From contig CAIYMF010000312.1 of the NCBI GenBank assembly GCA_903927265.1, positions 1-64,000 on the forward strand: a stretch of 64,000 nucleotides of DNA, in the 5' to 3' direction. The notes beneath the pieces were generated by a model. It was not told the DNA's origin and did no database searches. It saw nothing but the letters and a program-made list of their open reading frames with translations. Below are positions 1-64,000 of the stretch, in pieces. Origin of the DNA: an uncultured bacterium (GTDB lineage Bacteria > Actinomycetota > Actinomycetes > S36-B12 > CAIYMF01). The position numbers and the translations under genes were made by a program. How positions within the stretch are numbered: position 1 is the stretch's first letter; the number at the start of each line of letters is the position of its first letter.

Positions 1-652
1 CAACTGAGGCGACTTCGTCGGCCGTGCCGAAACGGGCGAGCGGAGTCTGCGCGATGAGTGCGTCACCCTTTTGCGCGCGTAGATCGGTGGTCATCGGAGT
101 GTCGATGATGCCGGGGGAGACAGCGTTGACGCGCGTGCGGCTACCGAGTTCCCAGGTCAAGCCGCGGGTGAAGGCGAGCAGAGCACCCTTGGTCGCGGCG
201 TAGTGCCCGTGGCGGTTGCTTCCGCGGTGCCCGGCCACTGACGCCAGGTTCACAATGGCACTGTTTTCGGCCATGTGAGGGATCGCTGCGCGGGTGATGT
301 AGAAGACGCCGTCGAGGTTGACCGAGATGGCGCGATGCCACTGGTCGTTCGTCATCTCGGCGATGCTCTGCTCTGGGTAGATGCCAGCAGCGGGAACAAG
401 AAAGTCAATGGCGCCGAAGCGTTCGACGGCGAGAGCGATGAGTGCGTCGTTGCTATCGGAGGATGCGGCGTCGTGCTCAAAGAGCACCACCTTGCTCTGA
501 TCAAATCCGGCAGACCGTTCGGTGAGCGAGGGAAGGGAGACGTCCGCGAGCACCAGATTGGCTCCGGCCGCGGCAAATTGTGAAGCAATGGCATTGCCGA
601 TGGCTCCAGCAGCTCCGGTGAGTACGAGCGTCTTGCCTGAAAAGTCAGTCAT
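1..652 (-). CDS. SDR family NAD(P)-dependent oxidoreductase, C-terminus cut by window edge
   Basis: Classical short-chain dehydrogenase that probably oxidises or reduces an alcohol/ketone in the cytoplasm. Reading leftward from ATG at 652 gives an open frame to base 1 with the Rossmann glycine motif TGAAGAIG near the N-terminus, the NLASVAG serine strand, and the catalytic YAATK tetrad piece. Its remaining C-terminal part, normally about 35 residues, lies outside the window. It is divergent from the cyclase gene at 843 and shares a promoter region holding two TGGATCCA palindromes, so it is likely co-regulated with the GntR block. The substrate is unknown. Confidence 0.9.
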   Translation of the reverse strand, partial: MTDFSGKTLVLTGAAGAIGNAIASQFAAAGANLVLADVSLPSLTERSAGFDQSKVVLFEHDAASSDSNDALIALAVERFGAIDFLVPAAGIYPEQSIAEMTNDQWHRAISVNLDGVFYITRAAIPHMAENSAIVNLASVAGHRGSNRHGHYAATKGALLAFTRGLTWELGSRTRVNAVSPGIIDTPMTTDLRAQKGDALIAQTPLARFGTADEVASV

Positions 653-842
653 GAGTGCCCCCAAAAGTGGTCAATGGATCCAAAGATTACTTCTTTGATC
701 GTCGCGGATTGAGGATCCGTGGTCAAGACGTTCCGTTCAACCGGATTCAGGTAACGATTAAGTAACTGGACTGTCTGCGATGGATCCATCGCGAGTAGAT
801 TCGGGCCGATGGGTCAACCGCTGGGACGATGAAGGGAATGCC
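653..842. promoter_or_regulatory. Divergent promoter region with two TGGATCCA palindromes
   Basis: Region of 190 bp between the leftward SDR and the rightward cyclase. It contains TGGATCCA at 675-682 and a perfect 16-bp palindrome, GCGATGGATCCATCGC, at 777-792. The second lies 51 bp before the chosen cyclase start, where a repressor could block transcription. The same core recurs upstream of the E1 and hydrolase genes near 7543-7679. A GntR gene lies downstream in this block (3262-4020), so these are proposed to be its operators. I could not assign -35/-10 elements with confidence. Confidence 0.6.
777..792. promoter_or_regulatory. 16-bp perfect palindrome, candidate GntR operator
   Basis: GCGATGGATCCATCGC is identical to its reverse complement. 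It is one of six copies of the TGGATCCA core in the first 7.7 kb. FCD-type GntR regulators typically bind short palindromes of this size; binding by the local regulator is inferred. Confidence 0.55.
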
Positions 843-1805
843 ATGGCTGACAAAGCAGTGCCGCACCTCAGTGAGCTGCTCGCAAATGCCCCCTCGAACT
901 GGGGCAAGTGGGGTCCCGACGATGAGGTTGGGTCGCTGAACTACCTCGACAGCGGTGAAGTGCTGCGAGGTGTGAGTTCGGTGAAGTCTGGAAAGACATT
1001 TACTTTGCAGGTCCCGATGGGCCACCCCGATGGAGACCCCGTATGGCCCGGCCGTACCGGCGCCGTGCGTTACAACGTGATGGACAAGGGCCACTACCTC
1101 GGCGGCAAGGGTGTGAACTTCGCCGGTGGCCTTGAGTACGCCGACGACGTCATGATCATGTACTTGCAGGGATCAAGTCAGTACGACGCGCTTGGTCACA
1201 CCTGGTTCGGCGACAAGATCTACAACGGCTACGACGCAGCAACCACGACCGGTGGACTCGACAAGGCCAGCGTGTTCCCACTTGCTGAACGCGGCATTGT
1301 GGGTCGCGGAATCATGTTGGACATAGCCCGCTACCGCGGCAAGGACGTGCTGGGTAAGGGCGAAACCTTCGACCACAACGACTTGATGGCCGCTGCGAAG
1401 GCACAGGGAACTGAGATTCAGAAGCGCGATGTGTTGCTCGTTCGCACGGGCTGGATCGGCGCCTTCTACTCAACGCCGCACGAGGAGTTCTACGCGGACT
1501 TCGTCGAGCCCGGACTCACCTACTCGCCCGAACTCGTGCAGTGGTTCGCCGACATGGAGATTCCGAACCTGGTCACCGACACCATTGCGAACGAGGTCAC
1601 CACTGACCCCGTGAGCGGTGTCGTGCTTCCGTTGCACGCCGCGCTGATGAGCCGTCTGGGTGTCACGTTCACCGAGATCATCGCGCTGGACGAGTTGGCA
1701 GCCGACTGTGCCGAGGACAAGCAGTACACGTTCCTCTACACGGCCGCGCCGCTCAAGGTTGTTCGTGGCACAGGTGCTCCGGTCAACCCGATCGTCATCA
1801 AGTAA
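843..1805 (+). CDS. Cyclase family protein (PF04199 type), copy 1
   Basis: Metal-dependent hydrolase-like protein of 320 residues, in the family of kynurenine formamidase and isatin hydrolase, which open amide or lactone-like rings. The metal-binding stretch here reads GSSQYDALGHTW rather than the classical HxGTHxDxxxH, as in the longer subgroup of the family. The frame is open upstream to 780, but ATG 843 has GAAGGGA before it, whereas the upstream start would overlap the operator palindrome. First gene of a rightward unit with an SDR and a VOC protein. Three more cyclase-family genes lie in the window (21366, 48583, 56911). Specific substrate not deducible. Confidence 0.85.
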   Translation: MADKAVPHLSELLANAPSNWGKWGPDDEVGSLNYLDSGEVLRGVSSVKSGKTFTLQVPMGHPDGDPVWPGRTGAVRYNVMDKGHYLGGKGVNFAGGLEYADDVMIMYLQGSSQYDALGHTWFGDKIYNGYDAATTTGGLDKASVFPLAERGIVGRGIMLDIARYRGKDVLGKGETFDHNDLMAAAKAQGTEIQKRDVLLVRTGWIGAFYSTPHEEFYADFVEPGLTYSPELVQWFADMEIPNLVTDTIANEVTTDPVSGVVLPLHAALMSRLGVTFTEIIALDELAADCAEDKQYTFLYTAAPLKVVRGTGAPVNPIVIK

Positions 1806-1838
1806 GTCAGAACAAGCGACCTAGGAGGCTGACCGACT

Positions 1839-2588
1839 GTGAAGGTTTCAGCGATCACGGGAGGCGCGTCGGGTATCGGCTTCGCCTTCGCACAGGAATG
1901 GGTGTCGCAAGGTGGCCGAGTTGTGCTGCTCGACCTCAACGCTGAGGCTCTAGATCGGGCGGTCGAATCGCTCGGCGGACCGGGGGTTGCTCGAGGCGTC
2001 GTTACTGACGTCACGAGCAACCCCTCGGTCGTCGCCGCGTATGAGTCGATTGCGGCGAATGAGGGACGCCTTGATGTCGGAGTGAATTGCGCCGGTATCG
2101 CGCGTCCCGCACCATCTGCTGAACTGCAGGACGATGACTGGGTATCACTCGTTGACATCCACCTCAGCGGAACGATGCGGGCCTGTCGTGCCTCGTACCC
2201 GCTACTGAAGGCGTCGGGCAAGGGTGCGATTGTCAACATCTCGTCAGTGGCATCGCGCGTCGGCATGCCCAAGCGCGCCAGTTACTGCGCGTCGAAGGCC
2301 GGTATCGACGGACTCACCCGAGTACTTGCTGTCGAATGGGCGCCTGACGGCATTCGGGTAAACTCAGTGGCCCCCGGATACGTACTCACTGAGATGACGT
2401 CAATGAACATTGAGAAGGGATTCGTCAACCCCGATCCGATCATTGCGCGCACTCCGATGGGTCGGTTCGCGCAGCCCAGCGAGATTGCGTCAGTCATCAG
2501 CTTCCTCGCATCTGATGCGGCGTCGTATGTCACGGGGCATTCGCTCACCACCGACGGTGGCATGACCATCGACGGTAACTGGTACTGA
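1839..2588 (+). CDS. SDR family oxidoreductase
   Basis: Classical short-chain dehydrogenase of 249 residues. It shows the NAD(P)-binding TGGASGIG motif close to the N-terminus, the NNAG-equivalent NCAG, the catalytic serine strand ISSVAS and YCASK, and a C-terminal DGG typical of the family. GTG 1839 is preceded by a strong AGGAGG site. It sits 33 bp after the cyclase and 19 bp before the VOC gene, so the three are very likely one operon. Family assignment is firm; substrate is unknown. Confidence 0.93.
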   Translation: MKVSAITGGASGIGFAFAQEWVSQGGRVVLLDLNAEALDRAVESLGGPGVARGVVTDVTSNPSVVAAYESIAANEGRLDVGVNCAGIARPAPSAELQDDDWVSLVDIHLSGTMRACRASYPLLKASGKGAIVNISSVASRVGMPKRASYCASKAGIDGLTRVLAVEWAPDGIRVNSVAPGYVLTEMTSMNIEKGFVNPDPIIARTPMGRFAQPSEIASVISFLASDAASYVTGHSLTTDGGMTIDGNWY

Positions 2589-2607
2589 CCACTAGAGAGG
2601 ATCCATC

Positions 2608-3117
2608 GTGTTTGATCCCGATGCTTTGCCTGAATTCCTCAAGGGAATGTACCCCCGCCAGATTGGCATGCTCGTCCCCGACCTCGCGCTGGGTATTAAG
2701 CAGTGGACCGCGCTGACCGGCCGTGATGACTGGCGCGTCTATACCTACTCACCCGACTGGGTTCCTGAACTGAAGTACCGCGGTGAGCCAGGCGTTTTTT
2801 CTATGCGCCTTGCACTGTTGGGTTCTGAACCTCAGGTTGAACTCATTCAGCCACTCACCGGGCCCAGTCTGTATCACGAATGGATTGAGGAACACGGTTA
2901 CGGCCTGCACCACTTGGGCTTCTGGACCGATTCCATTGATGCCGTTCACGAACAGTGCGCAGCGGCGGGAATCGACATCGTGTTTGAGGGGCGCGGCTAC
3001 GGAGTCGACGGCGACGGTGGTTTTGCCTATCTCGACACTCTCGACACTCTCGGCATCATTCTGGAAGCCATTGAGGTGCCCAAGCAGCGTCGACCCAGTG
3101 AGCCGATCCCTACGTAA
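2608..3117 (+). CDS. VOC superfamily protein (glyoxalase-like)
   Basis: Vicinal-oxygen-chelate fold protein of 169 residues resembling methylmalonyl-CoA epimerase and ring-cleavage dioxygenase-like members (Glyoxalase_4 type). The first strand reads RQIGMLVPDL, with Gln where the metal-binding His is common; HHLGFW and LEAIE supply a plausible His and Glu further on. Starts at GTG 2608 after GAGAGGA, immediately behind the SDR. With a cyclase and SDR before it, a role in isomerising or cleaving an oxidised ring product is possible, but this is inference. Confidence 0.85.
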   Translation: MFDPDALPEFLKGMYPRQIGMLVPDLALGIKQWTALTGRDDWRVYTYSPDWVPELKYRGEPGVFSMRLALLGSEPQVELIQPLTGPSLYHEWIEEHGYGLHHLGFWTDSIDAVHEQCAAAGIDIVFEGRGYGVDGDGGFAYLDTLDTLGIILEAIEVPKQRRPSEPIPT

Positions 3118-3261
3118 AGTCCGCGCCGCGGTAACCAAGACAGAGCGGGTTCCCCCCGTCGTGCGCATGGACGGGATAGCCTCCAGATCGGGGGCGACTG
3201 AGTCTCACGGGAATGCTGGCGCCGCAGTGTGCGGTGGGGGATGACGGACCGGGAGCAGCGA

Positions 3262-4020
3262 ATGAGTGCAGAGTCGAGCAGTCTCGAGGCCTCGTCAGTG
3301 GCGAGCCAACGCATTGCCGCGCACATGCGTGGGGTGATTCTCTCGGGCGAACTTCCCCCCGGCGCCCGCATCAGGCAGGAAGACATCGCCTCTCAGTTGG
3401 GCTCAAGTCGCCTTCCTGTGCGTGAAGCATTGCGCATCCTTGAAGCCGAGGGCTTGGTCACGCTGAAGGCCAACAGCGGCGCCTGGGTGTCGAAAGTCGA
3501 TCTTCGCGAAGGTAAGGCGATCTACCTCCTGCGCGAGCGCGTTGAACCCTTGGTGCTAGCTGAAAGCATTCCGTATCTCACCGCGGCCGATCATGCCGAA
3601 CTCGACCGCATTCAAACTGAGATCGAGCATGTGCGCGACGTCGAGACGTTCCTGATTCTCGATCGTGAATTGCATCGACTGACCTACAGCGCGTGCCCTG
3701 TGGCGGTGCTTCAGTCAATGGCCGATCGATTCTGGAACATGACTCAGCACTATCGACGTGCCTTCTCAACGGTCACGGGCGGACAACGTCAGTGGGTCGT
3801 CAATGCCGAGCACCGACTGCTGATCGATGCCATCAAGCGACGCGATGTTGAGGCAGCCGAGCGGTTGATCGCCGGGCACATTCAACGAACCTGCCGCGAA
3901 CTTGAACAGCATCCGGAGATCTTTGCGCCAATCTCTGACGATGTGACGACGATTCCGATCGAGACAATCCTGACCCTCGCCTGGGAGGACTACCCCGAGG
4001 GTGAGCCCGATGGATTCTAG
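3262..4020 (+). CDS. GntR family transcriptional regulator, FCD type
   Basis: Regulator of 252 residues: an N-terminal GntR winged helix (residues about 10-80, including RIRQEDIASQLGSSRLPVREA and ILEAEGLVTL) followed by an all-helical FCD ligand-binding domain with the histidines and acidic residues expected for a metal-assisted acid sensor (EHRLLIDAIKRRDVEAA). ATG 3262 has GGGAG six bases upstream; an in-frame ATG at 3241 is possible but lacks a spaced ribosome site. It is the only GntR gene in the window and lies between two promoter regions carrying TGGATCCA palindromes, so it is the obvious candidate to bind them. FCD regulators usually sense small organic acids. Confidence 0.92.
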   Translation: MSAESSSLEASSVASQRIAAHMRGVILSGELPPGARIRQEDIASQLGSSRLPVREALRILEAEGLVTLKANSGAWVSKVDLREGKAIYLLRERVEPLVLAESIPYLTAADHAELDRIQTEIEHVRDVETFLILDRELHRLTYSACPVAVLQSMADRFWNMTQHYRRAFSTVTGGQRQWVVNAEHRLLIDAIKRRDVEAAERLIAGHIQRTCRELEQHPEIFAPISDDVTTIPIETILTLAWEDYPEGEPDGF

Positions 4021-4025
4021 GCGCG

Positions 4026-5267
4026 TTACGACGCGAGCAGAATCGGATGTTCGATTGCCCTGCTGAATGATTGCATCCACTCAGCGGCGATGACACCGTC
4101 GACGGGACGGTGATCGACAGACAATACGAAGCGCATCACTGACGCAATCTCCACGGCCTCGCCGTTGACGACAGGCTCTCGGGTGACCGCTCCCACCGCG
4201 AGGATGGCGGCCTGCGGTGGATTGATGATCGCCGCGAATTCCTCAACGCCAAACATGCCCAGGTTGGTGATGGTGATCGAGCCACCTGTCATGTCGTCGG
4301 GAAGTAGGTGACCTGACTTTGCGCGAGCAGCGAACGCCTGCACCGATGAGGCGATCTGAGTGAGGCCGAGAGTCTCAACCGACCGCAGCACGGGGGTGAC
4401 GAGCCCGCCGTCAATTGCGATGGCAACGGACAGGTCGACCGAGGAGAACTGTCGAATCTCGTCATCGCCCCAGACGACATTCATTGCGGGTACTTGCCGA
4501 TGTGCCCATGCCATGGCCTTGATGACGAAGTCGTTGATCGACACCTTGATGCCGCTGTGCTCATTGAGCTCGGCGCGCGCAGCGAGCAACGCGTCGACGC
4601 GGCAACTGCCGTGCAGGTAGAAGTGCGGAATCGTTTGCTTGCTTGATTGAAGGCGGGTTGCGATGATGCGCCGCATGCGCGTGTGAGGAACGTCAACGAA
4701 GGCTGCTGCAGTAGCCGCGGTGGTCACCACACTGGCGACGGACGCCGCCGGCGCTGCGGCGATAGCTGCCTCAACATCGCGGCGCACGATGCGGCCGCCA
4801 GGCCCGGTTCCGTTCAGTGACTCAACGCTGAGACCAGCGGTTTTGGCGAGTCGGCGGGCGAGAGGGCTGGCGAACACTCGGGCGCTGTGAACTGCTGGCA
4901 CAGCCGCAACTGCGACCGCAAGCGGCGGCGTGGTGGGTGCGGGCAGTGCTGGCGCGGCGGCCTCGGGTGCCGTGCCCGACGTCACACCTAATTCGACCAG
5001 CGCGGCCTCGATATCGCTGACCGTTTCACCGACTGCGGCGAGCAACGCGATGGGGTCACCTACCTCGACGTTGGTGCCCGCAGCAACAAGGGTGCGCACA
5101 AGTACGCCATCGGCGTCGGCGTCGACATCGGCCGCAGCCTTCTCAGTTTCGACCACAGCGAGTGTTTGACCCGCAGTGAACGAGGCGCCGGATTCAACCA
5201 GCCAACTCGACAGCAACGTGTCGCTTTCGTTCGCCGCAACGGCGGGCATGCGAAGCAATGTGGGCAC
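4026..5267 (-). CDS. 2-oxoacid dehydrogenase E2, dihydrolipoamide acyltransferase
   Basis: Core acyltransferase of a 2-oxoacid dehydrogenase complex, 413 residues, moving the acyl group from lipoate to CoA. Domain order: lipoyl domain 1-80 with the lipoylated Lys43 in ETEKAAADV; an Ala/Pro-rich linker about 98-126; the peripheral subunit-binding domain about 128-170 (ASPLARRLAKTAGL); and the catalytic domain from about 190 with the DHRPVDG motif at 385-391. GTG 5267 follows AAGGAG. It lies 28 bp behind the fused E1 gene and converges with the GntR gene, 5 bp away. No E3 gene is seen in the window, so lipoamide dehydrogenase must come from elsewhere. Confidence 0.94.
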   Translation of the reverse strand: MPTLLRMPAVAANESDTLLSSWLVESGASFTAGQTLAVVETEKAAADVDADADGVLVRTLVAAGTNVEVGDPIALLAAVGETVSDIEAALVELGVTSGTAPEAAAPALPAPTTPPLAVAVAAVPAVHSARVFASPLARRLAKTAGLSVESLNGTGPGGRIVRRDVEAAIAAAPAASVASVVTTAATAAAFVDVPHTRMRRIIATRLQSSKQTIPHFYLHGSCRVDALLAARAELNEHSGIKVSINDFVIKAMAWAHRQVPAMNVVWGDDEIRQFSSVDLSVAIAIDGGLVTPVLRSVETLGLTQIASSVQAFAARAKSGHLLPDDMTGGSITITNLGMFGVEEFAAIINPPQAAILAVGAVTREPVVNGEAVEIASVMRFVLSVDHRPVDGVIAAEWMQSFSRAIEHPILLAS

Positions 5268-5295
5268 GGCAGTAACTCCTTGTCGGCGTCGAGGA

Positions 5296-7476
5296 TTAGG
5301 ACGGAAGAATTTCGCGGATCTTCTTCGCGACTTCCTCGGACTTAGCGAAGGATGCACGTTCAAGCACCTTGCTAATGCTCGGCGAAGCCTCTCCACCAGT
5401 GACGCGCTGAATTGGCTGGTCAAGCCAGTCGAAGTAGCGGCGCTGGATTTCGTCGGCGAGCCACCCGCCATAGCCGGTACTGCGCGCACCTTGTTCAACG
5501 ATGAGCACGTTGTTGGTTTTGCGAATACTTTCGCCGATGGTGTCCCAGTCGACGCTGGCACGGTCGAGCCAACGCAGATCGATGACCTCGGCATCAACGC
5601 TGCCCAACGCCTCGACAGCGTCGAGAGACTCTTGCACCATCGACAGGTACGTCAAGATCGTCAGGTCAGAACCAGCGCGTCGAACGGCGGCCTTGCCAAT
5701 CGGAATCAAGTAGTCGAGGTCATCGACCGGCGCGGTACCCACTGCGTTGTAGAGGTCAACATGCTCGACGACGAGCACGGGATCGTTACAGAGCAGCGCG
5801 CTGTTCATCATGCCGACGTAGTCGAAGGGGTTCGAGGGAGCAGCGATGCGCCATCCAGCCGACGTTGCATAGATGCCCACCGGGTCCATCGAGTGCTGTG
5901 ATCCGTAGCCGGTTCCCATGGCGACCTTGCCTCGCAACACGAAGGGAACGTGACCCTGACCGCCGAACATGTGGCGCGCCTTTGCGATCTGGTTGAAGAC
6001 CTGATCGGCGGCGACCCACATGAAGTCGGAGTACATGAGCTCGACAATGGGGCGGAACCGGCCGTCAATGGCGATACCCCCGCCGAGGCCGACGAATGCG
6101 TTCTCGCTAATGGGCGTGCCCAGAACGCGGCCGGGGAATTCAGCAGCGAGTCCCTTAGTGGCGCCATTCGTGCCGCCGTTGAGTCGGTGAATGTCCTCAC
6201 CCATGATCATCACGCGGTCGTCGGTCGACATACGACGAGCAAATGTGTCGGCAATGACTTCCACGAACTTGCGCTCGTCGAGGGCGCCGCTGAAGGTTTC
6301 GAGTTCCTCGTAGCGCGCACCCGCGAATTCCGACAGATCACCGCGAACGCCGACATCAACGAAGCCGGGGTCGGGCCATTCGGACGGACGGATACGTCGC
6401 TGACCCGGCTTGCCCTCAGGATCATCTTCGAGTAGAACGTCGCCGATCGACGCCATCAATGTCTCGGCGTTGGCGATACTCGCGGTGATCTCTTCCTTGG
6501 TGAGAATGCCGCGTCGCGCGAGCTGCTCGCTCAGTTGCAGAAGCGGGTCGCGCTCGCGCCACTGTGCTTCTTCTTCCTTGGTGCGGTAGCCGAAGGCGCT
6601 GCCGGGGAACGGACCGTTTTGGTGGAAGTAGCGGTAGACCTCAGCTTCAATGATCGTGGGGCCGTTACCAGCGCGCATGTGTGCCAGGGCTTCTTGCGTT
6701 GCCAAGTGCACTGCGAGCGGGTTCATTCCGTCGACCTGCCAACTTGGGATGTTGAAGCCCAAGCCTCGAGCCGACAGTCGCGGTTCGTGTGTGGCCTCAT
6801 CGACTGTGGTCGAGACCGCGTAGCGGTTGTTCTCAATGAAGAAGCACAGCGGAACCTGCCAGGCGGCAGCGAGGTTCATTGTTTCGAGGACCGATCCGAT
6901 GTTGGTCGCGCCATCACCGAAGTACGTGATCGAGACATTGTCGGTGCCCGCATGCTTGTCGGCCCACGCAAAGCCCGCGGCCTGAGGAACGCCGCCTCCG
7001 ACGATGGCGTTGGTGCCCATCGCGCCGGCTTCCGCCCATTGCAAGTGCATCGAACCGCCTCGACCCTGGCAGTACCCGCGAGCCAAGCCGCAAATCTCGG
7101 CGAGGCTTCGAGTGAGTACCTCGACGATCTCTGGTGTCGCGTCGGCAGTGGGGTCGATGCCGTCGGGAGCCACGTAGGCAAGTGCCTTGGCGAGGAACTG
7201 GTGGTGGCCGCGGTGCGAGCCGTTGACCTGATCACCCGGGCGAAGGGTGATGATCGAACCGACCGCGCCACCTTCTTGGCCGACGCTCGAGTGGGCTGGC
7301 CCGTGTACCAATCCGGCCCCCGCCAGGGTCAGCACGTACTCCTCGAACACGCGTATCAACACCAGTTGGCCCAGCATCGCCTTGAGCAGCGCCGGATCGG
7401 CGGCATCCCAGTCAGCGTCAGTGGTACTCAGATGGATCCACGGTGAGGCGGGACTAAGCGGCTCGTGGTGGGTCAT
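5296..7476 (-). CDS. 2-oxoacid dehydrogenase E1, alpha and beta subunits fused
   Basis: Thiamine-diphosphate-dependent E1 that decarboxylates a 2-oxoacid and loads lipoate on E2, 726 residues. Residues about 30-360 match E1 alpha (HRGHHQFLAKALAY, CQGRGGSMHL, and the ThDP motif GDGATNIGSVLETMN...ENN). Residues about 400-726 match E1 beta (GEDIHRLNGG, TPISENAFVGLGGG). In most bacteria these are separate genes. ATG 7476 is preceded by GGAGG. One TGGATCCA copy (7433-7440) lies inside its first codons and three more lie upstream, indicating control by the local GntR regulator. Whether the substrate is a branched-chain, acetoin-like or other oxoacid cannot be told. Confidence 0.94.
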   Translation of the reverse strand: MTHHEPLSPASPWIHLSTTDADWDAADPALLKAMLGQLVLIRVFEEYVLTLAGAGLVHGPAHSSVGQEGGAVGSIITLRPGDQVNGSHRGHHQFLAKALAYVAPDGIDPTADATPEIVEVLTRSLAEICGLARGYCQGRGGSMHLQWAEAGAMGTNAIVGGGVPQAAGFAWADKHAGTDNVSITYFGDGATNIGSVLETMNLAAAWQVPLCFFIENNRYAVSTTVDEATHEPRLSARGLGFNIPSWQVDGMNPLAVHLATQEALAHMRAGNGPTIIEAEVYRYFHQNGPFPGSAFGYRTKEEEAQWRERDPLLQLSEQLARRGILTKEEITASIANAETLMASIGDVLLEDDPEGKPGQRRIRPSEWPDPGFVDVGVRGDLSEFAGARYEELETFSGALDERKFVEVIADTFARRMSTDDRVMIMGEDIHRLNGGTNGATKGLAAEFPGRVLGTPISENAFVGLGGGIAIDGRFRPIVELMYSDFMWVAADQVFNQIAKARHMFGGQGHVPFVLRGKVAMGTGYGSQHSMDPVGIYATSAGWRIAAPSNPFDYVGMMNSALLCNDPVLVVEHVDLYNAVGTAPVDDLDYLIPIGKAAVRRAGSDLTILTYLSMVQESLDAVEALGSVDAEVIDLRWLDRASVDWDTIGESIRKTNNVLIVEQGARSTGYGGWLADEIQRRYFDWLDQPIQRVTGGEASPSISKVLERASFAKSEEVAKKIREILPS
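7433..7440. promoter_or_regulatory. TGGATCCA core inside the E1 start region
   Basis: Sixth copy of the palindrome, about 37 bp inside the coding region of the fused E1 gene. Its flanks are not symmetric. It could be an auxiliary operator or coincidence. Confidence 0.35.
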
Positions 7477-7793
7477 GGGGACCTCCGAAGGGCGTTTTGT
7501 GGGGTCTTCTGTGTGATTCCTTATGGCAAGAGTACGGCCGAATGGATCCAACGAGGCCATCCCGTTATCCAATTGATACAGACATTTACCCGTATAAGGC
7601 TTGCCCGTGAGCCTCTCGGTGGCCCATTCTTCGGATACAGAGTGGTTCTCTGGATCCAGAGAGTGGTTCATTGGATCCAGTCAGCCGGTTCGCTTAATGG
7701 TTTGCCGTAACCAAGGGGGCCCGGGTAAAACCGGGACTTTTGCCAGTTTGACGCCGCAGACCCCTGCGGTCCACGAGAACAGGAGCCCTCCTA
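7477..7793. promoter_or_regulatory. Divergent promoter region with three TGGATCCA operators
   Basis: This 317-bp gap separates the leftward E1-E2 operon from the rightward hydrolase gene. It contains TGGATCCA at 7543-7550, 7651-7658 and 7672-7679. The middle copy sits in a perfect 16-bp palindrome, TCTCTGGATCCAGAGA (7647-7662). The last two are 21 bp apart centre to centre, two helical turns, which suits cooperative binding on one face. No convincing small gene is seen in the gap. Confidence 0.6.
7647..7662. promoter_or_regulatory. 16-bp perfect palindrome, candidate GntR operator
   Basis: TCTCTGGATCCAGAGA is fully self-complementary and shares the central TGGATCCA with the palindrome at 777-792, while the outer arms differ. 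The core is therefore what is conserved. Confidence 0.55.
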
Positions 7794-8999
7794 GTGACAC
7801 TTGCGTTTTCGGATCCCGCATGGTGGGCGTCCTTCGTCCACGAAGCCAACGCTGACGAGCGATTCTTTGAGGCGGCCGCGTTTGTCAACGCGCGCATCGG
7901 AATCAAGTCCGACAGCGGTACCTGGACCATCGATATTCGTGATGGCAAGATCATTTCGACCAAGGAGGGCTTGGCTCTCACTGGCGACGACATCGTGCTG
8001 ATTGCTCCTGATCGTGAGTGGGAGCGAGTCATTGACGGTCAGGTTGACTGGTTCGAAGCCACGTCGCCTGGCTTGGGTGAGATGACATTCGAGGGCGATG
8101 CAGTGATGGCGCTGCGCAACATCAAGGTGATGTGGCGACTGCTGGCTGCGATGGCGAAGGCGGGCAAGCCTCCGGTCGCGCCTGGCCCCTACAGCCCCGA
8201 CCCCGTATGGAGTGGTCGCGAAATCTTGGGCAAGTACGTCGACGTCGACGGGCTGCGCACGCACTACGAAGAGGCCGGCGAAGGCCAGCCCATCGTGTGC
8301 ATCCACGCCGCCTGCCAAGACACGATGATGTACCGCCACGTTCTCGACGGTCTTTCCGACTCGTACCGCGTCATCTCGATCGATGCGCCCGGACACGGCA
8401 AGACCCTTGAGCCCGCCGGTGGTCCTTTCGATCACCTGAGCAAGCACGCAGAATTCAACGAGAAGTTCATGGCAGCACTCGGACTCGAAAGGCCCATCAT
8501 TGTGGGCTGCTCGATGGGTGGTAACCAGGTGCTCGAACTTGGTGCGCGTCGCCCCGACTTCTACGCCGGAATCGTCTCGTGTGAGGGCGCTGACTACACA
8601 CCCACCGTGAGTCCCTTCTTCTTGGAAATGCTTCTTCTCAACGCACCGCAGATCCTTGAGTGCTGGTCACAGTCACTCACCGGTCAGCGCACTCCGCCCG
8701 ACCGCGCCCGCGAGGTCGTCTGGCAGATCATCCGCACGGCGCCTGAGTACGCACGTGGTGACCTCGTCGGATACGCCGGATTCGACAAGCGCGATGTCGT
8801 CGGCAACATCACAAGCCCCGTCCTGCTCCTCCGCGGCGACGCTGACTGGCTCGTTCCCCAGGCAATGGTGGAAGAAACCAGCAGCCGAATCCCTGGCAGC
8901 AAGATCGAGGTCCTCAGCGGAACCGGTCACTATCCGATGATCGAGAACCCTGTGGAGTTCAACAAGGCCATTCGGTCGTTCGCGGAGTCAGTCGCGTGA
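7794..8999 (+). CDS. Alpha/beta hydrolase with N-terminal SCP2-like region
   Basis: Protein of 401 residues with two parts. Residues about 1-125 resemble an SCP2/sterol-carrier-like lipid-binding module (TWTIDIRDGKI, followed by a FEGDAVMALRN stretch). Residues about 145-401 are an alpha/beta hydrolase with the nucleophile elbow GCSMGG (Ser240), acid Asp351 in RGDADW, and His379 in SGTGHYP. It likely hydrolyses an ester, lactone or C-C bond of a hydrophobic compound. GTG 7794 follows AGGAG. It lies opposite the E1-E2 operon under the TGGATCCA sites and upstream of an ABC importer, fitting a substrate-entry role. The SCP2 call is tentative. Confidence 0.82.
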   Translation: MTLAFSDPAWWASFVHEANADERFFEAAAFVNARIGIKSDSGTWTIDIRDGKIISTKEGLALTGDDIVLIAPDREWERVIDGQVDWFEATSPGLGEMTFEGDAVMALRNIKVMWRLLAAMAKAGKPPVAPGPYSPDPVWSGREILGKYVDVDGLRTHYEEAGEGQPIVCIHAACQDTMMYRHVLDGLSDSYRVISIDAPGHGKTLEPAGGPFDHLSKHAEFNEKFMAALGLERPIIVGCSMGGNQVLELGARRPDFYAGIVSCEGADYTPTVSPFFLEMLLLNAPQILECWSQSLTGQRTPPDRAREVVWQIIRTAPEYARGDLVGYAGFDKRDVVGNITSPVLLLRGDADWLVPQAMVEETSSRIPGSKIEVLSGTGHYPMIENPVEFNKAIRSFAESVA

Positions 9000-9057
9000 G
9001 AAACACGGACAGTGGTGCACCCGCGACACTGTCTCACCGGCGATTCCAGTAGCACCC

Positions 9058-9081
9058 GTACCCCGACCGGGGGTCCGGTAC
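9058..9081. repeat. Inverted repeat upstream of binding-protein gene
   Basis: GTACC and GGTAC arms flank a C/G-rich centre between the hydrolase stop (8999) and the lipoprotein start (9122). It could fold as a short hairpin or act as a regulator site; no T-run follows. A weaker ACAGTG/CACTGT pair lies just upstream. Confidence 0.35.
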
Positions 9082-9121
9082 TCACCGAAGTAAGTGGCAG
9101 TCCATCTAAAGGAGAAAATTA

Positions 9122-10465
9122 ATGAATCGAATGCGAATGGGCCGTACGGCCGTCGCGGTCGGGGTGGTGGCAGGCCTTTCGGGTCTGTTGGCCGCCTGTG
9201 GTTCGAGTTCAGGATCCGGTACCAGCAGTTCCGCAGCTGCAGCCTCTACCTCGGCTGCCGCTTCGGGTAGCACGTCGGCTTCTGCTGCCGCGGGCACCTG
9301 CATCAACGAGATCTTCGGTGCCGGTGGCCCCGAAGCCGGTCAAGGTGTGACGATCCCCGCAGGCATGCTGCTTGCTGTGACTGGTCAGGGTTCGTTCTTC
9401 GGCAAGGTCATGAGTCAGGGTGCCCTGTTGGCAGCTGACCAGATCAAGGAAGCCGGCGGCATGGACTACCAGATCACGGTTGCCGACCACAAGTCAGGTG
9501 ACGTGCCCACGGCCATCACCGAGACCAAGAAGCTCATCCAGAATGGCATCGAGGTGCTCCAGACTTCATACGGTGCACCGTCTGAGGCCATCATCCCGAT
9601 CATCCAGGCTGGTGGAGTTCTTACGTTCAACGGCGGTGGCTCCAGCCCCGCGCAGTTGAGCCAGGACTACCTGTGGATGAACCGCATGGTGTACGCGGAG
9701 GACCCGGCCCCCGGTGCCCTCGCATGGCTGCACAAGACCTACCCCGACGCCAAGAAGCTTGCTCTCATCGGAACGATGGAGAACGGCGTTGGAACCTTCA
9801 AGGAGACTGCTCCTAACATCTGGAAGAAGCTCACCGGTGGTGAGGTTGTTGCAGCCGAGCAGCACGATGTCGGTACCACCGACTTCAAGGCGCTTGCCCA
9901 GAAGATCCTCGCCGCCAACCCTGACGTCGTTCAGACGTTCAGCTTCGGTGACGACCTTGGATACCAGGTCAAGGCCCTCCGCGAGGCTGGCTACAAGGGT
10001 CCGATCATGATGGACGAGTTCACCTCACAGGCTGCCAAGATCGCCGGCAGTGCCTACGAAGGTGTCAACTTCGGAGTTGACTTCTACACCCCGGCCAACC
10101 CGAACCCGTGGAACCAGTGCTACGTCAAGGCCTACAAGGCCAAGTACGGTGAAGACCCCGAGTACTACGGCTCGAACTACTACGAGCAGGTCTTCATTGT
10201 GTGGGATCTCGTCAAGCGAGTAATCAAGGCCGGTGGCGACCCCACCGACGCAGCTCAGCTGCAGGCAGCCCTGATTGCTGACCCGACCTTCAACTCGGTC
10301 TACGGTGGCGACGCCACGACCGTCGGTAAGGTCACGCTCGACACGGTCGATCACTCAATCTCCAAGCCGATGGGCGTCTTCGTTGTGAAGAACGGCCAGC
10401 CGGAGCTCATTCAGGAGATCGTGAAGATCAAGGCGGGCGAAGACCCCAACTCCGCACTGAAGTAA
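9122..10465 (+). CDS. livK: ABC transporter substrate-binding lipoprotein, branched-chain amino acid type
   Basis: Extracytoplasmic binding protein of 447 residues for a LivKHMGF-type importer. It starts with a positively charged signal peptide and a lipobox LLAAC with Cys26 as the lipidated residue. A low-complexity Ser/Ala/Gly linker runs to about residue 57, then the periplasmic-binding fold (LLAVTGQGSFFGKVMSQGA, YGAPSEAIIPIIQAGGV). ATG 9122 has AAAGGAG upstream. Homologues bind amino acids, but many bind aromatic or aliphatic acids or amides; given the catabolic surroundings, an organic acid is at least as likely. A long hairpin follows the stop. Confidence 0.93.
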   Translation: MNRMRMGRTAVAVGVVAGLSGLLAACGSSSGSGTSSSAAAASTSAAASGSTSASAAAGTCINEIFGAGGPEAGQGVTIPAGMLLAVTGQGSFFGKVMSQGALLAADQIKEAGGMDYQITVADHKSGDVPTAITETKKLIQNGIEVLQTSYGAPSEAIIPIIQAGGVLTFNGGGSSPAQLSQDYLWMNRMVYAEDPAPGALAWLHKTYPDAKKLALIGTMENGVGTFKETAPNIWKKLTGGEVVAAEQHDVGTTDFKALAQKILAANPDVVQTFSFGDDLGYQVKALREAGYKGPIMMDEFTSQAAKIAGSAYEGVNFGVDFYTPANPNPWNQCYVKAYKAKYGEDPEYYGSNYYEQVFIVWDLVKRVIKAGGDPTDAAQLQAALIADPTFNSVYGGDATTVGKVTLDTVDHSISKPMGVFVVKNGQPELIQEIVKIKAGEDPNSALK

Positions 10466-10482
10466 GTCGAACAAAACCGCAA

Positions 10483-10520
10483 GGCGAAGGGGTCGCAGCC
10501 GATGGCTGCGCCCCTTCGCC
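10483..10520 (+). terminator. Strong stem-loop after the binding-protein gene
   Basis: GGCGAAGGGGTCGCAGCC pairs with GGCTGCGCCCCTTCGCC across a 3-nt loop, about 17 bp with a single bulged base. It lies 18 bp after the lipoprotein stop and has no T-tract. In this position it probably attenuates read-through or protects the upstream mRNA, so that binding protein is made in excess over the permeases. Confidence 0.7.
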
Positions 10521-10620
10521 GCGGGAGTTCGTCCAGGAGATCGTAGAGTTTTGGCCGGGCCCCTGACCCGCGCACAGGCATTAGGTAAGCCCGACTACTT
10601 CGTTGGCGAAGGGGATTGCT

Positions 10621-11526
10621 GTGAATTTTGAGTTGTTAGCGCAGTTGACGATCACAGGCATTGTGCTGGGATCGTTTTACGCGCTGATGGGCATGAGTTT
10701 CGGCATCGTGTACCAAACGTCGAAGATCTTCCATCTGGCAAACGCCATCCCCTTTGCAGCGGCAGGCTTCGCGGCAGTGTGGTCTGCGGAAACCTTCCAT
10801 CTACCGATGTTCGGCGCCTTCATCGTGGGCCTAGTGGCGGCGGTCATCGTCGGGCTGCTCATCTTGGTGCTGGGGTACTTCCCACTGATTAACCGCAATG
10901 CCACCCTGCTGTCACTGTTCCTGGTGTCCCTCGGTGTCACGGTGGCATTCCCGAACCTGCTGCAAATCGTGTTCGGCACGCAGAACAAGACGCTGCAGGT
11001 GTACGGCGCCGACGGCACACTCAATCGTGCGTTTGAAACTCAGGTCTACAACGTGGGCTTCCTGACGATCACGCAACTCGACATCGTCAAGATCATTGTC
11101 TGCTGGTTGGTCGTGTTGTGCGTCGTGTTGTTCGTGAACAAGACTCGATTCGGCCGTTCGATTACGGCACTTAGAACAAACCCGACGATGGCAGCCGCGG
11201 TTGGTATCAACTCGAAGGTCGTCTACATCGTCGTATTTGCCATCGGCTCGTTGATCGCCGGAATGGGTGGTCTGTTCGTGACCACTGAATTCGTGGCCTA
11301 TCCGACGATGGCACTTCAATGGACTCTGATCGGTTTCATCGCGGTGTTCTTCGGCGGTATCGGTTCGCTTCCCGGAACCGCTCTTGGAGGCCTGCTGCTA
11401 GGTCTACTCAGCAGTTGGAGTTCGGTGTGGCTCGGTGTGCAGTTCGCGCCGGTCGTTGTGTTCGGCGCACTGTTCATCATCTTGCTGGTGCGACCACAAG
11501 GCCTCTTCGGAAAGGCGGCCGCCTGA
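10621..11526 (+). CDS. livH: ABC transporter permease, LivH type
   Basis: Inner-membrane permease of 301 residues with about eight hydrophobic segments (for example GSFYALMGMSFGIVYQ, LVAAVIVGLLILVLGYF, LFVTTEFVAYPTMALQW) and the C-terminal GLFG...RPQGLFG signature of BPD_transp_2 permeases. GTG 10621 with GAAGGGG upstream is chosen over a longer reading from 10603. Its stop overlaps the start of the permease-ATPase fusion (TGATG), so translation is coupled. It forms the channel with the permease half of the next protein. Confidence 0.93.
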   Translation: MNFELLAQLTITGIVLGSFYALMGMSFGIVYQTSKIFHLANAIPFAAAGFAAVWSAETFHLPMFGAFIVGLVAAVIVGLLILVLGYFPLINRNATLLSLFLVSLGVTVAFPNLLQIVFGTQNKTLQVYGADGTLNRAFETQVYNVGFLTITQLDIVKIIVCWLVVLCVVLFVNKTRFGRSITALRTNPTMAAAVGINSKVVYIVVFAIGSLIAGMGGLFVTTEFVAYPTMALQWTLIGFIAVFFGGIGSLPGTALGGLLLGLLSSWSSVWLGVQFAPVVVFGALFIILLVRPQGLFGKAAA

Positions 11527-13301
11527 TGGCGTATTACGGCCAGATCGCAATCAACATCCTGATCCTGCTGAGCCTGAGCGTGTCGCTGAACCTGCTGCTG
11601 GGTTATGCGGGCCGCGTGTCGATGGCGCAGTCAATCCTGTTCGGAGTCGGCGCATTCACCGCTGCTCGTCTCGTGCTTCCGCAGTTGACCGATAAGTACA
11701 ACGCGAACGTCTCGGGCGTGGGTTACGGCATGGGCTGGCCCTGGTGGGCTGCGCTCCTCGGAGCCATTGTCGTGACGTTTATTGCGGCTCTTGTCATTTC
11801 GCTACCCGCGGTGCGCCAAGTGAAGGGTGAGTATTTGATTCTGCTCACCCTGGCTTTCCAACTCGGCGGGCAGCAGGTCATGACTGTCTGGGAAGCAGTG
11901 ACTGGCGGTCCGTTCGGTGTGGCAGGTATTCCGGCCATCAAGATCGGCAGCATGTCGTTCTCGACGGTCAAGGCCGACAGCACGGTTCGCTTCGCGATCC
12001 TGATGCTGATTGTCACGGTCATCGTGATCGCGGTCTGCTGGGGAATTGGCGAGTCGCCCTTCGGACGCCTACTCAAGACCTTGCGCGAGCAAGAGTCAGT
12101 GCTTCCCAGCGTGGGCAAGAGTCCCATCCGTCCCGAACTGCTGACCTTCGGCATCACGGCGGGTATTGCCGGTGGAATCGGAGCGCTGTTCGCGTTCTCG
12201 CAGGGTGCCATGACACCGGTCAACTTCGGCCTCGACCTATCGATTCTCATCGTGTCGGTGGTCGTGCTCGGTGGTGTGGGAAATATTTTCGGCACCATCG
12301 TCGGAGCCATCATTTTGGGCGGGCTTGACCCGATCCTGAGTAACACGGTCGGAGCCGACGCCATCCCGTGGCGGGCTGTTATCTACGGTGGCGCCTTGGT
12401 TGTGATGATGATGGTGCGTCCGCAGGGTCTGATTCCTGAAGGTGCCTTCCGCCGCTTCAAGAAGGGCAAGACAACAGAGGAAATGACGCCGGCGGAGGCG
12501 ATGGAGAGCCTGTCGAGAGTGTCAGCAACCCACGAAGTGGGCAGTGCGCCGGCACTTGAAGTTGAGGGACTGAAGAAGAGCTTCGGCGGTCTAGTTGCTG
12601 TCGGTGGTGCTTCGTTCACCATTGCTGAAGGCAAGATCACCGCACTGATCGGTCCTAACGGCGCCGGTAAGACGACGATCTTCAACATGATCACCGGCAC
12701 GTTCAAACCCGACGAAGGAACGGTGAAGTTGTTCGGCCAAGACATCACCGGACTGTCGGTGGTTGACATCGCCAATAAGGGAATCGCGCGCTCATTCCAG
12801 GACGTGCGCATCTGCGAGCAGATGACGGTGCTCGACAACGTGGCCGTGGCCGTTCCCAAGCAGGCCGGTGAAGGCCTCACCAACCTCGTGTTCCGCCCGC
12901 TGAAGACGCGCAAGGTCGAGCGGGCCACGCGCGAGCGAGCCCTTGAATGTCTGGCGCTATTCGGTATCTCGGATAAGGCCAACGATCTCGTGGGTGAACT
13001 GTCGTACGGAGATCAGAAACTGGTCGCGATCGCTCGCCTCTTGGCGACCGACGCCGACGTCTTGCTGCTCGACGAACCGACAAGTGGTGTTGACCCCGCG
13101 AACGTTGAGGGTGTGATGCAGGGCGTGCGGCGTCTGCGTGATCTAGGACGTACTGTGTGCCTCGTCGAGCACTCAGTGCACTTCGTGCAACAGTTGGCTG
13201 ACCGCGCTGTGTTCCTTGATCAAGGAATCGTCTTGGCCGAAGGAACTGTGGACGAGCTCATCAACCAGCAGGAACTCGCCGACCTCTACTTCGGGTCGTG
13301 A
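11526..13301 (+). CDS. Fused ABC permease-ATPase, LivM-LivG type
   Basis: Protein of 591 residues joining two subunits that are often separate. Residues 1-305 are a LivM-type permease (LLGYAGRVSMAQSILFGVGAF and later hydrophobic segments, ending VRPQGLIPEG). After a charged linker (about 308-342), residues 343-591 are a LivG-type ATPase: Walker A GPNGAGKTT at 376-384, ABC signature ELSYGDQ at 491-497, Walker B DVLLLDEP at 511-518, and the switch His in LVEHS. It would pair with LivH and LivF in the membrane importer. Confidence 0.95.
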   Translation: MAYYGQIAINILILLSLSVSLNLLLGYAGRVSMAQSILFGVGAFTAARLVLPQLTDKYNANVSGVGYGMGWPWWAALLGAIVVTFIAALVISLPAVRQVKGEYLILLTLAFQLGGQQVMTVWEAVTGGPFGVAGIPAIKIGSMSFSTVKADSTVRFAILMLIVTVIVIAVCWGIGESPFGRLLKTLREQESVLPSVGKSPIRPELLTFGITAGIAGGIGALFAFSQGAMTPVNFGLDLSILIVSVVVLGGVGNIFGTIVGAIILGGLDPILSNTVGADAIPWRAVIYGGALVVMMMVRPQGLIPEGAFRRFKKGKTTEEMTPAEAMESLSRVSATHEVGSAPALEVEGLKKSFGGLVAVGGASFTIAEGKITALIGPNGAGKTTIFNMITGTFKPDEGTVKLFGQDITGLSVVDIANKGIARSFQDVRICEQMTVLDNVAVAVPKQAGEGLTNLVFRPLKTRKVERATRERALECLALFGISDKANDLVGELSYGDQKLVAIARLLATDADVLLLDEPTSGVDPANVEGVMQGVRRLRDLGRTVCLVEHSVHFVQQLADRAVFLDQGIVLAEGTVDELINQQELADLYFGS

Positions 13302-13321
13302 TTTGAATGGACGGGACCTCT

Positions 13322-14041
13322 GTGAACAGCTCCGACGGCAACCTCCTTGAAGTCAACGACGTCACGGCCGGCTACAGCAAGCGGCGGGTCATCACTGGCG
13401 TCAGCATGAACGTCAAGCCGGGTGAAATTGTGGGCGTACTTGGCCACAACGGTGCTGGCAAGACGACGTTGCTCAAGTGCATCTTTCGAATGCTGTCGAT
13501 CGAGTCTGGTGACATCGTTTTTGACGGTGCCTCCATCACGAAGAGTTCGAGTGTGAAGACGGTCGCCAGCGGAATGAGTTTCACGCCGTCTGAGCGCCCC
13601 ATCTTCCGTGATCTGACGGTCGAGCAAAACCTCGAACTCGGTGCGCACTCGGTGCGAGACCGCCAGGCGATCAAGGACCGCATGGGCGAAGTGATGGAAC
13701 TCTTCCCGATCTTGGGAGAACGGCGCACACAGTTGGCTGGGCGATTCTCCGGTGGTCAGCAGCGCCAGTTGTCAGTGGGTATGGCCCTGATGGTGCAGCC
13801 CAAGTTGATGATGCTTGACGAGCCTTCGCTGGGTATTTCGCCGACGGTTGTCACCAAGACGTTTGCGACGATCCGTGAACTCGCAGCTGAAAAGGGCATG
13901 AGCGTGTTGATCGTCGAGCAGAACGTGAAGGCTATGACAACGATCGCCGACCGTGTGTACGTGCTGCGCCACGGTGAAATGGTTCTTGAAGAAAGTGGAG
14001 ACGCGGCTCGGGAGCGGTCCGAGTGGTGGCACCTCTTCTAG
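13322..14041 (+). CDS. livF: ABC transporter ATP-binding protein, LivF type
   Basis: Second cytoplasmic ATPase of the importer, 239 residues from GTG 13322, which has a spaced GGGA site; ATG 13307 is a possible alternative start. Walker A GHNGAGKTT at 41-49, signature FSGGQQRQ at 142-149, and Walker B KLMMLDEP at 161-168 are intact. It follows the permease-ATPase fusion by about 20 bp. The last residues (ERSEWWHLF) differ from the usual LivF end but the fold is complete. Confidence 0.92.
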   Translation: MNSSDGNLLEVNDVTAGYSKRRVITGVSMNVKPGEIVGVLGHNGAGKTTLLKCIFRMLSIESGDIVFDGASITKSSSVKTVASGMSFTPSERPIFRDLTVEQNLELGAHSVRDRQAIKDRMGEVMELFPILGERRTQLAGRFSGGQQRQLSVGMALMVQPKLMMLDEPSLGISPTVVTKTFATIRELAAEKGMSVLIVEQNVKAMTTIADRVYVLRHGEMVLEESGDAARERSEWWHLF

Positions 14042-14075
14042 TGGCCGCTGCGCATGGTGATGTGGAGGGGAGTCG

Positions 14076-15764
14076 GTGACCGTGTCTGGCAGCGTCAAGC
14101 CACCAGCCCGGGTCACCTCATACGGAGACCCAGGCTTTAGCCGGTTCCTGCGTGGCGCCTTTCTCGCTTCGGCAGGGTTCGATCGTGACGATCTCGCGCG
14201 GCCTGTCATCGGTATTGCTGATCTGAGGTCGGACTTCAACCCGTGTCACCGAGGTGTTCCCGACATCATCGAGCACCTCAAGCGCGGGGTACTCGAGGCC
14301 GGTGGCATGCCCATGGTCTTTCCGACCATGAGCCTCGGCGAAACGTTGCTGTCGCCCACAGCGATGTTGTTCCGCAATTTGTTGGCGATGGAAACCGAAG
14401 AACTCATCCGCGCGCAACCGATGGATGCCGCGATTCTGCTCGGTGGCTGCGACAAGACAGTGCCTGCACAGATGATGGCCGCAGCATCGAGTGATGTTCC
14501 AGTACTGATCGAAGTCACCGGACCCATGATCACCAATTCGTGGGAAGGGGAGCGGCTCGGCGCATGTACCGATTGTCGTCGCATGTGGGCCAAATACCGT
14601 GCCGGCGCACTCTCCGACGTGCAGATCGAGACGGTCGAAGGTTCGCTGGCGACTACCTCTGGTACCTGCATGGTGATGGGCACCGCTTCTTCGATGGCAT
14701 GCATGGCCGAGGCACTGGGCATGATGCTGCCTGGCGGTGCCACACCCCCCTCACCCACCGGTGGTCGTCTGCGCCATGCAACGGCCACCGGTCGGCGGGC
14801 CGTCGAACTCGCGCGTGAGCCTCGGCTTCCACGTGAGATTCTCGACCGCTCCGCTTTTCTCAATGCGTTGCGTGTGCTGGCCGCGATTGGCGGTTCAACC
14901 AACGCGGTCGTGCACATTCTGGCCATCGCGCGTCGCGCAGGAGTCGCGCTCACTCTCGACGACTTCGACACCATCGCATCGCAGGTTCCGCTGCTCATTG
15001 ATCTCAAGCCATCGGGCTCGGGATACATGGAGGACTTCGATCGTGCCGGTGGCGTGCCAGTACTGCTCAAGGAACTCGAGTCTCTGCTCGATGGCGGTCA
15101 TGTGGGCGTGAGCGGTCGATCACTCACCGAGGAATTGGCGGACGTGCCTCGTGCCCAGTCATGGCAAACCACCATTCGCACCTTGGACGATCCACTCGGG
15201 CCTGCTGGTGCGTTGGCGATTGTGTCCGGATCGCTTGCGCCTGATGGTGCGGTCATCAAGGCATCGGCGGCGAGCGCACACCTGATGGAACACACGGGGC
15301 CGGCACTCGTGTTCGACGATCCGGTCGACGCCGTATCACGACTCGACGATCCCGATCTCGACGTCACCCCCGACCACGTGTTGGTGTTGCGCAATGCCGG
15401 ACCTGTTGCCTCCGGAATGCCCGAGGCCGGCTCACTGCCCATTCCACGCAAGTTGGCTGAGGCCGGCATCACCGACATGGTGCGCGTGTCAGACGGGCGT
15501 ATGAGCGGTACGTCATACGGAACGGTGGTGCTTCACTGCGCACCTGAAAGCGCGGTGGGCGGACCGCTCGCACTCGTGCGTAACGGCGACCTCATTGCGC
15601 TGAGCGTCGCGAACCGATCAATTGACTTGCTTGTTGATGACGCCGAACTCGAACGACGCCGTCAGTCGCTGCCCGAACGCACCAAGCCCGAGCGTGGATG
15701 GAGTCGGCTCTACGCCGACCACGTCATGCAAGCCAACCTCGGCGCCGATATGGACTTCCTGTGA
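14076..15764 (+). CDS. IlvD/Edd family dehydratase
   Basis: Iron-sulfur dehydratase of 562 residues that removes water from a 2,3-dihydroxy acid to give a 2-oxo acid. Cluster and metal ligands are visible: Cys57 in NPCHRG, Cys125-Asp-Lys in GGCDKT, and Cys198 in SGTCMVMG, together with GGSTNAVVHIL. The family covers branched-chain dihydroxyacid dehydratase, phosphogluconate dehydratase and pentonate dehydratases. Placement directly before two enzymes typical of acid-sugar catabolism favours a sugar-acid or related substrate over isoleucine/valine synthesis. Its stop overlaps the next start by 4 nt. Confidence 0.93.
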   Translation: MTVSGSVKPPARVTSYGDPGFSRFLRGAFLASAGFDRDDLARPVIGIADLRSDFNPCHRGVPDIIEHLKRGVLEAGGMPMVFPTMSLGETLLSPTAMLFRNLLAMETEELIRAQPMDAAILLGGCDKTVPAQMMAAASSDVPVLIEVTGPMITNSWEGERLGACTDCRRMWAKYRAGALSDVQIETVEGSLATTSGTCMVMGTASSMACMAEALGMMLPGGATPPSPTGGRLRHATATGRRAVELAREPRLPREILDRSAFLNALRVLAAIGGSTNAVVHILAIARRAGVALTLDDFDTIASQVPLLIDLKPSGSGYMEDFDRAGGVPVLLKELESLLDGGHVGVSGRSLTEELADVPRAQSWQTTIRTLDDPLGPAGALAIVSGSLAPDGAVIKASAASAHLMEHTGPALVFDDPVDAVSRLDDPDLDVTPDHVLVLRNAGPVASGMPEAGSLPIPRKLAEAGITDMVRVSDGRMSGTSYGTVVLHCAPESAVGGPLALVRNGDLIALSVANRSIDLLVDDAELERRRQSLPERTKPERGWSRLYADHVMQANLGADMDFL

Positions 15765-16897
15765 AGAGCGGCCTGAGTGTGACGGTGCGCGCGGTGAGTA
15801 TTCCGCTGGCGCGAGCTACTCGGATTTCCACTCGTGTTCTGGGGGCGCGTGATTTCGTACTCGTGAGCGTTAAGCGCGATGGAGTGGTCGGAACGGGCTA
15901 CACCTACGCGGGCACAAGCGGTGGCTCTGTCGTTGCCGGCATGGTGCGCGATGTGCTCGTGACAGCGATTGACTCGTGCGACCCCGATGACATCGTGGGT
16001 ATCTGGGAAGCCATGTTCCAGGAGTCGCTGCTCATCGGTCGACGTGGTGCAGCGTTGCGTGCCATGTCGGCTGTCGACATGGCGTTGTGGGATCTGGCTG
16101 GCAAGCGTGCTGGTCTTCCACTAGCGGTGCTTCTTGGCGGATCACTCCAACCGATTACCGCCTATGCGTCAGGTGGTTACTACCGTCCTGACGACGGTGA
16201 GTGGGCTGACGCAGTCGCTCGCGAAATTGAAGGAAACCGTGCGGCTGGCTTCACTGACCACAAGATCAAGGTCGGGGGATTGTCGGTTGCTGACGACGCA
16301 CGCAGAGTTGCTGCTGCGATTGCCGCCATGGAAGGTGAAGGGCGACTTGCGCTCGATGCGAACAACGCTTATCTCAGTGTTGCCGAAGCGAGTAAAGCGG
16401 CGGCAGCATTTGAGCGCGCAGCGGGCGATACCGGTCTCTGGTGGTTTGAAGAGCCACTGTCGCCAGAAGATGTGAGTGGTCATGCTCGACTTCGCGATCG
16501 CATCGAGACGCCGATTGCGACGGGCGAAATCGCCCAGACTCGGCACGAGTTCCGCACCATCATCGAGAGGGGTGCGGCCGACATTATTCAGCCCGACGCG
16601 GGTGTTCTCGGCGGAGTGACCGAGTACATGCGTGTGGTGCGCACCGCCGAATCGTTTGGAGTGCAGGTGGCACCTCACTGGCATGCCAACGTGCACGTGC
16701 ATCTGGCAGCAGCGTCGACGACGGGCCTCACCGTCGAACACTTCGAGTTGAACAAGGACATCTACAACTTTGAGCGGATAGTGACCCCGGAAACGCGGTT
16801 GGCTTATTCGGGCGGACTGCTGACGATTCCCGACCGCCCTGGTATCGGAATCGAATTCGACGAGAAGACGCTTTCCGAATTGGAGGTCGCGGTATGA
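15761..16897 (+). CDS. Enolase-superfamily dehydratase/racemase (mandelate racemase type)
   Basis: Enolase-superfamily enzyme of 378 residues that abstracts the proton next to a carboxylate. The mandelate-racemase subgroup pattern is complete: KIK base motif (Lys168, Lys170), metal ligands Asp199, Glu230 and Glu256, and an opposing Asp279-His306 dyad (QPDAG, APHWH). Members include mandelate racemase and several sugar-acid dehydratases. GTG 15761 overlaps the IlvD stop (GTGA), and its own stop overlaps the following dehydrogenase, so the three are co-translated. The exact substrate is not determined by sequence. Confidence 0.93.
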   Translation: MKSGLSVTVRAVSIPLARATRISTRVLGARDFVLVSVKRDGVVGTGYTYAGTSGGSVVAGMVRDVLVTAIDSCDPDDIVGIWEAMFQESLLIGRRGAALRAMSAVDMALWDLAGKRAGLPLAVLLGGSLQPITAYASGGYYRPDDGEWADAVAREIEGNRAAGFTDHKIKVGGLSVADDARRVAAAIAAMEGEGRLALDANNAYLSVAEASKAAAAFERAAGDTGLWWFEEPLSPEDVSGHARLRDRIETPIATGEIAQTRHEFRTIIERGAADIIQPDAGVLGGVTEYMRVVRTAESFGVQVAPHWHANVHVHLAAASTTGLTVEHFELNKDIYNFERIVTPETRLAYSGGLLTIPDRPGIGIEFDEKTLSELEVAV

Positions 16898-17814
16898 GCG
16901 ACGCTCCTCGGGTCTTCGTCGGACCCGATCCCCTTGACGAAGTGATCGAGGCCGTTCTTTCAAGCGGTTGCGAACTTGCCGACTCACTTGACACCGCTGA
17001 AGCCGTCGTGTGGTTCGGACGCGATCCGGCCGCGCTTGCGCAGGCGCTTCCCGACACGGTGCGCTGGCTTCAGATTCCCGATGCAGGCGCCGAGCGCTGG
17101 TTGGCCAGTGGGCTAGTCGGAGGGTCGTTCGAGGTCACCTCGGCGCGCGGGGTCTATGCACCTCAGATTGCCGAGCATGCACTTGCGCTGATCCTTGCCT
17201 GCGCGCGACGGTTGAGTGTGTACGTGCGCGCAGACGAATGGCAGCCGGAGGCAGCGTCGGTGATGAGCCTTGCCGGCTGTGAAGTGGTGGTCGTGGGCGC
17301 GGGTGGAACTGGCACCACGTTGATCGCAATGCTGACTCCGCTGGGCTGTCGCACTGTCGCCGTAACTCGCTCGGGTCGAGAGGTTCTAGGTGCCTCGGTG
17401 AGCGCTTCGGCCAACGATCTTGACGCGCTGCTTCCAAGCGCTGACGTTGTCGTGATTGCCGCTCCAGCCACTGCTGAAACCGCGCAGTTGTTCAACGCCG
17501 AACGCCTTGACCGGATGAAGCCGACTGCAATCCTGATCAACGTGGCACGCGGGTCACTCATCGATACGGACGCCTTGTTGGCGGTGCTTGATCGCGGACA
17601 CCTCTGCGCTGTCGGACTCGATGTCACCGACCCCGAGCCGCTGCCGGCCGGTCACCCACTCTTCACACACCCGAGGGTCGTGCTCACCCCGCACGTTGCC
17701 AACCCACCCGCGCTGAAGCGTGAAGCATTCGCACGCCATGTCGCCGAGAATTGCGCGCGATTCAAGGCTGGACTGCCCCTCCTCGCGATTGTCGATGAAG
17801 GGCGGGGATATTGA
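16894..17814 (+). CDS. D-isomer-specific 2-hydroxyacid dehydrogenase
   Basis: NAD(P)-dependent dehydrogenase of 306 residues interconverting a 2-oxo acid and its D-2-hydroxy acid. The nucleotide-binding loop is VGAGGTGTT at about 135-142, slightly unlike the usual GxGxxG. Catalytic Arg219 (NVARGS), Glu248 (DPEPLP) and His267 (LTPHVAN) are present. It overlaps the enolase-family gene by 4 nt (ATGA) and ends the dehydratase operon. It could reduce the 2-oxo product of the dehydratases or work in the oxidative direction. Confidence 0.92.
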   Translation: MSDAPRVFVGPDPLDEVIEAVLSSGCELADSLDTAEAVVWFGRDPAALAQALPDTVRWLQIPDAGAERWLASGLVGGSFEVTSARGVYAPQIAEHALALILACARRLSVYVRADEWQPEAASVMSLAGCEVVVVGAGGTGTTLIAMLTPLGCRTVAVTRSGREVLGASVSASANDLDALLPSADVVVIAAPATAETAQLFNAERLDRMKPTAILINVARGSLIDTDALLAVLDRGHLCAVGLDVTDPEPLPAGHPLFTHPRVVLTPHVANPPALKREAFARHVAENCARFKAGLPLLAIVDEGRGY

Positions 17815-17916
17815 TGAAGTGGCCGCTGTGCGCCCTGCCAGATAGCCTCCAAAGAGTTCGACCGTCTGTCAATTCCCGGACGTTGCCGCCCGGGTTCGCT
17901 GCAGGAAGGAACCGCT

Positions 17917-19563
17917 GTGAGTAATACTCATCTCATCCAGCGACCGCTCCCCGAGGTCGTCGATGTGCTCGTCATCGGCGCTGGTGCTTCGGGGTCTGTC
18001 GCCGTTTCCGAACTCGCGCAAAACGGGTTCAGTGTGGCCTGCCTTGAGCAGGGCGACTGGACCCCCGCCACCGAGTTCGCCGGTGACAAGCCCGAATGGG
18101 AGCTGGTCAAGCAGAAGAAGTGGCACCCGAACCCCAACGTTCGTCAAGGGCCGTCGGACTACCCGATTAACACTGACGAATCCGACGTGAACCCGCTGTT
18201 GTACAACGGCGTTGGCGGCAGCACCATCTTGTACGCGGCGCACTGGTGCCGCATGATGCCGTCGGACTTCCAGACGCGCACGCTCGATGACGTCGGAGAC
18301 GACTGGCCCTTCACATACGAGGACCTGCAGCCGTTCTATGAAGAAATGGAACGGACGATGGGCGTGTCTGGACTCGGTGGTGACCCCGCCTACCCGGATG
18401 AGCCGTCCTTCCCGCTGCCTCCGCTTCCACTGGGCAAGGTGGGTCTCAAGGCCGCCGCTGGCATGGACAAGCTGGGCTGGCACTGGTGGCCCGGTGCCAA
18501 CTCGATCGCGTCCAAGGAGATCGGTCACCGGCCTGCCTGCCTGCGCTACGGCGCATGCCTCACCGGATGTCCGGCGGGAGCCAAGGCAAGCACTGACCTG
18601 ACGCACTGGCCTGATGCGCTGGAAGCCGGTGCCCACCTCGTGACCGGCGCTCGCGTACGCGAGATCACGGTCGACGACAAGGGACTAGCTTCCGGAGCGG
18701 TGTACATCGACCGCGACGGCGTCGAGCACACGCAGAAGGCGCGCATCGTCGTTCTCGCCGCCAACGGTGTGGGCACGCCGCGGCTGATGCTGCTCTCGAA
18801 GTCCGAGCAGCACCCCAACGGACTGGCCAACTCGACCGACCTCGTTGGTCGGCGTTTGATGATGCACCCCTACGGTGCGGCTGTTGGCACCTACGAGGAT
18901 GAGTTGGAAAGTTGGCTCGGCCCAGCAGGTCAGATCTTGCACTCGATGGAGTTCTACGAGACCGACAAGTCACGTGGTTTCGTGCGCGGGGCCAAGTGGA
19001 ACCTGATGCCCAGCGGCGGACCTCTTGGCATGCGGTCGGGCTACGGTGGCCGTCCGGTGGATGAGTCCTTCGGAGTGAACTTCCACAAGAACGTCAAGCG
19101 CGTCCTGGGACGTTCGTTCGAGTGGGGTGTCATCGCTGAGGATCTTCCGGATGAGAGCAACCGTGTCATCCTCGATCCGGAACTGACTGACTCCGATGGC
19201 ATTCCGGCACCGAAGCTTCTCTACAAGAGTTCGGAGAACACCGAGAAGCTCATCAAGTGGCACGTCGCGCGTGCGGTGGAGGCCCACGAGGCCGCTGGCG
19301 CTACGTCGATCGAGACGACCGAACTCATGCGTGACTGCGGTTGGCACCTTCTCGGCACTGCCAAGATGGGTAACGACCCGAAGACCTCGGTCGTCAACCA
19401 GTGGGGTGCGGCACACGATTGCCCGAACCTGATCATCATCGACGGCAGCGTGTTCGCGACCTCGTCGGGAATGAACCCCACCGCCACGATCATGGCGAAT
19501 GCATTGCGCTCGATCAGACACCTGGTCGAGAACCGCGCAACCCAGCCCATGTCGGGCGAGTAG
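17917..19563 (+). CDS. GMC family FAD-dependent oxidoreductase
   Basis: Flavoprotein of 548 residues in the glucose-methanol-choline family, oxidising an alcohol. It has the N-terminal FAD-binding motif VIGAGASGSVAVSEL, a GMC-type NGVGTPRLM region, and a C-terminal NPTATIMANALR segment with the catalytic-site region HLLGTAKMG. No signal peptide or twin-arginine motif precedes the FAD motif, so it appears cytoplasmic. It is paired with a small subunit-3-like protein 16 bp downstream, as in gluconate/sorbitol dehydrogenases, but no cytochrome c subunit is nearby. GTG 17917 follows GGAAGGA. Confidence 0.92.
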   Translation: MSNTHLIQRPLPEVVDVLVIGAGASGSVAVSELAQNGFSVACLEQGDWTPATEFAGDKPEWELVKQKKWHPNPNVRQGPSDYPINTDESDVNPLLYNGVGGSTILYAAHWCRMMPSDFQTRTLDDVGDDWPFTYEDLQPFYEEMERTMGVSGLGGDPAYPDEPSFPLPPLPLGKVGLKAAAGMDKLGWHWWPGANSIASKEIGHRPACLRYGACLTGCPAGAKASTDLTHWPDALEAGAHLVTGARVREITVDDKGLASGAVYIDRDGVEHTQKARIVVLAANGVGTPRLMLLSKSEQHPNGLANSTDLVGRRLMMHPYGAAVGTYEDELESWLGPAGQILHSMEFYETDKSRGFVRGAKWNLMPSGGPLGMRSGYGGRPVDESFGVNFHKNVKRVLGRSFEWGVIAEDLPDESNRVILDPELTDSDGIPAPKLLYKSSENTEKLIKWHVARAVEAHEAAGATSIETTELMRDCGWHLLGTAKMGNDPKTSVVNQWGAAHDCPNLIIIDGSVFATSSGMNPTATIMANALRSIRHLVENRATQPMSGE

Positions 19564-19579
19564 AGGAATGGAGACCAGC

Positions 19580-19987
19580 ATGCTTACCGACGAACAGCGT
19601 GCCGTGTACTCGCGGCTTGCCGACGTGCTCATCCCCAGCGCTGAGGGCATGCCCTCAGCCAGTGAGGCCGACGTTCCCACGAAGTGGATCAATGACGCCT
19701 TGGGATACCGCCCCGACCTAGTTCCTGCGTTCTTGCAGGCGCTAGAAATCGGGGCCGATGGCGAAGCTGAGGCGGCCGTCGTGCGCATCAACTCAACGGA
19801 TTCCGTTGCCTTTGATGCCCTCGGCGTTCTCACCTCGGGTTCGTATTTCCTCAACCCGGCGGTCAAGGAGTTGATCGGGTACCCAGGTCAGGTCCCTTCC
19901 CCGGCGTATGACGACACGGCGACGTACATCGACATGCTCGCCGCAGTTGTCGAGCGTGGCCCGATATTCCGCCCGACAGTGACGTAG
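19580..19987 (+). CDS. Gluconate 2-dehydrogenase subunit 3-like small protein
   Basis: Small protein of 135 residues related to the gamma/small subunit of membrane GMC dehydrogenases (Gluconate_2-dh3), with the typical LTDEQRAVYSRLADVLIPS opening and a helical body. The chosen ATG 19580 has GGAG in proper spacing; ATG 19568 is too close to its site. It lacks the Tat signal often seen in this subunit, consistent with a cytoplasmic or non-exported complex with the GMC protein upstream. A perfect hairpin follows the stop. Confidence 0.8.
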   Translation: MLTDEQRAVYSRLADVLIPSAEGMPSASEADVPTKWINDALGYRPDLVPAFLQALEIGADGEAEAAVVRINSTDSVAFDALGVLTSGSYFLNPAVKELIGYPGQVPSPAYDDTATYIDMLAAVVERGPIFRPTVT

Positions 19988-20002
19988 GGCGAGAACTCGA
20001 TC

Positions 20003-20040
20003 GTCACTGTCTGCCCGGCAACGGTCGGGCAGACAGTGAC
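20003..20040 (+). terminator. Perfect 15-bp stem-loop terminator candidate
   Basis: GTCACTGTCTGCCCG pairs without mismatch with CGGGCAGACAGTGAC around an 8-nt loop. It begins 16 bp after the small-subunit stop and lies before the next gene. There is no long T-run, as is common in high-GC bacteria, but this is the strongest hairpin I find in the window and likely ends the GMC unit. Confidence 0.75.
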
Positions 20041-20105
20041 GGCTCTTCCGCACGTGCGGGTATTCCTCGTGGATGACCGCTTCCGACCAGAAAGGGATGC
20101 GTACC

Positions 20106-21329
20106 GTGAACCAGCAGGCCGACGTTGGAATCGTCGGCGGTGGAATCGTCGGGCTCGCTCTTGCTGATGCCTGGCTTGCGCGCAATCCGCAGGACCGCGT
20201 CATCGTGTTCGACAAGGAACCCGCACTCGCTCTGCACGCCTCAGGCCGCAATAGCGGGGTGATGCACGCAGGTTTCTACTACGCACCCGACTCGCTCAAA
20301 GCTCAGCTGACTCGCTCGGGTAACACGATGCTTCGCGAGTTCTGCGCCGAGCGCGGAGTTCCCTTCGTCGAAACCGGCAAAGTCGTTGTGGCGCAATCTG
20401 ACGATGAAATCCCGATTCTTCACACCTTGTACGAACGAGGAATCGCTAACGGTTGCACACTCGAGGTGATTGACGAAGATCGTTTACGAGAACTCGAGCC
20501 GTTGGCGGTGACGCATAGCCAGGCGCTGTGGTCTCCGCTGACCGCTGTGGCCTCGCCGGCCGGTGTCACCGAGGCGTTGGGTGAACGAGTGCGCGATCGC
20601 GGTGGCGTGATTCGACTTGAGGCGGAAGTAACCGGTGCCGGCCCCGGCTGGATTGAGGTCAACGGCACCGAACGAGTGAGCGTGGGTCACATGATCAACG
20701 CCGCTGGGCTCTATGCCGATCGGGTTGCCAAGTGGTTCGGCGTGGGCCTCGACTACCGCATGTTGCCGTTCAAAGGTCTGTATTGGTACGGCAATTGGCC
20801 CAAGGGTCGCCTCCAACGTCAGGTGTACCCCGTACCTGACCCGCGCAATCCATTCCTTGGAGTGCATCTGACGGTGACGGTTGATGGATTGGCCAAGATC
20901 GGCCCCACCGCCATTCCAGCGTTCTCTCGCGAGGACTACGGCAAGGTCCGAGACATCGTGCCGAAAGAGACATGGCAGATTCTGGGTCTCTACCCGAAGC
21001 TGATGACCAGCAAGGACCACAACTTCGCCGGCTTGATGCGCACCGAGTTCCCCAAGTACGTCCGCAGTCACTTGATCAAGCAGGCGCAGGGCATGGTTCC
21101 GTCGGTAGAACCCAAGGACTTCACTGTGCGCGGTAAGCCAGGGGTGCGCGCGCAGATGTTTCATGTGCCCACACGCAGGCTCGAGATGGACTTCGTGGTT
21201 GAACCGGGTGACAAGTCCACGCACGTTCTCAACGCGGTGTCACCTGCGTGGACAAGTTCGTTGGCCGTAGGCGAGTACGTCGTCAATCGAATCCACACCG
21301 ATGGCTTGACCGAATCCGTGAAGGGTTGA
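20106..21329 (+). CDS. lhgO: FAD-dependent oxidoreductase, L-2-hydroxyglutarate oxidase-like
   Basis: DAO-family flavoprotein of 407 residues resembling LhgO, which oxidises L-2-hydroxyglutarate to 2-oxoglutarate. It shows GIVGGGIVGLALA at the N-terminus, then ALHASGRNSGVMHAGFYY, a family-typical block, and FKGLYWYG in the substrate domain. GTG 20106 lies a proper distance after AAAGGG, while ATG 20097 abuts it. In this block a related 2-hydroxy acid could be the true substrate. It heads a unit with a cyclase, a GlcG-like protein and an SDR. Confidence 0.85.
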   Translation: MNQQADVGIVGGGIVGLALADAWLARNPQDRVIVFDKEPALALHASGRNSGVMHAGFYYAPDSLKAQLTRSGNTMLREFCAERGVPFVETGKVVVAQSDDEIPILHTLYERGIANGCTLEVIDEDRLRELEPLAVTHSQALWSPLTAVASPAGVTEALGERVRDRGGVIRLEAEVTGAGPGWIEVNGTERVSVGHMINAAGLYADRVAKWFGVGLDYRMLPFKGLYWYGNWPKGRLQRQVYPVPDPRNPFLGVHLTVTVDGLAKIGPTAIPAFSREDYGKVRDIVPKETWQILGLYPKLMTSKDHNFAGLMRTEFPKYVRSHLIKQAQGMVPSVEPKDFTVRGKPGVRAQMFHVPTRRLEMDFVVEPGDKSTHVLNAVSPAWTSSLAVGEYVVNRIHTDGLTESVKG

Positions 21330-21365
21330 GACGCATGATCCACACGTCAATCAGGAAGGCCACTC

Positions 21366-22172
21366 ATGGCTGTGCATGACCTCGTCACCGCTCTGTCATC
21401 GGCGACACTGTTCGATCTTGAGCATGATCGCTACACGGGCGCTGCAATCTACCCCGGACACTGGCCCGGTTTCGTGTACACGTTGCACCGACACCACGAA
21501 ACCGTCGAAGGTCAGCACCGCACGAGTGCATCGGGCACGATCATGATGGCCGAGCATTCGGGTACTCACATTGATGCGTTGTGCCATCAGGCACTCGACA
21601 TGGAAATGTTCGGCGGCATCCGGGTGACTCCCAGTGTTCAGACTCCACGAGGGTTTACTCAATTGGGTGTCGAGACCATCGCCCCCATCATGCGTCGAGG
21701 TGTGTTGCTCGATGTCGCGCGTGCGCGCGGGGTTGATTTCCTCGAAGCCGGCTATCTGGTGACCGCCGAAGATTTGCAGGCCGCAGTTGACGTGCACGGT
21801 GTCGTGATCGAGGAGGGTGACTGCATTCTCGTGCGCACCGGGTGGGGTCAAAACTTCGAAGACGCCGAGGCCTACCTCGATGCAGCGGGCATCAGCGCTG
21901 AAGGAGCCCAGTGGCTCGCGGATCACAAGCCGTTTCTCTGCGGCGCCGATAACGTGGCGTTCGATTACCCCGACAATGTCGACATTGAACTCGGGCTCCT
22001 GCCGTCGCACACCATTTTGATCGTGCGCAACGGCATCTACATCGTCGAGAACCTCAACCTTGAGGAACTCGCACACTCGGCACACAAGGAGTTCCTCTTC
22101 CTGTGTATGCCTCTCAAACTCCGCGGAGTCACGGGCTCACCCGTGCGTCCCGTGGCGATCGCACAGAACTGA
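21366..22172 (+). CDS. Cyclase family protein, copy 2, with canonical metal motif
   Basis: Metal-dependent hydrolase of 268 residues. Unlike the other three copies it has the canonical metal motif HSGTHIDALCH (about residues 59-69), the pattern of kynurenine formamidase and isatin hydrolase. It is also the shortest and closest to the typical family length. ATG 21366 follows AGGAAGG. It lies between the LhgO-like flavoprotein and the GlcG-like gene. It is predicted to open a cyclic amide, imide or lactone; the substrate is not identified. Confidence 0.9.
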   Translation: MAVHDLVTALSSATLFDLEHDRYTGAAIYPGHWPGFVYTLHRHHETVEGQHRTSASGTIMMAEHSGTHIDALCHQALDMEMFGGIRVTPSVQTPRGFTQLGVETIAPIMRRGVLLDVARARGVDFLEAGYLVTAEDLQAAVDVHGVVIEEGDCILVRTGWGQNFEDAEAYLDAAGISAEGAQWLADHKPFLCGADNVAFDYPDNVDIELGLLPSHTILIVRNGIYIVENLNLEELAHSAHKEFLFLCMPLKLRGVTGSPVRPVAIAQN

Positions 22173-22198
22173 CGACCCAACCCTAGGAAGGAACCAAT

Positions 22199-22615
22199 AT
22201 GAGCAACGTGACACTTGAGATGGCCCAGAAGGCCATTGACGCTGCAATCGCGAAGGCAATCGAAATCGGTTCACCCTCATCGATCGCCGTGATCGACGCA
22301 GGCCGCGAACTCGTCGGCTTCGCCCGCATGGATGGCGCCCTCCTCGCGAGTGTGCAGATTTCGCAGGCCAAGGCATACACCGCTCGTTCGCTGAATGCCG
22401 CCACGCAGGACTATGGCGCATTCGTTCAGCCAGGTGCCCCGCTGTTCGGGCTTGACGTTGCGCACATGGCCATTGGTAAGCCCCTCATCACCTTCGGTGG
22501 CGGCGTGCCGATCACGGTCAACGGCGAGGTTATTGGCGCTGTCGGTGTCGCTGGTGGATACCCCGACCAGGACCACGAAGTCGCGTCGGCTGGCGCGGCG
22601 GCGCTGGAGGGCTGA
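22199..22615 (+). CDS. GlcG/HbpS family heme-binding-like protein
   Basis: Protein of 138 residues of the GlcG/HbpS (DUF336) family, recognised by its AIAKAIEIG helix, SIAVIDAGRELVGFARMDGA strand-turn-helix, and the C-terminal GGVPITVNGEVIGAVGVAGG. Family members bind heme or corrinoid-like ligands or act with glycolate oxidase, and often accompany hydroxy-acid oxidation genes as here. ATG 22199 follows AGGAAGG. It ends 3 bp before the next SDR start. Function in this cluster is unclear. Confidence 0.88.
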   Translation: MSNVTLEMAQKAIDAAIAKAIEIGSPSSIAVIDAGRELVGFARMDGALLASVQISQAKAYTARSLNAATQDYGAFVQPGAPLFGLDVAHMAIGKPLITFGGGVPITVNGEVIGAVGVAGGYPDQDHEVASAGAAALEG

Positions 22616-22618
22616 TCG

Positions 22619-23386
22619 GTGGCTGACTTCCGTCAGTTAGTCGGCAAGCGGGTCATCATGACCGGCGGTGCCGGCAATATCGGTCGCGCCTCGGCGATTC
22701 TGATGGCACAGCACGGTGCGACGGTTGCCATCGGCGACCTGGACATCGATGGTGCCAACGAGACCGTCGAGATGATCAAGGCTGATGGAGGCTCGGCACT
22801 CGCCGTGCGAACTGATGTCTCGAATGAGGACGACATTGCTGCGTTCGTTGCGGCGGCCGTCGACTTCATGGGCGGCATCGACGTCGGCTTCTTCAACGCC
22901 GGAATCCAGATGTCAGGCGCGGTTGAAGGTTTTGACGCCGACCGGTGGGATCGAATGTTCGCGGTGAACCCGCGGCATTCCTTCCTGATGGCCAAGCACA
23001 CCGTGCCGCACCTGCGCAACGCTGGCGGGGGCGCGCTTGTGCTCACGTCATCGATCGCCGGTGTGAAGGGTGGACCGGGTATGACGGCCTACTCAGCGTC
23101 GAAGGGTGCCATTGTCGGCTTCGGCCGTGCCCTTTCTGCTGAACTGGCGCCCGACAACATCCGCGTCAACGTGCTGTGCCCCGGCTGGGTCGACACCCCG
23201 TTCAACCAGCCGGCGATCGACTTTATGGGCGGCAGTGAAGCCCAAGCCGAAGTGGTGAAGTCGATTGTTCCGCTGGGACGTCAGGCGGCACCTGAGGAAA
23301 TGGCCGAGGTGGTCGTGTTCCTGGCATCTGGAATGTCGTCGTACATGACCAACCAGATCATCATCGCCGACGGCGGTATTTTCTAA
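22619..23386 (+). CDS. SDR family oxidoreductase
   Basis: Classical short-chain dehydrogenase of 255 residues with TGGAGNIG cofactor motif, FNAG in place of NNAG, serine strand LTSSIAG, and YSASKG active site. GTG 22619 is only 3 bp after the GlcG-like stop, indicating translational coupling. A 11-bp hairpin follows the stop at 23405-23434. Confidence 0.92.
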   Translation: MADFRQLVGKRVIMTGGAGNIGRASAILMAQHGATVAIGDLDIDGANETVEMIKADGGSALAVRTDVSNEDDIAAFVAAAVDFMGGIDVGFFNAGIQMSGAVEGFDADRWDRMFAVNPRHSFLMAKHTVPHLRNAGGGALVLTSSIAGVKGGPGMTAYSASKGAIVGFGRALSAELAPDNIRVNVLCPGWVDTPFNQPAIDFMGGSEAQAEVVKSIVPLGRQAAPEEMAEVVVFLASGMSSYMTNQIIIADGGIF

Positions 23387-23404
23387 TCCCGTTCGCATCC
23401 CGAC

Positions 23405-23434
23405 GGTGTGCGGTGTCGTAGGGCACCGCACACC
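23405..23434 (+). terminator. Perfect 11-bp stem-loop
   Basis: GGTGTGCGGTG and CACCGCACACC pair around an 8-nt loop, 18 bp after the SDR stop and before the VOC gene at 23472. No T-run. It probably separates or attenuates the LhgO-cyclase-GlcG-SDR unit from the following genes. Confidence 0.65.
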
Positions 23435-23471
23435 ATCAGGCCACACGCGCGACACGAGCGAAGGACACAGA

Positions 23472-23831
23472 ATGACTGACGAATACCCCCGACTCGAACG
23501 CCTCGCAATCGCGGTACCCGACCTCGACACGTGGGTCACGCGCTGGGAGTCAATTCTTGGCCCGGGCTTCGATGTATTCAGCGTGAATCTAGGTGGCAAC
23601 GATGTGCGCGTCGGTATTCACCCAGGTGGCATCGAGTTGCTGGAAGTTCCGGATGCAGAGCCCAAACTGCGCAGTTTCCACCTTCGGGTGCGCGACATGG
23701 ATGCAGCGACGCCGGCATTCGAAGAACTTGGCTGGACGGTGACCCCGATGGCTGTTGTTCAAGGTCGGCGGCAGAGCATCGTCGTCGCTGACGGTTTGCG
23801 CGTTGTACTGGTCGAAGTGAAGGACGAGTGA
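23472..23831 (+). CDS. VOC superfamily protein, short
   Basis: Glyoxalase-fold protein of 119 residues, one VOC module. It starts RLAIAVPDLDTWVTRWE, typical of the fold but again without the usual first-strand metal His, and contains HLRVRDMDAATPAFEELGW. ATG 23472 follows GAAGGA. Its stop overlaps the enolase-family start by 4 nt (GTGA), so the two proteins are made together. A role as a metal-dependent isomerase or lyase is possible but unproven. Confidence 0.82.
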   Translation: MTDEYPRLERLAIAVPDLDTWVTRWESILGPGFDVFSVNLGGNDVRVGIHPGGIELLEVPDAEPKLRSFHLRVRDMDAATPAFEELGWTVTPMAVVQGRRQSIVVADGLRVVLVEVKDE

Positions 23832-25003
23832 CCGATATTGCTATTGCGGAGGGCGCGAACCTCCGCGTTGACCGCGTGCGAGCGGCCACGGTTCGTCATG
23901 CCCTTGATGTACCGCTGCAATTTGGCAGGTGGCGTATCACCCATCGCGAATTCGCAGTGGTCAGAGTCGACACGGTCGACGGCGCGTCCGGGTTTTCGTA
24001 TGGGCTCACCCGCGATGGGCCGGTCGCAGCGATCATTGCTCGAAGCATTGCGCCCGTCTACGAAGGCGCTGACGTGGCTCATCCGTCGGCACTCTTCAGG
24101 CAATGCCGGGCTACCGCACATGCGGTGTTGTCTTCGGGTGCGGGACTTCGCGCGATCTCGCTGGTTGACGTCGCACTGTGGGATGCGCTCGCTCGCCAGA
24201 GACAGCAACCGATTGTCGAACTTCTTGGTGGTCGGCCCACTCCACGTCCGGTGACTTCGATTATTGGTTACCCCGCCGTGATGACTCCCGATCAGGTGCA
24301 CGAGGAAGTGCTCGGGTTGGTGTCGCAGGGATGGCGTCAGTTCAAAGCCCCTGTCGGCCCCGAGCGGGAACTCACCATTGCCCGTTTGAAAGCGGCTCGC
24401 GCTGCGGCGCCGGACGGCTGGGTGGGACTCGACGGTAACTACTCCCTGCACGACATTGACGATGTCGTTGATCTTGAAGGTCGAGTGCGCGATCTCAACC
24501 TCGGCTGGATTGAAGACCCGCTGCCACAAGGCGACGCCGCAGCGATGGCACGTCTGCGTGAACGCATCGGTACGCCGATCGCTGCCGGCGATGATCAAGG
24601 CGGCGCCTACTTCCCCGACGCACTGCTCGCCACCCGTGCGATCGATGTGCTGCGTGTCGACATCTGCGCCAACGGTGGGCTCACCGGACTCGCGACGGTC
24701 GTTGAGAAGGCGAAGGTGGCAGGTATCCCCGTGTCGCCGCATATGTTTGCCCACTTCCACACCCGTGCGCTCGATGGGCTGGGCGTCGAGAGTTACTCGG
24801 GCGAGTGGGGCATTCCAGGTGCTGGCGTTCACCCCATGGACGACGCACTAGAACAGCCGGTGGTAGTCGACGGAGTGATGGAACCGTTAGCTCAAGAGGT
24901 GGGCTTCGGTCGCGTGGTCAGTCCGCGGTGGATTGCTGATCAGACGGTTGACGATCCGCAGGGTGCGCTTGAGCAACTTCCCGATGATGTGTGTGTGAAC
25001 TGA
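23828..25003 (+). CDS. Enolase-superfamily protein with altered KxK motif
   Basis: Enolase-superfamily (mandelate racemase/muconate lactonizing-like) protein of 391 residues. Metal ligands Asp202 (LDGN), Glu229 (WIEDP) and Asp255 (AGDD) and the opposing His305 (SPHMFAH) are visible. The base motif reads FKAPVG: Lys173 is kept but the second lysine of KxK is replaced by Pro175, leaving a His-only or single-Lys active site. This points to a different stereochemical course or substrate from the enzyme at 15761. It is co-translated with a VOC protein and followed by SDR and zinc alcohol dehydrogenase genes. Confidence 0.88.
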   Translation: MTDIAIAEGANLRVDRVRAATVRHALDVPLQFGRWRITHREFAVVRVDTVDGASGFSYGLTRDGPVAAIIARSIAPVYEGADVAHPSALFRQCRATAHAVLSSGAGLRAISLVDVALWDALARQRQQPIVELLGGRPTPRPVTSIIGYPAVMTPDQVHEEVLGLVSQGWRQFKAPVGPERELTIARLKAARAAAPDGWVGLDGNYSLHDIDDVVDLEGRVRDLNLGWIEDPLPQGDAAAMARLRERIGTPIAAGDDQGGAYFPDALLATRAIDVLRVDICANGGLTGLATVVEKAKVAGIPVSPHMFAHFHTRALDGLGVESYSGEWGIPGAGVHPMDDALEQPVVVDGVMEPLAQEVGFGRVVSPRWIADQTVDDPQGALEQLPDDVCVN

Positions 25004-25028
25004 TGAAACGACGAGAGGGTGTGAGCAC

Positions 25029-25799
25029 GTGAGTGCAGTGGATCGCTTCAGGTTAGACGGCAAGGTTGCATTAGTGACCGGCGCTGGCCGAGGACTAGGT
25101 CAAGGAATCGCCGTGGCGCTGGCTGAAGCAGGTGCCGACGTCATTGTGATGAGTCGAACTCAATCCGAACTTGACGAGACTGCCGCGATCATCGAGTCGG
25201 CCGGAGTCAAGGCGCACACACTCATTGCCGACTTCTCTGATGTCGAGCAGGTCGCAGGCCACGCGGGCACAGCATGGCAGTGGCAGGACCGCATCGACAT
25301 CGTGGTTCCGGCGGCAGGAATGCAGATTCGTCGACTCGCTCATGAGTTCTCGGCGGCCGAATTCCGACTCATGATGGATGTGCACCTCGCCGCCCCTTTC
25401 CTCCTGTCGGCCGCGGTGGGTGAGAAGCAGATCGCTGCGGGTATTCAGGGGCGCCACATCTTCATGGGGTCACTGTCGAGTCGCATCGGTCTTCCCAACG
25501 TGGTGCCTTACGGTGCCGCCAAGAGTGGCGTGACTGGTCTGGTGCATGGGCTCGCTCGCGAGTGGGCGCCCCACGGCATCACGGTCAACGCGGTGTTGCC
25601 TGGCTACTTTGACACCGCGCTCACCAAGACCTTGTTCGCTGACAAAGCTCGCTACGACTGGGTGATGTCACGCATTCCAATGGGGAAGTTGGGCGATGCC
25701 GAAGACGTGGCGGCCGCCTGTGTGTACTTGGCGTCTGACGCCGCAAAGTACGTCAGTGGCGAATGTCTCGCCGTCGATGGTGGTTGGCTCGCGTCGTAA
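25029..25799 (+). CDS. SDR family oxidoreductase
   Basis: Classical short-chain dehydrogenase of 256 residues with TGAGRGLG cofactor motif, SLSSRIG serine strand and YGAAKSG active site. The usual NNAG is VPAAG here. It resembles gluconate 5-dehydrogenase/2-deoxygluconate dehydrogenase-like SDRs, which suits its neighbours (enolase-superfamily enzyme and zinc alcohol dehydrogenase). GTG 25029 lies after GAGAGGG. Confidence 0.9.
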   Translation: MSAVDRFRLDGKVALVTGAGRGLGQGIAVALAEAGADVIVMSRTQSELDETAAIIESAGVKAHTLIADFSDVEQVAGHAGTAWQWQDRIDIVVPAAGMQIRRLAHEFSAAEFRLMMDVHLAAPFLLSAAVGEKQIAAGIQGRHIFMGSLSSRIGLPNVVPYGAAKSGVTGLVHGLAREWAPHGITVNAVLPGYFDTALTKTLFADKARYDWVMSRIPMGKLGDAEDVAAACVYLASDAAKYVSGECLAVDGGWLAS

Positions 25800-25825
25800 C
25801 GCGGCCCCGAGATTGAGGAGTTGGA

Positions 25826-26833
25826 ATGAGATCTGTATTCAAGTCGGGGACCGCGGTTACTGACACCATCGTGACCGACCTGCCGATGCCGCAGGTAGGG
25901 CCCGGAGATGTGCTCCTGAAGGTTGAGGCCTGTGGCCTCTGCGGCAGCGACCTGCATGCGTGGCGATCAGATCCTGGTTATGAGTGGATTGCCATTCCCC
26001 TCGTGATGGGGCATGAATTCGTCGGAACGGTTGTCGAGACTGCTGCTGATGTGAAGGGTTGGTCCGCGGGCGATCGCGCCGTTGCGGTATCGATTCAGGG
26101 GTGTCTCAACTGTGCCGAATGCGCTGCCGGTCGCACCAACCGTTGTGTCAAGCGTCAGGTCATCGGGCTGAACTACAACGGCGCCATGGCCGAGTACGTC
26201 GTCGTATCGGCGTCGTACCTCATGCGTATTCCTGCCTCAATGCCCGCGCACGTGGCCGCCACTGTTGAGCCGATGTCTGTTGCCGCGCATGCAGTACTGA
26301 CCGTTGGCGGTGTTCAAGCCGGACAGAAGGTCGTCGTGTCTGGTGCAGGATTCATCGGAATTGCGTGTTCGCTCATTGCGCGTGATGCTGGCGCTGAAGT
26401 CATCTTGCTAGGAGCGCCTCAGGATGCTGCCTCGCGGTTGCCCTTGGCCGCTGCACTCGGACTTGATGCCCGCACAGTTGACGCGGCCGACTGGGGAACG
26501 CCTGATGTGTGGGTTGAAGCCTCAGGCGCCCAATCGGCGCTCGCGTCGGCGGTGGAGACCACGCGCGTTGGCGGCACCGTATCGATTGTGGCGATGTACA
26601 CCCAACCGCCAACGGCGAGCACGAGTTTGATCGTGCGGCGCGAACTCGAACTGCGGGGCGTGTACGCATCAGTGGCGAGTGAATACGACCATGTCATCGG
26701 GCTACTCGGTGACGGGCGTATTGACGTGTCGACTCTGGTTGATCAATTCTCACTGGAAGATGCCTTGTCGGCGTTTGATGCTGCTGCAACCGCGAGCACA
26801 CTCAAGCCGTTGATTGTGCCCGGCCTTGACTAG
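25826..26833 (+). CDS. Zinc-dependent alcohol dehydrogenase (MDR family)
   Basis: Medium-chain dehydrogenase of 335 residues. The catalytic zinc site is Cys39 (CGLCGSD) with His63-Glu64 (MGHEF). The structural zinc lobe has four cysteines at 93, 96, 99 and 107. The nucleotide-binding loop SGAGFIG follows. Similar to threonine/sorbitol/galactitol dehydrogenases. ATG 25826 follows TGAGGAG. Likely oxidises a secondary alcohol of a polyol or hydroxy acid in the same operon as the SDR upstream and the MaoC protein 5 bp downstream. Confidence 0.92.
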   Translation: MRSVFKSGTAVTDTIVTDLPMPQVGPGDVLLKVEACGLCGSDLHAWRSDPGYEWIAIPLVMGHEFVGTVVETAADVKGWSAGDRAVAVSIQGCLNCAECAAGRTNRCVKRQVIGLNYNGAMAEYVVVSASYLMRIPASMPAHVAATVEPMSVAAHAVLTVGGVQAGQKVVVSGAGFIGIACSLIARDAGAEVILLGAPQDAASRLPLAAALGLDARTVDAADWGTPDVWVEASGAQSALASAVETTRVGGTVSIVAMYTQPPTASTSLIVRRELELRGVYASVASEYDHVIGLLGDGRIDVSTLVDQFSLEDALSAFDAAATASTLKPLIVPGLD

Positions 26834-26837
26834 GTCG

Positions 26838-27308
26838 GTGCGGGTGCTCAACGGCATTGACGAAGTGCGCGCCGCGGTGGGCGAGGAGTTGGGCTCGAGC
26901 GACTGGGTACTCATCGATCAGGAGCGCATCAACGCCTTTGCGGAGGTGACGCAAGATTTCGAATGGATACATGTTGATCTCGACCGAGCGGCCAAGGGTC
27001 CGTTCGGCGCGACGATCGCTCATGGGTTTCTTACCCTGACACTTATCCCGGGATTACGCGAACACATCGTCCGCATCGAGACCGAGCGACCCCGCCTGAA
27101 CTACGGACTTGACCGGGTGCGATTCCCGGCACCGGTGCCGGTGAACTCACGGGTACGTATGCACGCGGTGATCGCCGAAGTGTCTGACGTGCCTAACGGC
27201 GTGCTCACCCGAACCCGCTACACCTTCGAAATCGAGGGTTCTGAGCGCCCGGCGTGCGTGGCCGACATGCTCGAGCTGGCGACCTCGGAAGCCCTCCAAG
27301 GGGGCTGA
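26838..27308 (+). CDS. MaoC-like dehydratase (hot-dog fold enoyl-CoA hydratase)
   Basis: Single hot-dog domain of 156 residues with hydratase-2 features: VTQDFEWIHVD carrying the catalytic Asp and His, and GATIAHGFLTL. It would hydrate a 2-enoyl-CoA or act on a related thioester. Start is uncertain: GTG 26838 or GTG 26844, both directly after the alcohol dehydrogenase stop, and no strong ribosome site is seen, so it probably depends on coupled translation. It is the last gene before the first AACGAACG operator. Confidence 0.87.
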   Translation: MRVLNGIDEVRAAVGEELGSSDWVLIDQERINAFAEVTQDFEWIHVDLDRAAKGPFGATIAHGFLTLTLIPGLREHIVRIETERPRLNYGLDRVRFPAPVPVNSRVRMHAVIAEVSDVPNGVLTRTRYTFEIEGSERPACVADMLELATSEALQGG

Positions 27309-27312
27309 CAAG

Positions 27313-27327
27313 CGAGCGTTCGTTCGG
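27313..27327. promoter_or_regulatory. Candidate TetR operator, site A
   Basis: CGAGCGTTCGTTCGG, on the other strand CCGAACGAACGCTCG. It lies 30 bp before the start of the phosphatase-LLM-ligase unit and shares the CNAACGAACG core with four other sites at promoters of acyl-CoA genes in this window. Confidence 0.6.
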
Positions 27328-27356
27328 TAGGGTTCCGAGAAGACCATGAGGAGATA

Positions 27357-28091
27357 ATGCCGGTGCTCAATCCCGAGTCTGATGATGCTGGGCGCGAGGC
27401 AACACTCGTGCTGTTCATTCGGCACGCCGAGCAGGCGACCATGCGTGAAGTTGACCCGCCCTTGAGTGAGCGCGGACGTGCGCAGGCGGAAATACTCGCC
27501 CAACGGTTGAGTTCACTTCCGATCTCTGCAGTTGTTGCCAGCCCTTTGCTGCGCGCACGCGAAACCGCCGGAAGTCTGGCAGACCTGCTCGGTCTCCCGG
27601 TTGAGGTGATGGAGGACTTGCACGAGGCGCGCTCCTCCCATGAGGGACATCGCCATGTGTTCACCGACACCCCTGCGGCGGCGATGGAACCTCAGGTCGA
27701 CGATTACGTGGGTCCCTCGATGGCGGCTATCGAAGTACTGCCGCGATTTGAGTGGGGCCGCGATGGCTTCACTGAGACTGCCGTCGAGATTCGCGCGCGC
27801 ATGCTGCGCGCTGTCGACGGTCTCGTCGAGCGCTACCCCGGTGGAATTGTTGCCTGTTTTTCGCATGGGGGTGCCATCAACTGCGTGACAGGTGTGTACG
27901 TGGGAGCTACGGCTGATATGTGGTTTGTGCCGTGGCACACGGGCATCAGCGGTCTCTATGCCAAGGGAAGTACGCGCACCATGCTCTTCGTCAATGACTC
28001 ATCGCACCTTGCTTCAACCCAGGACGCACTGGGAATTGTCGCTTCATCCATGTCCTCCGGTTCACTTCGTACAGAGGGAGTTCAATCATGA
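27357..28091 (+). CDS. Histidine phosphatase family protein
   Basis: Phosphoglycerate-mutase-like protein of 244 residues. The active-site motif is FIRHAEQ (Arg22, His23, with Ala in place of Gly of RHG), then a second His in CFSHGGA. It would act through a phosphohistidine intermediate. ATG 27357 follows GAGGAGA. It overlaps the LLM gene by 4 nt (ATGA) and sits in front of a CoA ligase, so it may remove phosphate from a CoA-pathway metabolite, an inference worth noting because a kinase-like protein lies in the same putative regulon. Confidence 0.9.
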   Translation: MPVLNPESDDAGREATLVLFIRHAEQATMREVDPPLSERGRAQAEILAQRLSSLPISAVVASPLLRARETAGSLADLLGLPVEVMEDLHEARSSHEGHRHVFTDTPAAAMEPQVDDYVGPSMAAIEVLPRFEWGRDGFTETAVEIRARMLRAVDGLVERYPGGIVACFSHGGAINCVTGVYVGATADMWFVPWHTGISGLYAKGSTRTMLFVNDSSHLASTQDALGIVASSMSSGSLRTEGVQS

Positions 28092-29218
28092 GATTTGGAA
28101 TTTCATTTGCTTCGCACCTGAAGGCAGTGGAAGTGCTGCCTGTCGCTGAGGAACTCGGTTATGACGTCGCCTGGTTCTATGACACTCCCGCGGTCAACAG
28201 TGACCCGTTCGTCGTGATGGCGATGTGCGCGGGAGTCACTAAGACCATGCAACTCGGATTGGGTGTTGCCATTCCGCATCTGCGCATGCCACACGTGCTA
28301 GGCACCGCGATGGGAACCTTGGGTTTGCTCGCGCCTGGTCGCATCCTGCTGGGTTTCGGAACCGGCTTTACCGGAGCGCTGTCGATCGGTACCAAGCCGA
28401 CGCCGTGGAATGTGCTCGCCGATCACCTGCAGGTGGCGCGCGGGTGGATGGCGGGCGAGGAAGTTGAGATGACGGTGAAGGGTGTCGCCCGTCCGGTGCG
28501 TCATTTGCACCCCGACAAGGGCTACATGAATGTCACCGACACGATTCCCATCTACGTCAGTTGCGTTGGCCCCAAGGGCATTGCAGTCACCGGCGACCTC
28601 GCTGATGGCTTCTGGACACTGAGCGTTGACCGGCGACCCGATCCCGAACTGATCGGTGGCAAGATCGCTGAGGTTCAGAAGCGTGCCGCGGCGCGTGGGG
28701 CCGGTCCGTTGCCGTCGGCACTGATCACTGCCGTTGCGGTGCAGGCTGACGACGAGCCGCTCGATTCCGATCGGCTGCGCTCCTTCCTCGGGCCGTGGGT
28801 GACGACCTACTTCCACAGCATGCACGCGTTCTTTGCTGAGGACGGTCCGCAGAACCGTGATGAGTGGAAGCAGAGCAGCCAACTGACCGCCGAAGATGCG
28901 TCGCCGCAGTTGAAGCAGGCAGCGCAGCAGTACTTCGAAGAGATCATCATGAATTTGCCGGCCGATGCGCCGTGGATTACTCAGCACACCGGTCACAGCA
29001 CCTTCGTTCGTCCGGAGGAAGAGAAGTTCATTACTGCCGACATGATCAACCTGCTCAGCATTGTGGGTCCGGCCGAACAGGTGATTTCTGAGATTCGTGC
29101 GTTGGAAGAGGCGGGCTTGTCGGAAATCGTGTGGCAGGTCGTGCCGGGTCACGAGGACGAAGTCGAGCGATTTGGTCGCGAGGTTATCGCCCCCTACCGC
29201 GAGCGTTACGGCAACTGA
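28088..29218 (+). CDS. LLM class flavin/F420-dependent oxidoreductase
   Basis: Luciferase-like monooxygenase-fold protein of 376 residues with GLGVAIPHLRMP, GTGFTGALSIG and a C-terminal VVPGHEDEVERFGREV. The glycine-rich segments are like those of F420-dependent actinobacterial members such as methylene-tetrahydromethanopterin reductase-like proteins. It would transfer hydride between F420 or FMN and an organic substrate. ATG 28088 overlaps the phosphatase stop. Co-operonic with a CoA ligase 43 bp downstream. Confidence 0.9.
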   Translation: MRFGISFASHLKAVEVLPVAEELGYDVAWFYDTPAVNSDPFVVMAMCAGVTKTMQLGLGVAIPHLRMPHVLGTAMGTLGLLAPGRILLGFGTGFTGALSIGTKPTPWNVLADHLQVARGWMAGEEVEMTVKGVARPVRHLHPDKGYMNVTDTIPIYVSCVGPKGIAVTGDLADGFWTLSVDRRPDPELIGGKIAEVQKRAAARGAGPLPSALITAVAVQADDEPLDSDRLRSFLGPWVTTYFHSMHAFFAEDGPQNRDEWKQSSQLTAEDASPQLKQAAQQYFEEIIMNLPADAPWITQHTGHSTFVRPEEEKFITADMINLLSIVGPAEQVISEIRALEEAGLSEIVWQVVPGHEDEVERFGREVIAPYRERYGN

Positions 29219-29260
29219 AGTCGCTTCACCGTCCTTGCACGGCGAGAAGGAGTACCTGTC

Positions 29261-30922
29261 ATGAGTGATGCGAGCCGCTACGACCTCAACGATCGTCCGT
29301 GGACGGCGTTGTATCCGGCGGGTATTCCGGCAACGTATGTGGCCCGGACGCGCAATGGCGTGGAGGTCTTCCAGGTCGGCGTTGATGAGCGTCCCGATGG
29401 GCCGGCCATCTACTTCTTCGATCAGACGCTGACTCACCGTGAGCTCGATGACATGGCGCATGCGCTGGCCGCCGCATTCCTTGACCGTGGCATTAAGCCA
29501 GGCGATCGCATCGGTTTGTACTTGCAGAACGACCCGCAGTTTGTCATCGCACTGCATGCCTTGTGGATGGTCGGTGCTATTGGTGTGATGCATAACCCGA
29601 TGCTCAAGGCGCGCGAGCTGAAGTATCAGATCGACGACACGGGCACCACCATGGTGATCTGTTTGGGCGGCCTGTACGACACGGCAGTTGAGGGATCGAA
29701 GGATTCCACGGTGACCTCGATCCTGGTGACCTCCGAGCACTTTTTTGCTGGGCCGAAGGCTGAGGAATTCCTTGGCGCGCGGGCGCCGTTGCCCGACGGT
29801 GTGCCGACTCTTGAGGACGTGTTCACCGAGTACGCCGGACGTCGTGTGGAGCCCCACCAGGCGGCCCTCGGTGATACGGCGTTGCTGTGTTACACCTCAG
29901 GCACCACTGGGCCGCCTAAGGGCGCGATGATCACGCACGGAAACGTGGCGTACGGCGAGATCTATCTACAGGCAGCCACCGTTGCTCCTGACGATGTCGT
30001 CATGGCGGGTGCGCCGATGTTCCACGTCACCGGAATTACCGGGCACATCGTCGCAGCGCGATTGAACGCAGCGCCGATGGTCATGTTCCACCGATTCGAG
30101 CCGGGTGAGTTCCTGCGTTGGTTGGAGTACTGGCGCGGCAGTTTCTCGATTCTCGCGCTCACTGCCTACATTGCGATTCTCAATCACCCCGACTTGCCGA
30201 CGCGCGACATTAGTTCACTCACGAAGGTGTACACGGGCGGCGCGCCCGTGTCACCCGCGATGGTGGCGCGTTTTGAAGAAGTCACGGGCAAATACATCCA
30301 CAACTGTTACGGCATGACCGAGACATCCTCGCCAACGCACATCGTGCCTTTCGGTATGCGGGCTCCGGTTGATCCAGAGTCAGGGGCGATTTCGGTGGGC
30401 TTGCCGTCGCCGAACGTGTACTCAGCCGTCGCCGACCTGGTGTCGGGTGACCTTCTGGGTGCCGGTGAAGTGGGCGAGATCATCTCGGCGGGCCCGAATG
30501 TGGTGGCGGGTTACTGGGGTAAGCCGGAGGAGACGGCACATGCCCTCGCCGACGGTGTGATGCACACGGGCGATGTGGCGACGCGCAATGACGACGGTTG
30601 GTTCTTCGTTCTCGATCGTGCCAAGGACTTGATCATCGTGAGTGGTTACAAGGTGTGGCCCCGCGATGTTGAAGACGTTCTGTACGAGCACCCGGCCGTA
30701 CGTGAGGCGGCCGTCATCGGTGTTCCAGATGAATACCGCGGCGAGACCGTGCATGCGTTTGTGTCGTTGCGCCCGGGATTCGAAGGCACCACGCCCGACG
30801 AACTCATTGAGCACTGCAAGAAGCTGCTGTCGGCCTACAAGTACCCGCGCAAGCTCGAGATTCTGCCGGAGATTCCGAAGACCACTACCGGCAAGATCAT
30901 GCGCCGCGAACTCCGCACCTAG
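29261..30922 (+). CDS. AMP-dependent acyl-CoA synthetase/ligase
   Basis: ANL-superfamily ligase of 553 residues activating a carboxylic acid to its CoA thioester through an acyl-AMP. P-loop CYTSGTTGPPKGAMITHGN, NCYGMTETSSPTH, hinge DRAKDLIIVSGYKVWP and the catalytic lysine in TTTGKIMRREL are all present. ATG 29261 follows GAGAAGGAG. Last gene of the unit beginning at 27357. One of three acyl-CoA ligases in the window; differing binding pockets suggest different acids. Confidence 0.94.
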   Translation: MSDASRYDLNDRPWTALYPAGIPATYVARTRNGVEVFQVGVDERPDGPAIYFFDQTLTHRELDDMAHALAAAFLDRGIKPGDRIGLYLQNDPQFVIALHALWMVGAIGVMHNPMLKARELKYQIDDTGTTMVICLGGLYDTAVEGSKDSTVTSILVTSEHFFAGPKAEEFLGARAPLPDGVPTLEDVFTEYAGRRVEPHQAALGDTALLCYTSGTTGPPKGAMITHGNVAYGEIYLQAATVAPDDVVMAGAPMFHVTGITGHIVAARLNAAPMVMFHRFEPGEFLRWLEYWRGSFSILALTAYIAILNHPDLPTRDISSLTKVYTGGAPVSPAMVARFEEVTGKYIHNCYGMTETSSPTHIVPFGMRAPVDPESGAISVGLPSPNVYSAVADLVSGDLLGAGEVGEIISAGPNVVAGYWGKPEETAHALADGVMHTGDVATRNDDGWFFVLDRAKDLIIVSGYKVWPRDVEDVLYEHPAVREAAVIGVPDEYRGETVHAFVSLRPGFEGTTPDELIEHCKKLLSAYKYPRKLEILPEIPKTTTGKIMRRELRT

Positions 30923-30951
30923 CTCCCCTCTTTCCGCATCGGGGGCACCCA

Positions 30952-30970
30952 AGCGCGCACCTAGCGCGCT
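30952..30970. terminator. Short GC-rich inverted repeat between convergent genes
   Basis: AGCGCGC and GCGCGCT arms around a 5-nt loop. It lies in the 151-bp gap between the ligase stop (30922) and the converging quinone-oxidoreductase-like gene, a sensible place for a bidirectional terminator. No T-run; weak on its own. Confidence 0.45.
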
Positions 30971-31073
30971 CAGACGCCCCAGTAGGGAAGCGTGGTTGCG
31001 CGCATCGGTGCCGAAAACTGCTCTTATGCGTGCTTACTGACCCCTCATGCGGGAATAGGGATCGGGGAACCCC

Positions 31074-32045
31074 CTAGTCGCGGATGATCGCGACTGTTTT
31101 GCCGAGCAGTGTGCGCGACTCCATTGCCGCGAGAGCGGCTGGCACTGCCTCGAGCGGTACTTCATCGGTCACCACGGGTGTGACGCCGGCGCCTTCGAGT
31201 AGCAGCATGAGGTCATCCCACTGCTCGCGCGGGTACGTCGGGCGGGGAAGCGCGTACGCACCCCAACCAACTCCGACGGCCTCAATGTTGTTGAGCAGCA
31301 ATCGGTTCACCTTGATACTGGGAATGTCTCCCCCGGTGAAGCCGAGCACCAACAGCCGACCAAGCGGGCGCAGACTGCGCAGTGAATCAGTCACGCGGTC
31401 GCCGCCCACGGGGTCGGCAACGATGTCGACACCCTGACCATCAGTGAGGTCTTTCACGGCAGGTAGGAAGTCTTCGACGGGAAGTGCGACGTCTGCACCG
31501 GCCGCCAGGGCCAACTGACGCTTCGCCTCGTCAGAAGCCACGGCGATGACGCGTGCACCGAGTGCCGAAGCAATCTGCACCAGCGCAACGCCCAATCCGC
31601 CAGCCGCGCCATGCACGAGCACCGTCTCGCCCGGCGCCAGACGACCGCGCAGGGTCAAAGCGAAGTGCGCGGTGAGGTAGTTGATCGGGGTCGCTGAACC
31701 CTCCGCAAACGACAGCCGATCAGGAAGCGGGAACACTCTGTTGGGGTCGGTGGCCACTAACTCCTGGCAACCGCCGGTGTGCACGTACGCGGCCACGCGC
31801 GTACCCGGAACGGCCCAACTGCCGGCCGGAGCCGACACGACGATGCCACCCACCTCGGTACCCGGCACGAACGGAAGTTCGGGCTTGACCTGGTACAGAC
31901 CGCGCGTCATGAGTAGGTCGGGGAACGCGATACCGGTGCGATGCACCTCGATCATGACCTCGTCGGGGCCGGCTACGGGCTCGGGAATGTCTGCAACCTC
32001 GAGTGCTGACGGTCCGTTGAGTTCGGTGATCTGTAGTGCCTTCAT
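31074..32045 (-). CDS. NADPH:quinone reductase-like MDR oxidoreductase
   Basis: Medium-chain dehydrogenase of 323 residues without zinc ligands, of the quinone oxidoreductase/crotonyl-CoA-reductase-like branch: PGTEVGGIVV, NYLTAHFAL, HGAAGGLGVALVQIA cofactor loop. Could reduce an enoyl-CoA or alpha,beta-unsaturated carbonyl. ATG 32045 overlaps the TetR stop by 4 nt and follows GGAGGC. Third gene of a leftward operon, CoA ligase-TetR-oxidoreductase. Confidence 0.92.
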   Translation of the reverse strand: MKALQITELNGPSALEVADIPEPVAGPDEVMIEVHRTGIAFPDLLMTRGLYQVKPELPFVPGTEVGGIVVSAPAGSWAVPGTRVAAYVHTGGCQELVATDPNRVFPLPDRLSFAEGSATPINYLTAHFALTLRGRLAPGETVLVHGAAGGLGVALVQIASALGARVIAVASDEAKRQLALAAGADVALPVEDFLPAVKDLTDGQGVDIVADPVGGDRVTDSLRSLRPLGRLLVLGFTGGDIPSIKVNRLLLNNIEAVGVGWGAYALPRPTYPREQWDDLMLLLEGAGVTPVVTDEVPLEAVPAALAAMESRTLLGKTVAIIRD

Positions 32046-32641
32046 GTGCGTGCCTCCACGGTGGCGAGTGCGAGTGCGATGTATCGGTCTGCGAGTTCCT
32101 GCGGCGAGAGTTCGCCACTGGCGTCGTACCACGAGGCAACAGAAGAACCCATGTTCACGATGGCGCGCGTTGCTTCGCGTGGATAGGCGGTGTGGAATTC
32201 ACCGAGCGCTTGGCCTCGTTCAATGACCGTGCGAAACACCAGTTCCTGTTGATCACGAAGCGCGACGACGGTGGTGCGTCCATCAGGGTCGAGGCTGCGT
32301 AGTTCCGTTGAACCGACGAACGCCTCGGCCTGTCGAGTGGTGTGAAACATGATCCACGCGTTAACGACCGCAGTGAGTTGATCGCGCGGTGAGTCGCCCG
32401 CGGCTGCGGAGGCGGCTGTCGTATCTGCCAGGTGATCGGTCAGAGCGCGCACCATGATGTCTTGCAGGATCTCCTGCTTCGACGTGAAGTGATGGTAGAT
32501 CGACGCCACGGTGATGTCGCATGCCCGCGCAATATCTCGCATCGACGTGCCGTGGTATCCCAGCCGCTGGAAACTTTCAGTGGCTGCAGCGACGATTGCT
32601 TCGCGCCCCCTCATGGGGGACGCGGTTTCAGTTGTGCTCAC
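32042..32641 (-). CDS. TetR family transcriptional regulator 1
   Basis: Repressor of 199 residues: N-terminal helix-turn-helix (FQRLGYHGTSMRDIARACDI, then TVASIYHHFTSKQEILQDI) and a helical ligand domain. Start GTG 32641 overlaps the ligase gene by 14 nt; ATG 32614 is also possible. It lies in the operon that starts next to AACGAACG sites B and C (34226-34347), so it probably represses its own operon and the divergent one. Related actinobacterial TetR proteins sense acyl-CoAs. Confidence 0.92.
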   Translation of the reverse strand: MSTTETASPMRGREAIVAAATESFQRLGYHGTSMRDIARACDITVASIYHHFTSKQEILQDIMVRALTDHLADTTAASAAAGDSPRDQLTAVVNAWIMFHTTRQAEAFVGSTELRSLDPDGRTTVVALRDQQELVFRTVIERGQALGEFHTAYPREATRAIVNMGSSVASWYDASGELSPQELADRYIALALATVEART

Positions 32642-34205
32642 GGAGTTCACGCTTGAGAATCTTGCCAGTTGGGTTGCGTGGCAGAGCGTCGATGTAGCGC
32701 ATGTCGCGCGGGATCTTGTAGTCAGCGATGAGCGGTGCGCAGTAGGCACGCAGTTCGTCGATCGTGGGACGCTCGTCTCCGTCAGCCACGAGGAAGGCGA
32801 TGAGGTCTTCGCCGAGGTCTGGATGCGGCTTGCTAACGACAGCGGCTTCATGAATGGCAGGATGCGAGGACAATGCATTTTCGACCTCGATCGAGGCGAT
32901 GTTGTTTCCGCCGCGAATGATGATGTCTTTCTTACGATCGTGCACCCACATGAAACCTTCCTCATCGACTCGCACGAGATCGCCGGTGTAAAGCCAGCCA
33001 TCGCGAATGGTGCGTGCAGTCTCTTCGTCATTGCGGTAGTAGCCCACCATGACGGCCTTCGACTTCAGCAGCAATTCACCGACGCCGGGGAAGATGATGT
33101 CGCGACTCTCGTCGTCGACCACGCGAATACGAACTCCCGGTTTTCCAGTGCGACCAATGGATCCGGCTTTGGAGAGTGCGTACTTGCCGGGCAACGTCGT
33201 ACCCGGATTTCCGCTTTCGGTTTGTCCGAAGACATTCATGATTTCGGCGCGTGGGAACAGTTTCTGGTACTGCGCGACCTGGTGCGGCGACACCGGCGCC
33301 CCGCCGTGGAACGCGAGTCGCACGCAACTGAGATCGACTTCGTCGGCGACCGGCGACTTGGCCATGAAGCCAAAGATCGACGGCACGGCGCCCACGATCG
33401 TTGCGCCCACTTCCTCGATCTCACGCATCAGCGCTTCGGCCTCGACGTTCACTGAGATCACGTAGTGAGCGCCCGCGACTGCTGTGGTGAACAGGCAGGT
33501 GTGCACACCTGAACTGGTGAAGAAGGGGAAGGGGCTGAGCAGGATGTCTTCGTGCCGAGTGCCCGGGAACCGCGACAGAATGTGAGCGGCCGCGACGCAG
33601 TTGTCGTGTGTGAGCATCACGCACTTGGGAGCCGCAGTCGTTCCAGAAGTGAACAGCCAGTCGGCCATGTCGGACGGCTCGACCTTCGGCAGGTCTGCTG
33701 CTGTGAGTCCTTCGATCGGCTCGAGAAGAACACGGAAGTCGAGTGTGCCCTCGGGAATCTCGTTCGCGGCGACGAAGATCAGGGGAGGGTCGTCCAACTG
33801 GTCGAGTACCGCGAGAGCGTGTTCGATATAGGCACCCTCAACGACCAACGCGCTGATTTCGGCATGCACGGCGAGCGGAACGACTTCGGCGGGAGTGAGT
33901 CGGCCGTTGATCGGAAGGGCAACGGCCGCGGCTTTGTGGGTTCCGGCGTAGGTGAGTACGCCCTCGATTCCAGCGTTGTTCGAAGTGAGGAAGGCCACTC
34001 GCTGCCCGCGTTCGATTCCTCGCCGCACCAAGTTCGCGGCAACGGTTGTGGTCAGAGTGTCCAGGTCAGCGTAGGTGAGGGTCTTCGTGCCGCCGTAGGC
34101 GCTGGCCGAGGTGACGGCCGAGGCGTGCGGTGTCCAGGCAGCCCAGGCCGCGTAGATATCGCCGACCACCTGAGCATTGTCGGTGGGAATTCCGTGGTCG
34201 GCCAT
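32628..34205 (-). CDS. AMP-dependent acyl-CoA synthetase/ligase
   Basis: ANL ligase of 525 residues with P-loop FTSGTTAAPKCVMLTHDN, NVFGQTESG, hinge DRKKDIIIRGGNNI and the C-terminal lysine in NPTGKILKREL. It activates an organic acid to a CoA thioester. ATG 34205 follows GAGGAGGA. It leads the leftward ligase-TetR-oxidoreductase operon and is divergent from the kinase-like/ACAD operon at 34377, with two TetR sites in the shared promoter region. This is the natural candidate to make the CoA ester used by those enzymes. Confidence 0.94.
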   Translation of the reverse strand: MADHGIPTDNAQVVGDIYAAWAAWTPHASAVTSASAYGGTKTLTYADLDTLTTTVAANLVRRGIERGQRVAFLTSNNAGIEGVLTYAGTHKAAAVALPINGRLTPAEVVPLAVHAEISALVVEGAYIEHALAVLDQLDDPPLIFVAANEIPEGTLDFRVLLEPIEGLTAADLPKVEPSDMADWLFTSGTTAAPKCVMLTHDNCVAAAHILSRFPGTRHEDILLSPFPFFTSSGVHTCLFTTAVAGAHYVISVNVEAEALMREIEEVGATIVGAVPSIFGFMAKSPVADEVDLSCVRLAFHGGAPVSPHQVAQYQKLFPRAEIMNVFGQTESGNPGTTLPGKYALSKAGSIGRTGKPGVRIRVVDDESRDIIFPGVGELLLKSKAVMVGYYRNDEETARTIRDGWLYTGDLVRVDEEGFMWVHDRKKDIIIRGGNNIASIEVENALSSHPAIHEAAVVSKPHPDLGEDLIAFLVADGDERPTIDELRAYCAPLIADYKIPRDMRYIDALPRNPTGKILKRELREHN

Positions 34206-34225
34206 GGATCCTCCTCGCTGGACTC

Positions 34226-34241
34226 CCGAACGAACGTTCGG
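34226..34241. promoter_or_regulatory. Candidate TetR operator, site B
   Basis: CCGAACGAACGTTCGG, containing the perfect 10-bp palindrome CGAACGTTCG. It lies 21 bp upstream of the leftward CoA ligase start, so a bound repressor would block that promoter. Confidence 0.65.
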
Positions 34242-34329
34242 CTGGGGTAAGTGAAACACATCAACCGCGCGCTCGGGAAGGGCCTGGGGTGCCTCTTGAC
34301 AATGACGAGAATCGGGGGCCAAACTCAGA

Positions 34330-34347
34330 CAAACGAACGATCGCTTG
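34330..34347. promoter_or_regulatory. Candidate TetR operator, site C
   Basis: CAAACGAACGATCGCTTG, an imperfect palindrome with CAA..TTG outer arms and the shared AACGAACG core. It lies 30 bp before the phosphotransferase start. Confidence 0.55.
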
Positions 34348-34376
34348 GTTTGTGGAACAACGCCGGGGAGGGCACC

Positions 34377-35426
34377 GTGAGCGAGTCGACGCTGGGAGTG
34401 GTCGATGCTGACCGCCTACGCGACTTCCTGGCTCCTGTCGTCGGTGGAATCGACGCCGATCTGGAGATCGACCTAGTATCCGGCGGCCGCTCAAACCCCA
34501 CATTTCGGGTCACCGATGGCACGCGGCACTGGATTCTCCGCCGCCAGCCCTTTGGTCAAGTTCTGGAAAGCGCTCACGATATGGGCCGCGAATTCCGGGT
34601 GATGACCGCGCTGCGAGACACAGCCGTACCGGTTCCTGAAACAGTTGCGCTCTGCCAGGATCCGACGGTCATCGGCTCGCCGTTCTACATCATGATCGAC
34701 CTTGAAGGAATCACTCTGCGCAACAACGCTGAAACCGGCGAGCTCTCGGACATCGTTCAGGAGCATGTGGGCAGCCAAATGATTGAAATATTGGCGAATC
34801 TGCACGAGATCGATCCTGAGTCGGTCGGCCTCGGTGATTTCGGGCGACCCGATGGTTTTCTTGAACGACAGGTACGCAGGTGGCGCAAGCAGTGGGAAGG
34901 CGCGCACATCCTGCATCGTCCCAACCTTGACCTCTTGCTCGATCGACTCGGTGCGTCAGTGCCCCAGCAAAGTTTTCCCGGCATCATTCACGGCGATTTC
35001 AAACTCGACAACATGATGCTCAACAGCCTCGACGAGGGACGCATTACCGGAGTACTTGACTGGGAGATGTCCGCACTCGGCGACACGATGGCAGATCTCG
35101 GTGTCTTCATGAGCCTGTGGGACGAGCCTGGTCATCCCTTCAATCCGGTATCGGCAGGTACGACAGCGCATCCCGGATTCCCGACGCGTGCTCAAGCGGT
35201 GCAACGCTACGCGGCAATTCGCGGCATCGAACTTCCCAACACGGACTGGTACGTCGTGCTCGCGTTCGTCAAGGTCGCGGTCATCGTGGAACAGATACAC
35301 ACCCGGCACGTCAAGGGGCTCACTATCGGAACCGGTTTCGACGATGCCGGTGACATGGTGGACCCACTGCTTGATCGCGCTATGGAGATTGCGGCGACCA
35401 CTTCGGTCGTCGGTCTCCGCTTGTAG
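34377..35426 (+). CDS. Phosphotransferase family protein, ACAD10/11 kinase-domain-like
   Basis: Aminoglycoside-phosphotransferase-fold protein of 349 residues. ATP/substrate region SGGRSNPTFRV and WILRRQPFG, catalytic loop IIHGDFKLDNMML (Asp207, Asn212), and metal Asp228 in VLDWEMSALGD. This is the domain fused in front of acyl-CoA dehydrogenase in animal ACAD10/ACAD11; here the dehydrogenase is the next gene, 38 bp away. Characterised relatives phosphorylate the 4-hydroxyl of 4-hydroxyacyl-CoA, priming it for removal. GTG 34377 follows GGGGAGG. Antibiotic resistance is unlikely given the context. Confidence 0.9.
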   Translation: MSESTLGVVDADRLRDFLAPVVGGIDADLEIDLVSGGRSNPTFRVTDGTRHWILRRQPFGQVLESAHDMGREFRVMTALRDTAVPVPETVALCQDPTVIGSPFYIMIDLEGITLRNNAETGELSDIVQEHVGSQMIEILANLHEIDPESVGLGDFGRPDGFLERQVRRWRKQWEGAHILHRPNLDLLLDRLGASVPQQSFPGIIHGDFKLDNMMLNSLDEGRITGVLDWEMSALGDTMADLGVFMSLWDEPGHPFNPVSAGTTAHPGFPTRAQAVQRYAAIRGIELPNTDWYVVLAFVKVAVIVEQIHTRHVKGLTIGTGFDDAGDMVDPLLDRAMEIAATTSVVGLRL

Positions 35427-35464
35427 TCAGCTGGTCGCTCGCGACCCCAACGAAGGAGAACGAA

Positions 35465-36690
35465 GTGGATTTCGACTACACCGACAAGGTGAAGGATCTG
35501 CAGGGTCGCGTGACCGCGTTCATGCAGGACTACGTCATTCCGTCAGAAGAGCCAATCAGCACCTGGTTCGCTGAGAACCGCGATGAGTGGGGCGCGGCTC
35601 CGATGATGGACGACCTCAAGGCGGAGGCCAAGAAGCAGGGACTGTGGAATCTCTTCCTGCCGGAAGACTCGCGCGGAGCCGGTTTGTCGAACCTCGAGTA
35701 TGCGCCGCTGGCTGAGATCACAGGCTGGAGCCCGACGATCGGCCCCGAGGCACTCAACTGCTCGGCTCCCGACACCGGCAACATGGAAATCCTCTCGCGC
35801 TACGGATCACCCGAACAGCAAGAAGAGTGGCTCAAGCCCTTGCTCGCCGGCGATATTCGCTCGTGTTTCTCCATGACCGAGCCGGCCGTCGCGAGTTCTG
35901 ACGCCAACAACATCGCACTGCGCATCGAAGACGACGGTGACTCATGGGTTCTCAACGGCCGCAAGTGGTGGTCGTCATCGGCCCTGCGTCGTGAAACCAA
36001 GGTTGCGTTGGTGATGGGCGTCACCGACCCTGAAGCAGAGGTTGGAAAGCGTCACAGTCTGGTGTGCGTTCCGATTGACGCACCCGGGTTGACGATCCTG
36101 CGCTCGACGACCGTGTTCGGCTTCGACGACCGCCACGAAGGTGGTCACGGAGTTCTCGACTACGTTGACGTTCGCGTTCCGAAGTCAGCGTTGCTCGGGC
36201 CACGCGGTGGAGGCTTCGCTGTCGCTCAATCACGCCTCGGCCCAGGACGCATCCACCACTGCATGCGCTTGATCGGAATGGCGGAGCGTGCGGTGGCGAT
36301 GATGACTGAGCGCGCCAAGACCCGCGTCACCTGGGGTGAGCCGGTTGCCGACCAGGGCGTATTCCAGACGTGGCTGGCAGACGCTCGCATCCAGATCAAC
36401 GCCGCCCGCCTCGTGGTGCTGAACGCAGCCTTCAAGATGGACACGATCGGCAATAAGGAAGCTCGCCACGAGATTGCCGCAGCCAAGATCATGGTGCCGC
36501 AGGTTGCGCGGGATGTGATTGACCGTGCCATCCAGACGTTCGGTGGTGCCGGAATTTCGAGTGACTTCCCGCTTGCTTACCTGTACGTCACTGCTCGTTA
36601 CTTGCAGGTGGCCGACGGACCCGACGAGGTGCACCGCCGTTCACTCGCGCGTGCCGAACTTAAGCGTGTGCCGCTTCTCAAGGTGATGTG

Positions 36691-36691
<1 letters not shown>
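35465..36691 (+). CDS. Acyl-CoA dehydrogenase, ACAD10/11 type
   Basis: FAD-dependent acyl-CoA dehydrogenase-fold protein of 408 residues. Features shared with the ACAD domain of ACAD10/11 are APDTGNMEILSRYGSPEQQ, RSCFSMTEPAVASSDANN, GRKWWSSSA, SRLGPGRIHHCMRLIG and the C-terminal ADGPDEVHR. In that family the enzyme processes 4-phosphoacyl-CoA, eliminating phosphate, rather than simple beta-oxidation. GTG 35465 follows GAAGGAG. It overlaps the enoyl-CoA hydratase gene (TGATGA), so kinase, dehydrogenase and hydratase are made together. Confidence 0.92.
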
Positions 36692-38492
<1,801 letters not shown>

Positions 38493-38506
38493 TCAAACGC
38501 AAGCGA

Positions 38507-39265
38507 TTAGCGTGGCGCCATTCTCAATGCGCCATCCATCCGGATGACCTCGCCATTGAGGTAATCGTGATCGATGATCGCAAGCGCGAGTTGTGAGTAC
38601 TCGTCGGGTCGACCTAGTCGCTGCGGGAAAGGAATTCCGGCGGCGAGGCCTGCACGGAATTCCTCGGAAACCGTTGCGAGCATGGGTGTTTCAACAATTC
38701 CAGGCGCGATCGTGCACACGCGAATTCCGTACTGCGCAAGATCGCGGGCCGCAGGCAGGGTGAGTGCCACGATTCCACCCTTTGACGACGCGTACGCGGC
38801 CTGGCCGATTTGACCGTCATACGCGGCGACCGATGCCGTGTTGATGATGACACCCCGCTGACCGTCGGAATCGGCTTCGGTTGCGGCGATGGCTTCCGCG
38901 GCGGTGGCCAACACATTGAAAGTACCGATGAGGTTGACGCCAATGACCGTGGCGTACATGTCCAAGTCGTGCGCACCCTTGCGGCCAACGATGCGCATCG
39001 ACGGACCGATGCCTGCGCAGTTAATGACGGTGCGTAGCGGCACGCCTGAGTGCGAGGCAATGGTCACTGCGTTGCGAACGTCGTCGGGCTTGGTCACATC
39101 GGTGGCGAGATACGTCACGCCAGGAAATTGCGCGGCCGACTCAATACTTGCCGGCAAGTCGAGCGCGAACACACTGGCGCCACGCTCGGTAAGGGCGGCA
39201 GCGCTGGCAGCTCCGAGCCCGGATGCTCCGCCAGTGACGATCGCAGCGGTTGCACGAAGTTCCAT
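38507..39265 (-). CDS. SDR family 3-hydroxyacyl-CoA dehydrogenase-like protein
   Basis: Short-chain dehydrogenase of 252 residues close to the type-2 17-beta-hydroxysteroid/3-hydroxyacyl-CoA dehydrogenases: VTGGASGLGAASA, a long insertion KGAHDLDMYATVIGVNL characteristic of that branch, TASVAAYDG, and YASSKGG. Likely oxidises a 3-hydroxyacyl-CoA or steroid-like alcohol. ATG 39265 follows AAGGAG; 27 bp behind the hydratase and in the operon led by TetR 2. Confidence 0.9.
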   Translation of the reverse strand: MELRATAAIVTGGASGLGAASAAALTERGASVFALDLPASIESAAQFPGVTYLATDVTKPDDVRNAVTIASHSGVPLRTVINCAGIGPSMRIVGRKGAHDLDMYATVIGVNLIGTFNVLATAAEAIAATEADSDGQRGVIINTASVAAYDGQIGQAAYASSKGGIVALTLPAARDLAQYGIRVCTIAPGIVETPMLATVSEEFRAGLAAGIPFPQRLGRPDEYSQLALAIIDHDYLNGEVIRMDGALRMAPR

Positions 39266-39292
39266 CGGTGTACTCCTTGGTGAGGGTGGTTG

Positions 39293-40072
39293 TTAGCGAC
39301 CTTCGAATGGTGTCTCGTGGTGGGGACCATGCTCGATGAACCCAGCAAGTGCGGCCTGAAGATCGGATGTGGTGAACAGCCCGGCTGCGAGTTCGGGCAT
39401 GATCGCGTCGGCTGCCGGCACTCCACCGCGGGTGAATTGTCGAATGAGTTCCTTCACCGCGCCGTAACCGAGGGTCGGACCGCCCGCGAGGTCGCGGGCG
39501 TAGGCGAGGGCGGCGTCGTTGAAGCCCTCATCGTCGAAGACGCGAGTCACCACACCCCAGGCATGCATGGTCTCGGCGTCGAACAGTTCGCCCGAGAACA
39601 CCAAGTCACGCGCGCGATTGGCACCGGCAAGTGCGGCGAGTCGCTGCACTCCGCCGTTGGCGGGTGTGAGACCAACGCGGCGCTCAACGAGGCCGAACTT
39701 CGCTGACCGTGCCGACAAAATGACGTCGCAGCCCAAAGCCACCTCAAATGCGGCCGTCAAAGTGAGGGCATGGGCCGCGAAGATCGTCGGGCATGGAAGT
39801 GACTCAAGGGTCTCGAGCATGACCAGCTGTTCGCGCCACACAGTAAGGGCGCCCTGCTCGTCGAGGCGTTGAAAGTGTGCGACGTTGACGCCTGCTGACA
39901 CGACGCGCCCTTCGGCACGGATTAGAAGTGCGCGCGGGGGAGAAGCGGCGATCTCGGTCATCGCAGCTGGCAGTGCCGCCCACATCTGGTCACCCCACAA
40001 GTTGAGCGGTGGGAAATCGAAGGTGAGGATGGCTAGTCCGCCGTCGTGTTCGATGCGCAGGGGTGCAGTCAT
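39293..40072 (-). CDS. Enoyl-CoA hydratase/isomerase family protein
   Basis: Crotonase-fold protein of 259 residues, divergent from the other two: the first oxyanion loop is VVSAGVNVAHF, and the second region is AFEVALGCDVILSARS. Position of the hydratase Glu reads LVERRVGLTPANGG, keeping one acidic residue. ATG 40072 follows GGAGG. It lies between the SDR and TetR 2 genes, all leftward, forming a small autoregulated unit. Confidence 0.88.
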   Translation of the reverse strand: MTAPLRIEHDGGLAILTFDFPPLNLWGDQMWAALPAAMTEIAASPPRALLIRAEGRVVSAGVNVAHFQRLDEQGALTVWREQLVMLETLESLPCPTIFAAHALTLTAAFEVALGCDVILSARSAKFGLVERRVGLTPANGGVQRLAALAGANRARDLVFSGELFDAETMHAWGVVTRVFDDEGFNDAALAYARDLAGGPTLGYGAVKELIRQFTRGGVPAADAIMPELAAGLFTTSDLQAALAGFIEHGPHHETPFEGR

Positions 40073-40117
40073 GGTGAGTCCTCCACGGAAGATGTGTGGT
40101 GAGCGACGGGTTTGTCG

Positions 40118-40717
40118 TTAGGTTCGGGATCGGGGAGGTGAGGAATCGGCGCCGATCACGCTGAGCGCGAAATCGCAGTAGGTGCCAGCGAGAGTTCCCT
40201 CGCTCAGTGGGCCATCAGGGCGGAACCATCGGGCGATGCCGATGCCCATGTCGATGATCGCGTAGGCCGCGAGGTTCGTCGATTGGGTGCTGGCGCGGCC
40301 TTCGGCGACGGCCTGTTCGATCAAGGTGCGCCAGAGTTCGGTGTAGTGGCGGCGCATTTCCTTGACTTCAGATTGCCCTGGCTCCTCCAGAGCGGCGACT
40401 TCGGTCATCGCGATCTTCGATTCGTGGGCATAGCGCGTGTGATGGCGTACATGCACCTCAAAGCCGCGGCGGAACTTCTCGATCACGTCATCGGTGGTTG
40501 CGGTGGCATCCTCGAATTCGCGCGTGATGAGTGCGACATCGTCTTCGATGATGTCGACGAGCAACTGCTGTTTGGACTCAAGATGGTTATACAAACTTGG
40601 CGCGCGCATGTTCAGCCGCGCAGCGATCTCACGCATGCTGGTGCCGTGATAACCCCGTTCGTAGAACAGTTCGGTCGCCGCCTCGCGGATCTCGCGTGCA
40701 CGCGAGGGCTCGGTCAC
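40118..40717 (-). CDS. TetR family transcriptional regulator 2
   Basis: Repressor of 199 residues with N-terminal helix-turn-helix (FYERGYHGTSMREIAARLNM, RAPSLYNHLESKQQLLVDI), resembling KstR2-type acyl-CoA-sensing regulators. The recognition helix RAPSLYNHL differs from TetR 1 (TVASIYHHF). GTG 40717 follows AAAGGA. Operator-like site D (40775-40788) lies 58 bp upstream and site E is near the divergent ligase start, an autoregulation layout. Confidence 0.92.
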   Translation of the reverse strand: MTEPSRAREIREAATELFYERGYHGTSMREIAARLNMRAPSLYNHLESKQQLLVDIIEDDVALITREFEDATATTDDVIEKFRRGFEVHVRHHTRYAHESKIAMTEVAALEEPGQSEVKEMRRHYTELWRTLIEQAVAEGRASTQSTNLAAYAIIDMGIGIARWFRPDGPLSEGTLAGTYCDFALSVIGADSSPPRSRT

Positions 40718-40774
40718 CGAAGGTTCCTTTCAACGTCGTGAGCGGTCGTCCGTCACAGGGAATTCTCCTCGAGA

Positions 40775-40788
40775 CTAACGAACGGTAG
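40775..40788. promoter_or_regulatory. Candidate TetR operator, site D
   Basis: CTAACGAACGGTAG, a near palindrome with CTA..TAG arms, 58 bp upstream of TetR 2. Of the five sites, it looks most like the operators known for actinobacterial acyl-CoA-responsive TetR regulators. Confidence 0.65.
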
Positions 40789-40909
40789 CCTGCCCGTCCA
40801 GCCTCGATGTGCGCTGGGAAATGGTGGGATTCCTCACTGCACCAGCCAATAGACGGGTGCCACCGAAACGGTTGACACCTCTTCGGCAAGGCCCCTAGGC
40901 TTGACCAAA

Positions 40910-40923
40910 CTCACGTTCGTTAG
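40910..40923. promoter_or_regulatory. Candidate TetR operator, site E
   Basis: CTCACGTTCGTTAG, on the other strand CTAACGAACGTGAG. It lies 16 bp before the ligase start at 40940, so bound protein would block transcription or early elongation of the operon. Confidence 0.6.
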
Positions 40924-40939
40924 TTCAGTGGGAGGACTC

Positions 40940-42514
40940 ATGCAGGGCGCGTCAAAGTACCGACTCTTCGACACTCTCGACCGCACCGGACGCACTCATC
41001 GTGCAGCCTCAACCGTGGCTATCACTGCCGGTGGGCGAGACCAGTCCTTCGCTGAGCTTCGCGACCGCGCACTGCGGCTTGCCAATGGATTGATCGGACT
41101 CGGGGTGCGACCTGGATCGCGAGTCGGTGTGCTGATGAGCAATCGGCATGAGTGGACCGAGGCGTTGTTCGCAGTCGCGGCGAGCGGCGGCGTCTGCGTG
41201 CCGATCAACGTGCTGCTGCGCGGGCTCGAGGCGGGCTACATCATTGACGACAGCGACGTTGAGATTCTGATAGTCGATGAACGTGGCGAGCAGCCACTCG
41301 CCGAACTTCCTCGACTTCCTTCCACGATCATTACGGTGGGCGATGTCGTGGTGCCGGTGGGAGCCAACGTGCGCACGTTCGAGTCTGTGATTGAGTCAGG
41401 CGCTGCTGTGTACCCCAGTGTGCAAATTGGCGTCGAGGACGCCGTCATGACCTACTACACGTCGGGCACCACGGGGCGCTCGAAAGGTGCCACGCACTCG
41501 CATCAGGGCATCAATTGGAACACGATGTCGCAGGTGCACGACCTGTCCGTGCGTTCCAACGATCGGTACCTTGTGGTGCCGTCGCTGTCGTGGGCAGCTG
41601 GATTCCACGACGTGACGATGGCGTTGATGTGGAATGGCGGCACCAATGTGTTGATGCCGACCGGCGCGGCCACCATCGAGACGATCATCGATCAGGTGGT
41701 CGAGAATCGCATCACGCACACGCTGCTGGTGCCAGTCTTGTTGCGCGAACTTGCGGCGAACCCGTCGTTGCTTGCTCGACTGAGAGACAGCGAGTTGCGC
41801 TGGGTTCTCACGGGTGCTGAGCCGGTACCTGCGACTCTGACTAACGAACTCAACGCCGAACTGCCCGCGTGCGATGTAGTGCAGGGCTACGGCATGTCGG
41901 AGTTCCCGCTCATTGCCTCGCTGCTGCGTCCGGAAGAAGCTGTCGAGCACGCCGGCAAGGCTGGTCGCCCCACGTCGATTACGTCGATCATGGTGCAGAC
42001 ATCCGATGGCCAGATCACCGATGTCGGTGAGGGTGAAATCCTCACGCGATCGCCCGCAGCCATGCTGGGATACCACGGAATGGCCGAAGCGACAGAAGAG
42101 GCATTCCGTGATGGGTGGTTCCACACGGGTGACACAGGTCGCCTTGATGAAGAGGGCTTCCTCGCGGTCACCGGTCGTCAGAAGGACATGATCATTTCAG
42201 GCGGCATGAACATCTACCCGCGTGAGATTGAGGACGTCATCATCGCTCAGCTCGGTATCCGCGATGTGGCCGTCGTCGGTGTTCAGGACGATCGGTGGGG
42301 TGAAGTGCCCGTGGTGGTGCTGCTCGAAAGCGCCGCCGGTTCGGCCAACGACGTGATGAGGGTGTGCGAGGAACAATTGTCTTCGTACAAGCGACCCAAG
42401 CGTGTGATTGTGCGCGCCGAGCCATTCCCGCGTACTCCCAACGGCAAATTGCTCAAACGCGAGTTGGGCCCATGGGCGCAGGAGCAGATCACGGGGTCGG
42501 CCGAGCCGCAGTAG
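40940..42514 (+). CDS. AMP-dependent acyl-CoA synthetase/ligase
   Basis: ANL ligase of 524 residues: P-loop YYTSGTTGRSKGATHSHQG, QGYGMSEFPLI, hinge GRQKDMIISGGMNIYP and the catalytic lysine in TPNGKLLKREL. ATG 40940 follows GGGAGGA; the frame opens earlier (40901) but that start would include operator E. First gene of a long rightward run through to 53284 with very short spacings, so it probably supplies the CoA ester for the tandem ACADs, thiolase and dehydratase. Confidence 0.93.
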   Translation: MQGASKYRLFDTLDRTGRTHRAASTVAITAGGRDQSFAELRDRALRLANGLIGLGVRPGSRVGVLMSNRHEWTEALFAVAASGGVCVPINVLLRGLEAGYIIDDSDVEILIVDERGEQPLAELPRLPSTIITVGDVVVPVGANVRTFESVIESGAAVYPSVQIGVEDAVMTYYTSGTTGRSKGATHSHQGINWNTMSQVHDLSVRSNDRYLVVPSLSWAAGFHDVTMALMWNGGTNVLMPTGAATIETIIDQVVENRITHTLLVPVLLRELAANPSLLARLRDSELRWVLTGAEPVPATLTNELNAELPACDVVQGYGMSEFPLIASLLRPEEAVEHAGKAGRPTSITSIMVQTSDGQITDVGEGEILTRSPAAMLGYHGMAEATEEAFRDGWFHTGDTGRLDEEGFLAVTGRQKDMIISGGMNIYPREIEDVIIAQLGIRDVAVVGVQDDRWGEVPVVVLLESAAGSANDVMRVCEEQLSSYKRPKRVIVRAEPFPRTPNGKLLKRELGPWAQEQITGSAEPQ

Positions 42515-42516
42515 TT

Positions 42517-43653
42517 ATGGACCTCACGCTCAGCGCCGACGAATTGGCATTCCGCGACGAATTTCGCGCGTGGATCGCCGATCATCACCCAGGCTCGCCT
42601 CCGAGCAACGTCGAGGAGCGCTACTACTGGCGCTTGGAATGGCTGCGTGAACTCAACCGTGGTGGATTCGCGGCGATGCATTGGCCCAGTGAGTTTGGTG
42701 GCCGCGGGGCCACCGCGATGCTCAACGCGGTGTTTTTCATAGAGCTTGCGCGGGCGGGTGCACCCATTCCGGCCAATCACATTGCGACATTCATGGCTGG
42801 CCCCACGATCATGCAGTGGGGAACTGTCGAACAAAAAGAGCGTTACCTCGCCCCGATGCTGCGCGCTGACAACGTGTGGTGCCAAGGGTTCAGTGAGCCG
42901 GGGGCCGGATCCGATCTTGCTGCGGTTGCGACATTCGCTGCGCGCGACGGCGATGAGTTCGTCGTGAATGGGCAGAAGGTGTGGACCTCGGAAGCGCAGT
43001 ACGCGCATTTCTGTCTCCTGGTTACTCGCACCGATCGCTCGGTGGCGCAGCACAAGGGCCTGACCTATTTCATCCTTGATATGTCGAGCCCCGGCATCAC
43101 GCGTCGTCCGTTGCGGCAGCTGACCGGTGAATCAGAGTTCAACGAGTTGTTCTTCGACAATGTGCGCATCCCGGCCAGTTCTGTCGTCGGGGAGGTCGGA
43201 AACGGCTGGCGAGTGGCCATGACCACATTGATGCATGAGCGATCGATGATTGGCGCCGGATACGGAATTCGATTGCGCAATTACCTGACAGTCGTCGAGG
43301 AGCATTTGCGAGCACACGGACTGCTGAGCGATCCTGTAGTTGCCGATCGGTTCGCCGATCTTGAAATTCGCACCCGAGCACTAGAACTGTCGGCTCTGCG
43401 CCAAATCTCCGAAGCGCAAGCACGCGGGAGTGTGGGCTCGGAAGGGTCGATCCTCAAACTAATGTGGTCCGAAACCTACTCACGTCTGGCTGAGTTTGCC
43501 ATTGAGACGGTTGGCCCAGATGCGCTGGAAGACGGAAGTGGATGGGCGTGGGAGTACCTGCGCTCGCGTGCCTCAACAATCGAAGGTGGAACTTCCGACA
43601 TCTTGCGCAACATCGTTGCTGACCGCATTCTCGGCCTACCGCGAGCCAGGTGA
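42517..43653 (+). CDS. Acyl-CoA dehydrogenase, larger partner of a tandem pair
   Basis: Acyl-CoA dehydrogenase of 378 residues: QGFSEPGAGSDLAAV, GQKVWTSEAQYAHFC, MHERSMIGAGYG and C-terminal STIEGGTSDILRNIVADRILGLPR. The N-terminal start (LSADELAFRDEFRAWI) is like FadE proteins of actinobacterial side-chain degradation. It lies 2 bp after the ligase and 5 bp before a second, shorter ACAD, the layout of heteromeric alpha2-beta2 ACADs that act on bulky or ring-bearing acyl-CoAs. Confidence 0.93.
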   Translation: MDLTLSADELAFRDEFRAWIADHHPGSPPSNVEERYYWRLEWLRELNRGGFAAMHWPSEFGGRGATAMLNAVFFIELARAGAPIPANHIATFMAGPTIMQWGTVEQKERYLAPMLRADNVWCQGFSEPGAGSDLAAVATFAARDGDEFVVNGQKVWTSEAQYAHFCLLVTRTDRSVAQHKGLTYFILDMSSPGITRRPLRQLTGESEFNELFFDNVRIPASSVVGEVGNGWRVAMTTLMHERSMIGAGYGIRLRNYLTVVEEHLRAHGLLSDPVVADRFADLEIRTRALELSALRQISEAQARGSVGSEGSILKLMWSETYSRLAEFAIETVGPDALEDGSGWAWEYLRSRASTIEGGTSDILRNIVADRILGLPRAR

Positions 43654-43658
43654 TTGTC

Positions 43659-44672
43659 ATGAGATTCACGCTGTCTGAAGAACAGGCCGCCATTCGAGAT
43701 ATGGCACGCGAGGTACTTGCCGCCGAGTCGACTTTTGAACGAGTGCGTATCGCTGGCGAGGCGCGTCAGTACGACAGCGAATTGTGGGCGCTGCAGCGAT
43801 CGATGGGCTGGCCAGGTGTTGCAGTATCCGAACGGTGGGGTGGGCAGGGGCTCGGTTTGGTTGAGTTGTCTGTCATCTCAGAAGAGTGCGGCTACGCGTG
43901 CGCTTCCACGCCGTTGCTCGGCACTATCCTTGCGGCGACTTCACTAGCGGGTGCCGCTTCCAACGAACAGTGCGAGAGGTACTTGCCGTCACTCGCGGCG
44001 GGCGAATTCAGTGGCGCTGTGGCACTCATGGCGGACACCACGCCGGTGCCCGACGCCGGTGAAGCGGGACTGATCGTTGTTCTTGAGGGCTCGGGCGGAC
44101 ATGTGAGCCTGCAACCGGCGCAGCCCGTTGAGACGATCGACCCCACACTGCGATACGGCCGCGTTGTCGATCCATCTGCCGGTGAGCCCTTGAACCAGTC
44201 GTCAATCGCCTACGACTCGGCGTTAGTCGTCGTGTCCGCGCATCAACTTGGCCTTGCGCAGCGTGCGCTCGATTTGAGTGTCGCCTACACCTCGGTACGC
44301 GAGCAGTTCGGTGTGCCGGTTGCGACCTTCCAAGCAGTGTCACATCGGCTTGCTCAGGCCCACGTTGAACTCACTGCCGCGCGCTCGTTGGTGTACCAGG
44401 CGGCCTGGGCTGTTGAGGTGGGCGACAGCGAGTCGTCGGCCGCGGCCGCGCGTGCCAAGTCGTGGCTTGCGGAGGCGTCGCGAACGGTTACCGGCTCGGC
44501 TATTCACGCACACGGCGGCATCGGCTTTACCTGGGAAGCCAATCTGCACTGGTTGTTCAAACGCGCGTCCATGCTGGGCCCCTACCTCGGCAGTGCGCGA
44601 CAGCAGCGCGGCAGGTTGTTGGAAATGCTAGGCACTGCTCGGACTTCGTCTCACGAAACGGATCACTCATGA
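43659..44672 (+). CDS. Acyl-CoA dehydrogenase, shorter partner of a tandem pair
   Basis: Acyl-CoA dehydrogenase-fold protein of 337 residues, shorter than typical. FTLSEEQAAIRDMAREVL opens it; the flavin-loop region of the middle domain is reduced (EGSGGHVSLQPAQPVETI) and the C-terminus has HAHGGIGFTWEANLHWLFKRA. Such short members usually depend on the neighbouring full-length subunit for FAD binding or the catalytic base. ATG 43659 chosen over GTG 43650. Its stop overlaps the thiolase start by 4 nt. Confidence 0.92.
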   Translation: MRFTLSEEQAAIRDMAREVLAAESTFERVRIAGEARQYDSELWALQRSMGWPGVAVSERWGGQGLGLVELSVISEECGYACASTPLLGTILAATSLAGAASNEQCERYLPSLAAGEFSGAVALMADTTPVPDAGEAGLIVVLEGSGGHVSLQPAQPVETIDPTLRYGRVVDPSAGEPLNQSSIAYDSALVVVSAHQLGLAQRALDLSVAYTSVREQFGVPVATFQAVSHRLAQAHVELTAARSLVYQAAWAVEVGDSESSAAAARAKSWLAEASRTVTGSAIHAHGGIGFTWEANLHWLFKRASMLGPYLGSARQQRGRLLEMLGTARTSSHETDHS

Positions 44673-45841
44673 CGCACGCGTACATTACGACCGCCCTTCG
44701 CACTCCGGGAGGCCGCCGCGACGGTCAACTCTCGGGCTGGCATCCGGCCGACCTCGGCGGGTTCGTCATTGACGGGATTCTCGATCGGTCGGGTGTAGAC
44801 CCCGCCGCAATCGACGACGTCATCTTCGGATGTGTATCTCAGATCGGACCGCAGACCTTCAACATCGCGCGCACAAGTGTGATGAGTTCGCGGCTGCCTG
44901 ATTCAGTGCCTGGCGTCTCCATCGATCGCCAGTGCGGCTCGTCACTGCAGGCAACGCAGTTCGCGGCCCAAGCGGTGATGTCAGGAACTCAGGATCTCAT
45001 CATCGCGGGTGGTGTCGAGATTATGAGTGCCGTTCCGATCATGTCCGCCATGGTGGTGGCCCAGGCCGCCGGAATGCAGAGCCCCTTTGAGGGCACTCGC
45101 ATCAGTGCGCGTTATCCGGATGAAGGATTCAGCCAGTTCGTGGGCGCGGAACGGGTAGGCGAGAAGTACGGCGTTACTCGCGACGAACTTCTTGATTTCG
45201 CTGTGAGTAGCCACGAGCGAGCCATCGCGGCCCGAGATGCCGGCCGCTTCGACGACGAAATGCTTCCGGTGCCGATACAGATGGCCGATGGAACGACCAT
45301 TCTGCACGCGACTGATGAAGGTGTGCGCACGCCCAATCGCGAGAAGATGGAGACGCTTCCGTCGCTACTTCCTGATGGACTGATTAATGCCGCTATGGCC
45401 AGTCAAGTATGCGATGGCGCGTCCGCGGTGCTCGTCTCCAGCGAGGCGGCTCTGCAGCAGCACGGACTGGTTCCGCTTGCGCGCATCGTGGCGATGGAGG
45501 CCTATGGCTCGGACCCCGTCATGGTGTTGGAAGGACCGATCCCCGCCACAGAGCGCATGCTCACGCGAGCCGGGCTCACTATCGACGACATTGATTTGTA
45601 CGAGGTGAATGAGGCGTTCGGAACTGTGCCGCTGGCGTGGGCCAAGGCTCTGGGTGCGGATCTCGTCAAACTCAATGTCAATGGTGGGGCGCAATCGCTG
45701 GGTCACCCACTCGGCGCCACCGGAACCAAGTTGATCGCCACCCTCGTGCACGAACTGCGTCGACGCGGTGATCGCTACGGACTAATTGCGATCTGCGAAG
45801 GACTCGGAACGGCTAACGCCATGATCATCGAAGCACTGTGA
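44669..45841 (+). CDS. Thiolase (acetyl-CoA acetyltransferase family)
   Basis: Thiolase of 390 residues with acyl-binding Cys89 (DRQCGSSLQA), NEAFG, the His motif SLGHPLGATG, and the second Cys in ICEGLGTAN. It cleaves a 3-oxoacyl-CoA with CoA in degradation. ATG 44669 overlaps the ACAD stop (ATGA). It lies 25 bp before the AbfD-like gene, so both work in one pathway. Confidence 0.95.
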   Translation: MTHAYITTALRTPGGRRDGQLSGWHPADLGGFVIDGILDRSGVDPAAIDDVIFGCVSQIGPQTFNIARTSVMSSRLPDSVPGVSIDRQCGSSLQATQFAAQAVMSGTQDLIIAGGVEIMSAVPIMSAMVVAQAAGMQSPFEGTRISARYPDEGFSQFVGAERVGEKYGVTRDELLDFAVSSHERAIAARDAGRFDDEMLPVPIQMADGTTILHATDEGVRTPNREKMETLPSLLPDGLINAAMASQVCDGASAVLVSSEAALQQHGLVPLARIVAMEAYGSDPVMVLEGPIPATERMLTRAGLTIDDIDLYEVNEAFGTVPLAWAKALGADLVKLNVNGGAQSLGHPLGATGTKLIATLVHELRRRGDRYGLIAICEGLGTANAMIIEAL

Positions 45842-45866
45842 GCACCACATCCACAAGGAGGATCAG

Positions 45867-47411
45867 ATGACTGTTGCCGATGCGCAGGCGCGCACAACAA
45901 TCGCACCGAACGGTCAGGAACGACGCGTTGAATCAGCCGACGAGATCTGGGCTCGCATGCCCTACATCCGCAACGGTGGCGACTACCTCGAGTCCTTACG
46001 TAACAGGGGCACTTCACTGTTCATGTTCGGCGAGCGCATCGACGAGCCGGCTGATCACCCGATCATCACGCCCTCGATCAACGCATTGCGTGCCACGTAT
46101 GACCTCGCGATCGACGAGCCCGAGTTGGCTTCGGCGCACTCACCGCTCATCGACGACACCGTCAACCGTTTCCTACACATCGTTGAGGGTCCTGAGGATC
46201 TGCAGAAGAAGCATTCGATGCAGCGCAGGCTGGGCCAGATCACCGGCACCTGCTTCCAGCGGTGCACCGGCCTTGACTCGATCTCGGTGATGCATTCGAT
46301 TACTTACGACCTGGACGCGGCTAACGGAACCCCGTATCACGAGCGTTTCCTAGCGTTCTTGCGCGAGGCTCAGCGCCACAACATTCTCATCGCCGCCGGA
46401 ATGACCGACCCGAAGGGTGACCGATCAAAGGCGCCATCCGAGCAGGCCAATCCCGACCTGTTCCTGCATGTGTCCGGCCGCAACGACGAGGGCATCTTCA
46501 TTCGTGGTGCGAAAGCGCATATGACTGGCGGGTGGAACCAGCACTGGATCTGTGTGCTGCCGACGATGAACCTACGCGAGTCTGATGCTGACTACGCGGT
46601 AGGTGTGATGGTGCCGGGCGATGCCGACGGAATCACCTACATCTATGGGCGCCAATCCTCTGACACCCGGGCACTTGAGCCGGGAACCATGGACAAGGGC
46701 AATGCCGAATACGGTGGCCAGGAAGTGCTCGTGCACTTCGACGACGTGTTCATTCCGTACGAGCACGTGCTTCTCGATGGTGAATGGTCGATGGCTCAGA
46801 CCCTCGTTTCGCGCTTCACCTCCTATCACCGCGCGAGTTACATCTGTAAGACCGGTCTCGGCGATGTGCTGATCGGTGCGGCCGGCGAGGTCGCCGATGC
46901 CAATGGTGTCTCGAAGGCGGCACATGTGCGCGACAAACTCGTTGAGATGACGCATTTGAACGAGACCATCGCGTCGTCGTCGATTGCCTCGGCCGCCAAA
47001 GCGAATCAACTCGATTCGGGTATCTGGATGAATGACGAAATGCTGGCCAATGTCTGCAAGCACAATGTCACCCGCTTCCCGTACGAGATTGCTCGACTTG
47101 CCCAGGATCTCGCGGGCGGACTCATGGTGACGATGCCGTCAGAGGCTGATTTCCGTTCGGAGGAAGTGGGCGAGTTGATCACGGCATTGCTCGCGGGACG
47201 AGAGGGTGTGTCAACTGAGCACCGTATGCGCATTATGCGTTTGATTGAGAACCTCACTCTCGGCCGCAACGCCGTGGGCTATCTCACCGAGTCAATGCAT
47301 GGGGCCGGATCGCCGCAGGGACAACGAATTCAGATCATGCGCGGGATGGACCTCGACACTAAGCGGGCACTCGCACGGGCCCTCGCTGGAATCGAGGACG
47401 ACCCGTCGTGA
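45867..47411 (+). CDS. 4-hydroxybutyryl-CoA dehydratase-like protein (AbfD/HpaB family)
   Basis: Protein of 514 residues in the HpaB/AbfD flavoprotein family. AbfD converts 4-hydroxybutyryl-CoA to crotonyl-CoA by a ketyl-radical route using FAD and a [4Fe-4S] cluster. AbfD cluster and active-site residues are present: TCFQRC (Cys129, Cys133, Gln131), YHRASYICK (His321, Tyr325, Cys327, Lys328), FGGQE-equivalent YGGQE (Glu286), and TESMHGAGSP. True HpaB monooxygenases lack these cysteines. The His-to-Cys spacing is one residue shorter than in the clostridial enzyme (HRQSYGGCK). ATG 45867 follows AAGGAGGA. The stop overlaps the next start by 4 nt. Closely related substrates, or vinylacetyl-CoA isomerisation, are possible. 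Confidence 0.88.
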   Translation: MTVADAQARTTIAPNGQERRVESADEIWARMPYIRNGGDYLESLRNRGTSLFMFGERIDEPADHPIITPSINALRATYDLAIDEPELASAHSPLIDDTVNRFLHIVEGPEDLQKKHSMQRRLGQITGTCFQRCTGLDSISVMHSITYDLDAANGTPYHERFLAFLREAQRHNILIAAGMTDPKGDRSKAPSEQANPDLFLHVSGRNDEGIFIRGAKAHMTGGWNQHWICVLPTMNLRESDADYAVGVMVPGDADGITYIYGRQSSDTRALEPGTMDKGNAEYGGQEVLVHFDDVFIPYEHVLLDGEWSMAQTLVSRFTSYHRASYICKTGLGDVLIGAAGEVADANGVSKAAHVRDKLVEMTHLNETIASSSIASAAKANQLDSGIWMNDEMLANVCKHNVTRFPYEIARLAQDLAGGLMVTMPSEADFRSEEVGELITALLAGREGVSTEHRMRIMRLIENLTLGRNAVGYLTESMHGAGSPQGQRIQIMRGMDLDTKRALARALAGIEDDPS

Positions 47412-48565
47412 CCGACGCATCGCGACGTCCACCACTCGCTGGCCTGCGGGTCATCGAGTTGGCTGGTATCGGGCCGGGACCGTTCGCCGGCATGATGCTG
47501 GCCGATCTCGGAGCTGAGGTCATCACCGTCGATCGCCTCGGTGGCAATCCGTCGGCCACGATTGGCCACAGCATTCTGTTTCGCAGTCGTCGCTCGGTGA
47601 CCATTGATTTGAAGTCACCGCACGGTGTGGAGGCGCTGCTTCGACTGTGTGAGAAGTCGGATGCGTTGATCGAAGGCTTTCGACCCGGTGTCGCTGAGCG
47701 TCTGGGTATCGGGCCGAACGAGTGCATGGCCCGCAACCCCGCCCTCGTGTACGGCCGCATTACCGGGTGGGGGCAAGAAGGCCCGCTTGCGCGCACCGCC
47801 GGGCACGACCTCAATTACATCGCCCTCACGGGCGCACTGCATGCGATCGGTCATGAAGGGCAGCGGCCGACGGTTCCGCTGAACCTCATTGGTGATTTTG
47901 GTGGGGGAGGGATGCTCTTGGCATTCGGGGTTCTCGCAGGTGTACTCAGCGCCCGCGCAGACGGTCGCGGAACCGTGATTGACGCGGCCATGATTGATGG
48001 CGCATCGGCGCTGATGGCGATGTTCCACGGGCTACGGTCCGAAGGACTGTTCGACGATGAACGTGGAACGCACACTCTCGATGGGGGCGCGCATTTCTAC
48101 GACGTCTACGAGACGGCAGATGGTCGCTTCGTTAGCATCGGCGCACTTGAACCTCAGTTCTACGTGCAGTTGTGCGATCTGCTCGGTCTCGATGATGAGA
48201 TTCGCAATGCGCAGTACGACCTCGTGCGCTGGCCCGAGTTTTCCGAACGAATCGCTGCGGCGGTGCGGCAACACACTCGCGATGAACTCGACGTGATCTT
48301 CTCTGGCTCTGACGCCTGTTATGCGCCGGTGTTGGCGATGGAAGAAGTGGCGCGGCACCCCCATCACGTCGCGCGTGCAACTTTTGTGGTCGAGGGCAAT
48401 GACCTTCAACCCGCGCCCGCGCCGCGGTTCAACGGTCACCCCCCGACAGTCCCCACTAGACGACCCGCGTCAGGTGTCGACACCGTCGCGGTGCTTCGCG
48501 AATGCGGATTCACTGACACCGAAATTACGACCATGTCCGACGCCGGCGTTATCGACGCGGTCTGA
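47408..48565 (+). CDS. CaiB/BaiF family protein, alpha-methylacyl-CoA racemase-like
   Basis: Class III CoA-transferase-fold protein of 385 residues. Details match alpha-methylacyl-CoA racemase rather than CoA-transferase: IGPGPFAGMMLADLGAEV, the His segment GHDLNYIALTGALHAIG, DFGGGGMLLAFGVLAG, and GALEPQFY carrying the catalytic Glu. It would interconvert (2R)- and (2S)-methylacyl-CoA so that a stereospecific dehydrogenase can act. GTG 47408 overlaps the dehydratase stop. This suggests an alpha-methyl-branched substrate, as from isoprenoids or sterol side chains. Confidence 0.9.
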   Translation: MTDASRRPPLAGLRVIELAGIGPGPFAGMMLADLGAEVITVDRLGGNPSATIGHSILFRSRRSVTIDLKSPHGVEALLRLCEKSDALIEGFRPGVAERLGIGPNECMARNPALVYGRITGWGQEGPLARTAGHDLNYIALTGALHAIGHEGQRPTVPLNLIGDFGGGGMLLAFGVLAGVLSARADGRGTVIDAAMIDGASALMAMFHGLRSEGLFDDERGTHTLDGGAHFYDVYETADGRFVSIGALEPQFYVQLCDLLGLDDEIRNAQYDLVRWPEFSERIAAAVRQHTRDELDVIFSGSDACYAPVLAMEEVARHPHHVARATFVVEGNDLQPAPAPRFNGHPPTVPTRRPASGVDTVAVLRECGFTDTEITTMSDAGVIDAV

Positions 48566-48582
48566 GCCAAGGGAGACGCACA

Positions 48583-49491
48583 ATGACCAACGCTTACGAC
48601 GGTACAGGCGCCAACAGTCCGCAGTGGTGGCCATCGCGTTACGGAGCTGACGACGAACTTGGTTCTGCCAATGAGCTCACTGCTGAACGCACACTGGCCG
48701 CGTTATCGATTCCAAAGCAGGGGCGTGTGCTGCAGCTCGGACAGATGCTCACTGACCAGTCGCCAGGTTACGGGCAGAGGTTCTTCAAGCAGGTGATTTT
48801 GGCGCACGAGACCGCGATGCCGATCTGTCCGGAGGGGTCTCGGCTGACCTGTTTCGAAGAATCGGTGACAACGACTTTCCAGATTGGATCGCACCTCGAT
48901 CTACTGGGTCACATCGGCATCGATGGGCGCTTCTACAACGGCATTCATTTCACCGACTTCTATACGCCAACGAAGTTGCTCAAGTTCGGCCCTGAGACGG
49001 TTCCGTCGTGTGTCACGCGAGGAGTGTGTCTCGATATTGCCGGCTTGATGGGCGTCGAGATGCTCGAGCCCACGTTCGAAGTCACCCCCCAACACCTTGA
49101 GCAGGCATGTGACCGTCAATCAGTTGAGGTGCGTGCAGGAGACGCACTCCTGATTCACACCGGCTGGGGTGCGCTCTGGAATGTCGATGCCAAGCGATTC
49201 ACCTCGGCCGAGCCGGGTCCTGGCTGGGATGCTGCTCACTGGATTACCGATCGGCGCGTGTCGTTGGTGGGCGCCGACACCTGGGGTGTCGAAGTGTTCC
49301 CCACGGTTGACCCGTTGCGCGTCTTTGTGGCGCACCAACACTGGATCACCGAGACCGGAACGTACATCGCTGAGAATGTGAATACGGCCGAACTTGCTCG
49401 CGGCGGGCACTCAGAGTTCCTGTACATGATGTCTCCGATTCGCGCGCAAGGATCCACCGGTTCGATGATCGCTCCCGTTGCGATTGTGTGA
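48583..49491 (+). CDS. Cyclase family protein, copy 3
   Basis: PF04199-type protein of 302 residues. The metal motif reads FQIGSHLDLLGHIGIDG, near HxGxHxDxxxH but with the first His replaced. Later VGADTWGVEV and a C-terminal GSTGSMIAPVAIV match the family. ATG 48583 follows AAGGGAGA. It is inserted between the racemase-like and E1 genes of the acyl-CoA operon with 17-bp and 12-bp spacing, so it belongs to the same pathway and may hydrolyse a lactone or ring intermediate. Confidence 0.88.
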   Translation: MTNAYDGTGANSPQWWPSRYGADDELGSANELTAERTLAALSIPKQGRVLQLGQMLTDQSPGYGQRFFKQVILAHETAMPICPEGSRLTCFEESVTTTFQIGSHLDLLGHIGIDGRFYNGIHFTDFYTPTKLLKFGPETVPSCVTRGVCLDIAGLMGVEMLEPTFEVTPQHLEQACDRQSVEVRAGDALLIHTGWGALWNVDAKRFTSAEPGPGWDAAHWITDRRVSLVGADTWGVEVFPTVDPLRVFVAHQHWITETGTYIAENVNTAELARGGHSEFLYMMSPIRAQGSTGSMIAPVAIV

Positions 49492-49503
49492 GTGGCTGCT
49501 TCC

Positions 49504-51489
49504 ATGAGCACCGTTGGCGAGTACTCGGCAGAACAACTGCTAGAGATGTATCGACGCATGCTGGTCATTCGTCGATTCGAGCAGCGAACGGCCGAGTTGT
49601 ATCGCGCCACCGAAGTTCCCGGCTTCGTGCACACATCGATCGGTCAGGAGGCGACGGCTGTTGGTGCCTGTTGGCATCTTGAGACGACCGACGTCATCAC
49701 GTCGAACCATCGCGGTCACGGCCACTGTCTGGCCAAGGGGATGCAGCCGGGGCCTATGTTTGCCGAACTCATGGGTAAGGATTCCGGAACCTGCCATGGC
49801 CGTGGTGGATCGATGCACATTGCCGATCCAGACATCGGAGTATTCGGGGCCAATGGCATCGTTGGCGCTGGCATTCCAATTGCTGTCGGTGCTGCCACCT
49901 CAATGCGGCTGCGCAACAACGGCAGCGTTGCGTTGTCGTTCTTCGGTGATGGGGCAGTGGCCCAGGGTGCGTTTCATGAAGGTGTCAACCTCGCCGCCGT
50001 CTGGAACCTGCCCATCGTGTTTGTGTGCGAGAACAACCACTACGCCGAGTTCTCGAGCACAGCTTCGCAGCATCGTGTGAGTCTGGCTGAACGCGCACGT
50101 GGTTACGGCCTTGAGTTCATTGCCGTCGATGGAAACGACGTGCGCGCTGTGAGCGAAGCGACGGGGAGGGCGATTGAGTCGGTGCGCGCTGGTGGAGTCC
50201 CCGTGATCGTCGAGGCGCTCACGTACCGCTGGCACGGTCACTACGAAGGCGACCCCGAGAGGTATCGCGATCGTGACGAAGTGGCTGAGTGGAAAGAACG
50301 TGACCCCTTGGTCGGCTGTGCCGAGGTTCTCATGTCTCTCGGTGTTGACTCCACAGTCATTGAACTCATTCACTCCGAGGTTGAGAACGAGATCGAGAGT
50401 GCCATTGAGCAAGCGAGGCAGGCTCCGTCCCCGCCGGTGTCGAGTTTGATGGACTTTGTCGTCGATACCTCCGGTGATGGCGGCGTTGAGCCCGAAGCAT
50501 TCGAGCCGAATGGCACGTTCAAGATGATGCACGCAGTGCGTGAGGCCATCGAAAGTGAAATGCGCGCCGATCCGGATGTGTTTATGGCCGGAATAGATAT
50601 CGGACTCGGTGGCAGTGTCTTCGGACTTTTCCGCGGAATGCACGAAGAGTTTCCTGGTCGTGTGCGCGACACCCCCATTTCTGAGACCGCGATCGTTGGC
50701 ACGGCCGTCGGTGCGGCGATGGCGGGTATGAAACCAATCGTTGAAGTGATGTACCTCGACTTCATCGGCGTGTGCCTTGACCAGATCATGAACCAGGCGG
50801 CCAAGCTGCGGTACATGACCGGCGGTCGTGCGCAGATGTCACTGGTCATTCGTACTCAGATGGGTGCAGGGCGATCCTCAGGAAGTCAGCACTCGCAGAG
50901 CCTGGAAGCCATGCTGGCGCACATTCCCGGCTTGCGTGTGGTGATGCCGTCCAACCCTGCTGATGCCTACGGACTGCTACGTTCAGCGATTCGCGACCCC
51001 AATCCGGTGGTGTTCATCGAGAACCGGCTGCTCTACGGAATGGCGGGTGACCGACCCCCGGTCGATTACCTCGTTCCGATCGGTCGCGCCGCTATCGTGC
51101 GACCCGGAACAGACGTCACCGTGGTGAGTTGGTCGCGCATGCTGCACGCCGCGGTTGAAGCCGCCGAGAGTCTAGCCGGCGAAGGTATCAATGCTGAGGT
51201 CATTGACCTGCGCACCATTGCGCCACTCGATCGGGCAACAGTGCTTGCATCGCTTGAGCGCACGCATCGTCTGGTGATTGTTCATGAGGCAGTGCGTGAT
51301 TTCGGAGTTGGCGCCGAACTGGCGGCACTGGCGGCAGGCGAGGGCTTCGACAGTCTTCGAGCTCCGGTGGTGCGGGTTGCGCCGCCGTTCACCCCGGCTC
51401 CCTACGCGCCGGTGCTGGAAGCCGAGTGGCTACCGACCTCGTCGTCGATTTCCGATGCCATTCGCGCACTTGTGAGGCGAGATTCATGA
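49504..51489 (+). CDS. Fused E1 alpha/beta dehydrogenase (2-oxoacid/acetoin type), second copy
   Basis: Thiamine-diphosphate E1 of 661 residues with alpha and beta parts fused. Alpha (1-320): SNHRGHGHCLAKGM, CHGRGGSMHI, ThDP motif GDGAVAQGAFHEGVN...ENN. Beta (345-661): GIDIGLGGSVFGLFRGMHE, TPISETAIVGTAVGAAMAG. Unlike the copy at 5296-7476 there is no E2 gene beside it; it may borrow that E2 or use another acceptor. GTG 49492 is an alternative start. It is shorter than the other E1 and closer to acetoin dehydrogenase E1. Embedded in the acyl-CoA operon. Confidence 0.92.
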   Translation: MSTVGEYSAEQLLEMYRRMLVIRRFEQRTAELYRATEVPGFVHTSIGQEATAVGACWHLETTDVITSNHRGHGHCLAKGMQPGPMFAELMGKDSGTCHGRGGSMHIADPDIGVFGANGIVGAGIPIAVGAATSMRLRNNGSVALSFFGDGAVAQGAFHEGVNLAAVWNLPIVFVCENNHYAEFSSTASQHRVSLAERARGYGLEFIAVDGNDVRAVSEATGRAIESVRAGGVPVIVEALTYRWHGHYEGDPERYRDRDEVAEWKERDPLVGCAEVLMSLGVDSTVIELIHSEVENEIESAIEQARQAPSPPVSSLMDFVVDTSGDGGVEPEAFEPNGTFKMMHAVREAIESEMRADPDVFMAGIDIGLGGSVFGLFRGMHEEFPGRVRDTPISETAIVGTAVGAAMAGMKPIVEVMYLDFIGVCLDQIMNQAAKLRYMTGGRAQMSLVIRTQMGAGRSSGSQHSQSLEAMLAHIPGLRVVMPSNPADAYGLLRSAIRDPNPVVFIENRLLYGMAGDRPPVDYLVPIGRAAIVRPGTDVTVVSWSRMLHAAVEAAESLAGEGINAEVIDLRTIAPLDRATVLASLERTHRLVIVHEAVRDFGVGAELAALAAGEGFDSLRAPVVRVAPPFTPAPYAPVLEAEWLPTSSSISDAIRALVRRDS

Positions 51490-51532
51490 ATACGAATGTC
51501 CACTGTGTCGAACGCTGTAGAAGGGAAATGTC

Positions 51533-52297
51533 ATGAGCGACTCCGTCCTGGTTGAGGATCGCGGTCCGGTGCGCATCATCACCATCAACCGGCCCGAGGT
51601 GCGTAACGCGATCAACCGCGCGACATCGGAGGGCCTTGCGGCGGCGATGCACGACCTCGATGAGCGAGACGATCTCACCGTCGCCATCCTCACCGGAGCC
51701 GGTGGTGGGTTCAGTGCGGGCATGGATCTCAAGGCCTTCGGCCGTGGCGAAGACCCCCATGTCGAACCGGGAGGTTTCGGCGGATTCACGCAGAAGCCAC
51801 CAGCGAAGCCGTTGATTGCTGCGGTCGAGGGATTTGCTCTGGCGGGCGGATTCGAACTCGCACTTGCCTGCGATCTGATTGTGGCCGCTGATGATTCGCG
51901 CTTCGGCATTCCTGAAGTCAGTCGTGGGCTCGTCGCTGCAGCGGGAGGTCTACTGCGCCTCCCCGCTCGCATCCCGCGCAACGTCGCGATGGAAATGGCA
52001 CTGACTGGCCGTCCGATCAGTGCCATTCGTGCTCACGACATGGGGCTGGTCAACCGACTCGCCCCGTCGGGTACCGCCCTTGATGTCGCCGTAGAGTTAG
52101 CGGGAGAAATCATCGTGAACGGGCCCATGGCATTAGCCGTCAGCAAGCGGGTCATCAACGACTCCGCTGACTGGCCCGACTCCGAGGCGTGGGCTCGTCA
52201 GCACGAGTACGTCGTGGCGATTGAATCCTCAGATGACGCGCGAGAAGGTGCGCTGGCCTTTGTCGAAAAGCGGACTCCGGAATGGACGGGACACTAA
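51533..52297 (+). CDS. Enoyl-CoA hydratase/isomerase family protein
   Basis: Crotonase-fold protein of 254 residues: RPEVRNAINRATSEGL, oxyanion loop GGFSAGMDLKAFGRG, GFALAGGFELALACDLIVA, and GIPEVSRGLVAAAGG with one catalytic-type Glu. ATG 51533 follows GAAGGG. It is 3 bp before the 3-hydroxyacyl-CoA dehydrogenase, so together they hydrate and oxidise the enoyl-CoA. Confidence 0.94.
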   Translation: MSDSVLVEDRGPVRIITINRPEVRNAINRATSEGLAAAMHDLDERDDLTVAILTGAGGGFSAGMDLKAFGRGEDPHVEPGGFGGFTQKPPAKPLIAAVEGFALAGGFELALACDLIVAADDSRFGIPEVSRGLVAAAGGLLRLPARIPRNVAMEMALTGRPISAIRAHDMGLVNRLAPSGTALDVAVELAGEIIVNGPMALAVSKRVINDSADWPDSEAWARQHEYVVAIESSDDAREGALAFVEKRTPEWTGH

Positions 52298-52300
52298 GTA

Positions 52301-53284
52301 ATGACCACGATTTCATCGATCACTGTCGTTGGTGGCGGCTACATGGGTGGCGGCATTGCTCAGGTGTGCGTCCTGGCCGGATACCCGTGCGTGATCGCCG
52401 ACGCAACAGCAGAGGCGGCGCAATCGTCGTTGGCGCGCCTCATCGAAGAGGCTCGTATCTTTGAGGAACAAGGACTCTTCGCGCCAGGTAGCACCCAGGT
52501 CATCACGCAAGGAATTCGCGCCGCAGACAGTATCGAACAAGCCGTTGCCGATGCGGATTACATCGTTGAGGCCGTCCCTGAACGCTTGGATATCAAGGCG
52601 GATGCACTGGGACGCGCTAGTGCGGCAGCGCGACCCGACGCCATTATTGCTTCAAACACATCGGCAATGCCGATCGAGAAGCTTGCCAGCCTCGTCACCG
52701 GACCAGACCGATTCCTCGGAGTGCATTGGATGAATCCCGCGCCCTTCGTTCCGGGTGTTGAAATCATTCCTGCGTCCATGACGCGTCCTGATGTGGTCGA
52801 AGGGGCCGAGGCGCTCATTCGATCAGTGGGTAAGTCACCGTCGCGCGTCAGCGACCAGGCGGGATTCGTTGCCAATCGCCTTCAATACGCGCTCTTTCAT
52901 GAAGCAGTGCGCATGGTCGAAGAAGGTACTGCGACCCCCACAGAGATTGACGAGGTAGTCAGTAACTCGTTCGGATTCCGACTGCCCTTCTTCGGACCGT
53001 TCGCTACAGCCGACATGGCCGGCCTTGATGTGTACGTCGGTGCCTACGAAAGCTTCCACGAAGCGTACGGCGATCGGTTCGCGCCACCCGCCCTGCTACT
53101 CGATCGCGTCTCAGCGGGCGACACGGGACTGAAGTCAGGTGGGGGATTCACCGGAATGGACGCGTCGAAAATCGCGGACATCGTTCGCTATCGAAACCGC
53201 GCGTACGCAGCACTCTCGGCACTACGTGCTGAACTCGGACCGGTACCCGGTCGTCGCGGTGGCGACGAAGGCCACACTCCGTGA
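52301..53284 (+). CDS. 3-hydroxyacyl-CoA dehydrogenase
   Basis: NAD-dependent dehydrogenase of 327 residues. N-terminal Rossmann motif VVGGGYMGGGIAQV, NTSAMPIEKLAS, catalytic His region FLGVHWMNPAPFVPGVE, then a C-terminal dimerisation domain (FVANRLQYALFHEAVRMVEEG). A complete, unfused enzyme of beta-oxidation. It converges on the lactonase-like gene with a 5-bp gap, ending the long rightward operon. Confidence 0.95.
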   Translation: MTTISSITVVGGGYMGGGIAQVCVLAGYPCVIADATAEAAQSSLARLIEEARIFEEQGLFAPGSTQVITQGIRAADSIEQAVADADYIVEAVPERLDIKADALGRASAAARPDAIIASNTSAMPIEKLASLVTGPDRFLGVHWMNPAPFVPGVEIIPASMTRPDVVEGAEALIRSVGKSPSRVSDQAGFVANRLQYALFHEAVRMVEEGTATPTEIDEVVSNSFGFRLPFFGPFATADMAGLDVYVGAYESFHEAYGDRFAPPALLLDRVSAGDTGLKSGGGFTGMDASKIADIVRYRNRAYAALSALRAELGPVPGRRGGDEGHTP

Positions 53285-53289
53285 CAGTC

Positions 53290-54159
53290 TCAGAGCAGGT
53301 GGTCGGGATCAGCAGCATCGTGGTAGATGTGGCGGATGCCCGCTTCGTAGTACCGACGCACTTCGGGATCGAGCAACTTGAGTGCGTGAGGAGCCTTCGG
53401 CAGCAGTTCGAAGAAGCCTGCTTCGTGACTGACCAGCATGCTGGCATCGGAGACGCTGGCAAGCGCCGAGAGTCGGTGCAGCGACGACACCGCAGCGGCG
53501 GTATCGGAAGTCAGGCCCCCAGGGATGTCTTTCTCGATGTTTTCGCGGCAGTTGATGGCGTCTCCGGCGAGGATCACGGTTCCACAGTCAGGGGTGTCCC
53601 ACAGCACGATCGACTGATGGCCGGGAGTGTGTCCGGGGGTCGACACCAGGTGAATACCGGGCTGAATGACCCAGTCGCCTTCGGCAAGTTGCCAGTTGAG
53701 CGTGTCGTGCCGAAAATCGGACTGATTGTAGGGCGCTCCGAAGTAGCGATCGGGAGTGAACGCCCATCGATGCTCGGCCTTCTGCACCACGTGCAGGGCG
53801 TCGGGGAAGAAGCGAGCGGCTCCGGCGTGGTCATGGTGCAAGTGTGTGTAAATCACCATGCGCACGTCTTTGGCATCAACGCCGCACAAACCGAGTTGCG
53901 CGTAGGGATGGTGCTCGGCGTTCATCACCGGATTAGACGCTCCGGCGAGGTCAGCGCCCCACGCCGCCACGGCGTCGGTGATGACGTCCGGATCGTTACC
54001 GGTATCAACGAGGATGTAGCCTTTCGACGTTTCGAGCAGGAAGTACTGCACCGGAATTGTCTTGGGCTGACCGAAACTTGTGCCCGGCACGAGCGTGCTT
54101 CCCTCAACGGTGAGAGTGCCGCTACTCATGACGAAAATTTGCCGCACGATCGTCTTCAT
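53290..54159 (-). CDS. Metallo-beta-lactamase fold hydrolase, N-acyl homoserine lactonase-like
   Basis: Zinc hydrolase of 289 residues resembling AiiA/AttM lactonases: early strand IPVQYFLLETSKGYILVDTG, metal motif THLHHDHAG (His106, His108, Asp110, His111), STPGHTPGHQS and LAGDAI. AttM-type relatives open gamma-butyrolactone to 4-hydroxybutyrate, which would link it to the 4-hydroxyacyl-CoA genes upstream. ATG 54159 is chosen; TTG 54195 is possible; no clear ribosome site, perhaps leaderless. Substrate is inferred, not shown. Confidence 0.88.
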   Translation of the reverse strand: MKTIVRQIFVMSSGTLTVEGSTLVPGTSFGQPKTIPVQYFLLETSKGYILVDTGNDPDVITDAVAAWGADLAGASNPVMNAEHHPYAQLGLCGVDAKDVRMVIYTHLHHDHAGAARFFPDALHVVQKAEHRWAFTPDRYFGAPYNQSDFRHDTLNWQLAEGDWVIQPGIHLVSTPGHTPGHQSIVLWDTPDCGTVILAGDAINCRENIEKDIPGGLTSDTAAAVSSLHRLSALASVSDASMLVSHEAGFFELLPKAPHALKLLDPEVRRYYEAGIRHIYHDAADPDHLL

Positions 54160-54338
54160 GAGATGGACGCTAGACCGTTCACCCGTCGTTGCCAAGGTGG
54201 GGGGCCTATGAAATGCTCAACACGCACGTCTCTGTCGACAAAGAGGCTTTTCCTTCGCCGCGGCAGCCGAATTCGTGGAGGCTCAGTGATACCGGCGGAT
54301 TATCTCCCGGGGACCTGTGGCAGCGGGGGGACCGCAGG

Positions 54339-55367
54339 ATGACAACCAGGGTCCTGATTGTGGGAGCGGGCGCCATCGGTGGCGTTACCGCAGCGCGGTT
54401 GAGTCGCGCAGGATGCAATGTCACCGTTCTTGATGCGCATGCCGAACATGTGCGCCTCATGTGTTCGCCCGGACTTCGTTTCGACGAACTCGGTACCGAG
54501 TCGCAGATTGTGATCGATGCGGTGTCGAGTGCCGATCAACTCACAGGCACCTTCGACTACGCCTTGGTCTACCTCAAGGCGCCGTTCATCGAGGTTGCAT
54601 TGACCCCGTTGCTCGAACGAAACCTCGTGACGAACTACGTCTCATTCGGCAATGGTCTGGTACAGCAGTCAGTGACCGACGTGGTGGGCCCCGAGCGACT
54701 CATCATTGGAATTGTCGAGTGGGGCGCAACCAACCTCGGACCCGGTCATGTGCGACAGACAACCGTCGCGCCCTTTGTCATCGGTGAAGTCGACGGCACG
54801 ATCACAGACCGTCTGGTGAAGCTCGGTGAGGTGCTCGAAAACGCTGCTGATGTCCGCCTCTCCTCGGCAATTTATGGGCAGGTATGGGCCAAGTTGCTGC
54901 TCAACAGCACGTTCTCGGGCCTTGGCGCTGTGACTGGCATGGTGTACGCCGACGTCATGGAGCAACCCGATGGCCACGACATCGCATTCGCGATGTGGAC
55001 TGAAGGCCACGCAGTAGCGACGGCGTTGGGAGTCGAACTCGACGATGTCGCGGGGGTGCACGCCGATCGACTCGTCGTTCGGCGCCCCGGTGATGTCGCG
55101 GGAGCTGAGGAAGCGCTCACCCAATTGATGGCACGGCTTGGGCCGACGAAGGCGTCCATGCTTCAAGATCTCGAGCGCGGCGCATCGACAGAGGTTGACG
55201 TCATCAATGGGGGAGTCGTGCGCGAAGCACACGACGTGGGCGTACCCGCGCCGCTGAACCAGTGCATCGTCGACATCGTGCACGCATGCGAAGCCGGTAC
55301 TCGAACACCGGGGCCCGACAATCTTGACGATTTGCGCGCCCTCCTCAAACAGACACACACTCACTAG
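54339..55367 (+). CDS. Ketopantoate reductase family protein (ApbA/PanE-like)
   Basis: NADP-binding reductase of 342 residues: VLIVGAGAIGGVTAARL at the N-terminus, catalytic Lys in QVWAKLLLNSTFSGL, and a C-terminal helical domain with STEVDVINGGVV. Family members reduce 2-oxo acids such as ketopantoate. In this setting a different 2-oxo or 3-oxo acid substrate is likely. ATG 54339 lies after GGGGGGA. The 179-bp gap to the divergent lactonase gene contains no evident gene. Confidence 0.88.
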   Translation: MTTRVLIVGAGAIGGVTAARLSRAGCNVTVLDAHAEHVRLMCSPGLRFDELGTESQIVIDAVSSADQLTGTFDYALVYLKAPFIEVALTPLLERNLVTNYVSFGNGLVQQSVTDVVGPERLIIGIVEWGATNLGPGHVRQTTVAPFVIGEVDGTITDRLVKLGEVLENAADVRLSSAIYGQVWAKLLLNSTFSGLGAVTGMVYADVMEQPDGHDIAFAMWTEGHAVATALGVELDDVAGVHADRLVVRRPGDVAGAEEALTQLMARLGPTKASMLQDLERGASTEVDVINGGVVREAHDVGVPAPLNQCIVDIVHACEAGTRTPGPDNLDDLRALLKQTHTH

Positions 55368-55403
55368 TACGTCAAAGTACGCAACCAGAAATGAGGCATT
55401 CCC

Positions 55404-56333
55404 ATGGATGACAAGGTCATCATCACCTGCGCCCTCACCGGCGGCATGACAGTGCCGGCCCAGAGCGCGGCAATTCCTGTCACGGTCGATCAGATCGTTG
55501 AAGATGGCCTGCGTGCCGCCGAGGCAGGTGCCTCGGTGCTACACATTCACGTGCGCGAAGAAGCCACAGGACGCCCCGTGGCTGACCTCGAACTGTTCGA
55601 CGCCGTGTTGTCGCGACTCAAGGCACAAACTGACGCCGTGTTGCAGCCAACCACCGGCGGCGGCCGCGGAATGACCGTCATTGAGCGCGGCGCTATCGTG
55701 CCTCGATTCCGTCCGGAAATGGCGACGCTCAACGCGGGTAGTTTCAACTTCGGGCTCTACCCGATCCTGCAGCGCGACTTGAATTTCCAGGAGTGGGAGG
55801 TCGACTACCTCGAAGGTACCCGCGACTACATCTTCAAAAACACCTTCGCTGATGTCACGTACCTCAAGGGGCTCATGGACGAAGCGGGTACGAAACCCGA
55901 GATCGAGATCTACGACGTTGGTCACCTGTTCAACCTTCGCCAGCTGATCAAGGAAGGTGTGGTCACCCCGCCCTTCAATCTTCAGTTTGTGCTCGGTGTT
56001 CTCGGCGCCAACATGGTCGAACCCGATCAACTGATTCATATGCTGCGTACAGCCGAGCGGCTCTTCGGTTCCGGTAACTTCACCTGGTCGGCGGCGGGCG
56101 TGGGCTACCCCGGTGAGTTCCAATTGGTGGCACTGGGTCTGATGATGGGCGGCAACGTACGCGTTGGCCTCGAAGACAATCTGCGCGTGCGCCGTACTGC
56201 CGCGGCCAAGTCGAACGTTGAGTTGGTTGAGAAGGCTGTGGCACTGGCAGCCATGTTCGACCGCACGCCTGCGACTCCAGCGGAGGCTCGCGCGGTGCTC
56301 GGCCTCAAGGGTTCGGAGGACACCGATTTCTAG
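55404..56333 (+). CDS. BKACE family beta-keto acid cleavage enzyme (DUF849)
   Basis: Zinc TIM-barrel enzyme of 309 residues that condenses a beta-keto acid with acetyl-CoA and cleaves it to acetoacetate and an acyl-CoA. Signature: ITCALTGG, zinc ligands in LHIHVRE (His47, His49), a distal Glu in VRVGLEDNL. The founding member, Kce, acts on 3-keto-5-aminohexanoate, but the family is broad. ATG 55404 follows a weak site. It lies after the ketopantoate-reductase-like gene and probably feeds CoA metabolism from the local pathway. Confidence 0.93.
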   Translation: MDDKVIITCALTGGMTVPAQSAAIPVTVDQIVEDGLRAAEAGASVLHIHVREEATGRPVADLELFDAVLSRLKAQTDAVLQPTTGGGRGMTVIERGAIVPRFRPEMATLNAGSFNFGLYPILQRDLNFQEWEVDYLEGTRDYIFKNTFADVTYLKGLMDEAGTKPEIEIYDVGHLFNLRQLIKEGVVTPPFNLQFVLGVLGANMVEPDQLIHMLRTAERLFGSGNFTWSAAGVGYPGEFQLVALGLMMGGNVRVGLEDNLRVRRTAAAKSNVELVEKAVALAAMFDRTPATPAEARAVLGLKGSEDTDF

Positions 56334-56349
56334 TTCGACGGCAGGCCGG

Positions 56350-56859
56350 TTGATCGCCCTCGGCGATCGAGCTCCGGCCATCGACGCGACCGCGTGGATC
56401 GCTCCTGGTGCCCTGTGCATCGGGAGCGTCACGGTCGGTGCAGCGAGCAGCATTTGGTACACCACGGTGATGCGCGCTGACAGTGACACGATCACCATTG
56501 GAGCGGGAACCAACATTCAAGACGGCTGCGTGGTGCATGCCGATCCTGAACTTCCTGTGGTGGTGGGAAACGACGTGTCGGTGGGGCATCGAGTGGTGCT
56601 TCACGGTTGCACCGTTGAAGACGCGTGCCTGATCGGTATGGGCGCGGTGGTGCTCAATGGCGCCTCCATCGGAACAGGAACGATCGTGGCGGCTGGAGCC
56701 GTGGTACTCGAAGGCGCTGTCATTCCGCCGAATTCGTTAGTAGCGGGTGTGCCGGGCAAGGTGCGGCGTGAGACAACGGCAGAAGAACGTGAGGGAATCC
56801 TCGACAATGCAGCGACGTACCGCGCGTTGACAGCTGAGCATTCCGCGATTGATGTGTGA
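56350..56859 (+). CDS. Gamma-carbonic anhydrase-like hexapeptide protein
   Basis: Left-handed beta-helix protein of 169 residues made of hexapeptide repeats, with the three His ligands typical of gamma-carbonic anhydrase (VVHADP, VGHRVVLHG) and a C-terminal helix. PaaY-like relatives are thioesterase/anhydrase-type proteins in aromatic-acid pathways. Start is uncertain: TTG 56350 fits the domain boundary, with only weak ribosome signal. 16 bp behind the BKACE gene. Confidence 0.82.
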   Translation: MIALGDRAPAIDATAWIAPGALCIGSVTVGAASSIWYTTVMRADSDTITIGAGTNIQDGCVVHADPELPVVVGNDVSVGHRVVLHGCTVEDACLIGMGAVVLNGASIGTGTIVAAGAVVLEGAVIPPNSLVAGVPGKVRRETTAEEREGILDNAATYRALTAEHSAIDV

Positions 56860-56910
56860 TCGGTTCGCGAACGAGACGTCAGGCGATTGCCGGCGGGAAG
56901 GAAGGGCGCA

Positions 56911-57864
56911 ATGACGCAGGAAATCAATATCGAGTTGGTGCGCGAGATGGCGCTGAAGTACCGCAACTGGGGACGATGGGGTGCTGACGACCAGCTCGGT
57001 TCGCTCAACTTTGTCACCGATGAGATGCGCGCGCACGCGATGACATTGCCGCGCCGTGGGAAGGTGTTCTCTCTCGCGTTGCCCCTTGATGTCAACGGCC
57101 CGATGGTCGGCGCGCACGGCCGCGTTAACCCCTATCACTTCATGATTTGGGACGGCGGCGATTTCGAGGCGGGCGCACAGGACTTCATCTCCGCGATGCG
57201 TTACACCGATGATGCCGTGTTCCTCGTGCTGCAAAGTTCGACCCAATGGGATTCGCTCGCTCACATCTTCTTCGACGGTCAGATGTACAACGGGCACGGT
57301 CCTGAGAAGGTGTCGAGTCGCGGGGCGTCGGTCAACAGCATGACCAACGTGCGCGACAAGGCGGTAGGCCGCGGGGTGCTGCTCGACATCGCGCGCTACA
57401 AGGAGTTGCCCTGGCTTCCGACAAGTTACGCGATCACCAAGGAAGACCTCGAGGGCTGTGCTCAGAAGCAAGGTGTTGAGGTTGGTGAGGGTGACTTCGT
57501 GCTGTTGCGCACCGGTCAGATGGCCGAGCGGCGCGCGGCTGGTTCGTGGGGTGATTACGCCGGTGGCCCGGCACCTGGAATGGGCATCACCTGCGCCGAC
57601 TACTTCTGCCCTCGCAATGTTGCTGCGGTCGCGACCGACACCTGGGGCACCGAGGTACTTCCGAACGAGACACCGGATGTTTTCCAGCCCCTGCACTGCA
57701 TCATGCTCGTGAACGCAGGAATCATCCTGGGTGAGATGTGGGATATGGAGGAACTTGCCGAAGATTGTGCGGCTGAAGGCACCTACGACTTCCTGCTCGT
57801 GGCGCCACCGCTCACGATCACCGGTTCGGTCGGTTCTCCCGTCAACCCGCAGATCATGCGCTAG
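56911..57864 (+). CDS. Cyclase family protein, copy 4
   Basis: PF04199-type protein of 317 residues, closest to copy 1: both begin with a NWGxWGxDDxxGSLNY-like stretch and have a modified metal region (SSTQWDSLAHIFFDG here). It retains TDTWGTEV and the C-terminal GSVGSPVNPQIMR. ATG 56911 follows GGAAGGAAGGG. It precedes a DUF6282-type amidohydrolase by 39 bp. Probable ring- or lactone-opening hydrolase. Confidence 0.88.
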   Translation: MTQEINIELVREMALKYRNWGRWGADDQLGSLNFVTDEMRAHAMTLPRRGKVFSLALPLDVNGPMVGAHGRVNPYHFMIWDGGDFEAGAQDFISAMRYTDDAVFLVLQSSTQWDSLAHIFFDGQMYNGHGPEKVSSRGASVNSMTNVRDKAVGRGVLLDIARYKELPWLPTSYAITKEDLEGCAQKQGVEVGEGDFVLLRTGQMAERRAAGSWGDYAGGPAPGMGITCADYFCPRNVAAVATDTWGTEVLPNETPDVFQPLHCIMLVNAGIILGEMWDMEELAEDCAAEGTYDFLLVAPPLTITGSVGSPVNPQIMR

Positions 57865-57903
57865 CCGTTTGTTGCGTTCGGCTACTTCACTGAAGGACAT
57901 GCG

Positions 57904-58785
57904 ATGACTGCCAGTAAGTACGACGATCTGACGCGCAGCATGCTCCGCGGCGCAATCGATATGCACATTCACTCAGCACCCGACATATTCCCGCGGTCGG
58001 TCGACGCGATCGAGGCAGCGCGGCAGGCCAAAGATGCGGGGATGGAAGCGATCGTGCTCAAGAGTCATTCCACCGATACGGCTGCGCGTGCAGAGTTGGC
58101 GGCAACGCACACCGGGATGCAGGTCTATGGCGGGGTGTCACTCAACTATCCGGTCGGTGGGCTGAACCCGTATGCGGTGCTGGAGTCGGCGCGACAGGGT
58201 GGTCGGGTCGTCTGGTTCCCGACACTCTGCGCGACCCACTTCTTGGCCCATGCCGAAAATGTGCCGGTACTGCGCGAGAAGTCACCCGTCGGAAGTCCGG
58301 GACTCACGCTGACCAACGACGATGGCACGCTTCGCCCCGAAATCGAAGACGTGCTCCAGCTCGTACTCGAATACGACATGGTGCTGTGCTCGGGTCACGT
58401 CACTCCGGGCGATGCGATTGCTGCTTTCGCGCGAGCGAAGGAAATCGGCATCACTCGTTTGGTCGTCACGCACCCGCATGCCCTCTTCGTGGGTGCTGAG
58501 GTCGAGCAGATGAAGACGCTGGCGGCACTGGGCGCTATGAATGAAATGCACTACGCCTTTGTCACTGCCATCATCAACCCGCCGCAGACGATGGAATACA
58601 TCGCCGAGACCATTCGTGCGGTGGGAGTCGACAATTGCTACCTCGCGACCGACGGTGGTCAGAAGATCAATCCTGTTCCCGTTGAAGCACTGCGCTTGTT
58701 CATGGTCGGAATGCTCGAGCAAGGCTTCACCGAAGATGAAGTGCGCTACATGGTTGCTGATGCACCCCGCAAGATTCTGTTCTGA
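57904..58785 (+). CDS. DUF6282-type amidohydrolase-like protein
   Basis: Protein of 293 residues with the metal-binding opening DMHIHSAPD, then SHSTDTAARA, CSGHVTPGDA and THPHALF, a TIM-barrel metal-hydrolase pattern assigned to DUF6282. Function of the family is not known to me. ATG 57904 follows GAAGGA. Placement after a cyclase-family gene suggests consecutive hydrolytic steps on one compound. Confidence 0.85.
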   Translation: MTASKYDDLTRSMLRGAIDMHIHSAPDIFPRSVDAIEAARQAKDAGMEAIVLKSHSTDTAARAELAATHTGMQVYGGVSLNYPVGGLNPYAVLESARQGGRVVWFPTLCATHFLAHAENVPVLREKSPVGSPGLTLTNDDGTLRPEIEDVLQLVLEYDMVLCSGHVTPGDAIAAFARAKEIGITRLVVTHPHALFVGAEVEQMKTLAALGAMNEMHYAFVTAIINPPQTMEYIAETIRAVGVDNCYLATDGGQKINPVPVEALRLFMVGMLEQGFTEDEVRYMVADAPRKILF

Positions 58786-58815
58786 TCACCACTCGCTCAC
58801 TCGCTAGGAGTTACG

Positions 58816-59124
58816 TTGTCCGTTCTTCACGTTGCCATCTTCCGCTTCAACGAGGGAGTTACCGACGAACAGGTTGAGTGGTTCACTGACGGCTTGATTG
58901 CCTTGAAGGCACAGATGCCGATGCTGCTCTCGTTCCGGTTTGGCCGCGACCTTGGCATCCGCAACGGCAACTACGACTATGGCGTCGTGGCTGAACTTGA
59001 GGGGTCCGAGTTGGTCGACGTCTACCTCGATCATCCGCTGCATCAAGTGTTCGTCGAGGACTACGTCAAAGTGATGGTGGCTGAGCGACGTGCCGTGCAG
59101 GTCAACAACTTGTCGGGTCGCTAA
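58816..59124 (+). CDS. Dabb domain (stress-responsive alpha/beta barrel) protein
   Basis: Single Dabb domain of 102 residues: VLHVAIFRFNEGVTDEQV, SFRFGRDLG, YDYGVVAELEG, and DHPLHQVFVEDYV. Dabb proteins form ferredoxin-like dimers and occur as small enzymes or accessory proteins in ring-modifying pathways. TTG 58816 follows TAGGAG. 30 bp after the amidohydrolase, last gene of this block. Confidence 0.85.
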   Translation: MSVLHVAIFRFNEGVTDEQVEWFTDGLIALKAQMPMLLSFRFGRDLGIRNGNYDYGVVAELEGSELVDVYLDHPLHQVFVEDYVKVMVAERRAVQVNNLSGR

Positions 59125-59266
59125 AACCCGCTGTCCAACTGACGGGCAACGCCGCGTTCTGATCGCTAGGGTCTGGTGATGCCCGAGACTTGGATCACTC
59201 GTCGACATTGAGCGTGACGTTGATTCTGGGATTCGGTCGGCCCTGGGAACTCGATCCTTCGGCGCG

Positions 59267-60307
59267 TTAGCGGGTGGGCGTGAGGGTAGGAATGCCGAGT
59301 TGCTGGCCGAGGGTTGCGTAGATTTCACCGATGTGATCGGCGTTTTCTCCGTCAACAGTCACCAGGTCATGCTTGATGGCAAGGTCGCTCGGAAACTCGT
59401 AGGTGTCGATCTGTGTTGTTACAGATGACATCGCCTTCTCATAGGAGTCAATCGGCGCGTTGCTGACCGCTCCGTCGTTTGCGTTGGTGACGATGAGCAG
59501 TCGCTCGAGTGGAACGGTACGAGTGACATCGATCTGGGCGTCACGGCCGAGTGCGAGGAAGGCCCCGAGCGAACGCAATGAATACCGCGGATAGGCGTAC
59601 GCAGGAGTTGCCAGTTTCTCTTTCTGCTCACCGTCCCACCACAAATAATAGTCAGGGACGTAACGAGCAACGCGGGCGATCGGCGCAACTGCGAGCGCAG
59701 GGATCGCTTTCGGCATCATGAGAGGCGCGATGACGTCTGCCTCGGCCACGTCATTGCGGTGTGCTCCTGCCCATGCAGCCAAAGCGCCGCCGGCCGACAG
59801 GCCCGCCACCGTGATTCGGTCACCAAGCCCGGCGGCAATGTTGATCGCGTTGTCGGTGGCTCGCGCAAGATCTTGAGGTGTGACGTCAGTCGGGGTCGTG
59901 GTGAGCCGGTCGGCAAGTCCGTGGCCGGGAAGGCGTGGCACCACGACGTTGTATCCCGCGGCCGCGTACGCTTTCGCGACCGATCGGAATTGTGCTGGGC
60001 AACTCGTGAATCCGTGCAGCAGGACGACCGATCTCGCTTCCTTCTTGCCCGAGTCGATCACAATCGATCGACAGTCGGGGTTGACGTCTGAACCGTCTGC
60101 TTCGGTGAGTGCAGTGGCGAGGGTTACTGCCTGATCGTGTGCCGCCGCGGGGTCAGCGTGGCTGGTCAGATCGCCATCGAGCAGCGGCGTGAATCCGGCG
60201 ATAGCGATCACTGCGGCAACGACGACCACCACTGCGAGCGCCAAGACAGCGATGCGACGGCCCCAACGGGGCTGCTGCGACGGTTGCTCGGAGGTGTGGT
60301 CGGTCAT
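59267..60307 (-). CDS. Membrane-anchored alpha/beta hydrolase (lysophospholipase/carboxylesterase-like)
   Basis: Protein of 346 residues with one N-terminal membrane anchor (about 18-40, VLALAVVVVVAAVIAIAG) after a basic RWGRR stretch, so the hydrolase domain faces outside. Nucleophile elbow GLSAGGAL, oxyanion region LHGFTSCPAQF, and a C-terminal His in the DHIGEIYA area. It may be an esterase or lipase. ATG 60307 follows AAGGAG. It is 4 bp behind the HxlR regulator. The 142-bp gap to the Dabb gene (59125-59266) shows nothing notable. Confidence 0.88.
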   Translation of the reverse strand: MTDHTSEQPSQQPRWGRRIAVLALAVVVVVAAVIAIAGFTPLLDGDLTSHADPAAAHDQAVTLATALTEADGSDVNPDCRSIVIDSGKKEARSVVLLHGFTSCPAQFRSVAKAYAAAGYNVVVPRLPGHGLADRLTTTPTDVTPQDLARATDNAINIAAGLGDRITVAGLSAGGALAAWAGAHRNDVAEADVIAPLMMPKAIPALAVAPIARVARYVPDYYLWWDGEQKEKLATPAYAYPRYSLRSLGAFLALGRDAQIDVTRTVPLERLLIVTNANDGAVSNAPIDSYEKAMSSVTTQIDTYEFPSDLAIKHDLVTVDGENADHIGEIYATLGQQLGIPTLTPTR

Positions 60308-60311
60308 GGGG

Positions 60312-60692
60312 TCAGACTCCTTGGTCGTAGCGACGTTGGCTTGAATCGATCTGGTCGTGATGCTCGACCGCCCAGTCGGCAAGCGCCGTCACCGGGCCGA
60401 TCATCGTGTGCCCGAGGTCGGTCAATTCGTATTCGACGCGCGGTGGAATCTCAGCATAGGCGGTGCGCTGCACAAGGCCGTCGCGTTCAAGCTTGCGCAG
60501 GGTGAGTGTGAGCATCCGTTGGCTGATTCCATCAACGGCGGATTTGAGAGCGGTGAACCGTTGCGGTCCCCCACTCAGGATCGCGATGACCAGCAAACTC
60601 CATTTATCGCCCAGCCGGTCAAAGGTCAGGCGAACGACGCGACAGTGTTCGCTGTCACCCAACTGAGCGTGGGAGTAGGTGGGCTGTGCCAT
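60312..60692 (-). CDS. HxlR family transcriptional regulator
   Basis: Winged-helix regulator of 126 residues: DKWSLLVIAILSGGPQRFTAL, ISQRMLTLTLRKLERDGLV, and ELTDLGHTMIGPV. Family members respond to electrophiles or redox signals, sometimes by a cysteine; one Cys is in DSEHCRVV. ATG 60692 follows GGAGG. Divergent from the DoxX gene, with an inverted repeat between them, so it likely controls that gene and its own hydrolase partner. Confidence 0.92.
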   Translation of the reverse strand: MAQPTYSHAQLGDSEHCRVVRLTFDRLGDKWSLLVIAILSGGPQRFTALKSAVDGISQRMLTLTLRKLERDGLVQRTAYAEIPPRVEYELTDLGHTMIGPVTALADWAVEHHDQIDSSQRRYDQGV

Positions 60693-60742
60693 GGTCACCT
60701 CCATGTGCCTGAGGCACGTTGCTGTCCCCGCGGGGATGCCTC

Positions 60743-60774
60743 TATTGTTACCCAAAGTACCTGTAGGAACAATA
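60743..60774. promoter_or_regulatory. Inverted repeat, candidate HxlR operator
   Basis: TATTGTT at 60743-60749 and AACAATA at 60768-60774 form a perfect inverted repeat with an 18-bp spacer, in the AT-rich intergenic region between HxlR and DoxX. A second pair, GTTAC at 60747 and GTAAC at 60776, overlaps it. Placement suits an operator for the divergent pair. Confidence 0.55.
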
Positions 60775-60794
60775 AGTAACTATTGAGGAGTCTC

Positions 60795-61145
60795 GTGAGT
60801 ATCGTTCTGGTCATCGCCGCTGTGTTACTCGGAATCGCCGCAATCGGTTCGGCGTTCGGCAAACTCAGTCGCAATCCCAAGGTCGTTGAAAGCATGCACA
60901 GCGTGGGAGTCACCGACCCCCAGATGCGCGGCCTTGCGGTGCTCGAGATTCTGGGTGCGCTCGGACTGTTGCTCGGCATCTGGCTGCCATGGCTCGGCGT
61001 ACTCGCGGCCGCCTGCCTGACCCTCTATTTCCTTGGCGCACTCATCGCTCACCTGCGTGCCAAGCAGGGACTGAAGGAAACTGCTGCGCCGATCGCGTTG
61101 GCGTTGCTGGCCCTGATCACCACCGTGTTGGAACTCAAGCGCTGA
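60795..61145 (+). CDS. DoxX family membrane protein
   Basis: Integral membrane protein of 116 residues with four hydrophobic segments (IVLVIAAVLLGIAAIGSAF, GLAVLEILGALGLLLGIW, LGVLAAACLTLYFLGALI, ALALLALITTVL). The glycine-rich repeats and FGKLSRNPKVVESM fit DoxX-like proteins linked to redox or electrophile stress. GTG 60795 follows TTGAGGAG. Divergent from HxlR, a common pairing. Confidence 0.88.
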   Translation: MSIVLVIAAVLLGIAAIGSAFGKLSRNPKVVESMHSVGVTDPQMRGLAVLEILGALGLLLGIWLPWLGVLAAACLTLYFLGALIAHLRAKQGLKETAAPIALALLALITTVLELKR

Positions 61146-61180
61146 GCCTGGTCAGCGGAGCAGCGGCAGCGCCGAAAGCT

Positions 61181-61477
61181 TCAGTCGTTCCAGCTAATGA
61201 AGGGTGTGGCCCTCGACAGGTCAGCGGACTCGTGGGGGCGCCGATTCCATCGGTGCCACGCCCACGCGACTGATGCCACCTGCAGCATGAGGCCCACAAC
61301 CACGCACTCATTGATGGTGTACACCACAGCGGCCACGGTGATCAACACGGCGTAGAACATCAGGAGGGCGGGCGGCATCCACCAGGGCATGAGGTACTCG
61401 TGCTCTGGTGCAGAGCGCAATGGGCCCATGCGCGCCACGATGTCTTCGAAGACTGCTTGCTCTTCTTCTGGCAACAT
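61181..61477 (-). CDS. Small membrane protein, DUF3040-like
   Basis: Protein of 98 residues with an acidic N-terminus (MLPEEEQAVFEDIVARMG) and two hydrophobic segments (LLMFYAVLITVAAVVYTI, VVVGLMLQVASVAWAW), the shape of actinobacterial DUF3040 proteins. ATG 61477 follows GGAGG. Function unknown. It converges with DoxX. Confidence 0.65.
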   Translation of the reverse strand: MLPEEEQAVFEDIVARMGPLRSAPEHEYLMPWWMPPALLMFYAVLITVAAVVYTINECVVVGLMLQVASVAWAWHRWNRRPHESADLSRATPFISWND

Positions 61478-61568
61478 GACTACCTCCATCGGGCAATGCG
61501 AGGGCCTATCACACCACGTCTGTCGGTTCCCCGCCACTTGAAAATTCCGAGGCTGAGACACTGGGGGC

Positions 61569-62216
61569 ATGAGCGACCAGTTCACGGGATTCCCTGTCGA
61601 AGCCTTCGACCTCTACGAGCAGCTCGAGGCCAACAACAACAAGGCGTGGTGGACCGAGCATCGCGGCACCTATGAAACGTCAGTCAAGGCACCCCTCGTG
61701 GCTCTCACCGATGAACTTGAGCCCGAATTTGGTACGCCCAAACTCTTCCGGCCCTATAACGACCAACGCTTCAGTAAGGGCGCGCCACTCAAGACCCATC
61801 AGGGTGCGACGGTGATGCTCGAGGACGCGGTGGGACTCTACGTGCAGGTGTCGGCCGAAGGACTCATGGTCGCGGGCGGATGGTTTGCGCCGGCGGGCGA
61901 TCAGGTGCGCCGTTATCGCGAAGCCGTGGCGGGCGCTGGAGGTGTGGTTCTTGACACGTTGGTGAAGGCCTTACCGCGTACGTGGGATATCGATGGCAAT
62001 CAGTTGGCCACGCGTCCCAAGGGGTACGACGTTGATCACCCACGTATCGATTTGCTCCGTAACCGTCGGCTCACTGTGGCGCGACGCTACCCGGTTGAAC
62101 CGTGGTTGAGCACGCGCAAGGTGCTCACCACCGTACGTAAAGACTGGCGCTTGATGATGCCGCTATTGGAGTGGTTGGCCGATCACGTCGGTCCCGTTGA
62201 CGACCCTGGCGCATAA
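61569..62216 (+). CDS. DUF2461 family protein
   Basis: Soluble protein of 215 residues of the DUF2461 family: F-EAFDLYEQLEANNNKAWW, FRPYNDQRFSKGAPLKTH, YVQVSAEGLMVAGGWFAP, and PRIDLLRNRRLTVAR. No catalytic role is established. ATG 61569 lies a few bases after an AT-poor leader; no strong ribosome site. Followed 10 bp later by a small membrane protein gene. Confidence 0.88.
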   Translation: MSDQFTGFPVEAFDLYEQLEANNNKAWWTEHRGTYETSVKAPLVALTDELEPEFGTPKLFRPYNDQRFSKGAPLKTHQGATVMLEDAVGLYVQVSAEGLMVAGGWFAPAGDQVRRYREAVAGAGGVVLDTLVKALPRTWDIDGNQLATRPKGYDVDHPRIDLLRNRRLTVARRYPVEPWLSTRKVLTTVRKDWRLMMPLLEWLADHVGPVDDPGA

Positions 62217-62225
62217 GATTGAGGT

Positions 62226-62438
62226 ATGTCCAAGCGATCGTGGAATGAACTGACCCGACCACAGCAAACTGCCGTTGTTGTGTTGGGCGTCGTCGAAGTA
62301 GCGCTCACCACGATGGCGTTGATTGACCTTGCGCGCCGTCCCAGCGCTCTCGTACGTGGGCCCAAACTGGCGTGGGCAGTGGGATGCGTGGTGCAGCCCG
62401 TGGGGCCGATCGCCTATCTCGCTCTCGGTCGAAAGTAG
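62226..62438 (+). CDS. Small membrane protein, PLDc_N-like
   Basis: Protein of 70 residues with two hydrophobic helices (TAVVVLGVVEVALTTMALI and AWAVGCVVQPVGPIAYLALG), resembling the N-terminal PLDc_N module of phospholipase-D-like proteins (G-P-I-AYLxxGRK ending). ATG 62226 lies 10 bp after DUF2461. Function unknown. Confidence 0.75.
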   Translation: MSKRSWNELTRPQQTAVVVLGVVEVALTTMALIDLARRPSALVRGPKLAWAVGCVVQPVGPIAYLALGRK

Positions 62439-62453
62439 TTCTGCGTCAGCGCG

Positions 62454-64000
62454 CTACACCGACGGCCGCTCGCGCAACCACGGAAGTGGAACCATCGGGT
62501 TCTCCGATTCGAGTTCGCGCGCCAACCGATGGCCGTCGAACACTGCTTCCGATGGCATTCCGGGCGCAACGGCGTCGCCGATGGCATAGACCGCCGTGAT
62601 GCCTGCGTGCGCAAGCGATTCGGGATGAGCCATGAGTTCGCGGTAGAGCGCGTCATCGGACACCTGCTGAGTCACCAGAATGACTCCACCGACCGTCATC
62701 GACCACGGATCCTCGTACGTGGTGTGGCCGCTGACCTCGCCCGCGGCAATGTCAGTGATCGTGATGCCGGGATGAAACTGAACTCCCACGTTGTGCAGGT
62801 GGCTGCGCAGCATGTCGCCTTCGAGTGACTCGTCAGAGATCGGAGAGATCGTCGCTGTGGGGGTGACCAGATGAACCGTGCGACCCTCGAGGGCGAGTAA
62901 CTCGGCGATTCCAGGCGCCACGTAGTAGCCATCGGTGTCGTAGACGACCACGTCGCCATCGCCCGGTCGGGCACCGGTCATCACTTCCTCGGGTGTCAGT
63001 GCGAGTGATGCGCCTGTGATGGGTTCGAAGCGATTCGGTTGATGACCCTCGCCTGTCCATGCCGATCCGGTCGCGATGATCACGATGTCGGCACCGTAGT
63101 CGCGTACCTCATCGGGGGTGAGCCGCCTTCCAGTGATGACTGAGACGTTCGTAAGCGCATCGAGGGCGATCACGCGGTGGTCGATGACTCGTCCCCAGTC
63201 ACCGAGGGTTGGAAGTTGACGGGTCCACCTCAACTTTCCGCCGAGTGCGTCGTCGGCTTCGACCAGATGTACCGCGTGGTACCCGCGCTTTCCCAACACG
63301 AGTGCGCATTCCATGCCTGCGGCACCGCCGCCGACGATGAGAATGGAACGCTCCGGTCGCGTCGTTTGTTCAAATCGTTCGGGATGCCACGAGCGTCGGT
63401 ACTCCTCGCCCGCCGTTGGATTTTGCAGGCACCCCACATGCGAAAAAGTCTCCTCACGCAGGATGCAGACATTCGATCCGGTGCATTCGCGTACATCGCC
63501 GATGCGGCCCTCGCGAATCTTGGTGGGAAGGAAAGGATCGGCGATCGCTGGACGCGCAGCTCCGATGAGGTCGAGTTCACCGCTGCGGATGAGTGAGGCC
63601 ATCAGGTCGGGGCTGGTGTAGCGACCGACGCCGACGATGGGTTTGCCGGTGGCCTCGCGCACGCGTGAGGTCCATGGGCGCTGGTGTCCCTCGGGGTAGT
63701 AACGGGACGTTCCTGAATCTTCCGGCCAACTTCCGACATTGACGTCAAAGAGGTCGACGAGCGAATCGCTCATGCGCACGACCTCCAGCATCTCGTCGAT
63801 GCTGATGCCGGGTAATTCCTCGCGCCCATCAATGGTCATCCGCACGGCGATCGCGCACTCGTCGCCGACGGCAGCGCGAACTCGTTCAAGTGTCTCCGTT
63901 TGAAACCGTGCGCGGTTCGCGAGTGAGCCGCCGTAGCCATCAGTGCGTCGGTTGGTTGCGGTTGAAAGCCACTGACCCATGAGGTAACCGTGTGCACCGT
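62454..64000 (-). CDS. Trimethylamine dehydrogenase-like FMN/FAD oxidoreductase, N-terminus cut by window edge
   Basis: Old-yellow-enzyme-type flavoprotein of at least 515 residues. The reading from the right edge starts mid-barrel (NRRTDGYGGSLANRARF, GRYTSPDLMASLI), followed by the Fe-S region, then an FAD-binding domain (ILIVGGGAAGMECALVLG, ATGSAW). The segment NPTAGEEYRRSWHPERF is characteristic of trimethylamine/dimethylamine/histamine dehydrogenases. The cluster motif reads ECTGSNVC...C, so the second of the four Cys ligands is Ser. The substrate-binding half lies outside the window. Confidence 0.9.
   Translation of the reverse strand, partial: GAHGYLMGQWLSTATNRRTDGYGGSLANRARFQTETLERVRAAVGDECAIAVRMTIDGREELPGISIDEMLEVVRMSDSLVDLFDVNVGSWPEDSGTSRYYPEGHQRPWTSRVREATGKPIVGVGRYTSPDLMASLIRSGELDLIGAARPAIADPFLPTKIREGRIGDVRECTGSNVCILREETFSHVGCLQNPTAGEEYRRSWHPERFEQTTRPERSILIVGGGAAGMECALVLGKRGYHAVHLVEADDALGGKLRWTRQLPTLGDWGRVIDHRVIALDALTNVSVITGRRLTPDEVRDYGADIVIIATGSAWTGEGHQPNRFEPITGASLALTPEEVMTGARPGDGDVVVYDTDGYYVAPGIAELLALEGRTVHLVTPTATISPISDESLEGDMLRSHLHNVGVQFHPGITITDIAAGEVSGHTTYEDPWSMTVGGVILVTQQVSDDALYRELMAHPESLAHAGITAVYAIGDAVAPGMPSEAVFDGHRLARELESENPMVPLPWLRERPSV

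What the first reader, a model, noticed from the sequence alone, without database searches (positions are those of the whole stretch)
45867..47411. AbfD-like protein with a shortened His-Cys cluster motif
Residues matching the AbfD [4Fe-4S] ligands and active site are all present: Cys129, Cys133, His321, Cys327, Gln131, Tyr325, Lys328, Glu286. However His321 to Cys327 spans six positions; the clostridial enzyme has seven (His292, Cys299). This one-residue deletion next to the cluster is read directly in the codons. It may define a subgroup with a different substrate or a more oxygen-tolerant site, in an apparently aerobic actinobacterium.
Basis: partly seen in the sequence, partly recalled or inferred. 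Interest (0 to 1): 0.7.

Follow-up and report, generated by a model that had tools for sequence, protein, structure and literature searches.

The report
Aerobic-type 4-hydroxybutyryl-CoA dehydratase gene
The gene encodes a genuine iron-sulphur/flavin 4-hydroxybutyryl-CoA dehydratase, and its shortened metal-binding motif is not new: every member of one large clade found in oxygen-respiring microbes has it, including an archaeal enzyme whose structure was solved and deposited as oxygen-tolerant.

Summary
The 514-aa protein at 45867-47411 keeps every AbfD cluster ligand and catalytic residue, and its His321-Cys327 spacing is one residue shorter than His292-Cys299 of clostridial AbfD. It is not a peculiarity of this protein. 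The solved enzyme 6VJR (N. maritimus, titled 'oxygen tolerant' in the PDB) has the same deletion (HRRSYVC). All 46 six-spacing sequences I collected form one clade; on a smaller set, with the motif columns removed, the clade keeps UFBoot 98. More distant relatives have seven, so the deletion is derived. All 25 short-motif bacterial genomes tested hit a heme-copper oxidase (24 above cut-off); 0 of 25 long-motif genomes do above cut-off. The deletion itself says nothing about substrate. Separately, the gene overlapping the dehydratase, labelled 'CoA-transferase III', is by sequence and catalytic residues an alpha-methylacyl-CoA racemase. It is also linked to the dehydratase in Patulibacter and many Alcanivorax. 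This leaves open a 2-methyl-branched substrate for the bacterial subclade. Verdict: new member of a known kind, in an aerobic acyl-CoA catabolic operon.

The parts
45867..47411 (+). 4-hydroxybutyryl-CoA dehydratase/vinylacetyl-CoA delta-isomerase family protein (514 aa), short-motif (His-x5-Cys) type
46251..46265 (+). codons of C129-F-Q-R-C133 (two [4Fe-4S] ligands and Gln131)
   Evidence: translation, alignment to 1U8V C99/Q101/C103
46827..46850 (+). codons of H321-R-A-S-Y325-I-C327-K328, the shortened His-Cys motif
   Evidence: translation, alignment
47408..48565 (+). alpha-methylacyl-CoA racemase (AMACR/MCR type); 4-bp overlap with the dehydratase gene; Pfam label CoA_transf_3
   Evidence: best PDB match M. 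tuberculosis MCR 1x74 at 390 bits against about 134 for CoA-transferases; H126/D127/D156/E241 conserved
44669..45841 (+). thiolase (acetyl-CoA C-acyltransferase); ORF starts at 44462, likely start 44669
51533..52297 (+). enoyl-CoA hydratase (could hydrate the enoyl-CoA product)
52301..53284 (+). 3-hydroxyacyl-CoA dehydrogenase
40940..42514 (+). acyl-CoA ligase (AMP-forming), first gene of the operon; start uncertain (40901 TTG or 40940 ATG)
42517..43653 (+). acyl-CoA dehydrogenase (weakly PimC-like); ORF can start at 42364, likely start 42517
43650..44672 (+). acyl-CoA dehydrogenase (weakly IpdE2-like, below the family cut-off)
48583..49491 (+). cyclase-family (PF04199) hydrolase
49492..51489 (+). 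fused alpha/beta E1 component of a 2-oxoacid dehydrogenase
40118..40717 (-). TetR-type regulator, divergent from the operon

Best explanation
[quoted passage not shown] It removes water from a 4-hydroxyacyl-CoA (4-hydroxybutyryl-CoA, or a 2-methyl homologue) by alpha-deprotonation, one-electron oxidation by the flavin, beta-H removal and loss of the gamma-hydroxyl held at the cluster iron, giving the 2-enoyl-CoA. Operon neighbours (enoyl-CoA hydratase, 3-hydroxyacyl-CoA dehydrogenase, thiolase) can carry the product to acetyl-CoA and acetyl-/propionyl-CoA; a ligase activates acids and a 2-methylacyl-CoA racemase equilibrates an alpha-branched intermediate. The one-residue deletion (Gly-Gly to a single Val/Ile/Met between the catalytic Tyr and the ligand Cys) arose once, and the branch carrying it is associated with aerobic hosts. 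Shown by sequence: membership, ligand set, deletion, single origin, lifestyle association, operon. Inferred: cluster assembly, activity, substrate, pathway, any effect on oxygen tolerance.
For: 60% identity to 6VJR and 53% to 1U8V; phmmer 1e-199 and 3e-158. All ligand and catalytic residues present. AF2 mean pLDDT 93.9, TM 0.92 and rmsd 1.3 to 6VJR, 'Oxygen tolerant Archeal 4HBD from N. maritimus'. 6VJR has the same short motif. Short clade monophyletic: 46 sequences, SH support 0.91; UFBoot 98 in a 48-sequence set with the motif masked. Heme-copper oxidase: 24 of 25 short-motif genomes above cut-off plus one fragment, against 0 of 25 long-motif. Only four positions cleanly separate short from long type: AbfD 271, 289, 297, 298. 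Operon enzymes.
Against: No biochemical data for any bacterial short-motif member was found. The lifestyle association is phylogenetically confounded (one origin of the deletion), and the long-motif genomes tested are all from one phylum. Archaeal members other than 6VJR could not be fetched, so anaerobic archaea with the short motif (or aerobes with the long one) cannot be excluded. The substrate is not determined; the racemase neighbour is not expected in plain 4-hydroxybutyrate breakdown.
Confidence: 0.85

Rival explanations
1. The bacterial HRASY subclade, including this protein, has a shifted substrate: a 2-methyl-branched 4-hydroxyacyl-CoA (or 2-methyl-3-enoyl-CoA) supplied as one epimer by the adjacent alpha-methylacyl-CoA racemase, yielding a tiglyl-type CoA that is cleaved to propionyl-CoA and acetyl-CoA.
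For: The racemase with intact H126/D156/E241 directly overlaps the dehydratase gene in the window and lies near or next to it in Patulibacter (L004) and many Alcanivorax loci in a different gene order. A more distant 4HBD homologue on a Rhodococcus opacus plasmid also sits next to a racemase. Subclade-specific changes occur at positions nearly invariant elsewhere: M106L, N110S, G147A, Q189M, A218M, G351A and Q/R294A, several close in sequence to C103, T190 and H292.
Against: Other members of the same subclade (Svornostia, Haliea, Saprospiraceae) have no adjacent racemase. Racemases of 50-57% identity also occur in genomes without a detected dehydratase, such as G023 and G038. The operon contains ligase and acyl-CoA dehydrogenases that may need the racemase for another step. 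No structure with coordinates was available to place the changed residues.
Confidence: 0.27
2. [quoted passage not shown]
For: Same short-motif branch as the N. maritimus cycle enzyme; bacterial HP/HB cycles have been proposed from genomes (PMC9802188; PMC4195664).
Against: The operon context is catabolic: TetR, ligase, acyl-CoA dehydrogenases, racemase, 2-oxoacid dehydrogenase, within an island of other catabolic enzymes and a branched-chain-type ABC importer. The gene is found over cut-off only in one genus of its family, apart from one distant cysteine-free homologue, which suggests an accessory role. The other cycle enzymes were not searched for.
Confidence: 0.05
3. A flavin-dependent phenol monooxygenase of the HpaB type that happens to retain cysteines.
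For: Same Pfam families (PF11794/PF03241) and fold.
Against: TIGR02309/TIGR02310 scores are far below their cut-offs (131 and 54 bits against 480 and 885). About 20% identity to HpaB structures against 59% to 4HBD. Cluster ligands and 4HBD catalytic residues are strictly conserved across the clade.
Confidence: 0.02

Closest known systems
4-hydroxybutyryl-CoA dehydratase of Nitrosopumilus maritimus (PDB 6VJR)
   Same: 60% identity, same ligand set, same one-residue-short His-Cys motif, same clade, model rmsd 1.3 A
   Different: Archaeal CO2-fixation cycle; motif reads HRRSYVC rather than HRASYIC; lacks the bacterial-subclade changes (Q189M, G147A, N110S, A218M and others)
AbfD of Clostridium aminobutyricum (PDB 1U8V)
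   Same: 53% identity, all ligands and catalytic residues, fold
   Different: Long motif HRQSYGGC, from an anaerobe; the related Cetobacterium gene lies next to an acetyl-CoA hydrolase/transferase-family gene, not a racemase
Short-motif dehydratases of Patulibacter, Svornostia, Alcanivorax, Haliea, Sphingomonas, Saprospiraceae
   Same: 63-79% identity, same motif, aerobic hosts
   Different: Operon neighbours vary; methionine sulphoxide reductase genes msrA and msrB lie between racemase and dehydratase in some Alcanivorax loci
HpaB-type 4-hydroxyphenylacetate 3-monooxygenases
   Same: Pfam families and fold
   Different: About 20% identity, different reaction; the two distant cysteine-free homologues examined here lack the ligands

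Membership tests
4-hydroxybutyryl-CoA dehydratase (EC 4.2.1.120 / 5.3.3.3) | Three Cys and one His [4Fe-4S] ligands (C99, C103, H292, C299) | tested here: met
   C129, C133, H321, C327
4-hydroxybutyryl-CoA dehydratase (EC 4.2.1.120 / 5.3.3.3) | Catalytic residues Q101, T190, E257, Y296, K300, E455 | tested here: met
   Q131, T220, E286, Y325, K328, E475
4-hydroxybutyryl-CoA dehydratase (EC 4.2.1.120 / 5.3.3.3) | Phylogenetic placement among solved members, not among HpaB | tested here: met
   Trees; PDB scores
4-hydroxybutyryl-CoA dehydratase (EC 4.2.1.120 / 5.3.3.3) | Acyl-CoA-dehydrogenase-like fold matching 1U8V/6VJR | tested here: met
   TM 0.90 and 0.92, rmsd 1.4 and 1.3
4-hydroxybutyryl-CoA dehydratase (EC 4.2.1.120 / 5.3.3.3) | Bound FAD and [4Fe-4S], homotetramer, activity on 4-hydroxybutyryl-CoA | not testable with these tools
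   Needs purified protein
Oxygen-tolerant (N. maritimus-type) 4HBD | Shared short His-x5-Cys motif and clade with 6VJR | tested here: met
Oxygen-tolerant (N. maritimus-type) 4HBD | Measured oxygen tolerance | not testable with these tools
   Only an indirect association with heme-copper oxidases
Alpha-methylacyl-CoA racemase (neighbour 47408-48565) | Catalytic H126, D156, E241 (MCR numbering) | tested here: met
   51% identity to MCR, 390 bits
HpaB monooxygenase | Curated family score (TIGR02309/TIGR02310) | tested here: not met
   131 and 54 bits against cut-offs 480 and 885
HP/HB carbon-fixation cycle | Presence of the remaining cycle enzymes | not tested
   Not searched

The most novel reading that the evidence does not exclude
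A bacterial subclade of oxygen-tolerant 4HBDs, widespread in aerobes, has been recruited to dehydrate 2-methyl-branched 4-hydroxyacyl-CoAs and works with a dedicated alpha-methylacyl-CoA racemase, because the radical dehydratase is specific for one C2 epimer. This would be a new aerobic catabolic route that uses [4Fe-4S]/flavin radical chemistry.
Probability: 0.2. Interest if true: 0.6.

Novelty: new member of a known kind. Interest (0 to 1): 0.35.

Why it matters
It shows that the motif length next to the cluster is a simple diagnostic that, in the genomes sampled, separates the 4HBDs of aerobes from those of anaerobes across phyla, and turns the open question of how this oxygen-sensitive cluster enzyme works in air into a small mutational test (reinsert or delete the one residue). 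It also corrects a misleading 'CoA-transferase' neighbour label to racemase, which points to a possible unrecognised substrate for the bacterial enzymes.

Tried and rejected
(1) Reading the neighbour 47408-48565 as a CoA-transferase that activates 4-hydroxybutyrate (Pfam/NCBIfam label): rejected when the PDB comparison gave MCR racemases at 390 bits against about 134, with all racemase residues conserved. (2) The deletion as unique to this protein or an assembly error: rejected. (3) Searching viral contigs for archaeal relatives: the single-sequence scan found none; the profile scan gave one long-motif bacterial-type gene (L106). (4) Literature: the N. maritimus structure preprint is not in the library (no bioRxiv papers held) and the 2014 PNAS paper is not held; no held paper mentions both the racemase and the dehydratase. 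(7) The Proteobacteria sample (398 genomes) gave only the seed genome, so the census there rests.

Full report
Observation. The ORF 45867-47411 on the + strand encodes 514 aa with a clear Shine-Dalgarno sequence. Pfam assigns HpaB_N and HpaB, but the HpaB equivalogs score far below their cut-offs. Against the PDB the best matches are 6VJR (1e-199) and 1U8V, AbfD (3e-158); HpaB-type monooxygenases follow at 5e-31 or worse. Aligned to AbfD, all four cluster ligands and the catalytic residues are present, and His-to-Cys spacing is six instead of seven.

Is the short motif special? 6VJR carries the same deletion (HRRSYVC). The Foldseek table gives its title as 'Oxygen tolerant Archeal 4hydroxybutyrylCoA dehydratase (4HBD) from N. 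maritimus'. [quoted passage not shown] I could not read it. From memory, its abstract attributes tolerance to closed tunnels produced by four conserved substitutions; I could not check which positions these are. Every relative collected at 57% identity or more has the short motif; every type-1 relative at 54% or less has HRQSYGGC.

History of the deletion. A FastTree of the family puts all 46 six-spacing sequences, 6VJR included, in one clade with support 0.913. An IQ-TREE of 48 sequences with AbfD columns 288-300 removed keeps the 26 short-motif members together with UFBoot 98. Cluster-ligand-bearing relatives outside the AbfD-like group have seven (HRHSYTGC, HRPTTGGC), so seven is ancestral and the deletion derived. 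One paralogue (L089) reads HRENGC, spacing five, and lacks the tyrosine.

Link to oxygen. I searched 25 genomes with short-motif and 25 with long-motif genes for COX1 (PF00115): 24 of 25 short-motif genomes exceed the cut-off and the remaining one has a fragment; none of the 25 long-motif genomes exceeds it. The window's own genome has two heme-copper oxidases, so 'apparently aerobic' is supported. The short-motif clade spans Actinomycetota, Proteobacteria, Bacteroidota and an archaeon. Because the deletion arose once and the tested long-motif genomes are all of one phylum, this is an association and not proof of cause. Only four alignment positions cleanly separate short from long type: AbfD 271, 289, 297 and 298, three of them within ten residues of the ligands H292/C299.

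Structure. AF2 with 35 aligned homologues gives mean pLDDT 93.9 and pTM 0.91. Foldseek gives TM 0.92, rmsd 1.3 A to 6VJR and TM 0.90, rmsd 1.4 A to 1U8V, against rmsd of 3 A or more for monooxygenases.

Context. The gene lies in a run of same-strand, partly overlapping genes: acyl-CoA ligase, two acyl-CoA dehydrogenases, thiolase, dehydratase, racemase, PF04199 hydrolase, fused 2-oxoacid dehydrogenase E1, enoyl-CoA hydratase and 3-hydroxyacyl-CoA dehydrogenase, with a divergent TetR. The hydratase, dehydrogenase and thiolase suffice in principle to turn crotonyl-CoA, or a methyl-branched homologue, into acetyl-CoA units; this is inference. The wider window is a catabolic island. Within the family only the two genomes of this genus carry the gene, apart from one distant cysteine-free homologue, consistent with horizontal acquisition.

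The neighbour. The gene overlapping the 3' end is labelled CoA_transf_3 by Pfam. Its best solved relatives are alpha-methylacyl-CoA racemases (390 bits; CoA-transferases at most about 134), and H126, D127, D156 and E241 of MCR are conserved in it and in its counterparts in Patulibacter and Alcanivorax. The pairing occurs in three genera or groups with two gene orders, and beside a distant 4HBD homologue in Rhodococcus opacus. In Sphingomonas the adjacent CaiB-family protein lacks H126 and E241. Other subclade members have no adjacent racemase, and racemases of this type also occur in genomes without a detected dehydratase. The subclade also shows changes at otherwise nearly invariant positions. 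A methyl-branched substrate is therefore open but unproven.

Verdict. The motif is a known-enzyme feature of the aerobic/archaeal 4HBD branch, not a new deviation. The protein is a new member of a known kind; the racemase linkage and the motif-lifestyle correlation are the parts worth following.

Noticed in passing
47408-48565: Gene labelled CoA-transferase family III by Pfam is an alpha-methylacyl-CoA racemase by PDB similarity and catalytic residues.
   Followed up: yes
L009 6582-7621, L013 4819-5967 (Alcanivorax): Methionine sulphoxide reductase genes msrA and msrB lie between the racemase and the short-motif dehydratase (Pfam on L009; L013 by sequence clustering).
   Followed up: partly
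L089 (G122:C3:26238-27874): A second 4HBD paralogue in an actinobacterial genome has a still shorter motif, HRENGC (spacing 5), without the catalytic tyrosine.
   Followed up: no
L078 (Rhodococcus opacus PD630 plasmid 9): A distant 4HBD homologue without the cluster cysteines (HRFTAINY) sits next to an alpha-methylacyl-CoA racemase and acyl-CoA ligases.
   Followed up: partly
780-1805, 21366-22172, 48583-49491, 56887-57864: Four PF04199 cyclase-family hydrolases in one 64-kb window, among many catabolic genes.
   Followed up: no
L106 (IMGVR_UViG_3300009566_000006): A contig filed as viral carries a long-motif AbfD gene, an unusual cargo or a misclassified bacterial contig.
   Followed up: no
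L002 (CAMCUD010000005.1): Contig titled Bifidobacterium breve MAG carries a 79% identical short-motif dehydratase that groups with Svornostia and Patulibacter; the name is probably wrong.
   Followed up: no
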